A DNA stretch of 42,476 nucleotides from Candidatus Doudnabacteria bacterium RIFCSPHIGHO2_01_48_18 (GCA_001777515.1 MFEF01000031.1:1-42476), one strand, 5' to 3'. Shown: positions 1 through 42,476, numbered from the stretch's first letter. Notes: a model not told the origin generated them from the letters alone. Numbers and translations: made by a program.

Positions 1-124
1 CAGTAGTAGAAACTTTGTTTCACTACGGGGTAAAAGGCCTGAACAAAATTATCAGGATAACGAGTCATCAGGACAGTACAGTCTTTATTATAAAGACAGT
101 TCTTTTAAAACAGCATAAAAAATT
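1..124. other. Left edge, no gene seen
   Basis: This stretch is A+T-rich and holds no reading frame with a start and ribosome binding site on either strand. It lies downstream of the minus-strand gene that ends at 125, so it may be the terminator region of that gene, but I see no clear hairpin with a T-tract. Confidence 0.5.
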
Positions 125-460
125 CTAGAATTCGAAGCCTTCGAGTTTAACCCCGACTTTGTCGGCGATCTGGGCTATCCATTCTTTTTGCCGTTTTAGG
201 GCAAAATGCAAGGCTGCGGCTTCGGATTTCCAATGTTCACTGTTTTTGTAGATTGCGTCCAAAGTGGTCGTGTGGCTGTCCAAAATACCAGGCACGTTTT
301 TCATCTCTGCGCGATGGTCTGTGAAATCCTCGGAGAGTTTGGCCAAAAAGCCGGTCGCGCGAGCCAGGGTTTGGGTGATCGGCTGCAAATCTTTTTTGGT
401 AGCCAGGACATTGAGCCGTTTATTTATAGTTTGTAGATCTTTTTTCGTCAGGTTTGCCAT
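125..460 (-). CDS. Small coiled-coil protein, hypothetical
   Basis: The 111-residue product is charged and heptad-like over most of its length. It has two internal TKKDLQ segments near residues 5-10 and 21-26, and a central LSEDFTDHRAEM region that should be helical. There are no cysteines, signal peptide or membrane segments. Proteins of this kind, coiled-coil and rich in KKD motifs, are common in Patescibacteria, but I cannot name the family or a function. It is monocistronic and points away from the ubiquitin-like cassette. The start is the only ATG giving the full frame; no strong Shine-Dalgarno sequence is visible ahead of it. Confidence 0.7.
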   Translation of the reverse strand: MANLTKKDLQTINKRLNVLATKKDLQPITQTLARATGFLAKLSEDFTDHRAEMKNVPGILDSHTTTLDAIYKNSEHWKSEAAALHFALKRQKEWIAQIADKVGVKLEGFEF

Positions 461-521
461 GTTTTCAGTCTAGGCTTGGTCATGGTTTCTGTCAATTAAA
501 GCAGGAATAGGATTGCTTGTC

Positions 522-542
522 ATCCCCGACGAGATCGGGGAT
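522..542. repeat. Short palindromic repeat, CCCCGA/TCGGGG type
   Basis: The arms ATCCCCGA and TCGGGGAT enclose a 5-nt loop, preceded by TGTC and followed by CCAG. Short dispersed hairpins of this type are widespread in bacterial genomes. A related hairpin with arms ATTCCCGA/TCGGGAAT lies at about 4995-5015. No gene function is implied. Confidence 0.6.
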
Positions 543-585
543 CCAGATCAGCAGCTCTATCCTTGCTTGTAAGTTCTCCTTATTT

Positions 586-620
586 CCTCGCCCCGCTGTG
601 GGAGAGGGTAGGGTGAGGGG
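586..620 (+). repeat. CTCACCC-family repeat, copy 1
   Basis: The stretch begins CCTCGCCCCG and ends GAGAGGGTAGGGTGAGGGG. The second half is shared with copy 2 at 728-763 in the same orientation. The ends are partly complementary, so each copy can form its own hairpin. Related but shorter CTCACC/GGTGAG arms occur near 6070-6120 and around the pilC leader (35950-36026). Confidence 0.65.
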
Positions 621-662
621 ACGTGGTAAGGCAGAACCTTGAAAACTAAATAGGCAGTAAAT

Positions 663-707
663 CCCAGCGCTGATTTGTCGTCTAGGAGACGGCAGACTAG
701 CGCTGGG
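663..707. repeat. Nested hairpin between the two CTCACCC repeats
   Basis: The outer arms CCCAGCGCT and AGCGCTGGG (9 bp, exact) enclose an inner stem GTCGTCT/AGACGGC with a 3-nt loop. Because it sits between two direct copies of the same repeat, the whole block may be one compound palindromic element. It could equally act as an RNA structure on the leader of the downstream operon. The sequence does not decide between these. Confidence 0.45.
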
Positions 708-727
708 TATTGCCGTCAGCAGAGATT

Positions 728-763
728 CCCTCGCCCCTAACGGGGAGAGGGTAGGGTGAGGGG
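728..763 (+). repeat. CTCACCC-family repeat, copy 2
   Basis: This copy begins CCCTCGCCCC and shares GAGAGGGTAGGGTGAGGGG with copy 1 at 586-620. Its ends are complementary (CCCTCGCCCC against GGGTGAGGGG with mismatches), so it can fold on itself. It lies about 90 nt before the first gene of the ubiquitin-like cassette. Confidence 0.65.
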
Positions 764-851
764 TGATCTCCGCTGCCGGCAATCCAAAAAACCGGCAAAT
801 TTCAGAAAAGCCCGAAGCGCCGGATGATGCGTTAAGGGCATAGGAGGGAAG

Positions 852-1916
852 ATGGTTGAAGCAAAGTGGGGTCAAGGGATTGATGCCACATATTGGAAAA
901 GGATTGTTTCCGGTCTGGTTGAATACCTGACCGGAAAAAACACTCCGGCAATCATTTATCACGGGTGGCAAAAGGATTTGCCTCCCTTTGACGGCCGCCT
1001 CCGGCTGGTGATTGGCAGGTCGAATGATTGGCCAATCATTGAGGGTCAGGTGCGTGTGGAGGGAATCTACCACACTCACTGGATCCCGGGCGGTAACTAC
1101 ATCAGGATCTCCGGCTTGCCGGAGTATCCTGATGACGATTCCAGCGTCCTTTTGGTAGTTGTCAAAAGAATTCTGGAGGAACTGCTCCCGCAAGTCGTGG
1201 AGCAGGATCCGGAAAAAGTAGCCGCAATGATTGCGGCGCAAAAAGAGGCCGAACGGATTCGGTCGCGTGAGGCGTATGTCAAAGAGTGCGCCAAGCGAGT
1301 AGATAAAACCGTCAGGGAGACTGAAAAAACCCTGGCGGAAAAGCAGAGGTCAGTCCCGGGGCTTCTGCAAGCATACATTCGTGGAGTCCGGGAGATCGCT
1401 GGGCTGGAGCGCAAGCTCGCCCAGATCAAGGCGTCAACCCAAGGCGAGCTGGACAAGATCGGCGAAGAGTTCGATAAACTCGCCTCTCTCCCGAAAGTCC
1501 AGCGGGTCGAAGTCGCAGACGGGGTTATCAAAGTTTTTACCGAAACCCTTTTCTGCACTGACGACCGCACCGGAAAGACCCACGAGATCGGGGCTTTCCG
1601 GATTGATGTCTACACAAATGGCTCCAATGACGGGGTGCGTTGGACCAACCTGTCGAGGAAACTCGACGGGATGTACGCGCCCCACGTCGATGCGAACGGC
1701 AAGGCTTGCCTGGGCACCGCTGCCACAGGTTTTTGCGAATTCCTTGCGGCCCAGGAGTACGCGTTGGTGGCGATGTATGCCATCAATTTCGTAGAGTCGG
1801 TTAACACCGACGACCAATGGGGCCGCAAAATCGATCTCTGGCCGGTGGCAGGACAAGCCCCGGCTGAAACCGTCAACCCAGCACCCGAACCGCGGGTGCG
1901 AACCTCGAGGTGGTAA
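852..1916 (+). CDS. E2-like (UBC-fold) protein with coiled coil
   Basis: The 354-residue protein has an undefined N-terminal domain (about 1-110), a long charged coiled coil (about 115-205), and a C-terminal region resembling an E2 ubiquitin-conjugating fold: helix, several strands, then P277-H278-V279, G283 and C286 in the order H-V-x-x-x-G-x-x-C-L-G, followed by helices. H278 and C286 match the E2 HPN and catalytic Cys positions. By family knowledge such a Cys would take a Ubl thioester from the E1. An AGGAGGG site 3 nt before the ATG supports the start. The stop is 1 nt before the JAB gene, so the two are probably translationally coupled. The neighbours (JAMM peptidase, ThiF, beta-grasp protein) strengthen an otherwise motif-based call. 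Confidence 0.75.
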   Translation: MVEAKWGQGIDATYWKRIVSGLVEYLTGKNTPAIIYHGWQKDLPPFDGRLRLVIGRSNDWPIIEGQVRVEGIYHTHWIPGGNYIRISGLPEYPDDDSSVLLVVVKRILEELLPQVVEQDPEKVAAMIAAQKEAERIRSREAYVKECAKRVDKTVRETEKTLAEKQRSVPGLLQAYIRGVREIAGLERKLAQIKASTQGELDKIGEEFDKLASLPKVQRVEVADGVIKVFTETLFCTDDRTGKTHEIGAFRIDVYTNGSNDGVRWTNLSRKLDGMYAPHVDANGKACLGTAATGFCEFLAAQEYALVAMYAINFVESVNTDDQWGRKIDLWPVAGQAPAETVNPAPEPRVRTSRW

Positions 1917-1917
1917 C

Positions 1918-2649
1918 ATGAAATTTTCAAGGGGGTTCGCCCCCCACGAATTCGGAAAACGCGTGGAAATTGTCTCTGGAGCGCCGCGGGTGCTTTTTAC
2001 CCGCGACGCATTCCAGGACAACTCGCACCTCGTGGACATTTGTCCGGCGGAAGTCGGGTGGATGGGCCACGTCCGCCGCGTCGGAAACGATTTTCTGATT
2101 CACCGGATTTTTTTGGTGGAGCAGGAAGTGTCGGGCTCGACGTGCGAGCTCGACTCCGAGGCACTCGCGGGCTACGCGGTTTCGTGTCTGTCCGAACCGG
2201 ACGGGGAGGAGCTTTTCAACTCCATCCGTTTCTGGGGGCATTCCCATGCAAATATGGGGACGTCCCCGTCAGGACAGGACGAATCGCAACTCCACGATCT
2301 GGCGAATCGTGGCGGAGACTTTTTCCTGCGGGGAATTTTCAATAAATTGGGAAGAGCCGAGTTCACCATCGCTCTCCCATCCGCAGGAATTTGGCTCCGC
2401 GACGCCGAGTGGCAGGTTGTTGACGAGGTCAATGAGGCCCGCAAGGCCCATTGGCAGAATCTCGTCAGCGAAAAAGTGCGGGAGAAGGTCTTCGTCAGCC
2501 AGTTTTCGTCCGAATTTTATGGGCGAAATTGGCGCAACGGCGACGAACCCGCACTGCCTGCCCCTGCGACAAGCCGCTTGGTTTTTAGCGGCGGACCGGA
2601 AACGTTGAAAACGAAAGGAGGGCGGAAGAAATGGGAACGGAAATCGTAA
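1918..2649 (+). CDS. JAMM/JAB (Mov34/MPN) metallopeptidase
   Basis: The 243-residue product carries a complete JAMM signature: E45 in the AEVGWMG strand, then H108-S109-H110, seven residues, S118, two residues, D121. These are the zinc ligands and catalytic residues of RPN11/AMSH-type isopeptidases. In bacterial ubiquitin-like operons this protein matures or removes the Ubl. The last 70 residues are basic and lack a recognisable fold. The start follows GAGGTGG at about 1906-1912. Its 3' end overlaps the E1 gene by 19 nt, a sign of co-translation. The domain call is firm; the substrate (Ubl precursor or conjugate) is inferred from context. Confidence 0.88.
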   Translation: MKFSRGFAPHEFGKRVEIVSGAPRVLFTRDAFQDNSHLVDICPAEVGWMGHVRRVGNDFLIHRIFLVEQEVSGSTCELDSEALAGYAVSCLSEPDGEELFNSIRFWGHSHANMGTSPSGQDESQLHDLANRGGDFFLRGIFNKLGRAEFTIALPSAGIWLRDAEWQVVDEVNEARKAHWQNLVSEKVREKVFVSQFSSEFYGRNWRNGDEPALPAPATSRLVFSGGPETLKTKGGRKKWERKS

Positions 2650-3335
2650 ATCCCATCCGCCACCTTAGCGTTTTCGACCCCGACGCGTTCGGCGAACGTC
2701 GGGTAGATGTGATCGGCGCGGGCGCAACTGGTTCGCGCGTAGTCCTGTCCCTGGCCAAGCTTGGGGCTCGGAATTTGCATGTGTGGGATTTCGACAGTGT
2801 CGAATCCCATAATATTGCAAATCAGGCATTCTCGATGTCTCACATCGGGATGCCGAAAACCCAGGCTTTGGCCCAGGTCGTGGAGACCGGGACAGGGCTG
2901 ACCATCACTGTCCACGAGGAGAAAGTGGACGGCACTCAATCTTTGGGTGATGTAGTTTTTCTCCTGACTGACACGATGGCGTCTCGAAAAGAGATTTGGG
3001 AAAAGGGTTTGAAACTCAAACCCCGGACTCAATTACTCATCGAGACGCGAATGGGCGCGGCCGAGGGACGGGTTTACAGCCTGTCCCCGAGCCGCCGCCA
3101 GCACATCTCCGAGTATGAACAGACGTTCTACTCGGACGCAGTAGCCGAAACGTCGGCCTGCGGCGCGTCAGTCAGTGTCGGACCAACAGCAGAGTTTTTG
3201 TCAGGCCTCGCAGTCTGGCAATTTCTCAAATGGTACAAATTCGATCAAGCGGGAGAAGGAGACCCGCCCGAATTTGAAAGCATTTTTGGGCTCACGCCCA
3301 TGCTGTTTTTCTGCGACCGAAGCCTGCCGTGGTAA
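2631..3335 (+). CDS. ThiF/E1-like Ubl-activating enzyme
   Basis: The 234-residue protein is a single adenylation domain of the ThiF/MoeB/E1 superfamily. It shows the nucleotide loop G29-A-G31-A-T-G34, the acidic DFDSVE segment (D53, D55) followed by N61, K76 and D114-T-M-A-S-R. C177 in ETSACGAS is the likeliest Ubl-accepting cysteine. It lacks the two CxxC zinc pairs of MoeB/ThiF, which fits the reduced E1s of bacterial conjugation operons. By family knowledge it would adenylate the C-terminus of a beta-grasp protein and pass it to an E2. GAAAGGAGGG precedes the ATG inside the end of the JAB gene. The next gene follows only after 423 nt. Confidence 0.87.
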   Translation: MGTEIVNPIRHLSVFDPDAFGERRVDVIGAGATGSRVVLSLAKLGARNLHVWDFDSVESHNIANQAFSMSHIGMPKTQALAQVVETGTGLTITVHEEKVDGTQSLGDVVFLLTDTMASRKEIWEKGLKLKPRTQLLIETRMGAAEGRVYSLSPSRRQHISEYEQTFYSDAVAETSACGASVSVGPTAEFLSGLAVWQFLKWYKFDQAGEGDPPEFESIFGLTPMLFFCDRSLPW

Positions 3336-3362
3336 CGGTTGCATTGCACTTTTTGTGCGCTT

Positions 3363-3398
3363 GTCCCGCACCATTCAGTTTTTAGCATGGTGCGGGAC
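3363..3398 (+). other. 12-bp perfect hairpin between E1 and Ubl genes
   Basis: GTCCCGCACCAT and ATGGTGCGGGAC form an exact 12-bp stem with a 12-nt loop, 28 nt after the E1 stop. There is no T-tract after it, so it is not a classical terminator. It may protect the 3' end of the E2-JAB-E1 mRNA, or attenuate or process the transcript before the Ubl gene. This is inference from position. Confidence 0.55.
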
Positions 3399-3469
3399 GT
3401 TGGAGAGGGAGTAGGTTTCGGCATGATTTCCTACCCCTCTTCCTTCCCTTTTAGAATTATTTTTTATTT

Positions 3470-3533
3470 GTCATTGCGAGCCGTACTCGGCGCGGCAATC
3501 TCGAGATTGCTTCGGGAGTACCCTCGCAATGAC
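3470..3533. repeat. GTCATTGCGAG palindromic repeat
   Basis: Arms GTCATTGCGAG and CTCGCAATGAC (11 bp, exact) enclose a smaller internal palindrome around GCAATCTCGAGATTGC. Repeats with these arms are widely dispersed in many bacterial genomes and are usually intergenic. Here the repeat lies in the long gap between the E1 and Ubl genes and may explain why the operon is not contiguous. Confidence 0.7.
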
Positions 3534-3758
3534 GGAGTAGAAAATATTCTGCAAGGGGAGGCAAACGCGCAGTATGGCGAGTGCTTCTACTAGTTACAAA
3601 TTGGGGCGCTGACCCAGGGGAGAATAGCCCAAAAGACAGTCGTGTTGCACGGTCACGCGGCGAGGTGTTTAAGCTCGCTACAACGTCAGGAAAATTCCAT
3701 AAAACCTTTGCAAGGTTTCCTTACCAGAAATGGAAGGTTGGGATTGGAGATTAAAATC

Positions 3759-4691
3759 ATGCCAACTTCAACTGTTGTTAAAATCGGGATGGTCGGCGCG
3801 GCCATCCACACTGAAACGTTCGTCCCTGGCTCCACCGTGGAGCAAGCAATCAAGCAGGCGGGTTTCAACCCGACCGGCTTCGATTGCATAGTGAACGGCG
3901 CGAAGGTCACTGACCTCTCGCGCCCCGCGGCCGCCGGCGACATGGTTATCTTGTCCCGCCAGGTCAAGGGCAATGGCCTCGACCTGGCCTACGCGACGAT
4001 CCACCTCACGACCAAGGATGGTCGTGAGCAGCAGCAACTCATGGACCCGGCGGAGCACCCGACTGTCCGCACAGTGCTGGATCAGGCGGGGATCAAAGTT
4101 GTCCACGGCGAGGAAGGCGTCGAGGACGGCACTGGTGACCTCGTTGACCTCGACGAGGAAGTTCACGACGGTATGTATTTGAGGATCGTTGTTTCCTACC
4201 CGGCTCCGGTTGCGGGGGAAGACGACGAGCAGGCCGCTCGCGACCTCGCTCGTGCTGCAGCGATAGAGGAGGCAGAAGAATTGCCTCCGGGATATGGGCC
4301 TCCTGCCGACCCCGGATCTGGTATCAAGGTCGTGAGCCGGGACCCCGTAGCTATCCGCAAGGATGCCGAAGGGTTCGCTGCCGCGGCCGTGGCCAACCGC
4401 GAGGAGGCCGCCCGTCTTCTTGACGAGGCGAACCACCTTGCGGCGAAGGCGTCGATCTACAAGGCGGTTGCCGCCGAGATCGAAGGCGCGCTCCAGGATT
4501 TTGAGCGGGCGAAGGATTACCTTCGCAAGCTCGGGATTCCGACCAACGCGCCGGTAACAGCGGCTTTGAAGCAGGGCCTCACGGCTCTGCCGAAAAAGAC
4601 GCTCGTCCAGATCGCGGAAGCGATGGAAGTGGAGGTTGCCAAGACGGCAACCAAAGCCAACATCGCGACTGCGATCCTCGCGGCCGAATAA
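3759..4691 (+). CDS. Beta-grasp (ubiquitin-like) protein with Rho-N/SAP-like tail
   Basis: I start at the ATG giving MPTSTVVKIG, with a weak GGAGA upstream; an in-frame GTG at 3642 would add 39 unlikely residues. The 310-residue product begins with a beta-grasp-like domain (about 5-70: two strands, helix TVEQAIKQAG, strands ending MVILSRQVKGNG). A second strand-helix-strand region at about 77-147 may be another beta-grasp domain. An acidic, proline-containing linker (150-190) and a helical segment (about 198-258) follow. The last 40 residues (LPKKTLVQIAEAMEV to TKANIATAILAAE) resemble Rho-N/SAP/HeH helix pairs that bind nucleic acid. There is no terminal di-glycine, so conjugation would need processing or another chemistry. 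The Ubl role is inferred from fold and position after E2, JAB and E1. Confidence 0.65.
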   Translation: MPTSTVVKIGMVGAAIHTETFVPGSTVEQAIKQAGFNPTGFDCIVNGAKVTDLSRPAAAGDMVILSRQVKGNGLDLAYATIHLTTKDGREQQQLMDPAEHPTVRTVLDQAGIKVVHGEEGVEDGTGDLVDLDEEVHDGMYLRIVVSYPAPVAGEDDEQAARDLARAAAIEEAEELPPGYGPPADPGSGIKVVSRDPVAIRKDAEGFAAAAVANREEAARLLDEANHLAAKASIYKAVAAEIEGALQDFERAKDYLRKLGIPTNAPVTAALKQGLTALPKKTLVQIAEAMEVEVAKTATKANIATAILAAE

Positions 4692-4994
4692 GTAATTTCG
4701 GTCGCACCGCGCGCGGGACTGAAAATCCGGGAGTAGTCCCTCCGGTTTCGACGGATCCCTGACAGGTCGTGTCAAAAATGAAGTCAGGGTGAGGCCGCCT
4801 GTGGTCAATCAGAAGACCCTCTCCAAGGCCAAGAGCAGAAAATTGGAGAAAATAAATCAGTCGCCATATTAGGTAAGGCGTGAATCCTAATGATGCCCTG
4901 TCGTTCGACGGGGCAAGCACTCGGCAAGCGGAGAGACAAAATGTTTGCACAACATTTTCCTCTCCCTTCCGATCCAGAACATTTCAAGGAATGG

Positions 4995-5015
4995 ATTCCC
5001 GATCAGGTCGGGAAT
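4995..5015. repeat. Short palindromic repeat, TCCCGA/TCGGGA type
   Basis: ATTCCCGA and TCGGGAAT flank a 5-nt loop, with GACAA after it. It is similar in layout to the hairpin at 522-542, and both look like members of a dispersed short repeat class. Confidence 0.55.
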
Positions 5016-5116
5016 GACAACTTGAAGTGGATTGGACGGGAAGGAAGTTGCGTTGAAAGGTCTGAAACTTTTAAAGCAGCAGAGTGCCCGTCATTTTGCA
5101 AAATAGGAGGTGCAAA

Positions 5117-5286
5117 ATGAAGAATAAAGATCCGCCTATCATGGTCTAAACCATGCGGCGGGTGATGACGACCACTGGATCGTGGGAAATGTTGCGCAAA
5201 GCGCAGCATTGGCCCAGTCTGCAGAGCTTGGCGGAGCCGCAATCTTCGCCAGAGCCGAAAGCATCCAGGAAGCCATAAAGGGTTAG
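5117..5286 (+). pseudogene. Small hypothetical gene with a one-base frameshift
   Basis: A textbook AGGAGG site (5105-5110) stands 6 nt before an ATG that reads only MKNKDPPIMV and stops. One frame over, 52 codons from 5128 to the stop at 5284-5286 read like a normal small protein, containing DDDHWIVGNVAQSAALAQ and ending RAESIQEAIKG. Adding one A to the AAA run at 5126-5128 would join MKNK to RSAYHGLNHAAG and give a product of about 56 residues. The gene is therefore either a recent pseudogene or hit by a sequencing error. I do not recognise the family. Confidence 0.45.
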
Positions 5287-5587
5287 GCGGACCCAAAAAC
5301 CGTCATTTGCCTGGAGCAGAGGTTTTGCTAAATTCCTCTGTAGCCGCGGCGAATCCAGTAATGCTGCTCATCCGAACGGTCCCGCGAGTACCTTGACCTC
5401 ATGTCGGGGAAAATGGGATGCAGGGAGTCGGCGCAGTGATTCCTTGCTCGTTAGTTCCACAAGTGTGGGACGAAGCCGTAAACGGATAGGTCGCTCAAGC
5501 ATGCACCTTTGAGTGCATTGAGGCTGTTTAGATTTTTGGAAAACCGGCGAGCTGACTGTATAGGATAGGGGAACTATAATGGCCCAA

Positions 5588-5827
5588 TCACATATGGAAA
5601 GCGGGTTTTGCCAGAAACAAAACAGCCAACACCAAGACAAGCTTGAGCAGCTGCCCGGGCGAGTTTGCGCGGCCTGGGGCAGTTCGGTTTTTCTTTTCAG
5701 AGAGAAGGCCGACGCGCTTTCCCGCTCCCGATTTGGAGCGGGCGAACAGCAAAGCGGGGATCCCAAGGGTCCCCCCGCAAATCAGCAGCGCAAAAAAATA
5801 GTCGAGCAGAAAACCAGACCCTGACAT
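5588..5827 (-). CDS. Possible two-TM small membrane protein
   Basis: The 79-residue frame has two hydrophobic segments (about 6-28 and 59-75) separated by a basic loop (residues 29-57, rich in K and R). This is a plausible hairpin membrane topology. No Shine-Dalgarno sequence precedes the ATG, and an 81-codon frame on the other strand covers the same DNA with a better upstream purine run. I report it because of the membrane pattern, but it may be spurious. Confidence 0.3.
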   Translation of the reverse strand: MSGSGFLLDYFFALLICGGTLGIPALLFARSKSGAGKRVGLLSEKKNRTAPGRANSPGQLLKLVLVLAVLFLAKPAFHM

Positions 5828-6252
5828 GCGTAAGGGGCGAAGTTAATCTGACTCGTAAAATTGCAGGCATGAGGAAAAAATTTGCCAGACCGCATGTGGC
5901 TGGCCAAACGAGTAGCTGAATCGAGTAGAAGCAACCGGGCGGATGATCCTGGAAGCTTTGAAAGAGGAGGCCAAAGGGCGGTGATGCCAGCTGGCAAGCA
6001 ATTATAAATTGGAAGAGAAGCGTTTAAGTCGTCACTCACGACTTGCTTCTCTCCTTTCTTGAACTCATTTACCTCACCTAGCCTCTCCTTGTAAAGGAGA
6101 GGAACAAATGCGGAGAGGTAGTGGGTTCAAGATTGGATGAAAAATTTGCGGCAAGCGCCCAGGGTCAAAAGATTTTTAGCGTCCTCTTTAAATCTTTTTG
6201 GCTCTGGACATTTTCCGGAAAATTTGCTAGCATTAGGATTAAAAGAGGCAGA

Positions 6253-6280
6253 GGACGCAAGGGCGTCCTTTTTTATTTTT
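6253..6280 (+). terminator. Rho-independent terminator
   Basis: GGACGC and GCGTCC (6 bp) with an AAGG loop are followed at once by TTTTTTATTTTT. The shape and U-tract are those of an intrinsic terminator on the plus strand. It closes the gene-poor region and isolates the two-gene unit at 6386. Confidence 0.7.
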
Positions 6281-6283
6281 CTC

Positions 6284-6373
6284 CCGGGGCAGAAAGATTA
6301 AGACGTTCATGGGAATTGCAAAATTCACACGAGCGCTCTCCTACTTAATTTTTTTGCTCCAGGAGAGGGACAA
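6284..6373 (+). repeat. Duplicated leader segment, copy A
   Basis: This stretch (CCGGGGCAGAAAG..TTAAGAC, then GCTCTCCTACTTAATTT, then TCCAGGAGAGGGA) matches a second copy at about 7007-7202. The copies diverge in the middle but share long identical blocks. In copy B the 98-bp MITE sits exactly after CTCCTACTTAATTTA, so copy A serves as an unoccupied counterpart. Copy A leads into the ribosome binding site of the gene at 6386. Confidence 0.6.
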
Positions 6374-6385
6374 AAGGAGGATAGA

Positions 6386-6706
6386 ATGAATTTCAAAATG
6401 GTTCTGTTGTATTTGTTGGCAGTGGGAAAAACTCTGGAATGGACTATCGCTTCCGGCCGGACGTTTCAGATAAGCGGAGACCATCGCCTGGCCGCGTATT
6501 GGGAGCGATTTTTTCCGCCCAAAAGCGGCATGCCGCATCCGACCCGCAGACATCTTTTGGCAGAGGAAGCCGAGGAAGCGTTCCTCGCCGGCACGGAATT
6601 TACCTTGTACGAGTCGAACTTTGATCAGGGCGAAAAACTCACGCGCCAGGAGCTGTTCGCGAAAATTAACGGGCTGTTTCCGGGATTTGCGAAAGGAGGA
6701 GAATGA
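6386..6706 (+). CDS. Small hypothetical protein, first gene of a pair
   Basis: The 106-residue product starts after a strong AAAGGAGG site. It has a short hydrophobic N-terminus (MNFKMVLLYLLAVG) that is not a clear signal peptide, then a polar acidic body with PHPTRRHLLAEEAEEAFLAG near the middle. I do not recognise the family. Its stop overlaps the next start by 4 nt, so the two genes are probably co-translated. The pair lies between the two copies of the duplicated leader segment. Confidence 0.6.
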   Translation: MNFKMVLLYLLAVGKTLEWTIASGRTFQISGDHRLAAYWERFFPPKSGMPHPTRRHLLAEEAEEAFLAGTEFTLYESNFDQGEKLTRQELFAKINGLFPGFAKGGE

Positions 6707-6960
6707 AAAAAGTTGATTTGAGTCTGATTCTGCTGTCCGAGGAGGCAGCCGCGGCCTGGCAGGAATATGTCGGGCGGTTGTTTGAGGGCTTGCTCCTGGC
6801 CCGGCTTGCCAAAGATCCGAGCGAAATCGTCCAGGAGGCGGAGATCAAAGGCAGTGAACTCATTTTGCACTGCCGCTGGTCAGGAAAGCGCGGCAAAAAG
6901 GCGGAAGCTGAAATGGCCGTGCCATCTGGCCACTGGCAATGGCGCGCGCCGCAGAATTGA
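6703..6960 (+). CDS. Small hypothetical protein, second gene of a pair
   Basis: The 85-residue product has an AAAGGAGGAGA site directly before the ATG, which overlaps the previous stop. It is predicted mostly helical in the first half (SEEAAAAWQEYVGRLFEGLL) with strands later (GSELILHCRWSGKRG). No motif identifies it. Coupling to the preceding gene suggests a two-protein unit, but nothing in the sequence says what it does. A 34-bp palindrome follows 5 nt after the stop. Confidence 0.6.
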   Translation: MKKVDLSLILLSEEAAAAWQEYVGRLFEGLLLARLAKDPSEIVQEAEIKGSELILHCRWSGKRGKKAEAEMAVPSGHWQWRAPQN

Positions 6961-6965
6961 AACAC

Positions 6966-6999
6966 GCAGAGTATGCTGGACTAGTCCAGCATACTCTGC
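6966..6999. terminator. 34-bp perfect palindrome after the gene pair
   Basis: GCAGAGTATGCTGGA and its exact complement are separated by CTAG, giving a 15-bp stem. It is followed by CTCTCTTCC rather than a T-run. Its position just after the stop suggests an mRNA 3' end or stabiliser. It does not resemble the other hairpins in the window. Confidence 0.5.
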
Positions 7000-7076
7000 C
7001 TCTCTTCCGGGGCGGAAATAGTTAAGACTTTTATCGTAAACGAAAGTTTGCGGCAAGAGCTCTCCTACTTAATTTA

Positions 7077-7174
7077 TCCAGCACCTTCCAGAATACCCCG
7101 CAGCTTGCTGCGGGGATGAATGGCTCAATATAGCCTTCCTGCGGGGTGCAATACCCCGACAGGAAGGTGCTGGA
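7077..7174 (+). mobile_element. 98-bp MITE-like element, copy 1
   Basis: The element begins TCCAGCACCTTCC and ends with its exact complement (13-bp terminal inverted repeats). Both sides carry TTTA, consistent with a 4-bp target duplication. Inside are two GC hairpins: CCCCGCAGC/GCTGCGGGG and CCTTCCTG...CAGGAAGG. It has no coding capacity, so it would need a transposase in trans; none is in the window. By eye it is identical to copies 2 and 3. Confidence 0.8.
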
Positions 7175-7183
7175 TTTATTTCC

Positions 7184-7202
7184 GTTCCAGAAGAGGGAAA
7201 AA
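7184..7202 (+). repeat. 19-bp direct repeat left of the toxin-antitoxin pair
   Basis: GTTCCAGAAGAGGGAAAAA occurs here and again at 8103-8121 in the same orientation. The two copies bracket the PIN/AbrB module and an inverted-repeat element. This fits insertion of the module into, or duplication around, a copy of the leader segment. Confidence 0.55.
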
Positions 7203-7236
7203 AGAAAAACCATAACAAAAATTGCTTTTTGAAAAT

Positions 7237-7647
7237 TTAATATTGTTTCAAGAATTCCTGCGGGGCAAGAATCGGAATATTTTGGATTTGCTTGAGGTTC
7301 AGCAGGTGTTTGTCGCCGGAAATAATGCAGGCAGCTTGCGCGGCCAGCGCTATCTCAAGAATCCGGTTATCGCTTGGGTCTTGGCTTATGGCGGCAATCC
7401 GCTGCGTCGGATGCGCAAGCAGGGACGCGGCCAGGAGTTTGTCGAGCAATGTTTCGAGCGGCGACTGAAGCTTTTGCGCCTGTTTCTGAATATGCGGATA
7501 CCGGATAACCCGGAAGAGCTCATCTATAGTTTGGGGCGAGAAACAGAGGATGATTTGCCGGGTATTGGCCAAAACCAAAAGCCGCTCCAAGGATTTGCCC
7601 CAGAGCAGCATTGAGATAATAACGTTGGTATCGGCCACCACGCGCAT
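7237..7647 (-). CDS. PIN-domain toxin (VapC-like ribonuclease)
   Basis: The 136-residue protein is a PIN-domain RNase of the 'putative toxin, PIN family' group. D6 in VADTNVIIS, E43 in IDELFRV, D90 in DPSDNRILE and D111 in IISGDKHLL match the acidic metal-binding positions. Such toxins cut tRNA or other RNA in the cytoplasm and are held in check by the partner antitoxin. It follows the antitoxin gene by 10 nt in one operon read from the promoter at 7889-7917. Its length is normal and the gene looks intact. Confidence 0.85.
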   Translation of the reverse strand: MRVVADTNVIISMLLWGKSLERLLVLANTRQIILCFSPQTIDELFRVIRYPHIQKQAQKLQSPLETLLDKLLAASLLAHPTQRIAAISQDPSDNRILEIALAAQAACIISGDKHLLNLKQIQNIPILAPQEFLKQY

Positions 7648-7657
7648 GACTAAAATG

Positions 7658-7882
7658 TCAGCGGTTTGCCTTCAATGCTTTATTCAGCGCCGCCTTTGTT
7701 ATTTTTTTGCCGAGTTTGCGCAGGGTTTTAATTTCTGTTTCGGTAAAAATGGTTTTGGATGTCGGGACTTTGGTAATAGTTGCGGTGTTGCCGGTTACAC
7801 GAAAAAATACCTTGGCGCCTTTCCAGGTTTTAGGCAAGGCAACGGAGTTGTTTTTGATTGTGGTGATCACGGCTTGTGTCAT
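7658..7882 (-). CDS. AbrB/SpoVT-like antitoxin
   Basis: The 74-residue protein starts MTQAVITTIKNNSVALPKTW, the usual beta-hairpin of AbrB/MazE-type swapped-hairpin DNA-binding antitoxins. A helical, basic C-terminus (ETEIKTLRKLGKKITKAAL) would wrap the toxin. It is the first gene of the pair and probably represses its own promoter. That promoter places the transcription start at or next to the ATG, so the mRNA should be leaderless; no Shine-Dalgarno sequence is present, which agrees. Confidence 0.78.
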   Translation of the reverse strand: MTQAVITTIKNNSVALPKTWKGAKVFFRVTGNTATITKVPTSKTIFTETEIKTLRKLGKKITKAALNKALKANR

Positions 7883-7888
7883 AGTGTC

Positions 7889-7917
7889 AGTATAATTTTT
7901 TAGAGTGAATTTGTCAA
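7889..7917 (-). promoter_or_regulatory. Sigma-70-type promoter of the toxin-antitoxin operon
   Basis: On the minus strand TTGACA (7917-7912) and TATACT (7894-7889) are separated by exactly 17 nt. The start codon begins 6 nt after the -10 element, so transcription should begin at or within 1-2 nt of the ATG. Confidence 0.8.
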
Positions 7918-8055
7918 CCAGGTAGTGAAAGTTCGAGAGGCCGCTTTTGGCGGCCAGAATGCCCGGTAAGATTTTTCCTAAAAAATAATAATACCTGAAA
8001 CCTGCACGGCAGAAATTGGTAAATTGTCTGAATAACTCGAACTTCTACTACCTGG
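7918..8055. repeat. 138-bp inverted-repeat element beside the TA promoter
   Basis: CCAGGTAGTGAAAGTTCGAG (7918-7937) and the complement of CCAGGTAGTAGAAGTTCGAG (8036-8055) form 20-bp arms with two mismatches. The interior holds a GGCCGC/GCGGCC hairpin and an A+T-rich core with no gene. It could be a non-autonomous element or a structured RNA. It abuts the -35 box of the TA promoter on one side and the methyltransferase leader on the other. Confidence 0.5.
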
Positions 8056-8102
8056 TCAATTGGAATTCTTTTCCGGAACCGGGATACTTGATTTCAATCC
8101 TT

Positions 8103-8121
8103 GTTCCAGAAGAGGGAAAAA
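8103..8121 (+). repeat. 19-bp direct repeat right of the toxin-antitoxin pair
   Basis: This is an identical copy of the sequence at 7184-7202. It lies just upstream of the ribosome binding site of the methyltransferase gene, a place similar to where the leader-segment repeats sit before the gene at 6386. Confidence 0.55.
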
Positions 8122-8137
8122 TTTTCTAGGAGGATTT

Positions 8138-8917
8138 ATGTTGAATACGATCACTACCGAAGCGGCATTAGAGAATTTTTTGGCGTTTTGGCAGGCGCAC
8201 TTTCCGGAACAGCAGACACTGACAAGAGAGGCGGCTTTAGCTTGGTTTGACGAACAGCGGCGGGGCTTTTCCAATACGCGGGCATCAGATCAGGAAATGA
8301 CTGCTTACCAAGACGATGTCTCGCGGGTCTATGGCGCTTACGAAAATGCCGCATTCCAAATGGCGACCGTTGAGCGCATTATCAGGCTGGCAAAAAGATT
8401 GCCTGCCAAGGCGACCATTGTTTCTCTGGGCTGCGGCCCGGCTTCATACGAGCTGTGGCTGGCAACGCAGACAGACTACCGATTTACACTCGTTGACCAT
8501 TCTGCTGGAATGCTTGATCGGGCGCGAGGGATTGCGCAAGAGCTTGGTGTCACGAATCAGATCACGATGATTCAAAGCGATGCCAGCAGTGTGCCAGCCG
8601 TTCCATCTCACTGCGCTGATCTGGTGTTTTGCCTGAACAGCATGCACTGGTCCCGGAATTGGCAGCAATGGATCGTGGAAGCAGCCAGGATTGTGAAGCG
8701 GCGCTCGTGTGTCCTCGTGACTTGCACCTTTTTTATGCCGCGTAGCATGATTACTCCCGAGGATTTGGGAGAAATCATGAGCCGGTATTTCAAAAACGAA
8801 GGAGCGGGACCGCTCGTCCCGCCGGTTGATGTCGGAAACGGCATGGCTGCAGTCAGCGGCCGGTTTCTGTGCATTGGCAGGAGAAACGACAAACCGCCGA
8901 AACGCAAAAAGCGGTGA
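8138..8917 (+). CDS. Class I SAM-dependent methyltransferase
   Basis: I use the ATG at 8138, which follows CTAGGAGG; the in-frame upstream ATG at 8060 lacks a ribosome binding site. The 259-residue product has a helical N-terminus and a Rossmann core: motif I IVSLGCGPASYE, the acidic end of strand 2 in FTLVDHSAGML, motif II-like QSDASSVP and post-motif LVFCLNSMHW. The substrate is unknown; the fold suits small-molecule methyltransferases. The C-terminus is basic (RRNDKPPKRKKR). A strong hairpin follows the stop. Confidence 0.75.
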   Translation: MLNTITTEAALENFLAFWQAHFPEQQTLTREAALAWFDEQRRGFSNTRASDQEMTAYQDDVSRVYGAYENAAFQMATVERIIRLAKRLPAKATIVSLGCGPASYELWLATQTDYRFTLVDHSAGMLDRARGIAQELGVTNQITMIQSDASSVPAVPSHCADLVFCLNSMHWSRNWQQWIVEAARIVKRRSCVLVTCTFFMPRSMITPEDLGEIMSRYFKNEGAGPLVPPVDVGNGMAAVSGRFLCIGRRNDKPPKRKKR

Positions 8918-8923
8918 TATCAG

Positions 8924-8958
8924 AGAAAGGAATAGCAAATGATTTGCGGTTCCTTTCT
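8924..8958 (+). terminator. Hairpin after the methyltransferase gene
   Basis: AGAAAGGAA and TTCCTTTCT pair over 9 bp, with an inner GCAAAT/ATTTGC stem. It starts 7 nt after the stop codon. The following sequence is pyrimidine-rich but has no pure T-run, so termination is likely but not certain. Confidence 0.5.
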
Positions 8959-9023
8959 CACCTTTCTCGAGTTCTCGAATGGTCGAGGATTCAAGATCGG
9001 TAAAAATCTAGAGGAGGTTCCCA

Positions 9024-9464
9024 ATGTTCAATGTTCTGTTTGCGTTTGTGTTGTTGTTCCAGGTTGCGGATCCGTTTGCCGCGCTGGAAAAATCCCTCGC
9101 AAAAAATGCTCCGGTACTAACCGCGCGCGATGCGGCGTTCAAGCAATTCCAAACTGCCGTTAACGGAGTCAATGCGGTTGATGTAACCCAGGCCTGGACC
9201 CGATATATCACGGCATGGGATGAGGGTGTCAAGGTTTGGCTGCCCATGAGAACTGAACTTGACCGCGCATCCAAGGCGGTGATCAGCAAACAGCCAGTCG
9301 ACGCCAAAACTAAAGACCGACTGGCCAAGCTCACGGCGCAGGTTGAATTGTTTATGAAACACCCTGCGGGTTACGATGATCTGATGAAAAAGTATCGAGA
9401 GCGGATAGGCGATCCCGACACCGGCCCGCAAGTGCCAGTGATCCGCAAACCAAAACAGCCGTAA
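9024..9464 (+). CDS. Small exported or membrane-anchored helical protein
   Basis: The 146-residue product follows a strong GAGGAGG site. Residues 1-15 (MFNVLFAFVLLFQVA) are hydrophobic and may be a short signal or anchor, although no basic N-region is present. The rest is predicted helical, with AVDVTQAWTRYITAWDEGVKVW in the middle and a proline-rich tail ending RKPKQP. I do not recognise a family. It is transcribed alone and closed by the terminator at 9489. Confidence 0.55.
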   Translation: MFNVLFAFVLLFQVADPFAALEKSLAKNAPVLTARDAAFKQFQTAVNGVNAVDVTQAWTRYITAWDEGVKVWLPMRTELDRASKAVISKQPVDAKTKDRLAKLTAQVELFMKHPAGYDDLMKKYRERIGDPDTGPQVPVIRKPKQP

Positions 9465-9488
9465 ATGCTGTAAACTGGCAGAGTCGGC

Positions 9489-9529
9489 AAGGTAGTAATT
9501 CCTTCGGGAGTTCCTACCTTTTCTTTTTT
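9489..9529 (+). terminator. Rho-independent terminator
   Basis: AAGGTAG..TTCC and GGAG..CTACCTT form an imperfect stem capped by a TTCG tetraloop, followed by TTCTTTTTT. The T-tract runs into the TTTA that borders MITE copy 2, so the element entered at the end of the terminator. Confidence 0.75.
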
Positions 9530-9530
9530 A

Positions 9531-9628
9531 TCCAGCACCTTCCAGAATACCCCGCAGCTTGCTGCGGGGATGAATGGCTCAATATAGCCTTCCTGCGGGG
9601 TGCAATACCCCGACAGGAAGGTGCTGGA
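9531..9628 (+). mobile_element. 98-bp MITE-like element, copy 2
   Basis: This copy has the same 98 bp as copies 1 and 3 by eye, with 13-bp terminal inverted repeats and TTTA on both sides. It lies in the same orientation as copy 1, 2.4 kb away, between a terminator and a 53-codon ORF. Confidence 0.8.
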
Positions 9629-9650
9629 TTTATTATGATAAAATAGCTTT

Positions 9651-9812
9651 ATGAAAAAATCCGAAGAACTGGAAGATATAAAATATTCCATAGCCAGGTT
9701 ATGCTACGATCTACAGGAGGTTGGCATGGACATGAACGAGAAAGATTTCAAAAACATGATTACAAAGCTAGAAAATATCAAAAGTAGCATAGATTTCAGA
9801 TCACTAAACTGA
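9651..9812 (+). CDS. 53-residue hypothetical protein
   Basis: The frame encodes MKKSEELEDIKY through SSIDFRSLN. It is rich in K, E, D, M and N and looks like a small helical protein rather than random sequence. No ribosome binding site is present; a TAAAAT at 9639-9644 ends 6 nt before the ATG, so expression could be leaderless. The right end of MITE copy 2 lies 22 nt upstream and might supply promoter sequence. I do not recognise a family. Confidence 0.4.
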   Translation: MKKSEELEDIKYSIARLCYDLQEVGMDMNEKDFKNMITKLENIKSSIDFRSLN

Positions 9813-9865
9813 ACAGGCTGCTCAAAGAATAGCGCAGCTTTCTATGCAGGTATCATACTCGTTTT

Positions 9866-10203
9866 TTAAGGCACGCGGACAATATCGGTCGCAATTCTGA
9901 CGTCAACGCCTTTTTCATGATAGATGTCTTTTATCTTCATCATGAAGCCTTTTTGATAACAATATTTTGTTCTCTGAGAACGTAAAATAAGGACATCTGG
10001 CCATTGTACATTTGTGTGGACTTGGGATTATTGCGCTCGCGTTTTATTTCGCCAACACAATATTCGATATCGATTTCCTTGGTGCCGGTCAGAGCCTCTG
10101 CCAGTTTACGATAATGGAATTTGGTTAAGTGAACTTGGGGAGCAACCTTTTTAGATCTGTGATAAAAATTGCTGCTGTCAAAAATGACTAGGATTTTGCT
10201 CAT
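9866..10203 (-). pseudogene. NYN-domain (LabA/DUF88-like) protein, frameshifted and short
   Basis: The first 87 codons (10203 to 9940) read MSKILVIFDSSNFYHRSKKV and continue as a typical N-terminus of a NYN-domain RNase, then stop after NIVIKKAS. If one A is added to the run that reads as TTTTT on the plus strand (about 9951-9955), the frame continues GFMMKIKDIYHEKGVDVRI and then ATDIVRVP before a second stop at 9866. GVDVRIATDIVR is a conserved NYN segment, so the homology spans the frameshift. The remaining C-terminal half is missing. The gene is probably dead, unless the first shift is a sequencing error. Confidence 0.65.
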
Positions 10204-10220
10204 TTGTTCAAAAAGGTATT

Positions 10221-10260
10221 AAAAACCTCCGGGTCTTTTTACAGAAGCCGGAGGGGGTTT
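10221..10260. terminator. Bidirectional terminator
   Basis: AACCTCCGG and CCGGAGGGGGTT flank a 15-nt loop, with A-rich sequence before and TTT after. It can serve transcripts from either side. It lies 18 nt upstream of the start of the minus-strand NYN remnant. Confidence 0.6.
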
Positions 10261-10570
10261 AGTAAGGTAATCTCACAGCCGGAGCCAAACTACAATCTGT
10301 GAATGAACCTGCAGCTTTGGACAATTCAAGGCGGGTTTTGCATTGTCCGAGATTAGAGGCTAAATATGGAGGGAGTTTCGTAATTCAAAGTTATCAGGAA
10401 TTCATTCATGAGCCGGAATTGTTACCCGAGTCCATGCTTTTACTGGATCGACGGCATGCAGCAGTCGCAAAAATTTTTGGCTTCGAGGTGGAGTTTGTTG
10501 CCAAATATCAGTCGCCTTCTCTTGGTAAAGCCAAAATCCAAGGCGCCTGAATGATGGGCGGATGTCGGAA
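10261..10570. other. Gap without a supported gene
   Basis: An 83-codon plus-strand frame starts with GTG at 10299 but has no ribosome binding site, and an alternative frame over the same DNA is equally plausible. I see no repeats or structured RNA here apart from the flanking terminators. Confidence 0.4.
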
Positions 10571-10602
10571 AAAACCGAGGATTTACACAAGTCCTCGGTT
10601 TT
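10571..10602. terminator. Bidirectional terminator
   Basis: AAAACCGAGGA and TCCTCGGTTTT are exact complements around a 10-nt loop. This is a classic two-way intrinsic terminator. It insulates the VKOR operon from what lies upstream. Confidence 0.75.
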
Positions 10603-10615
10603 CAGTTGCGCGTTT

Positions 10616-10644
10616 TTGCATTTGTTTAGAGAATCAGTCATAAT
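10616..10644 (+). promoter_or_regulatory. Likely promoter of the VKOR operon
   Basis: TTGCAT and CATAAT are spaced by 17 nt and lie between the terminator and the ATG at 10671. Each box matches the sigma-70 consensus in 4-5 positions. The leader would be about 20 nt. Confidence 0.5.
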
Positions 10645-10670
10645 AATCGCAGAGCTTCGAAATTGGGCAT

Positions 10671-11489
10671 ATGACATCAAAACAAAGAACAATCTACCGA
10701 TTTCTTATTACAAGCGCGGCGTTGCTGGGGCTTGTGATAATGTCATATTTGACTTATATTCACTATGCTAATACCTCTTCGTTTTGCGACATTTCCAAAG
10801 AAGTCTCCTGCGATGTGGTGACTACCAGCCTGTATTCGGAGGTGTTTGGTCTTCCAGTCTCGGTATTGGGTTTAGGATATTTTTTGATGGTGTTGGTCAT
10901 TAGTTTGCGCAAAATGAGCCCGGATAAATTCCGGTTTTTGTTTATGGCCACCGCGTTTGCGCTTGTTCCTTCGCTATACCTTTCCTACATGGAATATTTT
11001 GTCATCAAATCATTCTGCATTTTGTGCGAGACCTCGAAGATTTTAATGTTTATAATTTTAGGGGTTTCTTATGCGGCAATCCGCGACAGGCTTCAGAGCC
11101 TGGGGCGCTTGCTTGCGCCAATAATTATCGGTGGACTCGTCATTTCAGGGATTACTTTTTTTATCCAGAATGGGAGAGTGATTAGCGAGGATTATACGGA
11201 TTTTGTCGAACATCTGAACCGCCGGGGCTGGGTGTATTATAAATCTTACACCTGCTCGAACTGCAAACGGCAGGAAAAACTGCTCGGCGAAGCATACAAA
11301 GGATTAAATGCTGTAGAATGCCATCCCAAGGGCCCGAATGGCAATCCGCAATTGTGCCTTCAGAAAAATATCACCAAAACTCCGACTTGGCTTTTAGAGG
11401 AAAATGGGAAAGTTACTGTCCGCCTTGAGGGACTACAGCCAATCGAAGAGCTAATGAAAATTTCCGGATATGAGAACAATAAAAATTAA
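10671..11489 (+). CDS. VKOR-thioredoxin fusion, disulfide-forming membrane enzyme
   Basis: The 272-residue protein has four or five membrane helices and the cysteine pattern of bacterial vitamin K epoxide reductase homologs: loop pair C39 and C47 and the active CILC pair C116/C119 near the quinone site. After a further helix (about 148-165) comes a thioredoxin-like domain with C195-S-N-C198, plus C217 and C229. By family knowledge it reoxidises a DsbA-type protein and hands electrons to quinone, so the DsbA-like protein at 40590 is a candidate partner. It is the first gene of a three-gene operon (12-nt gap to the CcdA-like gene). Confidence 0.9.
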   Translation: MTSKQRTIYRFLITSAALLGLVIMSYLTYIHYANTSSFCDISKEVSCDVVTTSLYSEVFGLPVSVLGLGYFLMVLVISLRKMSPDKFRFLFMATAFALVPSLYLSYMEYFVIKSFCILCETSKILMFIILGVSYAAIRDRLQSLGRLLAPIIIGGLVISGITFFIQNGRVISEDYTDFVEHLNRRGWVYYKSYTCSNCKRQEKLLGEAYKGLNAVECHPKGPNGNPQLCLQKNITKTPTWLLEENGKVTVRLEGLQPIEELMKISGYENNKN

Positions 11490-11501
11490 TAAATACACAA
11501 T

Positions 11502-12221
11502 ATGCCTGGTCAGGATTTGACTATCGGTCTAGTGGTTGCTGCCGCGGCTGCGGACAGCATTAATCCTTGCGTGTTCGGGGTGCTGATTTTTTTGATCGCT
11601 TTCATGACGAAGCTGTTCAAAAGCCCGCGGATGATGCTGGTCGGCGGTTTGTTTTATTCCGCCGTAGTTTATGGCGTTTATCTGCTGCTCGGTTTCGGCA
11701 TTCTGAAGCTGGCTCTCAATACCGGCCTGGCCTTTGTTTTTTATTGGGTGGCCGCGATCATCGCGATTCTGGCGGGGTTGCTCGAGATCAAAGACTACTT
11801 CTGGTATGGCAAGGGATTTACCTTGCAGATCATTCCGGGCGGTGCCAAGCGGATTAAATATTACACCAGCAAAATCGCGGGCATGGAAAAACGCCATCCG
11901 GCTTACTTGTTTTTGATGATTGCTCTGCTGGGAGTGCTAGTGGTTCTGGTCGAACTGCCCTGCACGGGCGCGCCCTACCTGGCCATTTTAGGCCTTCTAT
12001 CCCGCGGGGATTTCGCGACGGCCGTGCCTCTGCTGCTGCTGTATAATTTTGTTTTTGTTGTTCCGCTCTTGATAATTATTGGGATTGCGTATTTTGGGAC
12101 GTCCTCTGAGCGGCTGGAGAGCTGGCGCAAGGATCATCGGGGGGTAATGAGATTGGGGATCGGCCTCTTCTTGGTCGTGTTGGGGCTGTATATGGTTTAT
12201 ACAATTTATTCAGGATTTTAA
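11502..12221 (+). CDS. CcdA/DsbD-like thiol-electron transporter
   Basis: The 239-residue protein has six predicted membrane helices and the paired cysteines of the CcdA/DsbD transmembrane family: C23 in SINPCVFGVL and C154 in VELPCTGAPYL. These carry reducing power from cytoplasmic thioredoxin across the membrane. It lies between the VKOR fusion and a DoxX-like gene, 12 nt after one and 2 nt before the other. A longer relative is encoded at 24013. Pairing an oxidising enzyme (VKOR) with a reducing carrier in one operon suggests balanced control of extracytoplasmic disulfides; that is inference. Confidence 0.88.
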   Translation: MPGQDLTIGLVVAAAAADSINPCVFGVLIFLIAFMTKLFKSPRMMLVGGLFYSAVVYGVYLLLGFGILKLALNTGLAFVFYWVAAIIAILAGLLEIKDYFWYGKGFTLQIIPGGAKRIKYYTSKIAGMEKRHPAYLFLMIALLGVLVVLVELPCTGAPYLAILGLLSRGDFATAVPLLLLYNFVFVVPLLIIIGIAYFGTSSERLESWRKDHRGVMRLGIGLFLVVLGLYMVYTIYSGF

Positions 12222-12223
12222 AA

Positions 12224-12589
12224 ATGGATACCAAAAAAATTCAATGGATTTTGCGAATCGGGATTTTTGGAGAATTTCTGGGGCATGGCGTGTTCGCCAT
12301 TCAGGGGAAAAAAGACTGGATCGCCTGGACCGAGCAGTTAACAGGTATGGATACGAGTGCTGCCACCACGTTTATCCTGGTCGTCGGCATTATTGATATT
12401 CTGATTGCCTTCAGCATCCTGGTTAAACCAATGCGCGCTGTCCTGCTGTGGGCCGCGGTTTGGGGTGTTTGGACCGCTCTCCTGCGGCCGCTGGTTGGCC
12501 TGCCCATCTGGGATTTCGTGGAACGCTGGGCCAACTGGGCTGCGCCACTGGCCCTTTTCTACCTGCTGCAAAAAAATAAGCCGCGTTAA
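12224..12589 (+). CDS. DoxX-like membrane protein
   Basis: The 121-residue protein has four predicted membrane helices and a DoxX-like start (IGIFGEFLGHGVFAI). Short conserved motifs with tryptophans lie in the loops (KKDWIAWTEQ, WDFVERWANWAAP). DoxX-type proteins are small quinone-linked or redox-associated membrane proteins of unclear chemistry. The start codon follows the CcdA-like stop by 2 nt, so it is the last gene of the thiol operon. A second DoxX protein of the more usual type is at 21184. Confidence 0.65.
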   Translation: MDTKKIQWILRIGIFGEFLGHGVFAIQGKKDWIAWTEQLTGMDTSAATTFILVVGIIDILIAFSILVKPMRAVLLWAAVWGVWTALLRPLVGLPIWDFVERWANWAAPLALFYLLQKNKPR

Positions 12590-12678
12590 CCTTCTGCTTT
12601 TTAAATTTTGGGTATGTGCGGGGGCGTTCCGGTTTCGGCTCCGGAATAACGGAAATATTTCACAACTTGGCGGTCGAT

Positions 12679-12707
12679 TTGACATTTCTCGAGCTTTTTG
12701 CTATAAT
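12679..12707 (+). promoter_or_regulatory. Consensus promoter of the DEAD-box helicase gene
   Basis: TTGACA and TATAAT are both perfect and separated by 17 nt. Transcription should start near 12714, leaving a 60-nt leader that contains a terminator-like hairpin. Confidence 0.9.
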
Positions 12708-12730
12708 TATATATACAAGAGTAAAGATAG

Positions 12731-12769
12731 CTCATCAGCAATTTTAGCGCTTGATGGGTTTTTTATTCC
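12731..12769 (+). promoter_or_regulatory. Terminator-like hairpin in the helicase leader (possible attenuator)
   Basis: CTCATCAGC pairs with GC(T)TGATGGG over 9 positions with one bulge, followed by TTTTTTATT. It sits wholly inside the leader, between the consensus promoter and the start codon. Attenuation or cold-dependent readthrough would suit an RNA helicase, but this is inference. An alternative TTG start at 12751 would lie within the hairpin. Confidence 0.5.
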
Positions 12770-12777
12770 CTGAAATC

Positions 12778-14025
12778 ATGACCCCAATATTACACAAAGA
12801 AGAATCATTTGACGGACTCGGCATCGCCCCCAAGCTGCTTGAGATTTTGGACGCGCTGCGATTCACCGCCCCCACGCCGATTCAATACAAATCCATTCCA
12901 GTGGCCATTGAGGGCAAGGACATCATCGGCATCGCGCAAACCGGAACCGGCAAAACGCTGGCGTTTGGCATTCCGATGATCCAACGGCTTGCCATAAAAA
13001 AAGGCATGGGCCTGGTGCTGTTACCAACCAGAGAATTGGCTGAACAGGTCAACACAGAGCTGCATAAAATCGGAAAATCTCTGGGATTGCGCACTGCGCT
13101 CGTCATCGGCGGCGCGTCGATGTGGCAGCAGAAGAAAATGCTCAAAACCATGCCGCATGTGATTATCTCGACTCCGGGACGGCTAGTGGATTTGCTTCAG
13201 CAAAGAGCGGTTAATCTTTCCCCCGTAAATGTTTTGGTACTCGATGAGGCTGATCGCATGCTTGATATTGGATTTGCGCCGCAGCTGGGCCAGATCCTCA
13301 AAGTTTTGCCCACTGAGAGGCAGACCATGCTGTTCTCCGCGACCATGCCGCACGAGATTGTCGCGCTCGCCACTAAATACATGAAGCTGCCTCTGCGTAT
13401 TGAGGTGGCCCCTGCCGGCACTGCCGCGGAAAAGGTAGAGCAGGAACTGATCGTGATTCACAAGAGCGATAAAATGAGGCTGCTTGAAAAACTGCTGTAT
13501 GATTATCATGGTTCCGTTTTGGTTTTTTCACGCACCAAATACGGCGCGAAACGCATCACTGCTGACCTGCGAAAAATCGGCCACAAGGCCGCGGAGATTC
13601 ATTCCAACAGATCGCTTGCGCAGCGCCGTGAAGCGCTCGAAGGCTTCAAGACAGGCCGTTACCGCGTACTTGTCGCGACTGACATTGCCGCGCGTGGAAT
13701 CGATGTCAAAGGCATTGAGCTCGTTATCAATTTTGACCTGCCTGATGCTAGCTCCGATTATGTGCACCGCATCGGCCGTACTGGCCGGGCAGGACATACA
13801 GGAAGAGCTATCTCCTTCGCGACACCGGACCAGAGAGGGGATGTACAATCAATCGAGCGCCTGCTGCGCATGACATTGCCGAAATCAAAAATTCCCGGTT
13901 TTTCTGACATACCGCTGGAGGCGCCGCGGTCAGTGTACCGGTCCGCTCGCGGTTTTCGCGGCCGTCCGCGCTACGGATCTGTTCCTGGCTCGCGGGGTCA
14001 TTTCATGTCCAGGCGCCGCGGATAG
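12778..14025 (+). CDS. DEAD-box RNA helicase
   Basis: The frame opens at a TTG at 12751, but I take the ATG at 12778 (MTPILHKEESFDG), which lies after the leader hairpin. The 415-residue product shows the full set of motifs in order: Q-motif TPIQ, motif I AQTGTGKT, Ia PTRELA, GG, Ib TPGR, II DEAD, III SAT, IV LVFSRT, V ARGID and VI HRIGRTGR. After the helicase core comes a short basic, glycine- and arginine-rich tail (GFRGRPRYG, MSRRRG) typical of RNA-binding extensions of RhlE-like enzymes. It would unwind structured RNA, for example during ribosome assembly or cold adaptation. No clear ribosome binding site is visible. Confidence 0.93.
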   Translation: MTPILHKEESFDGLGIAPKLLEILDALRFTAPTPIQYKSIPVAIEGKDIIGIAQTGTGKTLAFGIPMIQRLAIKKGMGLVLLPTRELAEQVNTELHKIGKSLGLRTALVIGGASMWQQKKMLKTMPHVIISTPGRLVDLLQQRAVNLSPVNVLVLDEADRMLDIGFAPQLGQILKVLPTERQTMLFSATMPHEIVALATKYMKLPLRIEVAPAGTAAEKVEQELIVIHKSDKMRLLEKLLYDYHGSVLVFSRTKYGAKRITADLRKIGHKAAEIHSNRSLAQRREALEGFKTGRYRVLVATDIAARGIDVKGIELVINFDLPDASSDYVHRIGRTGRAGHTGRAISFATPDQRGDVQSIERLLRMTLPKSKIPGFSDIPLEAPRSVYRSARGFRGRPRYGSVPGSRGHFMSRRRG

Positions 14026-14075
14026 ATCGCGCATCGCTCGCAATACCAGAGCTTTAAATTCTTAAGGCTTAATAA

Positions 14076-16322
14076 ATGATCAAACAGCTTTTAGCGGCAG
14101 TATTCGGAGTTGCGCTTGTTGTTGCTTTGATTGTTGCCGTCTTTACTTTAAACCAGGTCCGTGACGAGCGCGAAGATTTAACGGTTGATTTGGAATATCG
14201 CAGTGCCCTTTTGGCGGAGCGTCTCCATGTTGGTCTTGCTCCATCGTTCGTCACGCCAACCTCGACCACGCCGGAAGTACTCCAGGCTCTTGTCGAAAAT
14301 TTGAGCCAGCAGGAACGACTCGAGGGCCTCGTGGTATATGACAACAAGGATAATCTACTGGCTAAATCAAGCACGCTGACTGATAATCTCGAAGCTCAGT
14401 CAGAATTGGCGCGAACGGCAATGGACAAAGACCAGGCCGCCAGCGCATTTTTGCGTTTTCAGGAGAAGCAGACCTATGTGCTCGCCCTGCCGATCAGGCA
14501 GAATGCCCGTGTTGTAGGAGCAATGGTAATCTTGCGTAACGCTGAGCATATCGAAGCAAAGCTTGACATGATCTGGCGGGACAACATTTTCCGCCTCCTT
14601 CTCCAGGTATTGATTTTTTCAGCCGCTATCGGCCTGATTTTTTGGTTTGTTTTTTATAAACCCGTGGTCAATTTGGCTGAATCCGTGCGGCAGGTTCGGG
14701 CAGGCAAGCGGACACCTGAACAGCAGCCCGAAAAAACGCCATTTTTGTTCCGTCCTTTGATCGCGGAGTTTTACAAGATCATGCGTTCACTTTCGCAAGC
14801 CAGATTCTCGGCGCAGGAGGAAGCGCGTCTACGCCTGGAAAAAATCGACACGCCGTGGACCGCGGAGCGGCTTCGTGAATTCGTCAAGGACCTTTTGAAA
14901 GGCCGGGAAATTTTTGTGGTTTCCAACCGTGAGCCGTATATTCATACGCGTGACGGCGGCGCGCTCCGTTATTTCGTGCCGGCAAGCGGGCTGGTGACAG
15001 CCATGCAGCCGGTCATGGACGCGACTGGCGGCATGTGGATCGCTCATGGCAGTGGCGATGCTGACCGCGAGGTCGCGGACAAACAGGACAAGGTCGCTGT
15101 CCCGCCTGACGAACCGAAATACACGCTGAAACGCATTTGGCTGACGGAAGAAGAAGAAAATGGTTATTATTACGGCTACGCCAACGAAGGGCTTTGGCCT
15201 CTTTGCCACCTGGCTCACACCAGGCCGACTTTTCGCAAGGAAGATTGGGAACAGTACCGCAAGGTGAACGGCAAATTTGCCGCGTCCATTCTCGCGGAAA
15301 TCAAGCAGATCGAGAACCCGCTGATCCTCATTCACGATTATCATTTCGCGCTGTTGCCGCGGCTTATAAAAAACAGCCGGCCGGACGCGCAGATCGGCAT
15401 TTTTTGGCACATTCCCTGGCCCAACGCGGAGGCATTCAGTATTTGTCCCCAGCGCAAAGACCTGCTAGATGGTTTGCTCGGGGCGGACATCATTGGTTTT
15501 CAGACACAGGCGCACTGCAACAATTTTATTGACACAGTGAGCAAAGAACTCGAATCGCTGATTGATCTGGAACAGTTTTCCATAACCAGAGAAGGGCATA
15601 AATCATACATCAAGCCCTTTCCGATTAGCATCGCTTTTGCCGGGACCGAGGATGCCGGTGAAGAAATCAGTCCCGCGGAACGGCGCCAGTTCCTGAGCAG
15701 CCTTGGCATCGAGAGTCAATATATCGGCCTCGGCGTAGACCGGCTCGATTACATAAAAGGCATCGGAGAAAGACTGCGGGCCGTGGAAGAGTTTCTGGAG
15801 AATAACCCGAAATACATCAAAAATTTTACCTTCATACAAATCGCGCCGCCAAGCCGCGATCAGATTCCCCGTTTCCGTGAGTTTGGTGAAGAGATCAAGT
15901 CCGAAGTTGAAAGAATAAACAAAAAATTTGGAGCGAACGGCTGGCGGCCAATAGTGCTGCTCAATCGTCATCACACGCATGAAGAACTGAAGATCTTTTA
16001 TTCTGTCGCTAATGTGTGCCTGGTTACCTCACTGCATGACGGCATGAATCTCGTGGCCAAAGAATTTATTTCTACCCGCAGCGACGAACAGGGCGTTTTG
16101 ATCTTGAGCCAGTTCGCGGGCGCGTCCCGCGAACTGAAAGAGGCGCTTATCGTCAATCCGTACCATGTCGAGGCAGTCGGCGATATGATAAAAACCGCGC
16201 TGACCATGAATCCCTCGGAACAAAAAAAGCGGATGAAGCGCCTACGCAACCAGATCAAAACCAACAATGTTTACCGCTGGTCAGCCGAACTCCTCAAAGC
16301 GATTGTCAGCTTGGGGTCCTAA
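14076..16322 (+). CDS. Membrane-tethered trehalose-6-phosphate synthase (GT20)
   Basis: The 748-residue protein joins a sensor-like N-terminus to a complete GT20 domain. A first membrane helix (about 5-25), an extracytoplasmic region (26-170) resembling a PAS/Cache-type fold, and a second helix (about 173-194) precede a HAMP-length linker. The GT20 part (about 278-745) keeps the OtsA features: VSNREPY, HGSG, YYGYANEGLWP, D421 in HDYH, R556 and K561 in GVDRLDYIKGI and H654-D655-G656 in HDGMNLVAKE. It would make trehalose-6-phosphate from UDP-glucose and glucose-6-phosphate. No phosphatase domain is fused and none is encoded nearby. It starts 50 nt after the helicase gene, without a strong ribosome binding site. 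Confidence 0.85.
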   Translation: MIKQLLAAVFGVALVVALIVAVFTLNQVRDEREDLTVDLEYRSALLAERLHVGLAPSFVTPTSTTPEVLQALVENLSQQERLEGLVVYDNKDNLLAKSSTLTDNLEAQSELARTAMDKDQAASAFLRFQEKQTYVLALPIRQNARVVGAMVILRNAEHIEAKLDMIWRDNIFRLLLQVLIFSAAIGLIFWFVFYKPVVNLAESVRQVRAGKRTPEQQPEKTPFLFRPLIAEFYKIMRSLSQARFSAQEEARLRLEKIDTPWTAERLREFVKDLLKGREIFVVSNREPYIHTRDGGALRYFVPASGLVTAMQPVMDATGGMWIAHGSGDADREVADKQDKVAVPPDEPKYTLKRIWLTEEEENGYYYGYANEGLWPLCHLAHTRPTFRKEDWEQYRKVNGKFAASILAEIKQIENPLILIHDYHFALLPRLIKNSRPDAQIGIFWHIPWPNAEAFSICPQRKDLLDGLLGADIIGFQTQAHCNNFIDTVSKELESLIDLEQFSITREGHKSYIKPFPISIAFAGTEDAGEEISPAERRQFLSSLGIESQYIGLGVDRLDYIKGIGERLRAVEEFLENNPKYIKNFTFIQIAPPSRDQIPRFREFGEEIKSEVERINKKFGANGWRPIVLLNRHHTHEELKIFYSVANVCLVTSLHDGMNLVAKEFISTRSDEQGVLILSQFAGASRELKEALIVNPYHVEAVGDMIKTALTMNPSEQKKRMKRLRNQIKTNNVYRWSAELLKAIVSLGS

Positions 16323-16434
16323 GGCAAGGAAAGTCTCTGATGCTACGGCTACGCGTTATCTCGAGGAACTCGAAAGAGCTGGAAAGCTCGTTCAATCCGG
16401 GACAAAAAGGGGTACAATTTACCGAGTAAAATAA
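16303..16434 (+). pseudogene. Remnant of a winged-helix protein C-terminus
   Basis: In a frame different from the synthase, the DNA reads KVSDATATRYLEELERAGKL then VQSGTKRGTIYRVK and a stop at 16432-16434. This is the recognition helix and wing typical of winged-helix domains in Fic-type and other regulators. Only about 40 codons remain, and the upstream part is replaced by the end of the synthase gene. A TTG at 16303 could start a 44-residue peptide, but a decayed fragment is more likely. Confidence 0.45.
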
Positions 16435-16465
16435 GGCTCAACCCAGGTTGGGCCTTATTGTTTTT
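16430..16465 (+). terminator. Rho-independent terminator
   Basis: AATAAGGC(T)CAACC and GGTTG(G)GCCTTATT form a long stem with a CA loop, followed by GTTTTT. It ends transcription from the synthase gene and overlaps the -35 region of the regulator's promoter. Confidence 0.75.
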
Positions 16466-16485
16466 GCTGGGGGAAAGCGTAAAAT
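16458..16485 (+). promoter_or_regulatory. Putative promoter of the TrmB-like gene
   Basis: TTGTTT and TAAAAT lie 16 nt apart, and the -10 box ends 6 nt before the ATG at 16492. The transcript would be leaderless or nearly so. Confidence 0.45.
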
Positions 16486-16491
16486 AAGGGT

Positions 16492-17232
16492 ATGCATTTC
16501 CAGATTGTCCTACAGCAGCTCGGATATTCTGAACACGAGGCGAAGCTTTATCTCGCCTCTTTGAAGATGGGAGAATCCAATATCGCCGATCTCGCAAAGC
16601 AGATGCAATGGCCGAGATCCACAGTCAATGAGCTTTTAGAGCACATGCACGCGAAAGGCTTGATGCATTATTATGTCAAACACAACCGCCGTTATTGGCT
16701 CGCGGTAAATCCGGACAAGCTGATGATTAATCTTGAAGAACGGCGGGCCGCGCTCAGAACCATCATGCCGAACCTGCAGGCCATGCGCTCTGATAACGGC
16801 GGCAAGCCCAATGTCCAGCTCTATACGGGAGTTGAGGATCTTAAACACATTATGGATGATATTATCGACACCAAGCATCATGTTTCTGCTTTGCTTTGCT
16901 ATGATGACTGGCTCGATTCGTTTGGTGAGGATTATGCCAATGATTTTATCGAACGCCGCCGGTCGCATTTTTTGCGGATGAGAATGGTTACTCCTAGAAC
17001 CGATCTTGCTCTAAAGCTCAAACAGAAAGACCAGGAAAGCCTGCGGCAAATGCGTTTTCTGCCGACAGACACAGACCTGCGCCGGACTTCCAATTTTATC
17101 TACGATGGCAAAACTGCGATGATGTCACTTGGCCAAAAGCGCCCGACCGGAATCCTGATTGATGATCCCGACGTGGCGCACGCTATGTCTATTTATTTTG
17201 AAAACCTCTGGAACGCCAGTTCCGAACGATAA
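16492..17232 (+). CDS. TrmB-family transcriptional regulator
   Basis: The 246-residue protein begins with a winged-helix domain (about 4-75: LQQLGYSEHEAKLYLASLKM, then ADLAKQMQWPRSTVNELLEHM) followed by a helical linker. Its C-terminal domain is a TrmB/PLD-like sensor. TrmB proteins commonly control sugar uptake or metabolism. The position directly after a trehalose-6-phosphate synthase makes a link to that pathway reasonable but unproven. It is transcribed separately and ends before a strong terminator at 17311. Confidence 0.75.
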   Translation: MHFQIVLQQLGYSEHEAKLYLASLKMGESNIADLAKQMQWPRSTVNELLEHMHAKGLMHYYVKHNRRYWLAVNPDKLMINLEERRAALRTIMPNLQAMRSDNGGKPNVQLYTGVEDLKHIMDDIIDTKHHVSALLCYDDWLDSFGEDYANDFIERRRSHFLRMRMVTPRTDLALKLKQKDQESLRQMRFLPTDTDLRRTSNFIYDGKTAMMSLGQKRPTGILIDDPDVAHAMSIYFENLWNASSER

Positions 17233-17310
17233 TGACGGCAAAAGTGTTGCCAGTATTTTCGTGAAGAACCCATAGCTTTTTGCTAGCGTAAGCCAAAAAA
17301 ATACAGGGTA

Positions 17311-17340
17311 AAAAAAATCGCAAAAAAAGCGATTTTTTTA
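17311..17340. terminator. Terminator after the TrmB-like gene
   Basis: AAAAAAATCGC and GCGATTTTTTT are complementary around an A-rich loop. The flanking A and T runs let it work in both directions. Confidence 0.7.
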
Positions 17341-17378
17341 TTGTCAAAAAACCGGCTGGTGCCATACTAAAACCAAGC

Positions 17379-17467
17379 GGATCCCGGTTTTTCAAAAATC
17401 GCAATCCATAACAGACCGATGGAGGCGGCCAAAGGCGCGGTCTTTAACCGCAGAAGAACCGGGATCC
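17379..17467 (+). other. Structured leader bounded by 11-bp inverted arms, upstream of the YjbQ gene
   Basis: GGATCCCGGTT and AACCGGGATCC are exact complements 67 nt apart. The interior can form another stem (GACCG and CGGTC, about 17414-17442). The block lies 60 nt before the YjbQ start. It could be a structured RNA element or a small palindromic insertion. It does not match any riboswitch I know. Confidence 0.45.
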
Positions 17468-17529
17468 CCCCACATAACATAAAAAATATGAAAGAAATTG
17501 GAAATATTCTAGAGGGAGGTGAACAATAT

Positions 17530-17976
17530 ATGTTTCAAACAATTTTGACAATCAAAACCGGGAGCAGGCTGGAGGTCGTGGAAATTACGGATCAGATTAA
17601 TGAGCTTGTGAAGAATCACAACATTGAACGCGGGATGGTCTTGCTGTCTATGCTGCATTCTACCGCGGCGCTGACCACTGTCGCGTTTAAACCGGGAAAA
17701 GATCTGGAGATTCTGGAATCGCTTGAGCCCGACATTCCCGCTGATTACGGGCACCTCCGCGGATATTTCCATCTGCCGCATCATCTCATGTCCGCGCTCC
17801 TGCAACAGAGCCTGGTTTTGCCGATCAAGGACAACCAGCTGTTACTCGGGCCGACGCAAAAATTGGGACTGGTCGAATTCAATGGGCCAAGACCCAGGCA
17901 GATTGCCGTAATGATTTTTGATCATGAATGGTTGAAAGAGCCTGTTTTAACTCTGAAGCAGATTAATTATGAATAA
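17530..17976 (+). CDS. yjbQ: YjbQ/UPF0047 family protein
   Basis: The start at 17530 follows a strong GAGGGAGGTGA site; upstream in-frame starts add 37 unconserved residues. The 148-residue product has the family landmarks HSTAALTT (about 43-50), GYFHLPHHLMSALL (about 77-90) and LGLVEFNGPRPRQIAVMI near the end. Some members show weak thiamine-phosphate synthase activity in vitro, but the physiological role of the family is not settled. The length is normal. A short frame begins inside its stop codon (17969) and is cut off by a repeat. Confidence 0.88.
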   Translation: MFQTILTIKTGSRLEVVEITDQINELVKNHNIERGMVLLSMLHSTAALTTVAFKPGKDLEILESLEPDIPADYGHLRGYFHLPHHLMSALLQQSLVLPIKDNQLLLGPTQKLGLVEFNGPRPRQIAVMIFDHEWLKEPVLTLKQINYE

Positions 17977-18073
17977 TATGCGCGACAATCCTATAATTAA
18001 CCGGTTTGCGAAGGGAGTGATATCGGCAAGTTGGCTAGGTGACGTTCAAAAAAAATTAAAAATCAAAAAATGA
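17969..18073 (+). pseudogene. Short gene start truncated by an A-rich repeat
   Basis: An ATG overlapping the YjbQ stop opens a 34-codon frame that includes DNPIINRFAKGVISASWLGD. This reads like the N-terminus of a real protein. It then runs into KKLKIKK, encoded by an A-rich dispersed repeat (about 18047-18072), and stops. Coupling to the upstream gene and the sudden low-complexity end suggest a gene interrupted by the repeat. The family is unknown. Confidence 0.25.
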
Positions 18074-18084
18074 AATTGTTAAAT
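18047..18084. repeat. A-rich dispersed repeat
   Basis: CAAAAAAAATTAAAAATCAA and the following AAAAATGAAATTGTTAAATG have the same style as the repeat inside the CopB gene (26311-26366), with AAAAATCAAAA and AAATTAAAA blocks. It fills the gap between YjbQ and the next gene. Confidence 0.5.
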
Positions 18085-18157
18085 GCAATGTACGCTGCGC
18101 TTTCACGAAATCTCTAAACATTAAAGGTCGAAATTCGTCAACAAAGGAGATCATCTT

Positions 18158-18532
18158 ATGAACAACTTCAATTTGACAAAAGCACTTGGTTTTGGCGTCG
18201 TTATTTGGTTCACGATGTTCGCGCTTGTTTCCGCGATGGTTGGTTTTAATCTCTTTGATTCGGTGCTCTCGCAGATCACGGTGGGCATCATTGGCGGGAT
18301 CGTGGCTTACGGCTTTGCCAGCAACGCGCGCTCTCCGTCCCAACTGCAAAGCTTCGCGTATGGCGGCACGTGGCTCGCAATCGGCGTGATCCTTGATGCT
18401 ATCGTCACCTCGCGGTTTGAAACTGGATTGTTTGGTTCCTGGACATATTGGCTCGGGTATGGCTTGATCCTATTCGCGCCCTGGCTGCAGTTGGAATTGC
18501 GAACGGGTGAGCACCATCAACCCGTTATCTGA
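18158..18532 (+). CDS. Small membrane protein, four TM helices
   Basis: The 124-residue protein follows AAAGGAG and has four hydrophobic segments (about 10-30, 37-54, 67-83 and 93-112). A polar loop near the middle reads SNARSPSQLQS and the tail is soluble (RTGEHHQPVI). There are no conserved catalytic residues that I can identify. It forms a probable pair with the next gene, another small four-helix membrane protein, 44 nt downstream. Confidence 0.65.
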   Translation: MNNFNLTKALGFGVVIWFTMFALVSAMVGFNLFDSVLSQITVGIIGGIVAYGFASNARSPSQLQSFAYGGTWLAIGVILDAIVTSRFETGLFGSWTYWLGYGLILFAPWLQLELRTGEHHQPVI

Positions 18533-18576
18533 CTTATGTAAAGTGAAGGCGCAGCAAACGAAAGGCGGTGATAATC

Positions 18577-18984
18577 ATGAATTATATCGTTACGCATGGG
18601 AGTGAAAAAATCGAACATTATTACGGCGACGCGGTGCGGATGCTATTTTTGGTGGCGGCGATCATCATGCTGACGAGTCTTCCGATGTTCGACCAGTACA
18701 TCAATATCCCCACGGTATTTTCAGTGCTCGCTATTCTGATCCTGGGACTCGCGGCCGGTTTAACAAATCCGAGGCAAATCTGGGACGCCGGGATCAACAT
18801 GGGCGTGTCATCAGCCGGATTCCTTGTGTTCATGACCTATGCCGTGAATTCATATCAAGCGTCCACTGGTGAGAAATTTTTTCTCACCAATCTGGTACTG
18901 GGGTTTACCTTTTTGCTATCCACATATTTCAGCGTCAAAACTTTTCGGGGATTATTTCTGCAGAGGAGAGACAGCGACAAATAA
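18577..18984 (+). CDS. Small membrane protein, four TM helices
   Basis: I start at the ATG at 18577, which follows GAAAGGCGGTGAT; the GTG at 18568 lies within that site. The 135-residue protein has four hydrophobic segments (about 20-40, 46-63, 75-93 and 104-120) and a soluble N-terminus (MNYIVTHGSEKIEHYYG). The loop AGLTNPRQIWDAGIN between helices 2 and 3 may be conserved. I cannot name it. It lies directly before MITE copy 3. Confidence 0.65.
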   Translation: MNYIVTHGSEKIEHYYGDAVRMLFLVAAIIMLTSLPMFDQYINIPTVFSVLAILILGLAAGLTNPRQIWDAGINMGVSSAGFLVFMTYAVNSYQASTGEKFFLTNLVLGFTFLLSTYFSVKTFRGLFLQRRDSDK

Positions 18985-19042
18985 TTGTCGATTGCTCCAA
19001 TGACAGCCCGAGTTTTTTTGCTTGATAATAGTAATGAATAAA

Positions 19043-19140
19043 TCCAGCACCTTCCTGTCGGGGTATTGCACCCCGCAGGAAGGCTATATTGAGCCATTCA
19101 TCCCCGCAGCAAGCTGCGGGGTATTCTGGAAGGTGCTGGA
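19043..19140 (-). mobile_element. 98-bp MITE-like element, copy 3 (inverted)
   Basis: This is the reverse complement of copies 1 and 2 over all 98 bp by eye. It has the same 13-bp terminal repeats, and TAAA (the complement of TTTA) occurs on both sides. It lies between two membrane-protein genes, 17 nt before the start of the second. Confidence 0.8.
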
Positions 19141-19157
19141 TAAAATTAACAGGGTGA

Positions 19158-19424
19158 ATGGATGACTTCCTGGTGTGCCATGGGTTCTCGTTCTCGCGAG
19201 ACGCGAAATGGGGCCACGGCTGGACGGCAATATCGTTTTTTATGAGTGCCGCGTCGGTCCTCACTGGAGGCCTTCTGTGGCTCAAAGCGAATACTTTTTA
19301 TGGCGGGTTGGTTGAACGGATTGGCGTTGGCGCGATATTGTTTTGGGTGTTTTTAGTCTCCGTTAATCTATTTTTGGAATATGCCATTGAGGATATTTTG
19401 CAAAGTAAAATCGCAAAAACATAA
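19158..19424 (+). CDS. Small membrane protein, possibly a C-terminal fragment
   Basis: The 88-residue frame holds two hydrophobic helices. Its second half (YGGLVERIGVGAILFWVFLVS) resembles the last helices of larger multi-helix families such as DUF998. The first 20 residues (MDDFLVCHGFSFSRDAKWGH) look unlike a membrane protein N-terminus, and the frame starts 17 nt after MITE copy 3. It may therefore be a truncated gene with an accidental start. The SDR gene follows after 32 nt. Confidence 0.4.
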   Translation: MDDFLVCHGFSFSRDAKWGHGWTAISFFMSAASVLTGGLLWLKANTFYGGLVERIGVGAILFWVFLVSVNLFLEYAIEDILQSKIAKT

Positions 19425-19456
19425 ATTTTATGTTAATATATTGATATCTGACAAAA

Positions 19457-20203
19457 ATGATGAAACAAAAAAAAATCGAACAATTTTTTGATTTTACAGG
19501 CAAAACAGCCATTGTAACTGGCGGGGCAATGGGCATTGGCCGCGGCATCGCGCTGCGTTTGGCTGAGGCGGGCGCGAATGTGGTCATTGCTGATCTGGTG
19601 GAAAATGGCGATTATTTTTTCGTGAAAACCGACGTCAGTTCCGAAACGGACGTCAAAAATCTTATCCAAAAAACAATAAAAAAATTTGGCGCGCTCGACA
19701 TCATGGTGAACAATGCCGGAATTTTTCCCTCCAAGCCGGTGATGGAAATGGATTTGGAATTCTGGGAAAAAACCATGAGTGTGAATTTGCGCAGCGTATT
19801 TCTCTGCTGCCGCGAAGCCGGCAGGGTTATGAAAGCGGGTGGAAGCGTCATTAACATCGGTTCCGTCGATTCCCTGCATCCCAGCATGACTGGGCTCGCG
19901 GCCTATGACGCTTCAAAACACGGGGTATGGGGTTTCACAAAAAATTTTGCATTGGAAATCGCTCCGAAAAAAATTCGCGCCAATGTCATCGCTCCCGGAG
20001 GCATTAACACGGAAGGCGTGTCCAGCATGATGAAAGGCGCCAATATGAAACAGGTGATCAAAGATTTTGAGTCCCGGGTGCCGCTCGGGCGTTTTGGCGA
20101 GCCAGATGACATCGCGACCGCTGCGTTGTTTCTCGCCAGCGAAGCGTCCAGCTATATGACCGGGTCAATTTTGGTTGTTGATGGCGGTGTTTTGTTAAGG
20201 TGA
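19457..20203 (+). CDS. Short-chain dehydrogenase/reductase
   Basis: The 248-residue protein is a classical SDR with TGGAMGIGRG (NAD(P)-binding, about 21-30), D-V at the second strand, NNAG, a catalytic Ser in INIGSVDS and Y-x-x-x-K in YDASKHG. The C-terminal VDGG motif is also present. Length and motif order are normal. The substrate cannot be told from sequence. An A+T-rich stretch (about 19425-19456) upstream may hold the promoter. The PNPOx-like gene starts 15 nt after the stop. Confidence 0.9.
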   Translation: MMKQKKIEQFFDFTGKTAIVTGGAMGIGRGIALRLAEAGANVVIADLVENGDYFFVKTDVSSETDVKNLIQKTIKKFGALDIMVNNAGIFPSKPVMEMDLEFWEKTMSVNLRSVFLCCREAGRVMKAGGSVINIGSVDSLHPSMTGLAAYDASKHGVWGFTKNFALEIAPKKIRANVIAPGGINTEGVSSMMKGANMKQVIKDFESRVPLGRFGEPDDIATAALFLASEASSYMTGSILVVDGGVLLR

Positions 20204-20218
20204 TTAACGCCGAAAATT

Positions 20219-20647
20219 GTGAATAGAAAAACACAGATCAAACTCTTGTATCAATTCATGCAGCGCCAAAAGCTGGCGGTGATGGCAAGCGTCAATACTG
20301 AAAGCTGGCCGGAAGCCGCGGTCGTGGGTATGGTCGTCACGGAGGATTTGGAAATTTTTTGCAGCACCTTCAGAACATCCAGAAAATTTGAAAACATCAA
20401 GAACAACCCTCGAGTTGCTTTGGCGATCGGGTGGGAAGATGGAAAAACCGTCCAATATGAGGGAAATGCGGTGGATGTGACTGACGATGAATCATCTGAA
20501 CTTTTGAAATCGCGCCTGGCGAGCATCCCCTCCATCGCCAAATATTTGGAGAGGGATCATCAGATTTTTTATAAAATAAATCCCAAATGGATCAGGTTTT
20601 CGGATCTGTCGGTCGATCCCTGGCAACGGTTCGAAATTACTTTTTAG
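20219..20647 (+). CDS. PNPOx-like (flavin-binding split-barrel) protein
   Basis: The 142-residue protein fits the pyridoxamine-5'-phosphate oxidase-like fold. It shows QKLAVMASVNTESWPEAAVVG in the first strands, FRTSRKFENIKNNPRVALAI in the middle (the K-x-x-N-I-x-x-N-P-x-V motif) and IRFSDLSVDPW near the end. Members bind FMN or heme and are often reductases of small molecules. The GTG start has no close ribosome binding site, so the true start is uncertain. It probably shares an operon with the SDR and the VIT-like gene. Confidence 0.8.
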   Translation: MNRKTQIKLLYQFMQRQKLAVMASVNTESWPEAAVVGMVVTEDLEIFCSTFRTSRKFENIKNNPRVALAIGWEDGKTVQYEGNAVDVTDDESSELLKSRLASIPSIAKYLERDHQIFYKINPKWIRFSDLSVDPWQRFEITF

Positions 20648-20667
20648 GTGATGAAGAGGACAATAAC

Positions 20668-21156
20668 ATGAGCAAGCATATATATCTGCGCAATTTTATT
20701 TTCGGAGTCGAGGACAGCCTTGTATCCACCGTTGGTTTGCTGTCTGGCGTGGCCATCGCGGGGGTGCCCGCAAAGACTATTCTGCTTACAGGCACGGTGC
20801 TGATCTTTGTCGAAGCTTTTTCCATGGCGGTTGGCAGCTTTCTTTCCGAACATTCGGTTGATGCTTATCTCAAACAGGGCGAAGCCGAGTTCAGGCTGCC
20901 GATCATCGGCGGGCTGGTTATGTTTTTTTCCTACTTTGTCTCTGGTTTTATCCCGCTGGGGCCTTATTTGCTGACTGAACCGGCGATCGCCCTTAAATGG
21001 TCGATCGGGCTGTCCCTCATCTCGCTATTTATCCTGGGGATAATCGGCGCGAAACTGTCCTCCACTAAACTCTGGAACGGCGGATTCAGGATGGCGATGG
21101 TCGGAGGCATAGCTATCGCGCTCGGTGTCATAGTGGGCAAAATAATCGGTCATTAA
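20668..21156 (+). CDS. VIT1/CCC1-like iron or manganese transporter
   Basis: I place the start at 20668 (MSKHIYLRNFIFGVEDSLVS), after GAAGAGGA; the frame is open upstream inside the previous gene. The 163-residue protein has five helices and the family's FGVEDSLVSTVG motif in helix 1 and EAFSMAVGSFLSE in helix 2, whose acidic and methionine residues conduct Fe2+ or Mn2+. It lacks the cytoplasmic metal-binding insert of plant VIT1. It would move divalent metal across the membrane. It lies in a run of redox and metal genes. Confidence 0.82.
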   Translation: MSKHIYLRNFIFGVEDSLVSTVGLLSGVAIAGVPAKTILLTGTVLIFVEAFSMAVGSFLSEHSVDAYLKQGEAEFRLPIIGGLVMFFSYFVSGFIPLGPYLLTEPAIALKWSIGLSLISLFILGIIGAKLSSTKLWNGGFRMAMVGGIAIALGVIVGKIIGH

Positions 21157-21183
21157 CAATTAAATTAACATTAAACAAAAATC

Positions 21184-21666
21184 ATGAATCAAAAAATGCT
21201 ATTGTTTCTGATGAGGGTGGCACTCGGGTGGCTGATGTTTTACGCGGGAATCACCAAAGTGCTCAACCCGGATTGGACCGCCGCGGGATATTTGCGCGGC
21301 GCCAAAACATTTTCCGGAATATATAATTTCTTCGCGTCTCCAGAAATCCTGCCGGCGATCGATTTTATCAACGAATGGGGACTGGCTCTGCTTGGGGTGT
21401 CACTAATCTTAGGCATCGGCGTGCGAATCACTTCTTGGTGCGGGGCCGCGCTCATGGCGCTATATTACCTGCCGATTTTGCGTTTTCCGTATGTTGGAGA
21501 GCATTCATACCTCGTTGACGAGCACATTATTTACATTCTGGTATTGTTGTATTTTTCCAAAGCTGGCGCCGGGCGGGCCTGGTGGGGCATGGAGGACTGG
21601 TTCGCCAGCCTGCCATTCATAAGAAAGAATCGGAAATTGAAGGAATTATTAGGCGGTTGCGGTTAA
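21184..21666 (+). CDS. DoxX family membrane protein
   Basis: The 160-residue protein has four helices and the DoxX signature ALGWLMFYAGITKVLNP in the first helix. WGLALLGVSLILGIGVRITS and YYLPILRFPY follow. DoxX proteins are linked to thiosulfate:quinone reduction or to redox complexes with SodA and SseA in other bacteria. The role here is unknown. No ribosome binding site is visible. Its stop overlaps the start of a truncated NADH dehydrogenase gene, which once may have been its partner. Confidence 0.82.
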   Translation: MNQKMLLFLMRVALGWLMFYAGITKVLNPDWTAAGYLRGAKTFSGIYNFFASPEILPAIDFINEWGLALLGVSLILGIGVRITSWCGAALMALYYLPILRFPYVGEHSYLVDEHIIYILVLLYFSKAGAGRAWWGMEDWFASLPFIRKNRKLKELLGGCG

Positions 21667-21827
21667 TGTACGCGCGAGAAAAGAAAATCTTGATTTTGGG
21701 CGGCGGTTTTGGAGGAATGCGGGCCGCGCTTGATTTGGCCGCAAAGAAATTGCCTGATACGAAAATAACTCTCATCAGCGACAAGTCGCATTTTGAGTGC
21801 CACCCGGCACTAAAGACTGTGGTTTGA
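21666..21827 (+). pseudogene. Truncated type II NADH dehydrogenase (N-terminal FAD-binding part)
   Basis: The 53-residue frame reads MYAREKKILILGGGFGGMRA and on to HFECHPALKTVV. It matches the first Rossmann fold of NDH-2-type flavoproteins (GGGFGG FAD loop, then the acidic-end strand and the F-x-x-HP-x-L motif). It stops where about 350 more residues should follow. The start overlaps the DoxX stop, so it was probably co-transcribed. The end of the fragment is also the -35 box of the next promoter, which suggests a deletion joined this remnant to the copper genes. Confidence 0.75.
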
Positions 21828-21851
21828 CAAAGAAATCATGAGGACTATAAT
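21824..21851 (+). promoter_or_regulatory. Consensus promoter of the copper-protein operon
   Basis: TTGACA (21824-21829) and TATAAT (21846-21851) are both perfect, with a 16-nt spacer. The -35 box overlaps the last codon and stop of the truncated NDH-2. The transcript would start near 21858 and serve the genes from 22017 onward. Confidence 0.82.
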
Positions 21852-22016
21852 TAAGGAGTTTTTGGCCTTGATGCTTGGCTGGTTGATTCCCTCCTCGGTC
21901 GCAGTTTTTCAGAATTTTTTAAATGGCCGGCATAAAATTTTGCGTCAACTAAATGCATGGTGTATTTTTTAGCAAAAGTGAATCATTACTCAATGGGACA
22001 TACTTTCAATTTTAAA
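21852..22016 (+). other. Leader of the copper operon
   Basis: The leader is about 150 nt long and has GGCCTTGATGC early on. A 44-codon frame beginning at 21838 crosses it, but it would start upstream of the expected transcription start. In-frame ATGs for the next gene lie at 21957 and 21993. I see no known riboswitch. Confidence 0.35.
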
Positions 22017-22598
22017 ATGCCGCCGAAGAAATTAGTCGTTCTGTTTTTGCTTCTTATCGGAGCGGGGGTTATTGTTTATTCTCTGATTGTAACCTTTCGA
22101 AGCGGGGCAACCAAATCCGGCGTGATCACGTGTCTCGACAGCGGCGAATGCTTCTGGACGGCCCACATTCATGCTTATATCCCGGTCACGATTTGCGGAC
22201 AGGAGTATCGTCTGCCAATTGAAAAAGGCGATCTTTCCGGGCCGCATACCCACGAGGAAAAAAATCTTGCGCATTGGCACGATCGGCTTGCTTATGATCC
22301 ACAGGCCAGGCAAATCATCGATACCAGGCCGTTGCTTCTCAAATCATTTTTTGAAGCGATCGCAATGCCTTTTTCCAATACTGGTATTGCCGGCAAAAAC
22401 AATGGCGATATCTGTCCAGGTGGCGGAAAAGGCAGTCTTCAAATGTTCGTTGGCGGCAAATATATGGAAAATCCCGAATCTTATATCATGCGTGACCTGG
22501 ATGTGGTTCAGATTTTCTTTGATGAGCGCGATATAAAAACAATCGAAGAAGACATCAAAAACAACCCGGTACCCTTTCCGGCACTCGGCAGGGGGTAG
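22017..22598 (+). CDS. Membrane-anchored His/Cys-rich protein, possible metal binder
   Basis: I prefer the ATG at 22017 (MPPKKLVVLF), which starts directly before the membrane helix; ATGs at 21957 and 21993 are possible and none has a clear ribosome binding site. After the helix (about 4-26) the extracytoplasmic part has many histidines and cysteines: TCLDSGECFWTAHIHAYIPV, TICGQEY, SGPHTHEEKNLAHWHDR and GDICPGGGKG. The spacing suggests metal or copper binding. Similar CWTAHIH..GDLSGPHTH proteins occur in Patescibacteria and small archaea as uncharacterised proteins, as far as I recall. It precedes the cupredoxin gene by 7 nt. Confidence 0.65.
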   Translation: MPPKKLVVLFLLLIGAGVIVYSLIVTFRSGATKSGVITCLDSGECFWTAHIHAYIPVTICGQEYRLPIEKGDLSGPHTHEEKNLAHWHDRLAYDPQARQIIDTRPLLLKSFFEAIAMPFSNTGIAGKNNGDICPGGGKGSLQMFVGGKYMENPESYIMRDLDVVQIFFDERDIKTIEEDIKNNPVPFPALGRG

Positions 22599-22605
22599 TA
22601 AAAAA

Positions 22606-24003
22606 ATGACCAAGCAACATAAATTTTTTCTTCTATTGCCGCTAGTCATCGCTGCGGGAATCGCCGGATATTTTTTTCTATTCCGCGCAAAAGCAAATAC
22701 TGTAACCATCTCAGACTCTGCCCCGTGGTTTTTTCCAACTGTACTGGAAATCGCACCCAATACTACCGTGACCTGGCAGCTCAAGGCCGCGGCAGTTCAT
22801 CCGGTTATGACCCTTGAGGGACCGGAAGAGATTCATTCTGGGCATTTTACCAGGGACTTCAGCCATACTTTTACAAAACCCGGGGTTTATGTTTATATCT
22901 GTCCGATTCATCCGTACATGCGGGGCGTTATCGGCGTGGGGGCAAAAGTCCCTCCAGAAAAAATTCCCAAATGGGCCAGCTGGCCGCCGCCGCCGAGTCA
23001 AATCCCCGGTGAATTGCCGCCAGTCAAAGGAGCGGGACATATCTGGGTCGAGGCTCAATTTCAAGAATCTGAAACCAAGAGCAAACCAGGGAGTATTTTG
23101 ATAATCAATGCAGATAGCTGGCAAATTGACGAAATCATTACTGACGAGTCACTCAACAACCCCCATAATCTCTGGGAGATAGGCGGTAAAATAATTGTTA
23201 CCAACTGGTTTGACAAATACCTAAGCGTGTTTGACAAATTTTCCAGACAGCTTGTGGATCATGTTCTTGTCGGTGAAAGTCCGGCACACGTTATGGGAAC
23301 CGGCGATAAAATTTATGTGACAGTGCAGGGAGAAGACGCCCTGGCGATTCTCGATGACGAATATGAAATACTAAAAAAAGTTCGCGCTCCCAAAGGCCCT
23401 CATGGGCATTGGATGAGTGAGGATGGCCGAATCATGGCGGTCGCGAGCACGGAAAAAGGAAAAATCAGTGTCTGGGACACCGAATCGGATACTATTCTTT
23501 TTGAAGAGTTTCTGGACGATGAATCGGCGGTCAGCCACGAAGATATGCATATTGACGAGGAGCATAATCACTCCTTGCCGCTTATGGCCGGAATTACCGA
23601 TGATGGGCGATTTGCTTTTGCTGCGGGAAACGGTGACGGTAAATTTTATGTGTTCGACGTGCCAGGTAAAAAATTTGTAAAAGCTTTTGATATCGGCTCC
23701 GGTCCGGTTCAAACCGTTCCATCGCCTGACGGCCGATTTGTGCTGGTACCCTTGAGCGGCAGCGGCGAAGTCGCGGTCGTGTCTACAAAAAATTGGACGA
23801 TAGTGAAAAAAATCGCCAATGTCGGCGCAGGAGCGCACGGCGTGGCCTATGGGAAACGGCAAGATGGGAAATGGTATGCTTACGTCAGCAACAAATTTGC
23901 CGCCTGGATTACCGTAATTGATATGGAGACACTGGATATTGCCGGATACATTCCTCTGCCGCCTGATGCCTGGGGCGGCCAGGGGATTCTGGTTACCAAT
24001 TAA
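22606..24003 (+). CDS. Cupredoxin-beta-propeller protein
   Basis: The 465-residue protein has an N-terminal membrane anchor (about 7-26), a cupredoxin domain (about 30-112) and a C-terminal YncE/NHL-like beta-propeller (about 145-465). The copper site is visible: H65 in AAVHPVM, C99, H102 and M105 in YICPIHPYMRG. Propeller repeats show as VTNWFDKYLSVFDK, VTVQGEDALAILD, ASTEKGKISVWDT and VSTKNWTIVKK. An insertion with HEDMHIDEEHNH could bind metal. It probably carries electrons or copper outside the cell membrane. It is co-transcribed with its neighbours. Confidence 0.8.
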   Translation: MTKQHKFFLLLPLVIAAGIAGYFFLFRAKANTVTISDSAPWFFPTVLEIAPNTTVTWQLKAAAVHPVMTLEGPEEIHSGHFTRDFSHTFTKPGVYVYICPIHPYMRGVIGVGAKVPPEKIPKWASWPPPPSQIPGELPPVKGAGHIWVEAQFQESETKSKPGSILIINADSWQIDEIITDESLNNPHNLWEIGGKIIVTNWFDKYLSVFDKFSRQLVDHVLVGESPAHVMGTGDKIYVTVQGEDALAILDDEYEILKKVRAPKGPHGHWMSEDGRIMAVASTEKGKISVWDTESDTILFEEFLDDESAVSHEDMHIDEEHNHSLPLMAGITDDGRFAFAAGNGDGKFYVFDVPGKKFVKAFDIGSGPVQTVPSPDGRFVLVPLSGSGEVAVVSTKNWTIVKKIANVGAGAHGVAYGKRQDGKWYAYVSNKFAAWITVIDMETLDIAGYIPLPPDAWGGQGILVTN

Positions 24004-24012
24004 TTTTTTTAT

Positions 24013-25188
24013 ATGAGGCGGCTGCGTTTATTTAGATTAACTTTTTTGGCTATTTTTGTTTTTCCTTATTTTGTTCACGCCCAGGGACTGAGTTTGGAAG
24101 CCCCCAAGCTGTCCCTGCCGATTATTATCGGGTTTGGACTTTTGGACTCGATTAACCCATGTGTGATTGGAGTTTTGTTGTTGATGCTGACCATGCTGCT
24201 GAAGACCGGCCAAAAGCAGGCAGTTTTGAGAAATGGCGCAGCCTATGTGGCAGGGGTCTATGTTACGTACCTTGTAGGCGGCCTCACGCTGCTTGGACTG
24301 TTCAATGCGATGAGAAGCATAGTGGTCATTGGGCAGGTTTTTTATTTTGTAATCGGAGCGTTCGTTCTGCTGGCCGGACTGCTGGAAATCAAAGATTATT
24401 TCTGGTACGGCAGGTGGTTTGCATTGGCCATTCCGCGACGATTTATTTCAACGATTGAAGCAAAAGTCACAGGGGTTCATGCTTCGCTCGTTGCCGCTTT
24501 TTCGTTCGGAGCACTCGTGACCCTGGTGGAGCTGCCCTGCACCGGCGCGCCTTACCTTGCTGTGCTGACACTGATGTCACAAAGCGGTTACCAATATCTT
24601 GCCAGTCTGCCTCTGCTCTTGTTTTATAATTTAGTCTTCGTCTTGCCTCTGATTGTCATCATTTATCTTGCCTACCGAGGGGTAAATCTCAAACGGATGG
24701 AAGGCTGGCGCAAGGAAAAAAGAGGGCTCATGAGGCTGTTTATCGGGTTGGCATTGTCAGCGGTGGCTATTTGGATTGTTACCACTGTTGCCGATTATTT
24801 GCTTTTTCCCCTGGTTTGGGGCGTTGGGACCGTGATAGGCCTCATGAGTATTATAAAATATTTGAGCACCCGCAGGCCTGATCTCCATGCAGATTTTCAA
24901 AAAAATTTTGATATCTCTTTTAAGCAAGTAGAAAAACGGTCAGGAAAAATCGTGCCGTTTGATCAAAATCTGCTGCTGCAATCCCTGACACTGGCTATGC
25001 GCGATGCGGCTGCAGTTGATGATCAGCTTGCGCTAACAATCGTACAGACAGCTGTAAACAATTTAAAAAAAAGCGGAGACGGCAAGATTGTCCCCACTGC
25101 TCAAATACGCCGAGCCATTGCCATGGAGCTTCTCAATCGCGAACTTTTTGAGATACATAATGCTTATTTTCGTCACAGATTTCATTAG
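24013..25188 (+). CDS. CcdA/DsbD-like membrane protein fused to an ATP-cone-like domain
   Basis: The 391-residue protein has a signal-like first helix (about 6-22), then six helices of the CcdA/DsbD type with C51 in SINPCVIGVL and C179 in VELPCTGAPYL. It closely parallels the protein at 11502. A C-terminal segment (about 305-388) starts KRSGKIVPFDQNLLLQSLTLAM and ends IHNAYFRHRFH. It fits the ATP-cone pattern (K-x-G-x-V-x-P-F-D, helical core, closing Y-x-x-R) that normally regulates ribonucleotide reductases and NrdR. I know of no CcdA protein with this tail. It lies 9 nt after the cupredoxin gene and before csoR. Confidence 0.75.
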   Translation: MRRLRLFRLTFLAIFVFPYFVHAQGLSLEAPKLSLPIIIGFGLLDSINPCVIGVLLLMLTMLLKTGQKQAVLRNGAAYVAGVYVTYLVGGLTLLGLFNAMRSIVVIGQVFYFVIGAFVLLAGLLEIKDYFWYGRWFALAIPRRFISTIEAKVTGVHASLVAAFSFGALVTLVELPCTGAPYLAVLTLMSQSGYQYLASLPLLLFYNLVFVLPLIVIIYLAYRGVNLKRMEGWRKEKRGLMRLFIGLALSAVAIWIVTTVADYLLFPLVWGVGTVIGLMSIIKYLSTRRPDLHADFQKNFDISFKQVEKRSGKIVPFDQNLLLQSLTLAMRDAAAVDDQLALTIVQTAVNNLKKSGDGKIVPTAQIRRAIAMELLNRELFEIHNAYFRHRFH

Positions 25189-25227
25189 GAGCGGTTAAAG
25201 AACACAAGGTGTTAATAAGCCCCGGCC

Positions 25228-25277
25228 TTGATATTTTTTCAGTCATTCTATAGGATATAGGGGTATAGGATATTAAG
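25228..25277 (+). promoter_or_regulatory. Promoter and possible CsoR operator
   Basis: TTGATA and TAGGAT are spaced by 17 nt. The region after and over the -10 box contains two copies of TATAGGATA around TAGGGG (25249-25275). G-rich centres flanked by A+T-rich arms are typical of CsoR-type operators, so autoregulation is plausible. The exact boxes are uncertain because of the repeats. Confidence 0.4.
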
Positions 25278-25284
25278 TATATAT

Positions 25285-25563
25285 ATGTATCAGCATTTAA
25301 ACCAAAAACTCAAGAACCGGGCCTTGCACCGGGCCAAAATCATCAAGGGCCAGATGGAAAGCCTCATTCGAGCAGTTGAGAAAGAAGAATATTGCCCAAT
25401 GCTTTTGCACAGGTCTTTTTCGATCCAGCGCTCACTCAAGAGCCTGGACGCGCTGATGCTGGAAAACCATCTGCGGACGCACGTAAAGCAGCAGCTTTCC
25501 GGCAAGGAAGAAGAACGGGCCATACGGGAATTGATCGAAGTATTTATTTTATCTAGTAAATAA
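25285..25563 (+). CDS. csoR: CsoR/RcnR-family metal-responsive repressor
   Basis: The 92-residue all-helical protein fits the CsoR/FrmR/RcnR family (RAKIIKGQMESLIRAVEKEEYC). The metal ligands expected at the CsoR Cys-His-Cys positions are here C37, H62 and H66, in EYCPML and ENHLRTHV. The third ligand is His rather than Cys, which is closer to nickel/cobalt-type members of the family. The downstream genes are copper-related, so the metal sensed is open. It would bind the operator as a tetramer and release it on metal binding. Confidence 0.82.
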   Translation: MYQHLNQKLKNRALHRAKIIKGQMESLIRAVEKEEYCPMLLHRSFSIQRSLKSLDALMLENHLRTHVKQQLSGKEEERAIRELIEVFILSSK

Positions 25564-25581
25564 CCCGGAAAGGGCAAAATT

Positions 25582-26208
25582 ATGAACAATAATCCGTTTT
25601 TTGCCGGCGCCGTCGGTTTCGTTGCCGGCATTGTTCTGACTATGTTTGTGTTTCCGTCGTGGAGCATGACCGCGGGGCCAATGCGCGGCATGATGAATTG
25701 GCGCTACGATGGCAATAACATGATGGGATCGAACATGAATCGTAACATGGATGAGCACTTCATTGAACAGATGATCCCTCACCATGAGGACGCCATTACC
25801 ATGGCAAATATCGCTTTGGAAAAAACCCAGCGCCAGGAAATAAAAGGTTTGGCCGAGGATATCGTACGCACCCAGACTGCGGAGATCGAGCAGATGAAAA
25901 GCTGGTATGAAGACTGGTTTAGCTTGGAAAATTCCGGCACGAAACAGGCGATGGCTCACGGCATGATGAATATGGGCATGATGGGGGACAACTCTGATAT
26001 TGACCGGCTCGAGACCGCGGTGCCGTTTGATAAGGCTTTTATCGAGGAAATGATCCCTCACCACCAGATGGCCGTGATGATGGCCCAGATGCTGGAGCGG
26101 ACCACCGCGCGTCCGGAGATGAAAAAATTGGCCGGGGATATTATTACCGCGCAGACGCGTGAGATCAACCAAATGCGGGAATGGTATCGCAGTTGGTATC
26201 AAAACTAA
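25582..26208 (+). CDS. Double DUF305 protein (CopM-like)
   Basis: The 208-residue protein has an N-terminal membrane helix or signal (about 5-23), a methionine-rich segment (PMRGMMNWRYDGNNMMG) and two DUF305 units. Each unit has the H-H motif and following helix: FIEQMIPHHEDAITMANIAL (about 60-79) and FIEEMIPHHQMAVMMAQML (about 153-171). A second methionine-rich stretch (MAHGMMNMGMMGD) links them. Met/His-rich DUF305 proteins such as cyanobacterial CopM bind copper in the periplasm. It lies 18 nt after csoR and 1 nt before the CopB gene. Confidence 0.85.
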   Translation: MNNNPFFAGAVGFVAGIVLTMFVFPSWSMTAGPMRGMMNWRYDGNNMMGSNMNRNMDEHFIEQMIPHHEDAITMANIALEKTQRQEIKGLAEDIVRTQTAEIEQMKSWYEDWFSLENSGTKQAMAHGMMNMGMMGDNSDIDRLETAVPFDKAFIEEMIPHHQMAVMMAQMLERTTARPEMKKLAGDIITAQTREINQMREWYRSWYQN

Positions 26209-26209
26209 C

Positions 26210-28342
26210 ATGCATTATAGCGAGGGCTATCAGGTCTACATTTGTCCGATGCATTCGGAAATTCGTGAGGATCAACCAGGCCGTTGTCCGGAATGCGGGA
26301 TGAATCTTATAAAAATTCAAAATGCAAAAATCAAAAATCAAAATGACAATGCAAAATTAAAAAATGATAAACACAAAGGACATTCAACCTCAACATTTCT
26401 AAAGAAGTTCTGGGCGAGTTTTGTACTCACTATTCCGATTGTTTTATATTCGGAACTGCCGATGCGGTTAGGATGGGAGCTGCCCAGATTCGCCGGATGG
26501 GAATGGTTTATTTTACTGCTGGGCTCGGTTGTGTTTTTCTACGGCGGCTGGGTGTTTCTCGCAGGCGCGGTCCGGGAGATTCGCGGCCGCTCTCCGGGCA
26601 TGATGACGCTCATTGGCATTGCCATAGTCGCTGCCTATAGCTTCAGCGTTTTCGAAACGCTGCGGGGACTGTCTGCCGACGAGGCAGGCAGCGCGCATAC
26701 TCTGTTTTGGGAACTGTCAACGCTGATCACCATCATGATCCTCGGGCACTATCTCGAGATGCGGGCAGTTCAGGGAGTTCAAGGCGCCTTGAAGGAATTA
26801 GCCAAGCTTCTGCCTGACCAGGCAGAGATTATTCGCAACGGCCAGACGGAAATTGTTGCTCTGGCCGAACTGAAACAGGGCGATCTGGTTCTGGTCAAAC
26901 CGGGCAGCAGGGTTCCGGCTGACGGAGAAATCACTGAGGGAGATACGGAAATTGATGAGTCATTGGTCACCGGCGAATCGCGTCCCGTGCAAAAAAATCG
27001 CGGCGACAAAGTCATTGCCGGCACGATTAACGGCGACGGCAGCGTAAAGATCCTGGTGACAGAAATCGGCGAAAAAACTTTTTTGGCCGGAGTGATGCGG
27101 CTTGTCTCGGAGGCGCAGGCGTCCAAATCCCGCCTGCAGATTCTCTCTGACCGCGCCGCGTTTTATTTAACAATCATTGCCCTGTCCGCTGGAGCGCTGA
27201 CTTTTATTTCCTGGCTGGCGGCCGGCCGCGGGGCGGTTACGGCGACCGAACGATTAGTCGCTGTCCTGGTTGTGGCTTGTCCGCACGCGCTCGGGCTCGC
27301 TGTCCCGCTTGTCGCGTCCATCTCCACGGCCATGGCCGCGCGAAAAGGATTTTTGGTGAAGCAGCGATTAGCTTTGGAAGCGGCCAAGGATGTTGATGTA
27401 GTGCTGTTTGATAAAACCGGCACTCTGACTCGGGGCGAATTCGGCGTCGTGCAAATTCTGCCGGAAGGCGGCGATTCGGAAACACACGTCCTGCAACTCG
27501 CGGCCTCTGTAAATCAGCATTCAGAACACCCGCTGGCTAAAGCCATGGTCCAAAAGGCCAGGGAGCAAAATTTGAATCTAGCGGCAGCCGTAAATTTTCA
27601 GAGGTTGCCTGGCGGCGGAACGACAGCTCACGTCAAAGATCAAGAGGTGACAGTGGGCAGTCCCGGGCTCCTCGCGCAAAAGAAATTGAAAACCGGCAAT
27701 CCGGAAAAAATTGCCGAACTCGGTAAACAAGGAAAAACCGTGATTTATGTCATTGCCTCTGGCCGATTAGTTGGTTCGATAGCCTTAGGTGACATCGTTC
27801 GGCAGGAATCGCGCGAAGCCGTAAGGATTTTGAAAAAGTTGGGGATAAAGACCGCCATGATCACCGGAGACAGCGACGAGGTTGCAGGATGGGTCGCAGG
27901 CGAACTGGGCATTGATGAATATTTTGCCCAGATTCGGCCAGAGCAAAAAGCGGAAAAAGTGAAACTGTTGCAGCAGCGCGGGCAAAAGGTGGCCATGGTT
28001 GGCGACGGCATTAATGATGCGCCCGCTTTGTCGCAGGCGGATTTGGGTATTGCGGTCGGAGCCGGTACCAATGTGGCGATCGAATCGGCGGGAATTATTT
28101 TGTTTAAAAATGACCCGCGCGATATTGCCAAAATCATCAAGCTATCGCAAATCACCTATCGCAAGATGGTCCAAAATCTGTTCTGGGCGACAGGATACAA
28201 TGTGCTGGCCTTGCCTTTGGCGGCAGGGGTGCTGGCCGGTAAAGGCATTGTGCTTCAGCCTGCTCTTGCCGCGGTTCTAATGTCGCTTTCCACGGTTATC
28301 GTGGCGGTGAACGCGGTTTTACTCAGAAACAAACAGTTTTAA
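26210..28342 (+). CDS. copB: CopB-type P1B heavy-metal ATPase
   Basis: I start at MHYSEGYQVY (26210), 1 nt after the DUF305 stop. The 710-residue pump has an N-terminal heavy-metal-binding domain of the YICPMHSEI..PGRCPECGMNL type. Next come a Lys/Asn-rich stretch encoded by an A-rich repeat, eight membrane helices, the TGES actuator loop, the ion-binding CPH motif (VVACPHALG), the phosphorylation motif DKTGT, HP in the nucleotide domain and GDGINDAP. The CPH form defines P1B-3 (CopB) pumps, which export copper and perhaps silver. With csoR and DUF305 it completes a copper-resistance operon. Length and motif order are normal. Confidence 0.93.
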   Translation: MHYSEGYQVYICPMHSEIREDQPGRCPECGMNLIKIQNAKIKNQNDNAKLKNDKHKGHSTSTFLKKFWASFVLTIPIVLYSELPMRLGWELPRFAGWEWFILLLGSVVFFYGGWVFLAGAVREIRGRSPGMMTLIGIAIVAAYSFSVFETLRGLSADEAGSAHTLFWELSTLITIMILGHYLEMRAVQGVQGALKELAKLLPDQAEIIRNGQTEIVALAELKQGDLVLVKPGSRVPADGEITEGDTEIDESLVTGESRPVQKNRGDKVIAGTINGDGSVKILVTEIGEKTFLAGVMRLVSEAQASKSRLQILSDRAAFYLTIIALSAGALTFISWLAAGRGAVTATERLVAVLVVACPHALGLAVPLVASISTAMAARKGFLVKQRLALEAAKDVDVVLFDKTGTLTRGEFGVVQILPEGGDSETHVLQLAASVNQHSEHPLAKAMVQKAREQNLNLAAAVNFQRLPGGGTTAHVKDQEVTVGSPGLLAQKKLKTGNPEKIAELGKQGKTVIYVIASGRLVGSIALGDIVRQESREAVRILKKLGIKTAMITGDSDEVAGWVAGELGIDEYFAQIRPEQKAEKVKLLQQRGQKVAMVGDGINDAPALSQADLGIAVGAGTNVAIESAGIILFKNDPRDIAKIIKLSQITYRKMVQNLFWATGYNVLALPLAAGVLAGKGIVLQPALAAVLMSLSTVIVAVNAVLLRNKQF
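26311..26366 (+). repeat. A-rich dispersed repeat inside copB, in frame
   Basis: AAAATTCAAAATGCAAAAAT and the following TCAAAAATCAAAATGACAAT and GCAAAATTAAAAAATG form a low-complexity block. It encodes KIQNAKIKNQNDNAKLKND between the metal-binding domain and the first membrane helix. Similar A-rich sequence recurs at 18047-18084. The insertion keeps the frame and sits in a linker, so the pump is probably still functional. Confidence 0.65.
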
Positions 28343-28403
28343 TTGTCAAGGATTGGTTGGTTTTGACAATGGCCCAGATCCGCTTGTCCATTATTATTTA
28401 GCC

Positions 28404-28511
28404 ATGCCAAGATACGGAAAAAAAGCGCAAAAAACAGTCAAACAAGCCGTCGCGATCGGTTTATCTGAGGCGCGAAAAAAAGGCGCCAAAGTGCCCTGCC
28501 CGCCTCGCTAG
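28404..28511 (+). CDS. Short DUF6496-like protein with altered C-terminus
   Basis: The 35-residue frame reads MPRYGKKAQKTVKQAVAIGL then SEARKKGAKVPCPPR. It resembles the MPRYSKKAQ start and QAIAIGLSEARKKGAKVPKK end of the small basic DUF6496 family, which is common in Patescibacteria. The middle region of that family is missing, and the last residues come from a palindromic repeat (28495-28530). It is probably a shortened, perhaps non-functional, member. Confidence 0.5.
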   Translation: MPRYGKKAQKTVKQAVAIGLSEARKKGAKVPCPPR

Positions 28512-28530
28512 CGAGAGCGTTGCGGGCAGG
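28495..28530. repeat. CCTGCCCGC/GCGGGCAGG palindromic repeat
   Basis: Nine-bp exact arms flank a centre containing CTCGCTAGCGAG. The repeat provides the stop codon of the DUF6496-like frame. Palindromes with TGCCCGC arms are frequent in patescibacterial genomes. Confidence 0.6.
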
Positions 28531-28557
28531 CACCGCCGCCGAACAGCGTAAAAGAAT

Positions 28558-28833
28558 TTAATCAGTGATAGTGAAATCGGAAAAAATCTCCGAAGGCTCG
28601 CGCCACTCGGTTTCAATTTTCTCAACCGATGCCGAATCTGGTCCGCTTCCGGCCCAGGTAATTAATTTTTCCAAATTTTCTTTTTTGCCTTGCGCGAGGA
28701 TTTCTACTGTGCCGCCGTTTGCGTTTCGAACGTAGCCAGCGAGCTTTAAACTGCGCGCGGTTTTTTCTGCGTGATACCTAAACCCAACCCCGTGGACCTG
28801 GCCGTAAATTTTTAGGAAGATTTCGGAAACCAT
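28558..28833 (-). CDS. acyP: Acylphosphatase
   Basis: The 91-residue product matches the acylphosphatase family in length and sequence: YGQVHGVGFRYHAEKTARSL (phosphate loop with the catalytic Arg in GVGFR) and GYVRNANGGTVEILAQGK (catalytic Asn in VRNANGG). It hydrolyses acyl phosphates in the cytoplasm. Here the usual Q in the first loop is kept (VHGVGFR, after GQ). It is monocistronic, and its promoter region overlaps the divergent promoter at 28833. Confidence 0.92.
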   Translation of the reverse strand: MVSEIFLKIYGQVHGVGFRYHAEKTARSLKLAGYVRNANGGTVEILAQGKKENLEKLITWAGSGPDSASVEKIETEWREPSEIFSDFTITD

Positions 28834-28861
28834 TGATTTTATTGCGAAATTGTGCTATAAT
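28833..28861 (+). promoter_or_regulatory. Promoter for the gene at 28959
   Basis: TTGATT and TATAAT are separated by exactly 17 nt. The start of the divergent acylphosphatase gene touches the -35 box, so the two genes are transcribed back to back. Confidence 0.65.
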
Positions 28862-28958
28862 TAGTATATCTTAGTTCAATTTGAAATAAAAATCCAAACC
28901 AGTGATTCGTGATCCAAACCAAATGAACAGCGCGGAATGGGCAGCCAGAGGAGCGCTT

Positions 28959-29399
28959 ATGCCAGCGACCCCAAAGCGAAAAACCAGTTCTGTGCCTAGC
29001 GAACCGAATTTGAAATCCATCAAAGGAATGTCATATTCTGACTCGTCGAAATCTTTGCACAAAGAAATCCAAACCGGTCTGGCATCTCAAAAACAACCGG
29101 GTAACGCTGCCCCAAAGCCGGAAACCCAAAGCTGGCAGCCAGTTGATTTTTCGCGAGGCGCGATTCTAAAAAAAGGGATCAGCAACACCAAGAATTTCCG
29201 TTATCAGCTCGACAAGCAGCTCAAAGGCGTGTTTGCCAAATCCGGCCAGCGCGCCGCGGTCAGCAAAATGATCCAGGACAAAATCACCGGCTCAGGCCTG
29301 ACCAGCAAGAATGTGAAAAGGGGACTATGGGACCTAAAAAATCAAGGACATATAACGACAGGGCAGATGAACAAGCTCATGGGCCATTTCAAAATCTAA
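28959..29399 (+). CDS. Basic hypothetical protein
   Basis: The frame opens at a GTG at 28902, but AGAGGAG directly precedes the ATG at 28959, which I use. The 146-residue product has a disordered, Ser/Pro/Lys-rich first half and a structured second half (NFRYQLDKQLKGVFAKSGQR, then VSKMIQDKITGSGLTSKNV and KNQGHITTGQMNKLMGHFKI). This could be a small helical nucleic-acid-binding or scaffold domain. I do not recognise it. A tRNA gene follows 73 nt after the stop. Confidence 0.55.
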   Translation: MPATPKRKTSSVPSEPNLKSIKGMSYSDSSKSLHKEIQTGLASQKQPGNAAPKPETQSWQPVDFSRGAILKKGISNTKNFRYQLDKQLKGVFAKSGQRAAVSKMIQDKITGSGLTSKNVKRGLWDLKNQGHITTGQMNKLMGHFKI

Positions 29400-29472
29400 A
29401 CCGCCGTGAGGCGGATTCTGGTAGTATTTACAATTTTCTGTTTTTGTGGTAAATTATGAAAACTGTTTTGCA

Positions 29473-29547
29473 GGGTATGTAGCTCAGTGGTAGAGCACGT
29501 CACTGATAATGACGGGGTCGAAGGTCCGATTCCTTCCATACCCACCA
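29473..29547 (+). tRNA. tRNA-Ile(GAT)
   Basis: All arms fold: acceptor GGGTATG/CATACCC, D-arm GCTC/GAGC, anticodon stem CGTCA/TGACG with loop CTGATAA (anticodon GAT), T-arm GAAGG/CCTTC. The discriminator A and CCA are encoded. It stands alone rather than within an rRNA operon. Confidence 0.93.
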
Positions 29548-29560
29548 CCAGGGGTCGCTT

Positions 29561-29791
29561 ATGAAAATTATAATTGGTTTAGCTGGCATTGTTATCGGTA
29601 TCTTACTGGTTGTGAAATCCTACTTTCTAACTAGTACATTTGGACAGATCAGTTTTGCGGAAAAATATTTAGGATCTGGCGGTACATATACATTCTATAA
29701 ATTGCTCGGCATTGCTTTTATAGTGTTATCTGTACTTTATATGTTTGATGTTTGGCATTTTAGTGTTCCAATTCCTCAAACGGGCCCTTAG
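29561..29791 (+). CDS. Small two-TM membrane protein
   Basis: The 76-residue protein has two membrane helices (about 2-22 and 43-64) and a short loop FGQISFAEKYLGSGGTYTFYK. A weak AGGGG site precedes the ATG, which is 13 nt after the tRNA-Ile CCA. The topology resembles small conserved membrane proteins of unknown role. It may be expressed from the tRNA transcript. Confidence 0.55.
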   Translation: MKIIIGLAGIVIGILLVVKSYFLTSTFGQISFAEKYLGSGGTYTFYKLLGIAFIVLSVLYMFDVWHFSVPIPQTGP

Positions 29792-29800
29792 CTCATTTGG

Positions 29801-29904
29801 CCCGCCCACCTCTTTTGGGGATGTAGCTCAGTTGGTAGAGCACTACATTTGCAATGTAGGGGTCAGGGGTTCGAATCCCCTCATCTCCACCAGAGGTGGG
29901 CGGG
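29801..29904 (+). repeat. 13-bp inverted arms flanking tRNA-Ala
   Basis: CCCGCCCACCTCT (29801-29813) and AGAGGTGGGCGGG (29892-29904) are exact complements placed on either side of the tRNA. In a precursor transcript they would extend the acceptor stem into a long helix; the right arm even includes the last A of CCA. Such flanking helices guide processing of rRNA precursors; for a tRNA this is unusual. Confidence 0.7.
29817..29892 (+). tRNA. tRNA-Ala(TGC)
   Basis: Acceptor GGGGATG/CATCTCC (one G-T pair), D-arm GCTC/GAGC, anticodon stem CTACA/TGTAG with loop TTTGCAA (anticodon TGC) and T-arm with GTTCGAATC. CCA is encoded. Length is 76 nt. It lies within the 13-bp inverted arms described above. 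Confidence 0.94.
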
Positions 29905-29924
29905 TAAATAGAGCTAGCCCAGCT

Positions 29925-29963
29925 TGCCCCGTAGTGAACGTGAAGCGTTCTACTATCGGGGCA
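29925..29963. repeat. TGCCCCG...CGGGGCA hairpin
   Basis: TGCCCCGTAGTGAACG pairs with CGTTCTACTATCGGGGCA, with one extra base on the right arm. The loop is short (TGAAG). The length and G+C content suit a dispersed palindromic repeat rather than a gene. Confidence 0.55.
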
Positions 29964-29977
29964 GTGTCCACCAACAA

Positions 29978-30005
29978 CAGCGGCTGAAGGCCGTTTTTTG
30001 TTTTG
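29978..30005 (+). terminator. Terminator after the tRNA-Ala unit
   Basis: CGGC and GCCG pair around TGAAG and are followed by TTTTTTGTTTT. The stem is short but the U-tract is good. Confidence 0.55.
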
Positions 30006-30014
30006 CCGGAGATT

Positions 30015-30043
30015 TTGACGCATGGCCACAGTTATGCTATATT
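30015..30043 (+). promoter_or_regulatory. Promoter of the type IV pilus operon
   Basis: TTGACG and TATATT have a 17-nt spacer and lie just after the terminator. The leader to the pilM ATG is about 57 nt and A-rich. Confidence 0.7.
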
Positions 30044-30105
30044 AAAAACAATATTTTCGGTTTTGAAAGAAAAAGCAAACTTCACAAAGCAAAAGAAAAA
30101 ATTTA

Positions 30106-31119
30106 ATGTTTTTCTCCCGTTCTAAAAGCAAATTGGGCGTAGATATCGGCACTTCCACGATAAAAGTTGTTCAGCTCAAGAGAGATAATGGCAAATTTCT
30201 CCTCGAAACATACGGAATGGTAAATGCCGCGTCCCAGGTGATGTCCAAAGCGGACGTTGATGTGATTTCGCAGACTGCGGGGGTATTAAAAACCCTGCTG
30301 GAAAAGGCCAAGGTCACCACCAAAAAGGTCATTGCCAGCCTGCCGAACAACATTGTGTTTGTGTCCGTAATAGATATGCCAGCGCTTTCCGACAAAGAAC
30401 TGAAAAATGCCATCGAATGGGAGGCTAGGCGGTATGTGCCGCTGCCGCTTGAGGAGGTTACATTATCTTGGAGCGTGATGCGTGAATCGCAAACCGCGGA
30501 AAAAATAAAAGTCCTAATCACCGCCGTGCCTACAACAGTTATCGAAAATTATTTACGAATGTTCAAACTTGCCGGTCTAGATCCGCAGGCCCTGGAGATT
30601 GAGGCTTTGGCTTTGATCCGTTCTCTCGCCGGCTCCAGACAGGATGCATTCATCATTGTTGACATCGGCGCTCGTAACACCAGCCTCAACCTGGTGGACA
30701 AAGGTTTTTTGCGGATATCTCGGAATTTGCCCGTGGGTGGCGACACTATCACTTCTGGCATCGCGCAAAGCCTGAAAATCAGCCCCGGCAGGGCTGAGCA
30801 GTTCAAAATGGACCTGGGTTTGTCCGGAGATTTGCAGCAGATTCCGCAGGTCATGAAAGCGTCACTGGAGAGTATAAAAAATGAAACCGGCCAGCTAGTG
30901 AAAATCTACGAAGCCTCAGGGGGCACAATCAGTGAGATTATTTTTGCCGGGAGCGGAGCTTATTTGCCGGGGCTGAGCGTTTATTTCTCGGATTTGGGCA
31001 TCAAAGCCTCGCTAGGTAACCCGTTTAAATTTATTGAATACGACGAACGGCTCAAAACCGCCCTGCCCAAGGTTTCAATGGGATTGTCCATTGCCCTGGG
31101 TCTGGCAATGCGGGAATAA
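30106..31119 (+). CDS. pilM: PilM, actin-like type IV pilus assembly protein
   Basis: The 337-residue protein is actin-like: GVDIGTSTIKVVQL (phosphate 1, about 11-24), VDIGARNTSLNLV (phosphate 2, about 185-197) and FAGSGAYLPGL (adenosine motif, about 283-293). It binds ATP and the N-terminal tail of PilN on the cytoplasmic face of the inner-membrane platform. It opens the pilus operon, in the usual order M-N-O. The length is slightly short of proteobacterial PilM (about 350). Confidence 0.93.
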   Translation: MFFSRSKSKLGVDIGTSTIKVVQLKRDNGKFLLETYGMVNAASQVMSKADVDVISQTAGVLKTLLEKAKVTTKKVIASLPNNIVFVSVIDMPALSDKELKNAIEWEARRYVPLPLEEVTLSWSVMRESQTAEKIKVLITAVPTTVIENYLRMFKLAGLDPQALEIEALALIRSLAGSRQDAFIIVDIGARNTSLNLVDKGFLRISRNLPVGGDTITSGIAQSLKISPGRAEQFKMDLGLSGDLQQIPQVMKASLESIKNETGQLVKIYEASGGTISEIIFAGSGAYLPGLSVYFSDLGIKASLGNPFKFIEYDERLKTALPKVSMGLSIALGLAMRE

Positions 31120-31126
31120 CCCATGA

Positions 31127-31231
31127 ACCCAGCACCATCAATTTCAATTTTACCCATGGACATTTTGAAAAACGAAATAGAATATAATAACGGTAATCAT
31201 CCAAGAATAACCAGAAAGGATGGTGCTGGGT
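31127..31231 (+). promoter_or_regulatory. pilN leader bracketed by 13-bp inverted arms, with a -10 box inside
   Basis: ACCCAGCACCATC (31127-31139) and GATGGTGCTGGGT (31219-31231) are exact complements; the right arm contains the first two bases of the GTG start and part of the AGAAAGGA site. Between them is TATAAT (31183-31188), a possible internal promoter. On readthrough RNA from pilM the arms could sequester the pilN start, whereas a transcript from the inner promoter would lack the left arm. This model is inference. Confidence 0.5.
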
Positions 31232-31805
31232 GAAAACTGAAATCAATTTATTAAAAAATGAGCTAAAAGATCGGGGCAGCGCGGTCAGTTTGGGCGGCGG
31301 CGGAGAAAAGAAGCTCACCTCGCTTTATATCGTTATTGCCCTGCTGGTTTTAGAAGCTTTAGGCTACGGCGCCCTGCTGTATTACAAGAAAACGATCAGC
31401 GACAAGGCGAAAGTCGTGGAAATAGAAACCGCCAACCTCGACCTCGAGATGCGCAGCACTGACCAAGCTCTGGGGGAGGTCCTCGGCTACCAGCTTCGTC
31501 TCGGCAATCTCGAGACTCTGCTTGATAAGCATCTTTTTTGGTCGCCTGTTTTTGACGAGCTCGCCAGATACACCTATATTCCGATTAGCTATGATGGATT
31601 TCAGGGCGACGCCGAAAATTTTCGAATTGTAGTTACTGGAATTGCCCCGACCTACACAGATATGGCCAAGCTGGTTTTGGGACTCAAGACCTCTGACAAA
31701 TTCAAAGACATAGCGCTGCAATCAGGAGGGGCGTCCACGGGGGATGTTACGGGCTACGGTTTTACTCTGGATATAACTTTTGATCCTATACTTTTGAAAA
31801 AATGA
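31230..31805 (+). CDS. pilN: PilN-like pilus assembly protein
   Basis: The 191-residue protein starts at a GTG after AGAAAGGA. Its N-terminus KTEINLLKNELKDRG carries the INLLP-like motif that binds PilM. One membrane helix (about 31-51) is followed by a coiled coil (about 55-90) and a small alpha/beta domain as in PilN. It lies between pilM and pilO and overlaps the latter by 4 nt. Length is normal. Confidence 0.85.
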   Translation: MKTEINLLKNELKDRGSAVSLGGGGEKKLTSLYIVIALLVLEALGYGALLYYKKTISDKAKVVEIETANLDLEMRSTDQALGEVLGYQLRLGNLETLLDKHLFWSPVFDELARYTYIPISYDGFQGDAENFRIVVTGIAPTYTDMAKLVLGLKTSDKFKDIALQSGGASTGDVTGYGFTLDITFDPILLKK

Positions 31806-32377
31806 AGAAAATCGATATCAGTCATTTTTCATCAGGTCTCGTGGTTCCGGTTTTGATCATCGCCGGTATTTTGTTCGGGTATCTGGCGCTTTATCCCCAG
31901 TACAAACAAATCAAAGACAGCAAATCTGAGCTGGCAGCCAAGGAAACTGCCGCGGCTGACAAAAAATCCTCGGTGAATAGCATTAAAAATCTGGTTGCCC
32001 AGCTGAATGACAAGCGCGCCCAACTTGCGCCGGTAGAGGAGTCATTGCCGCTCTCACCTGACATTCCAGAGCTTCTCGCCAATCTTGAATTTTTGGGGCG
32101 CCAATCCGGAATGGTAGTGGAAAACATCCAGGTCGCGCCGCTGCAGGATGTCTTGGGTCCGGATGGCAAAGTGCGCGAATCGAGTGATAAACTCGGCATG
32201 ATCCGGGCGGATATGACAGTCAACGGCCGATACCCGCAGCTCCTGGCTTTTATTCTGAATATGGAGACCAATCTTCGCCTTTTGGACGTGCAGAGCATCA
32301 ATTTTGGCGCCGCAAGCTCGGAAAGCCAGAATCAGTCATACGTACTAGAGATGATTACTTATTACCAAAAACCATGA
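31802..32377 (+). CDS. pilO: PilO-like pilus assembly protein
   Basis: The 191-residue protein has a short cytoplasmic tail, one membrane helix (about 13-34), a coiled coil (about 40-85) and a ferredoxin-like domain, in which LSPDIPELLANLEFLGRQSG and VNGRYPQLLAFILNMETNLR are typical of PilO. It pairs with PilN in the inner-membrane platform. Both ends overlap neighbours by 4 nt, so translation is coupled. Confidence 0.88.
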   Translation: MKKIDISHFSSGLVVPVLIIAGILFGYLALYPQYKQIKDSKSELAAKETAAADKKSSVNSIKNLVAQLNDKRAQLAPVEESLPLSPDIPELLANLEFLGRQSGMVVENIQVAPLQDVLGPDGKVRESSDKLGMIRADMTVNGRYPQLLAFILNMETNLRLLDVQSINFGAASSESQNQSYVLEMITYYQKP

Positions 32378-32739
32378 TGAAATTCCTACCGGAAAGTCAA
32401 AAAAAAGTAATCATGTCAGCAGTGCTGGTTATGGTTTCGCTTGGCGGCACGATTTATTTGAATTTCTTTTACGGCAAACCGCAAAGCGTAATCCCGCCGC
32501 CCAATGTCGTTCCCGCAGACCAGCTTGGCGATCAGGTTGGCACAGGTCAATTAAATCCGCCAGCCAGCGGGGAAACTCCTGCCCTTCCGCTGTCTGCCGC
32601 GCCTTCCGTAGTGTTGCCGTATGGGAGCGTGCTTGATACCACCATCCTGGATGATGAGAGGTTTCGAGTCTTGAGATCCGCGCCCAAGGTTGAGATACGC
32701 CCTGAAGAACTCGGGAAAACTAATCCTTTCGGAGGATAA
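32374..32739 (+). CDS. PilP-position membrane protein
   Basis: The 121-residue protein has one N-terminal helix (about 13-33), a Pro-rich disordered region and a C-terminal KTNPFGG. The place in the operon (after pilO) and the closing NPF-like motif recall PilP, but the PilP beta domain is missing and no lipobox is present. It may be a reduced PilP analogue linking the platform to other parts. It ends exactly where pilB begins. Confidence 0.5.
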   Translation: MMKFLPESQKKVIMSAVLVMVSLGGTIYLNFFYGKPQSVIPPPNVVPADQLGDQVGTGQLNPPASGETPALPLSAAPSVVLPYGSVLDTTILDDERFRVLRSAPKVEIRPEELGKTNPFGG

Positions 32740-34497
32740 ATGGCTACTGCTAGCCCGCGCACTCAGGAAAAAAGAAAAACGTTTGAACAGTTTTTGGTTG
32801 ATGAGCATCATCTCACGGCCAAGCAGCTTTCAAGCGTCCATCTTGAGGAGGCCAAAAACAAGCAAAGTCTCGAGACTGCCATTTTGGGCCTGAAATTGAT
32901 GGATGAAGAGCGGCTGACCCGGGCGCAAGCCGCCTTTTTTCATTTACCTTACGCTGATTTGCGCAACCAGAGCTTGTCGAAGGAGGCGTTGAAAATAATT
33001 TCCCAGGAAACCCTGGAGAACTACAAGATCATTCCCTTTGCCAAAGAGGGCAATCTGCTACGCGTCGCTTTGACTAACCCCAGCGACCTACAGGCCCTGG
33101 AGGCTCTCGAGTTTTTAGCGCAGCAAAATAAATATCGCATTGAGCTATATTTGACCTCGAAGAAGAGTTTCGAGGAAGCAATCCGCAAGAGTCGGAACAT
33201 GAGCGCTGAGGTGGGCGAAGCTTTGGCGGTCATCCAGGAAAAAGAAAAAAAACAAGAAGCGCCAAAAAAAGCGCAGGAAAAGGAGCTTGGCAAAAAAACC
33301 GCGCCCGAGGCGCCTATCACGAAAATCGTGGATGTGATAATCCGGCACGCGATCGAATCGCGCGCGTCTGATATCCACATCGAACCGCAGGAAAATGATT
33401 TGCGCATCAGGTATCGCATTGACGGCGTTCTGCAGAGCTCGCTTGTTGTGCCCAAGGTTGTGCATCCGGCCATCGTGTCCAGAATAAAGATATTGTCCAA
33501 TCTCAAGATTGACGAACAGCGTTTGCCGCAAGACGGCCGTTTTCACATGGATGTTGACGGCCGGTCGATTGATTTTCGTGTTTCCACTCTGCCGAACGTG
33601 AACGGTGAAAAGGTGGTTATGAGAATCTTGGACAAATCAGGGGGCGTGCCGACGCTGGAGGAGCTGGGATTGAACGGCATGAAGCTGGCCAGATTCAAAG
33701 AAAGCATCTCAAAGCCCCATGGCATGCTCCTTGTTACCGGCCCTACGGGCAGCGGGAAATCCACCACTCTTTACGCAGTGCTCAACATTCTCAACAAGAT
33801 CGGCGTGAATATCGTCACTCTTGAAGATCCGGTTGAATATTTTATTGGCGGCGTAAACCAGTCGCAGATCAATCCCGACATTGGTTTGACTTTTGCCTCG
33901 GGCCTGAGGTCTATACTGCGCCAGGATCCGAACATTATCATGGTTGGTGAAATCCGTGACCGGGAAACCGCGGAACTGGCGGTTCATTCGTCTTTGACCG
34001 GCCACTTGGTGTTTTCTACCCTTCACACCAATGACGCGGTCGGCGCTATCCCGCGTCTGGTGGACATGGGTATTGAAAATTTTCTTCTAACCGCTTCTCT
34101 GAACCTGGTCATGGCCCAGCGTCTGGTCAGAAAAATTTGTTCCGGCTGCCGCAAGGAGACGCCTGTTCCCGACGAAATGCGCGATATGATCAAAAGCGAA
34201 CTCAAGGATATTCCGGCTGACGAAGCCAAGGGCCTTGATCTAAAGAATATAAAAATGTACGCCGGCAAAGGCTGCCGCCTCTGCGGCAATTCTGGGTACG
34301 CCGGCCGGATCGCCATTTTTGAAGTCCTGCCCGTGTCCGAGAAAATAAAGAATTCGATTTTAAATAGCGATTCTTACTCAAAGCTTCAGGAGCTTGCCCA
34401 GTCAGAGGGCATGATCGCGATGAAGCAGGACGGCCTCATCAAGGTCATAAAAGGCGTAACAACCATTGAAGAAGTTGCCAGAGTAACCAAAGAATAA
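32740..34497 (+). CDS. pilB: PilB, pilus extension ATPase
   Basis: The 585-residue protein has an N-terminal MshEN-like region (about 10-150), a charged linker (KEKKQEAPKKAQEKELGKK) and a GspE/PilB ATPase core. Motifs: Walker A GPTGSGKST (about 334-342), Asp box LEDPVEY, Walker B IIMVGEIRD (about 399-407), His box STLHTND, and zinc-binding C467, C470, C512 and C515. It would power pilus extension. The length matches the PilB family (about 570). Confidence 0.95.
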   Translation: MATASPRTQEKRKTFEQFLVDEHHLTAKQLSSVHLEEAKNKQSLETAILGLKLMDEERLTRAQAAFFHLPYADLRNQSLSKEALKIISQETLENYKIIPFAKEGNLLRVALTNPSDLQALEALEFLAQQNKYRIELYLTSKKSFEEAIRKSRNMSAEVGEALAVIQEKEKKQEAPKKAQEKELGKKTAPEAPITKIVDVIIRHAIESRASDIHIEPQENDLRIRYRIDGVLQSSLVVPKVVHPAIVSRIKILSNLKIDEQRLPQDGRFHMDVDGRSIDFRVSTLPNVNGEKVVMRILDKSGGVPTLEELGLNGMKLARFKESISKPHGMLLVTGPTGSGKSTTLYAVLNILNKIGVNIVTLEDPVEYFIGGVNQSQINPDIGLTFASGLRSILRQDPNIIMVGEIRDRETAELAVHSSLTGHLVFSTLHTNDAVGAIPRLVDMGIENFLLTASLNLVMAQRLVRKICSGCRKETPVPDEMRDMIKSELKDIPADEAKGLDLKNIKMYAGKGCRLCGNSGYAGRIAIFEVLPVSEKIKNSILNSDSYSKLQELAQSEGMIAMKQDGLIKVIKGVTTIEEVARVTKE

Positions 34498-34506
34498 CCA
34501 ACAACA

Positions 34507-34869
34507 GTGAAATTACTTTTACTCGAACCAGATGAATATTATCACCAGCAATTCACAAGCCACATGAGCCGGCACTTTGATATTATTCCCGTGAAAACAA
34601 GCCGGGCCGCGAAAGCCATGCTTGCCAAAAATAAGCCGGATATGGTGGTTATGGATTTGCTTTTGGAGGATGGGGCGAGCTTTGGTGTCCTTGAGGATCT
34701 GCGGCGCGCCCACGCCAACGCCGCCATGCCGGTCGTGGTATTTTCGCGTATCGACAATTTGGAGGATATTGAGCAGGTTTTGTCGATGGGAGTTTCCGGC
34801 TATTTTGTAAAAGGCAAAGATACTATCAACGACGTTCATAATTTACTATTAAGTTTGCATCATTCATGA
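34507..34869 (+). CDS. Stand-alone receiver-domain protein
   Basis: The 120-residue protein is a CheY-like receiver with E7/D9 acidic pair, phosphorylatable D50 in VVMDLLLEDG, S80 in VVFSR and K102 in FVKGKD. No output domain is attached. It sits between the extension and retraction motors with a 4-nt overlap into pilT, so it probably adjusts motor activity or polarity, as PilG/PilH receivers do. No histidine kinase is in the window. Confidence 0.85.
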   Translation: MKLLLLEPDEYYHQQFTSHMSRHFDIIPVKTSRAAKAMLAKNKPDMVVMDLLLEDGASFGVLEDLRRAHANAAMPVVVFSRIDNLEDIEQVLSMGVSGYFVKGKDTINDVHNLLLSLHHS

Positions 34870-35948
34870 GTTCATACAAAAATCAAGGCGCGGAGCTCGA
34901 AAGGTTCCTCGCCCATGTTCTGGAAACCGGCGCTTCTGACCTTCACCTCGTGGCCGGCAAGCCGCCCACGGTAAGAATCGACAGCGCTCTCGTATCAATC
35001 GCTGACGAGCCGATTTTGGATGGTGAAAAAATTTCCGAGCTCGTGGACGTCATGCTCGCGGATTTTCAGAAAAAGAGCCTGGAGGAAAAAAAGCAAGTCG
35101 ACCTTTCCTATGATTTCAAAGGTGACGCGCGCTTTCGCGTAAATGTTTATTATCAGAAAGGGACCATGGCCGCCGCAATGCGCCACATTCCCAACAAAAT
35201 CAGCACGGTAGAAGAGCTCAATCTGCCCGCGCAGCTTACGGATCTCACGCGGCACAAGGAAGGCCTGGTGCTTTTTGTCGGGCCCACCGGACATGGCAAA
35301 TCCACAACCCTCGCTGCCTTGATTGACATCATTAACCATTCCAGAGCCGACCATATCATCACCATCGAGGACCCGATCGAATATATTTTTACCCAGGACA
35401 AAGCCCTCATCAGCCAGCGGGAAGTATTGCAGGACACTACGGCCTTTCCCGAAGCTCTGAGGGCCACCCTGCGCGAGGACGTAAACGTGATTCTCATCGG
35501 AGAAATGCGCGATCTGGAATCGATTTCCACAGCCATCACTGTCGCGGAAACCGGGCATTTGGTGTTTGCCACGCTGCACACCAATGACGCCCCGCAAACC
35601 ATGGATCGCATCATTGACGTATTTCCGGCGCATCAGCAAAACCAAGTTCGTTCTCAGCTTGCCAACATTTTAATAGGCGTGGTTTCGCAGAGGCTTCTGC
35701 CAAGGGTTGGCGGCGGTCGCGTGCCTGCCGTGGAAATCATGCTTTCCACGAACGCCGTTCGAAACGTGATCCGCGAAGGACGCACCTATGAGCTGCCCAA
35801 CATTATCCATACCAGCACGTCCGAGGGGATGATCAGCATGGACAAGGCGCTTGCTGACCTGGTTCGGAAAGGCCTGGTAAAGCTTGAGGACGGTCTCGCG
35901 TATTCCAGCAATGAAGAGCTTTTTAAATCTTTGGTGCGTAGATATTAA
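34866..35948 (+). CDS. pilT: PilT, pilus retraction ATPase
   Basis: The 360-residue protein has the PilT layout: N-terminal PAS-like domain (GASDLHLVAGKPP), Walker A GPTGHGKST (139-147; most PilT have GPTGSGKST), Asp box TIEDPIEY, Walker B VILIGEMRDLES and His box ATLHTNDA. The C-terminal AIRNLIRE-like motif appears as AVRNVIREGRTYELPNII. It powers pilus retraction. It overlaps the receiver gene by 4 nt. Confidence 0.95.
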   Translation: MSSYKNQGAELERFLAHVLETGASDLHLVAGKPPTVRIDSALVSIADEPILDGEKISELVDVMLADFQKKSLEEKKQVDLSYDFKGDARFRVNVYYQKGTMAAAMRHIPNKISTVEELNLPAQLTDLTRHKEGLVLFVGPTGHGKSTTLAALIDIINHSRADHIITIEDPIEYIFTQDKALISQREVLQDTTAFPEALRATLREDVNVILIGEMRDLESISTAITVAETGHLVFATLHTNDAPQTMDRIIDVFPAHQQNQVRSQLANILIGVVSQRLLPRVGGGRVPAVEIMLSTNAVRNVIREGRTYELPNIIHTSTSEGMISMDKALADLVRKGLVKLEDGLAYSSNEELFKSLVRRY

Positions 35949-35949
35949 T

Positions 35950-36026
35950 CCCTCACCCTTTTCTAAATTAAAAAATTATGCTGACTTATTTTATATTAAT
36001 CAAAAGCCAACCAAAAAGGGTGAGGG
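35950..36026 (+). promoter_or_regulatory. pilC leader bracketed by 13-bp inverted arms
   Basis: CCCTCACCCTTTT (35950-35962) and AAAAGGGTGAGGG (36014-36026) are exact complements, the right arm ending directly at the ATG and covering the only possible ribosome binding site. A TATATT (35992-35997) lies between. The layout copies that of the pilN leader with different arm sequences. Confidence 0.5.
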
Positions 36027-37238
36027 ATGACAGCATTTAGCTATCGGGCGAAAGATAAAAGCGGAGAAATCAAATCAGGCACTATTGATGCCGCATCTGT
36101 CGTGAAAGCTGCGGAAGCTCTGCACGGCGCTGGTTTGACGGTTCTGGACTTGGCTCCGGAAGCCAAAGGGGGCTTTAATATTGATCAATATTTAAGCTTT
36201 TTAAATCATGTTTCCAAAAAAGAAATCGTCATTTTTTCTAGGCAGCTCGCGACATTGATTAACGCCAAGGTCCCGATTATTCAAGCCTTTGAGATTCTGC
36301 TGTCACAAATCACCAATAGGGCACTGAAGAACGCGATCGCGGAAATGATGAATGACATTGAGGGCGGCAAGAGTCTATCCGAAGCGGTGGCGGTTTTTCC
36401 CCACATTTTTTCCGATCTCTATGTCAATCTGGTGAAATCGGGCGAATTATCCGGAACGCTCGACCAGTCCCTGGTTTATTTGGCAAATCAGCAGGAAAAA
36501 GACTATGAACTGACCAGCAAGATCAGAGGAGCCATGACTTACCCGATTTTTATCGTGTCCGCGATTTTGATTGTTGGCGCGCTGATGTTCGTATTTGTGT
36601 TGCCCCAAATGATCGGCGTGCTCAAGGAGGCGGACGTAGAGCTTCCAGTAACCACGAAAATTCTGATTTTTGTTACGGATGTTCTTCAAAACTATTGGGG
36701 CCTTATTTTTGCGCTGACAATCGGCCTCGGCGTTGGCAGCCAGTTCTATATTCGGAGTTCCGGAGGAAGAATCGTTTGGGACCATATCAAGCTCAAATTG
36801 CCCGTATTTGGCAAGCTTTTTCGCAATATTTACATGAACCGATTCGCGAGAAATCTTTCGACCCTGGTCGAGGGAGGCATCCCCATCGTTCAAGCTCTGA
36901 AAACCGTGGCGGAGATCGTTGGCAACATGGTTTATAAACAGATTATTCTCGAGGCCGCTTCTGAGGTTGAAACCGGTAAATCGATTGCCACGGTGTTTGT
37001 GGCAAGGCCGGAGATCCCCGCAATCGTCACCCAAATGGTCAGGGTCGGGGAACAAACTGGAACGCTGCATGAAATTCTCGGCAAGCTCGCGGATTTTTAT
37101 GACAAAGAGGTCGCCAACACTCTTGGCACGCTTACCACTTTACTGGAACCGATTATTATGATGCTTTTGGGGCTCGCGGTCGCGGTCATGGTTGCAGGAA
37201 TTTTGCTTCCGATTTATAATTTAGCTAGTGTTCAATAA
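36027..37238 (+). CDS. pilC: PilC, inner-membrane platform protein
   Basis: The 403-residue protein has two GspF/PilC domains. The first (about 48-170) has FSRQLATLINAKVPIIQAFE and the second (about 255-375) has FARNLSTLVEGGIPIVQALK. Three membrane helices separate and close them (about 170-193, 222-240 and 373-397). It couples motor ATPases to the pilin pool. The length matches the family (about 400). Confidence 0.94.
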   Translation: MTAFSYRAKDKSGEIKSGTIDAASVVKAAEALHGAGLTVLDLAPEAKGGFNIDQYLSFLNHVSKKEIVIFSRQLATLINAKVPIIQAFEILLSQITNRALKNAIAEMMNDIEGGKSLSEAVAVFPHIFSDLYVNLVKSGELSGTLDQSLVYLANQQEKDYELTSKIRGAMTYPIFIVSAILIVGALMFVFVLPQMIGVLKEADVELPVTTKILIFVTDVLQNYWGLIFALTIGLGVGSQFYIRSSGGRIVWDHIKLKLPVFGKLFRNIYMNRFARNLSTLVEGGIPIVQALKTVAEIVGNMVYKQIILEAASEVETGKSIATVFVARPEIPAIVTQMVRVGEQTGTLHEILGKLADFYDKEVANTLGTLTTLLEPIIMMLLGLAVAVMVAGILLPIYNLASVQ

Positions 37239-37296
37239 CGCGGATTAATATCTGTGGATATCTATTCCGTTCCCTTGAGAGGGGGTGAAACAAAAA

Positions 37297-37839
37297 GTGA
37301 AAGCAATCCATAATTTACGAAAGAGCAAAGGTTTTACTTTGATCGAACTTTTGGTTGTTATTGCCATCATTGGTATTCTGGCAGCGGTGGTATTGGTCTC
37401 ACTTAACAGCGCCCGCGCCAAATCACGCGACGCCAAGCGCCTCTCTGATGTCCGCCAAATTCAAACCGCTTTGGAACTGTTCTTCAACGATAACAATCGT
37501 TATCCAGACGAAGACACGACCGCAGGCGTATTGAGCCCAGTCATGGCCGCGGAAGGCACGACTCCGGCCGTTGCTCCGTTCAACACGCTCCTTTCGGCCT
37601 GGCCAACTTCGCCGACGCCGGCTGATTCAACGACTGGCGAGTGCGGGACCTCTGGCACAGCGCCGTCAGCGATAACAGCTTCGACCAACGCCTATACCTA
37701 TTGGGGTATGGACGCGGCAGGCGCGGCTGATACAAGCGACCCGGCATCATATCGTATAACGTTCTGTCTTGGAGCCGCTACTGGCGGTTACCCGGCAAAC
37801 GAACTCATTGCTAGCCCATCTGGTATTATCCAGAACTAG
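37297..37839 (+). CDS. Type IV pilin, probably the major subunit
   Basis: I start at the second GTG (37297); GAGAGGGGGTGA (37277-37288) is then at a good distance. The first GTG (37285) lies inside that site. The leader [11 protein letters not shown] is cut before [20 protein letters not shown], with Glu at +5. The rest is an N-terminal helix with [20 protein letters not shown] and a globular head with C-terminal cysteines. This is the standard Patescibacteria pilin layout. The abundant Ala/Thr in the head suggests surface exposure. Confidence 0.88.
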
Positions 37840-37854
37840 TATTGAATGTAGATT

Positions 37855-37877
37855 CTCCCCCGCGAAAAACGGGGGAG
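37855..37877 (+). terminator. GC hairpin after the first pilin gene
   Basis: CTCCCCCG and CGGGGGAG are exact complements around CGAAAAA. The next bases are GGTTCTATG, not a T-run, so it may stabilise the pilin mRNA end rather than stop transcription. Confidence 0.45.
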
Positions 37878-37928
37878 GGTTCTATGTTGAATATGGTGAA
37901 CAGCGTATAGCGCTTTGGCGTAAAGCTT

Positions 37929-38465
37929 ATGAAACAAAAAAAATCCATACCCTATCCCCTAAATCCTAAACGCTACCCAGGCTTTACCCAAGCACCAGCT
38001 TTTAGTAAAAGTGGTGCTGGGTTTACTCTTATTGAGCTTTTGGTGGTCGTGGCCATTATTGGCCTCATGGCTTCGATCCTCACCATTGGCCTGACTGAAC
38101 AGCGCCGGCGCGCTCGTGACGCCAAGCGTATTTCTGACCTGAAACAGATCAAATCAGGCATGGATATTTTTTTTGATAATGCCAGCGGCTACCCGAATGT
38201 CAGCGGCTGGGTAACCGGCAGCACCCTGAGCTGCGGTCCGATACAAATATTGTATATTCCGGCAGATCCTGGCGCGCCGGTTCACAACTATCAATATGCT
38301 CACACTGGCGGTCCGGTGACAGGCTGCGGCTTTAACAACCTTGGGCGGGCTTACACTTTGACCTTTTTCATGGAACGCATCAACGGTTTTTATATTATGG
38401 ATGAAGATGGCGTGGTAAGATCGCAAGCCACTGGCGACGTAGTTTCGGTCGATAGCTTGCTCTAG
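37929..38465 (+). CDS. Type IV pilin-like protein with long leader
   Basis: The 178-residue protein has a 31-residue leader before the cleavage site [23 protein letters not shown]. The leader is encoded by repeat-like sequence: CCCTATCCCCTAAATCC and an inverted pair of CCCAAGCACCAGC and GTGGTGCTGGG. After the hydrophobic helix comes EQRRRARDAKRISDLKQIK and a head domain with two Cys pairs. No ribosome binding site precedes the ATG. It is probably a minor pilin. Confidence 0.85.
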   Translation: MKQKKSIPYPLNPKRYPGFTQAPAFSKSGAGFTLIELLVVVAIIGLMASILTIGLTEQRRRARDAKRISDLKQIKSGMDIFFDNASGYPNVSGWVTGSTLSCGPIQILYIPADPGAPVHNYQYAHTGGPVTGCGFNNLGRAYTLTFFMERINGFYIMDEDGVVRSQATGDVVSVDSLL

Positions 38466-38467
38466 AA

Positions 38468-39226
38468 ATGGCACTAGTGTCTTTCGTCTTTGGTCTCATC
38501 GTTGGCAGTTTTCTTAACGCTCTTATTTATCGTCTCGGCTCGTGCTCGAGATCGATTTTTGACAAAGACTCCGTTTGTCCAAAATGTCAGCACGTTCTGG
38601 CCTGGTCAGACCTCATCCCAGTGGTGAGTTTTTTTTTGCTGGGAGGAAAATGCCGGTACTGCAGAAAAAAAATCTCCCGGCAATACCCCCTAGTTGAGCT
38701 GGCAACCGGGACAATTTTTTTGTTGATAGCTCAAAATTTTCAATTTTCAATTTTCAATTTTCAATTTTTAGCGCAACTAGTCTTCGCTTGCTTTCTGATC
38801 GTTATTTTCGTCTATGATCTCAAGCATTATTTGATTCTGGATAAGGTCGTGCTTCCAGCGGCGATTCTGGCCGCTGCTTATCAGCTTATAGCAGGCCAGC
38901 TTTTAAATGGATTTTACGGCGCACTCATTCTTTCCGGTTTTTTTTGGATTTTGTATTTGCTGTCCCGCGGCCGCGCTATCGGCTTTGGCGACGTGAAGCT
39001 TGGTGTTTTTTTGGGACTCCTCGTCCCGTTTCCGCAAACCATTGCCCTGTTTTTTCTTTCTTACATGTCGGGGGCAGTTGTATCAATTATCTTGATGGCC
39101 ATCGGAGTTAAATCCCTCAAAGATCGTTTGCCTTTCGGAACATTTTTAACTTTCGCGGCATTTGTTGCTATGCTTTGGGGAGAAGAGTTCATTTCCTGGT
39201 ATTTTTATCAAATCGGGATAAGGTAG
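38468..39226 (+). CDS. pilD: PilD, prepilin peptidase/methyltransferase
   Basis: The 252-residue protein has eight helices. The cytoplasmic zinc loop carries CPKC and CRYC (about residues 37-65), and the two catalytic aspartates lie in VYDLKH and GFGDVKLG. It cleaves prepilin leaders at the Gly-Phe site and N-methylates the new end. A run of TTTTCAA repeats encodes part of a membrane segment (QNFQFSIFNFQFLA). It begins 2 nt after the pilin stop. Confidence 0.93.
   Translation: MALVSFVFGLIVGSFLNALIYRLGSCSRSIFDKDSVCPKCQHVLAWSDLIPVVSFFLLGGKCRYCRKKISRQYPLVELATGTIFLLIAQNFQFSIFNFQFLAQLVFACFLIVIFVYDLKHYLILDKVVLPAAILAAAYQLIAGQLLNGFYGALILSGFFWILYLLSRGRAIGFGDVKLGVFLGLLVPFPQTIALFFLSYMSGAVVSIILMAIGVKSLKDRLPFGTFLTFAAFVAMLWGEEFISWYFYQIGIR
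38735..38770 (+). repeat. TTTTCAA tandem repeat inside pilD
   Basis: TTTTCAA occurs about five times in tandem, in frame with pilD, encoding QFSIFNFQF. The family resembles A/T-rich repeats seen at 40108-40140. It adds hydrophobic residues to a membrane helix without breaking the gene. Confidence 0.6.
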
Positions 39227-39242
39227 GCTACGAACTACGAAT

Positions 39243-39824
39243 ATGTTACGAAAATACGAAAAAAACAAGAGAAGGATTGTGCATAGATTTCGTACTTTCG
39301 TATTGTTTCGTAATTTCGCCGCCAATAAGGGATTCACTCTGCTTGAGATGTTGATTGTGGTCGCCGTCACCGCGCTGTTGGCCGCCATTATAGCGCTCAA
39401 TTTTCAAAACATGAGAGCGTCAGAAGAACTCAACTCCGCGAGACTTGATTTCATCTCGAAAATGCGGGAAATCCAAGGCAATATTTTGACTGGAACCAAT
39501 GTCGGAACCGCTTCTACCGCTGACGAATACCGGGTTTCGATAGGCCAGGGGATACAACCAAGCTATCAAATATACTATACGATTGACGGAACAGAACAGC
39601 CGCTGGAAACCATTAGGCTGAGCCAAAATATCTCGACAGCGATTTATGTCGACGGCGCGCTGGATAGCGGCAGTTTTGATATCAGGCTCATATCGCCTTA
39701 TGGCGTCATTCTCGCTGATAACCAGCAGAATCGGGTTGTCGAGTTTCGTTTAACCCATACCAGGTCTAATGTAACAAAGAGAGTAATAGTGGATGGCATT
39801 TCGGGACGGATTACCACTCAATAA
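39243..39824 (+). CDS. GspH/FimT-like minor pilin
   Basis: The 193-residue protein has a 30-residue leader, then NKG|FTLLEMLIVVAVTALLAAI with Glu at +5. It continues as a GspH-like fold with SARLDFISKMREIQGNILTG. The leader is encoded by TACGAA-type repeats (TTACGAAAATACG and TTTCGTACTTTCG, which are complementary in part). It closes the pilus cluster and overlaps the convergent NiSOD peptidase gene by 14 nt. Confidence 0.82.
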   Translation: MLRKYEKNKRRIVHRFRTFVLFRNFAANKGFTLLEMLIVVAVTALLAAIIALNFQNMRASEELNSARLDFISKMREIQGNILTGTNVGTASTADEYRVSIGQGIQPSYQIYYTIDGTEQPLETIRLSQNISTAIYVDGALDSGSFDIRLISPYGVILADNQQNRVVEFRLTHTRSNVTKRVIVDGISGRITTQ

Positions 39825-40107
39825 CTCGGCCGATCACATTCTTTAATGCGATTTGGCCCAGCGACCGGCTATCGAGGCTATCCAGACTATTGTCACCAAG
39901 AAGAGTTAGATAATCGCCTTGAACCGCGGCTACTCTTTTGCATAGCCGCTGGGTTTTGTTAGCGGGGTTTTGAAAGACTATAACATCTCCCGTTGCTGGA
40001 CCCCGCAGTAAATAAGCCCACTGGTTTATAAAAAACAACTGCCCATCTTTTATCAGCGGCAGCATGGAATGGCCTTTTATCCTAACTATTTTTAGCGGCC
40101 AGCTCAT
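39811..40107 (-). CDS. sodX: Nickel-SOD maturation peptidase (S26 family)
   Basis: The 98-residue protein is an S26-type peptidase: catalytic S14 in GHSMLP and K57 in CKRVAAVQGD, with GDNSLDSLDSRSLG as the closing box. Small S26 peptidases next to NiSOD genes (SodX) remove the short propeptide so that His-1 is free to bind nickel. It lies 33 nt after sodN in the same direction. It has no membrane helix, unlike signal peptidase I. Confidence 0.85.
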   Translation of the reverse strand: MSWPLKIVRIKGHSMLPLIKDGQLFFINQWAYLLRGPATGDVIVFQNPANKTQRLCKRVAAVQGDYLTLLGDNSLDSLDSRSLGQIALKNVIGRVIEW

Positions 40108-40140
40108 AAATTTTCAATTTGAAAATTAAAACATTGAAAA

Positions 40141-40557
40141 TTATTTCTTAGTCTCTGAAAAGATGTGCCCTATCTCGTGAACCGCTTCCTGTAATTCTTT
40201 CGCAGTCTGCATGTTGATTTCCTGCTTGTTTTTGGAGGCGAGTTTGCAGGCTTTCCAGATTTGTTCGTGAAGGTCCGGGTACTTTTCGAGGTGCGCAGGT
40301 TTGAAATAGTCGGTCCAGAGGATCAGGATCTCGCGTTTGCAGAGTTCGGCATGCTGTTCTTTGACCAGGATCATGCGCGTGAGGCTGTTGTGATAAGCAA
40401 GAAACTTTTCTTTTTCCGAATGGTGCGGCGGCTCGCCCAGTTCAGCAATTTTTTCATTCATTTTGACCACGGTGTCAGCCGCTATTTGCGACGGGTGGTC
40501 GGAATAGATCCCGCAGGGGATATCGCAATGCGCGTACACGGTTTCGATTAATTTCAT
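40141..40557 (-). CDS. sodN: Nickel superoxide dismutase
   Basis: The 138-residue protein carries the NiSOD nickel hook: after propeptide MKLIETVYA comes H10-C11-D-I-P-C15-G-I-Y, matching H-C-x-x-P-C-G-x-Y. The rest is the four-helix bundle (KFLAYHNSLTRMILVKEQHA and ELQEAVHEIGHIF). It converts superoxide to oxygen and peroxide in the cytoplasm. The maturation peptidase gene follows. AAAGGA precedes the ATG and the promoter lies between it and the divergent DsbA-like gene. Confidence 0.94.
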   Translation of the reverse strand: MKLIETVYAHCDIPCGIYSDHPSQIAADTVVKMNEKIAELGEPPHHSEKEKFLAYHNSLTRMILVKEQHAELCKREILILWTDYFKPAHLEKYPDLHEQIWKACKLASKNKQEINMQTAKELQEAVHEIGHIFSETKK

Positions 40558-40589
40558 AGAATGTGTCCTTTCAGCTATAATATTAACAT
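40558..40589. promoter_or_regulatory. Divergent promoter region, sodN and DsbA-like
   Basis: Only 32 nt separate the start codons. A perfect TATAAT (40576-40581) on the plus strand ends 8 nt before the DsbA-like ATG, which would give an almost leaderless mRNA. A clear -35 box is lacking. The minus-strand promoter for sodN must overlap, but I cannot place it. Confidence 0.5.
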
Positions 40590-41294
40590 ATGGAAGATTC
40601 AGAAAACAATCAGCAGTCGAGCCAAAATTTTGTCGCTAAATACGGCATTCCCCTGTCCATTTTGCTCGGGATGTCGATCATCGCTCTTTCCATATATGCG
40701 TCGTTTGGGATGCAAGGCGGCCGCTATCCGGCCGTAGAGGGCGTACAGCGCATAGATGTCAGCGCTGACGATGACGCTATTTTGGGAAATGAAAACGCTC
40801 CTGTAACGATCATCGAATTTTCCGATTTTCAATGTCCATTTTGCCGTAAATTATGGCGCGAGACTTTGCCGCAGCTCAAGAGCCAGTATATTGATACTGG
40901 CAAAGCAAAATTCGTCTATCGCGATTATCCGCTATCCTCGCTGCATCCGAGTGCCCAAAAAGCCGCGGAGGCAGCGGAGTGCGCCGGCGATCAGGGCAAA
41001 TATTGGGAAATGCATGACAAAATGTTTGAGCAGCAAGACAAGCAGGGAGAAAATACGGTGGAGTTTTCCGTTGCGGACATAAAAACCTGGGCCGGGCAAA
41101 TTGGTCTTGATAAGGCTGCGTTTGATAGCTGTCTTGATGGCAGCAAATATCAGGCCGAGGTGGAAAAAGATGCCTCAGACGCGATCGCAGCCGGGCTCAC
41201 CGGCACGCCTGGGACGATTGTGAATGGCAGACTCTTGAGAGGATCCCAGCCATTTGAAGCATTCAAAGCGGTAATCGAAGAGGAACTGCGTTGA
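40590..41294 (+). CDS. DsbA-like membrane-anchored thiol oxidase
   Basis: The 234-residue protein has one membrane helix (about 19-40) and a thioredoxin-fold domain with C82-P-F-C85 in FQCPFCRK. The cis-Pro loop GTPGTIVNGRLL and the helical insert are as in DsbA/Com1-like proteins. C126 and C163 may form a second disulfide. It would oxidise exported proteins such as pilins, and be recharged by the VKOR fusion at 10671. Its gene is divergent from sodN. Confidence 0.9.
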   Translation: MEDSENNQQSSQNFVAKYGIPLSILLGMSIIALSIYASFGMQGGRYPAVEGVQRIDVSADDDAILGNENAPVTIIEFSDFQCPFCRKLWRETLPQLKSQYIDTGKAKFVYRDYPLSSLHPSAQKAAEAAECAGDQGKYWEMHDKMFEQQDKQGENTVEFSVADIKTWAGQIGLDKAAFDSCLDGSKYQAEVEKDASDAIAAGLTGTPGTIVNGRLLRGSQPFEAFKAVIEEELR

Positions 41295-41350
41295 CGCGCC
41301 GGATTTTTTTCACAATCGCGAAGCTGTTCCGGCCAGTGTTGTGGTGATGG

Positions 41351-41386
41351 GTGAAAATAGTTTTTCACCTGCGGAAATGGTATAAT
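41351..41386 (+). promoter_or_regulatory. Promoter with palindrome, ahead of the last gene
   Basis: TATAAT at 41381-41386 is a good -10 box. GTGAAAATAGTTTTTCAC (41351-41368), a near-perfect palindrome, covers the place of the -35 box and may be an operator. A clear -35 box is absent. Confidence 0.45.
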
Positions 41387-41410
41387 TACCAAGTCAGGCA
41401 GGAATTGCCT

Positions 41411-42364
41411 ATGGAAGAATTTTCTTCAGGAAACAAAAATCTAATCGACCAGGCAAAAAGTGAAACAGGTGGCAATATAACTCAGGTTGCCGGTTTTGTT
41501 TTTTTGGCGATTGTCGCGCTGTTTTATTTTTTTGCTGAGATGCAAGCGGGAAGCAAGCAGGCAGAGATTCTCGATAACCAAGAAGGTGTTATCCGGAAAA
41601 AAATGATAAACAGCCCGAACCTTGAACAGGCAAAAAAAAATTTATCAATCTTCAATCCATGCGGAGAGCGCGTAGAACTCTCCTGGCCGCTGGTCAGCGA
41701 TTCCACACAATATAATGTTTATCGCAGCAGGCAAGCCCGCGCGGGCAGTTTCAGTTTGTCAGATTATGACCAAATCGCTCAGCTTTCCGGAACGAGTAAT
41801 AGTTATACTGACGCTCCATCGGTCGGCGCATCATATTCCTACGTGATTTCGAGCATGAACAATGGTCAAGAAGCAGAGCCGCTTTACAGCGGCATCGCTT
41901 TCAACGAGATTTGCAAGCCCGCGATCATCGGGGTCATGACTATATTGACAGTCAATGACATAGCTTATATCAATCAGAATATCCACAATGATGACCAGGT
42001 GAAAATTCGGCTTACTTTCGGCAACACCGGCTCGGCTACCGCGAGTAATGTCCACATAGAGCACTCTGTCATCAAAAACATGTCTTACCTGCCCGGTACA
42101 GCTGTGGGAAGCGCGCCGAATAACGTTCTCCCCGAAGGCGGTTACAACCCGGTTGTCTGGAACGAGTCCCGGGATCTGGGGGACAAAACCACAGACGGAA
42201 AAAATTGGCATATAGATTTTCAGGCCAGGGTTTACAGTCATTCGCTCCAGCCGGTAGATACGTTCGCCGACAAGACCGTAATTTATTACGATGGCGGGAG
42301 CGCTGTAGTAAATGGGGGGCCGTGGTTGCTGCGGACTGGCAAGGCCAGGATACCATATCGTTAA
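41411..42364 (+). CDS. Membrane-anchored protein with fibronectin-like domain
   Basis: I start at the ATG at 41411 (MEEFSSGNKN); the frame is open from 41351 but that GTG lies within the promoter. The 317-residue product has one membrane helix (about 26-44), a linker, a fibronectin type III-like domain (about 86-165: CGERVELSWPLVSDSTQYNVYR to YSYVISSMNNG) and a DUF11-like beta domain (about 178-300: VKIRLTFGNTGSATASNVHI). The domains face outside and may bind surfaces or partner proteins. It does not look truncated. Confidence 0.72.
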   Translation: MEEFSSGNKNLIDQAKSETGGNITQVAGFVFLAIVALFYFFAEMQAGSKQAEILDNQEGVIRKKMINSPNLEQAKKNLSIFNPCGERVELSWPLVSDSTQYNVYRSRQARAGSFSLSDYDQIAQLSGTSNSYTDAPSVGASYSYVISSMNNGQEAEPLYSGIAFNEICKPAIIGVMTILTVNDIAYINQNIHNDDQVKIRLTFGNTGSATASNVHIEHSVIKNMSYLPGTAVGSAPNNVLPEGGYNPVVWNESRDLGDKTTDGKNWHIDFQARVYSHSLQPVDTFADKTVIYYDGGSAVVNGGPWLLRTGKARIPYR

Positions 42365-42476
42365 CCGGACCATTTTTCTATTGGCAAAAGGGTATTACCA
42401 GTCAAATGGTACGGTGCTTAATCGTTCTAGTAAGGAAATCATTGGGTGAACTAAACATTTGGGGTGAGGAAAATCT
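42365..42476. other. Right edge, no complete gene
   Basis: No complete reading frame is present. A GTG near 42464 could begin a gene that continues beyond the window (reading MRKI), but there is too little sequence to judge. Confidence 0.3.

Follow-up and report, generated by a model that had tools for sequence, protein, structure and literature searches.

Positions 852 to 4,691 of the window, which is the whole stretch of 42,476 nucleotides that was analysed, contain four genes for an E2-like, a JAMM, an E1-like and a ubiquitin-like (UBL) protein, all on the + strand and in the order that the initial annotation had given along with their coordinates. The features of this locus are as follows.

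844..849, + strand: ribosome-binding site of the E2 gene (AGGAGG region), sequence ataggagggaagATG
852..1916, + strand: E2-like conjugating enzyme, 354 aa; ATG at 852 preceded by AGGAGG
1918..2649, + strand: predicted JAMM/MPN+ metalloprotease (JAB), 243 aa; start 1 nt past the E2 stop
2631..3335, + strand: E1-like ThiF-family adenylating enzyme, 234 aa; AAGGAGG upstream
3336..3758, no strand: gap between E1 and UBL, 423 nt; repeat-like stretch at about 3470-3540, read from the sequence
3759..4691, + strand: UBL modifier protein, 310 aa; ATG start at 3759, stop at 4691
3966..3974, + strand: conserved K70-G71-N72, with which the modifier domain ends; no variation at N72 among 23 rows

The E1 gene overlaps the JAB gene by 19 nt, and strong ribosome-binding sites precede the E2 and E1 genes. 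The genes had been described as mostly overlapping, which is appropriate for three of the four and not for UBL, since 423 nt separates UBL from E1. The UBL gene may have a putative promoter of its own. Its stop at 4691 was as first reported; the GTG at 3642 that had been taken as its start was abandoned for the ATG at 3759, because the beta-grasp domain and the homologues begin there. Frameshifts are absent from the four genes and their catalytic residues are all intact. Every residue that had been singled out in the four proteins was present, and the conservation of these residues was far above chance.

Single-sequence searches of Pfam, NCBIfam and PADLOC gave no convincing match for E2 or JAB and none over the cut-off for UBL, and a PDB search with the single E2 sequence had no match. 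Because only E1 was recognisable by itself, the motif-based reading of the other three proteins needed independent support, and we used family alignments of relatives where the single-sequence searches had failed. The residues that remained invariant across divergent relatives were almost solely catalytic, namely the five JAMM residues, H278 and C286 of E2 and C177 of E1. In the 18 JAB sequences, E45, H108-x-H110, S118, D121 and I140 were the sole invariants, so that the JAMM/MPN+ signature (E, H-x-H, x7, S, x2, D) is complete in this protein. A PDB search with the JAB profile gave BRCC36 and the Rpn11 proteins of yeast and of archaeal type (E values 0.003-0.07), the best match being 6fju, an N11-like protein structure; matches to Prok-JAB were weak and came from 5 of the 18 relatives. 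E1 matched Pfam ThiF at 1.7e-18 and has one adenylation domain. It carries the nucleotide-binding domain, the Asp/Lys pair and the conserved Cys of the ThiF/E1 family, with D53, K76 and C177 invariant in five sequences and C177 aligned on the ThiF Cys in ERNCRTAGVVGP. The best PDB matches of its profile were MccB, MoeB and ThiF, and UBA5 was matched too. A second ThiF protein of this genome (C30) sits in an unrelated, biosynthetic-looking cluster.

The E2 protein consists of an N-terminal alpha/beta part (aa 12-116), a long helical arm (aa 120-211) and a C-terminal UBC domain (aa 216-330) with the active site P277-H278-V-D-A-N-G-K-A-C286-L-G. In a 32-sequence alignment T230, H278, C286, G288 and D321 were invariant. 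The AlphaFold model had a mean pLDDT of 82.9, with about 90-98 in the UBC part that lies behind the long helix, and when Foldseek compared it with the PDB, the first three matches were all E2s, with weak E values of 0.06-0.16. Comparison of the E2 profile with four eukaryotic E2s by hhalign yielded a score of 38.2 (E 6.5e-6), against a maximum of 18.7 in 40 column shuffles, 12.3 for the reversed profile and 12.7-16.8 for the other three families. The alignment places hPHV..nG..ClG on yHPN...nG.iCLd and LesvN..D on LldpNPDD. When the PDB was searched by sequence with this profile, designed ankyrins came top and E2s appeared from E 0.12 upward; an ankyrin identity was rejected as an artefact, since the matches were limited to a short VN-x-x-D-x-x-G stretch. 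Pfam gave a convincing match for none of the 32 E2s, and a BFVD search returned uncharacterised phage proteins only.

We conclude from the profile comparison and the model that the relationship of the E2 to UBC is genuine: the UBC fold around C286, which the initial annotation had expected, was recovered by AlphaFold, Foldseek and profile-profile alignment, and the catalytic Cys is preceded by an HPN-type motif. Across relatives, this motif reads [HA]-P-H-[IV]-x3-G-x2-C-L-G. It resembles the eukaryotic H-P-N-x4-G-x2-C-L, and a downstream N-x-x-D is common to both, but the position of the catalytic Asn is occupied by His, identity is about 20% and the domain is fused behind a long helical arm. 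Within the searched sources, a motif with His at the position of the eukaryotic HPN Asn is new. The coiled coil on the E2 had been flagged as matching no familiar arrangement, and both it and the tail of the UBL proved unusual.

The fourth protein had been read as a beta-grasp protein, and its AlphaFold model (pLDDT 80.5) indeed predicts two such domains, aa 1-72, ending in ...RQVKGN, and aa 79-145, followed by a long helix (aa 196-257) and, at the C-terminus, by a small helical domain of SAP/Rho_N-like type (aa 266-309), for which the Pfam Rho_N match had an E value of only 0.11. The linker at aa 72-77, straight after K-G-N, is disordered and the least confident part of the model (pLDDT <50). 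Foldseek matched the model to linear di-ubiquitin, ISG15 and the talin FERM domain with a probability of 1.0, ThiS was matched by 9 of 23 UBL relatives (best 7.5e-7) and SAMP2 was matched as well, as befits the beta-grasp fold of ThiS/ubiquitin-like modifiers. The tailed architecture in full is common to one bacterial relative, L123.

The C-terminal Gly-Gly of such modifiers was found in only 5 of the 91 domains that reached the end of the model, and 78 of the 91 end in Gly-Asn, their Asn being aligned with the second Gly of the five Gly-Gly domains. Among these 78, 18 end at the Asn, 17 continue for one residue and 6 for two to four, and 37 run on into further units or tails. The residue that follows Asn varies freely, as expected directly outside a mature end, and the tandem or poly-UBL precursors of relatives have K-G-N at each unit boundary, which implies a processing protease. 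A boundary of Gly-Asn in place of Gly-Gly is likewise new within the sources searched. The mature modifier might end in Asn, so that E1 and E2 would activate and transfer Gly-Asn and not Gly-Gly; we put this forward tentatively, as somewhat doubtful. We lean towards the alternative that JAMM would cut between Gly and Asn and leave a single terminal Gly.

Relatives of the cassette were numerous. A five-sequence E1 profile identified 80 E1 loci on viral contigs, and a survey of the neighbourhoods of these E1s and of the first whole-genome loci, run with iterated profiles of the four families, gave 79 distinct loci, 48 of which contain all four genes, truncated contigs notwithstanding. E2-JAB-E1-UBL and UBL-E2-JAB-E1 (15 loci) are the commonest orders, and two E2 genes are frequent. 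A large terminase was detectable on 17 of the 36 contigs tested. Cultivable phage relatives include Xanthomonas phage PhiXhv-12, in which the ThiF gene adjoins that of an E2-family protein, and a Flavobacterium FpV4-type phage. The bacterial carriers are Melainabacteria/Obscuribacterales and the CPR groups Falkow-, Moran-, Buchanan- and Kerfeldbacteria; of the four genes, only E1 was found in Kerfeldbacteria. The synteny of the four genes is conserved in phages, CPR bacteria and Melainabacteria, as the initial annotation would lead one to expect, and its placement of the window in a CPR-like genome agrees with a genome of 919 kb and with the relatives of the cassette in Kerfeld-, Falkow-, Buchanan- and Moranbacteria. 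Within the phylum E1 is rare (9/380, best identity 58%), and the genomes sampled from the window's own genus, family and order lacked it, save for one weak match. Judged by these sequences, the cassette is one large clade centred on phage genomes.

In the E1 tree, which includes the PRTRC plasmid locus L104 for comparison, the window sequence clusters with those of Melainabacteria and Kerfeldbacteria, within a group to which phage sequences belong as well; support for this placement is moderate (SH-aLRT 81-92). The GC content of the cassette is 0.555-0.62, whereas that of the window past 8 kb is 0.485. High GC and tree placement together indicate horizontal transfer, and the window genome has probably acquired the cassette in this way; the clade as a whole appears to have moved between bacteria (CPR and Melainabacteria) and large phages.

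The genes around the cassette differ among its carriers. By reading of the translations, the CPR loci have housekeeping neighbours, for example uvrB/uvrA, enolase and groEL. In eight Melainabacteria loci, a gene for an Hsp100/Clp-type AAA+ protein lies 3' of E1 on the same strand; this protein lacks the usual ClpP-binding tripeptide, by inspection, and the second E2 of these loci has usually lost its His or Cys. The adjoining Hsp100/Clp unfoldase is new within the searched sources and is confined to Melainabacteria, being absent from the CPR loci and the window. In just one phage group the cassette is flanked by SbcD- and SbcC-like genes; 18 loci of another phage group have a reverse transcriptase gene downstream of it. 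This variety of context genes (Hsp100, SbcC/SbcD, reverse transcriptase) suggests that targets differ between hosts.

That four functions of the ubiquitin pathway are united in one cassette, as originally proposed, is supported by the relatives, the catalytic residues and the folds. On the families, catalytic residues and gene order read from sequence and model, we consider the locus to be a complete, reversible ubiquitin-like protein-conjugation cassette, with a probability of roughly 0.85. Points that weigh against this reading are the weak Foldseek E values of E2 and the ankyrins at the top of its PDB sequence search, the want of a Gly-Gly end on the UBL, the separation of UBL from E1 and the moderate support for the window's place in the E1 tree. 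In this pathway, JAMM would mature the UBL by a cut at the K-G-N boundary, thereby freeing domain 2 together with a tail that resembles nucleic-acid-binding domains. E1, with C177, would adenylate the first beta-grasp domain at its C-terminus and capture the UBL. E2 (H278/C286) would take over the UBL as a thioester on C286 and hand it to target proteins; we assume that this transfer is direct, since no E3 was seen. The long helical arm of E2 probably holds E1 or the target, and JAMM would also remove the tag from targets.

It might be asked whether the cassette is no more than a diverged PRTRC module or Bil defence system; the initial annotation had brought up both systems. PRTRC, operon class 6d of Iyer et al. 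2006 (PMC1779556), also unites a UBL, an E2 with G-x-x-C-x-G, a JAMM protease and a single-domain ThiF E1 in one operon carried on mobile elements, in the order C, F, B, A, ThiF, which functionally resembles the UBL-E2-JAB-E1 order of 15 of our loci. When compared with PRTRC reference loci from plasmids (L104, L133-L138), our E1s were homologous to PRTRC ThiF (hhalign probability 99), but the PRTRC E1s form a separate clade behind a branch of 2.56, and E1 reached 39.1 bits against TIGR03736, for which the cut-off is 144.75. Profile similarity was weak between E2 and PRTRC B (16.7), almost nil between JAB and PRTRC A (8.8) and absent between UBL and PRTRC C (0.2). The E2 of PRTRC/6d has a conserved His downstream of the Cys and none upstream (PMC1779556), whereas H278 lies upstream and is invariant in 32 rows. 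No ParB-type protein and no PRTRC E or F gene was found among the neighbours of the window cassette, and the relatives have other neighbours. Bil, with the order A, B, C, D equivalent to UBL-E2-JAB-E1 (PMC11354881), shares an E2, a JAMM protease and an E1, and its modifier has two Ubl domains; the UBL here is modelled with two beta-grasp domains, but its conserved boundary lies after the first. By analogy JAMM would be expected to expose the modifier's C-terminus. However, BilD has an inactive and an active adenylation domain plus a Cys domain, and BilB has a CEHH motif with the His downstream (PMC11354881), whereas E1 here is a single ThiF domain of 234 aa and E2 has H278 before and D321 after C286 in place of CEHH. 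The modifier boundary here is Gly-Asn, and most of our cassettes are phage-borne. Membership in PRTRC or Bil is thus very unlikely, and as defining features of both were looked for and not found, the cassettes are a distinct, uncatalogued clade of bacterial and phage ubiquitin-like conjugation systems. This clade is unnamed in Pfam, NCBIfam, PHROGs and PADLOC, and a search of the openly accessible literature found no paper on it. Two further systems were compared. CBASS Cap2/Cap3 (PMC10097602, PMC11153139) has E1, E2 and JAMM activities and a similar E1 domain (PADLOC E1-E2, 4e-12). Cap2 has E1 and E2 fused into a single chain, next to a CD-NTase; here E1 and E2 are separate genes with a UBL of their own, and no CD-NTase or effector was recognised near the window cassette. 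The ubiquitin operon of Caldiarchaeum subterraneum (PMC5654768) has an E1, an E2, a ubiquitin and an Rpn11-like JAMM; in contrast, no RING E3 was recognised here, E1 is small and ThiF-type and the UBL is ThiS-like.

Other explanations concern what the cassette does. Carriers of the sulphur-carrier type end in Gly-Gly. A small-molecule or peptide pathway, in which an MccB/ThiF-type enzyme acts with a ThiS-like carrier that JAMM trims, as in some sulphur-carrier systems, would account for the MccB, MoeB and ThiF matches of the E1 profile and for the ThiS/SAMP2-like UBL. It is highly improbable, given a UBC-type E2 with conserved His and Cys in most loci, UBLs that are tandem, tailed and mostly without Gly-Gly, and the lack of an adjoining acceptor enzyme; no ThiG scored over the cut-off in the genome, so that thiamine sulphur transfer is unlikely and a thiamine pathway was rejected. 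The sporadic distribution, the phage affinity and the 423-nt gap between E1 and UBL would also be expected if the window cassette were a phage-derived relic that is out of use. We regard this as improbable, since the catalytic residues are intact, ribosome-binding sites are present and frameshifts absent, and several other CPR genomes retain complete cassettes next to housekeeping genes. Finally, the same cascade could serve its host in anti-phage defence, like Bil and CBASS Cap2/Cap3. Comparable Ubl systems of bacteria act in defence (PMC10097602, PMC11153139, PMC11354881), which by analogy could favour this role, and the cassette is sporadic and horizontally moved, as defence genes are. But PADLOC was uninformative for E2, JAB and UBL and gave only generic CBASS E1-E2 matches for E1. 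The link to phage defence suggested at the outset found no support, because the nearest neighbours of the window cassette are not a defence island and most relatives are encoded on phage contigs; we therefore consider a defensive role unlikely.

Bacterial ubiquitin-like conjugation is known from few operon types, most of which are linked to defence or plasmids. The conjugation cassette described here would add to these a clade of its own, sizeable and carried by large phages, CPR bacteria and Melainabacteria, with an E2 whose active-site layout is near that of eukaryotic E2s and a modifier that departs from the Gly-Gly rule. If the mature modifier does end in Asn, the clade would represent a ubiquitin-like cascade that relies on non-glycine chemistry and occurs across phages and small bacteria. 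The adjacency of the Hsp100/Clp gene in Melainabacteria is reminiscent of the pairing of ubiquitin with Cdc48. As the proteins are all small enough to reconstitute, the origins of the ubiquitin cascade and its uses by phages become testable.

The C-terminal tail of the ubiquitin-like modifier (UBL; window 4550-4688) is similar to Rho_N/SAP/HeH nucleic-acid-binding domains, with matches to Rho_N (E 0.11) and phrog_38661 (E 0.0018), and a tail of this kind is common to the window and the bacterial relative L123.

Elsewhere in the window, two features were recorded:

window 7073-7180 and 9527-9634: a pair of direct repeats, each 108 nt long and identical in sequence
window 29473-29892: adjacent genes for tRNA-Ile and tRNA-Ala

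The repeats bracket three genes: one for a PIN-domain toxin-like protein, a small upstream one and one for a methyltransferase. These two tRNAs typically occupy the spacer of an rRNA operon; despite their presence, Rfam reported no rRNA within the 42,476-nt window.

Outside the window, two genes of the ThiF/E1 family were also noted:

G000:C30:2798-3991 (L142): second ThiF-family protein of the source genome, 397 aa
L107:718-1419: solitary E1 of the cassette clade, on a Kerfeldbacteria contig

The former clusters with genes for an AMP-ligase-like protein, a nitroreductase-like protein and a dehydrogenase. The latter sits between repeat-like stretches, and genes for E2, JAB and UBL are absent within the 4.4 kb of its contig.

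Among the phage loci, genes for an SbcD-like phosphoesterase and an SbcC/Rad50-like ATPase flank the cassette in the L011 and L013 group, and a reverse-transcriptase domain protein is kept 3' of E1 in another (L087 and 17 other loci):

L087:9021-10211: reverse-transcriptase domain protein (RVT_1, 2.9e-19)

The L108-L119 loci carry a second E2 gene, a paralogue in which the catalytic His or Cys has usually been lost, a resemblance to the inactive E2 variants of eukaryotes; in L112 and L117 it is fused to the active E2. Directly 3' of E1, eight Melainabacteria loci (within L108-L116) contain an Hsp100/Clp-type AAA+ gene, for example:

L109:6868-9348: Hsp100/Clp-type AAA+ protein (AAA_2, 8.7e-73)

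This protein, which lacks the middle domain and has no obvious ClpP loop, is possibly a dedicated unfoldase for the UBL tag.
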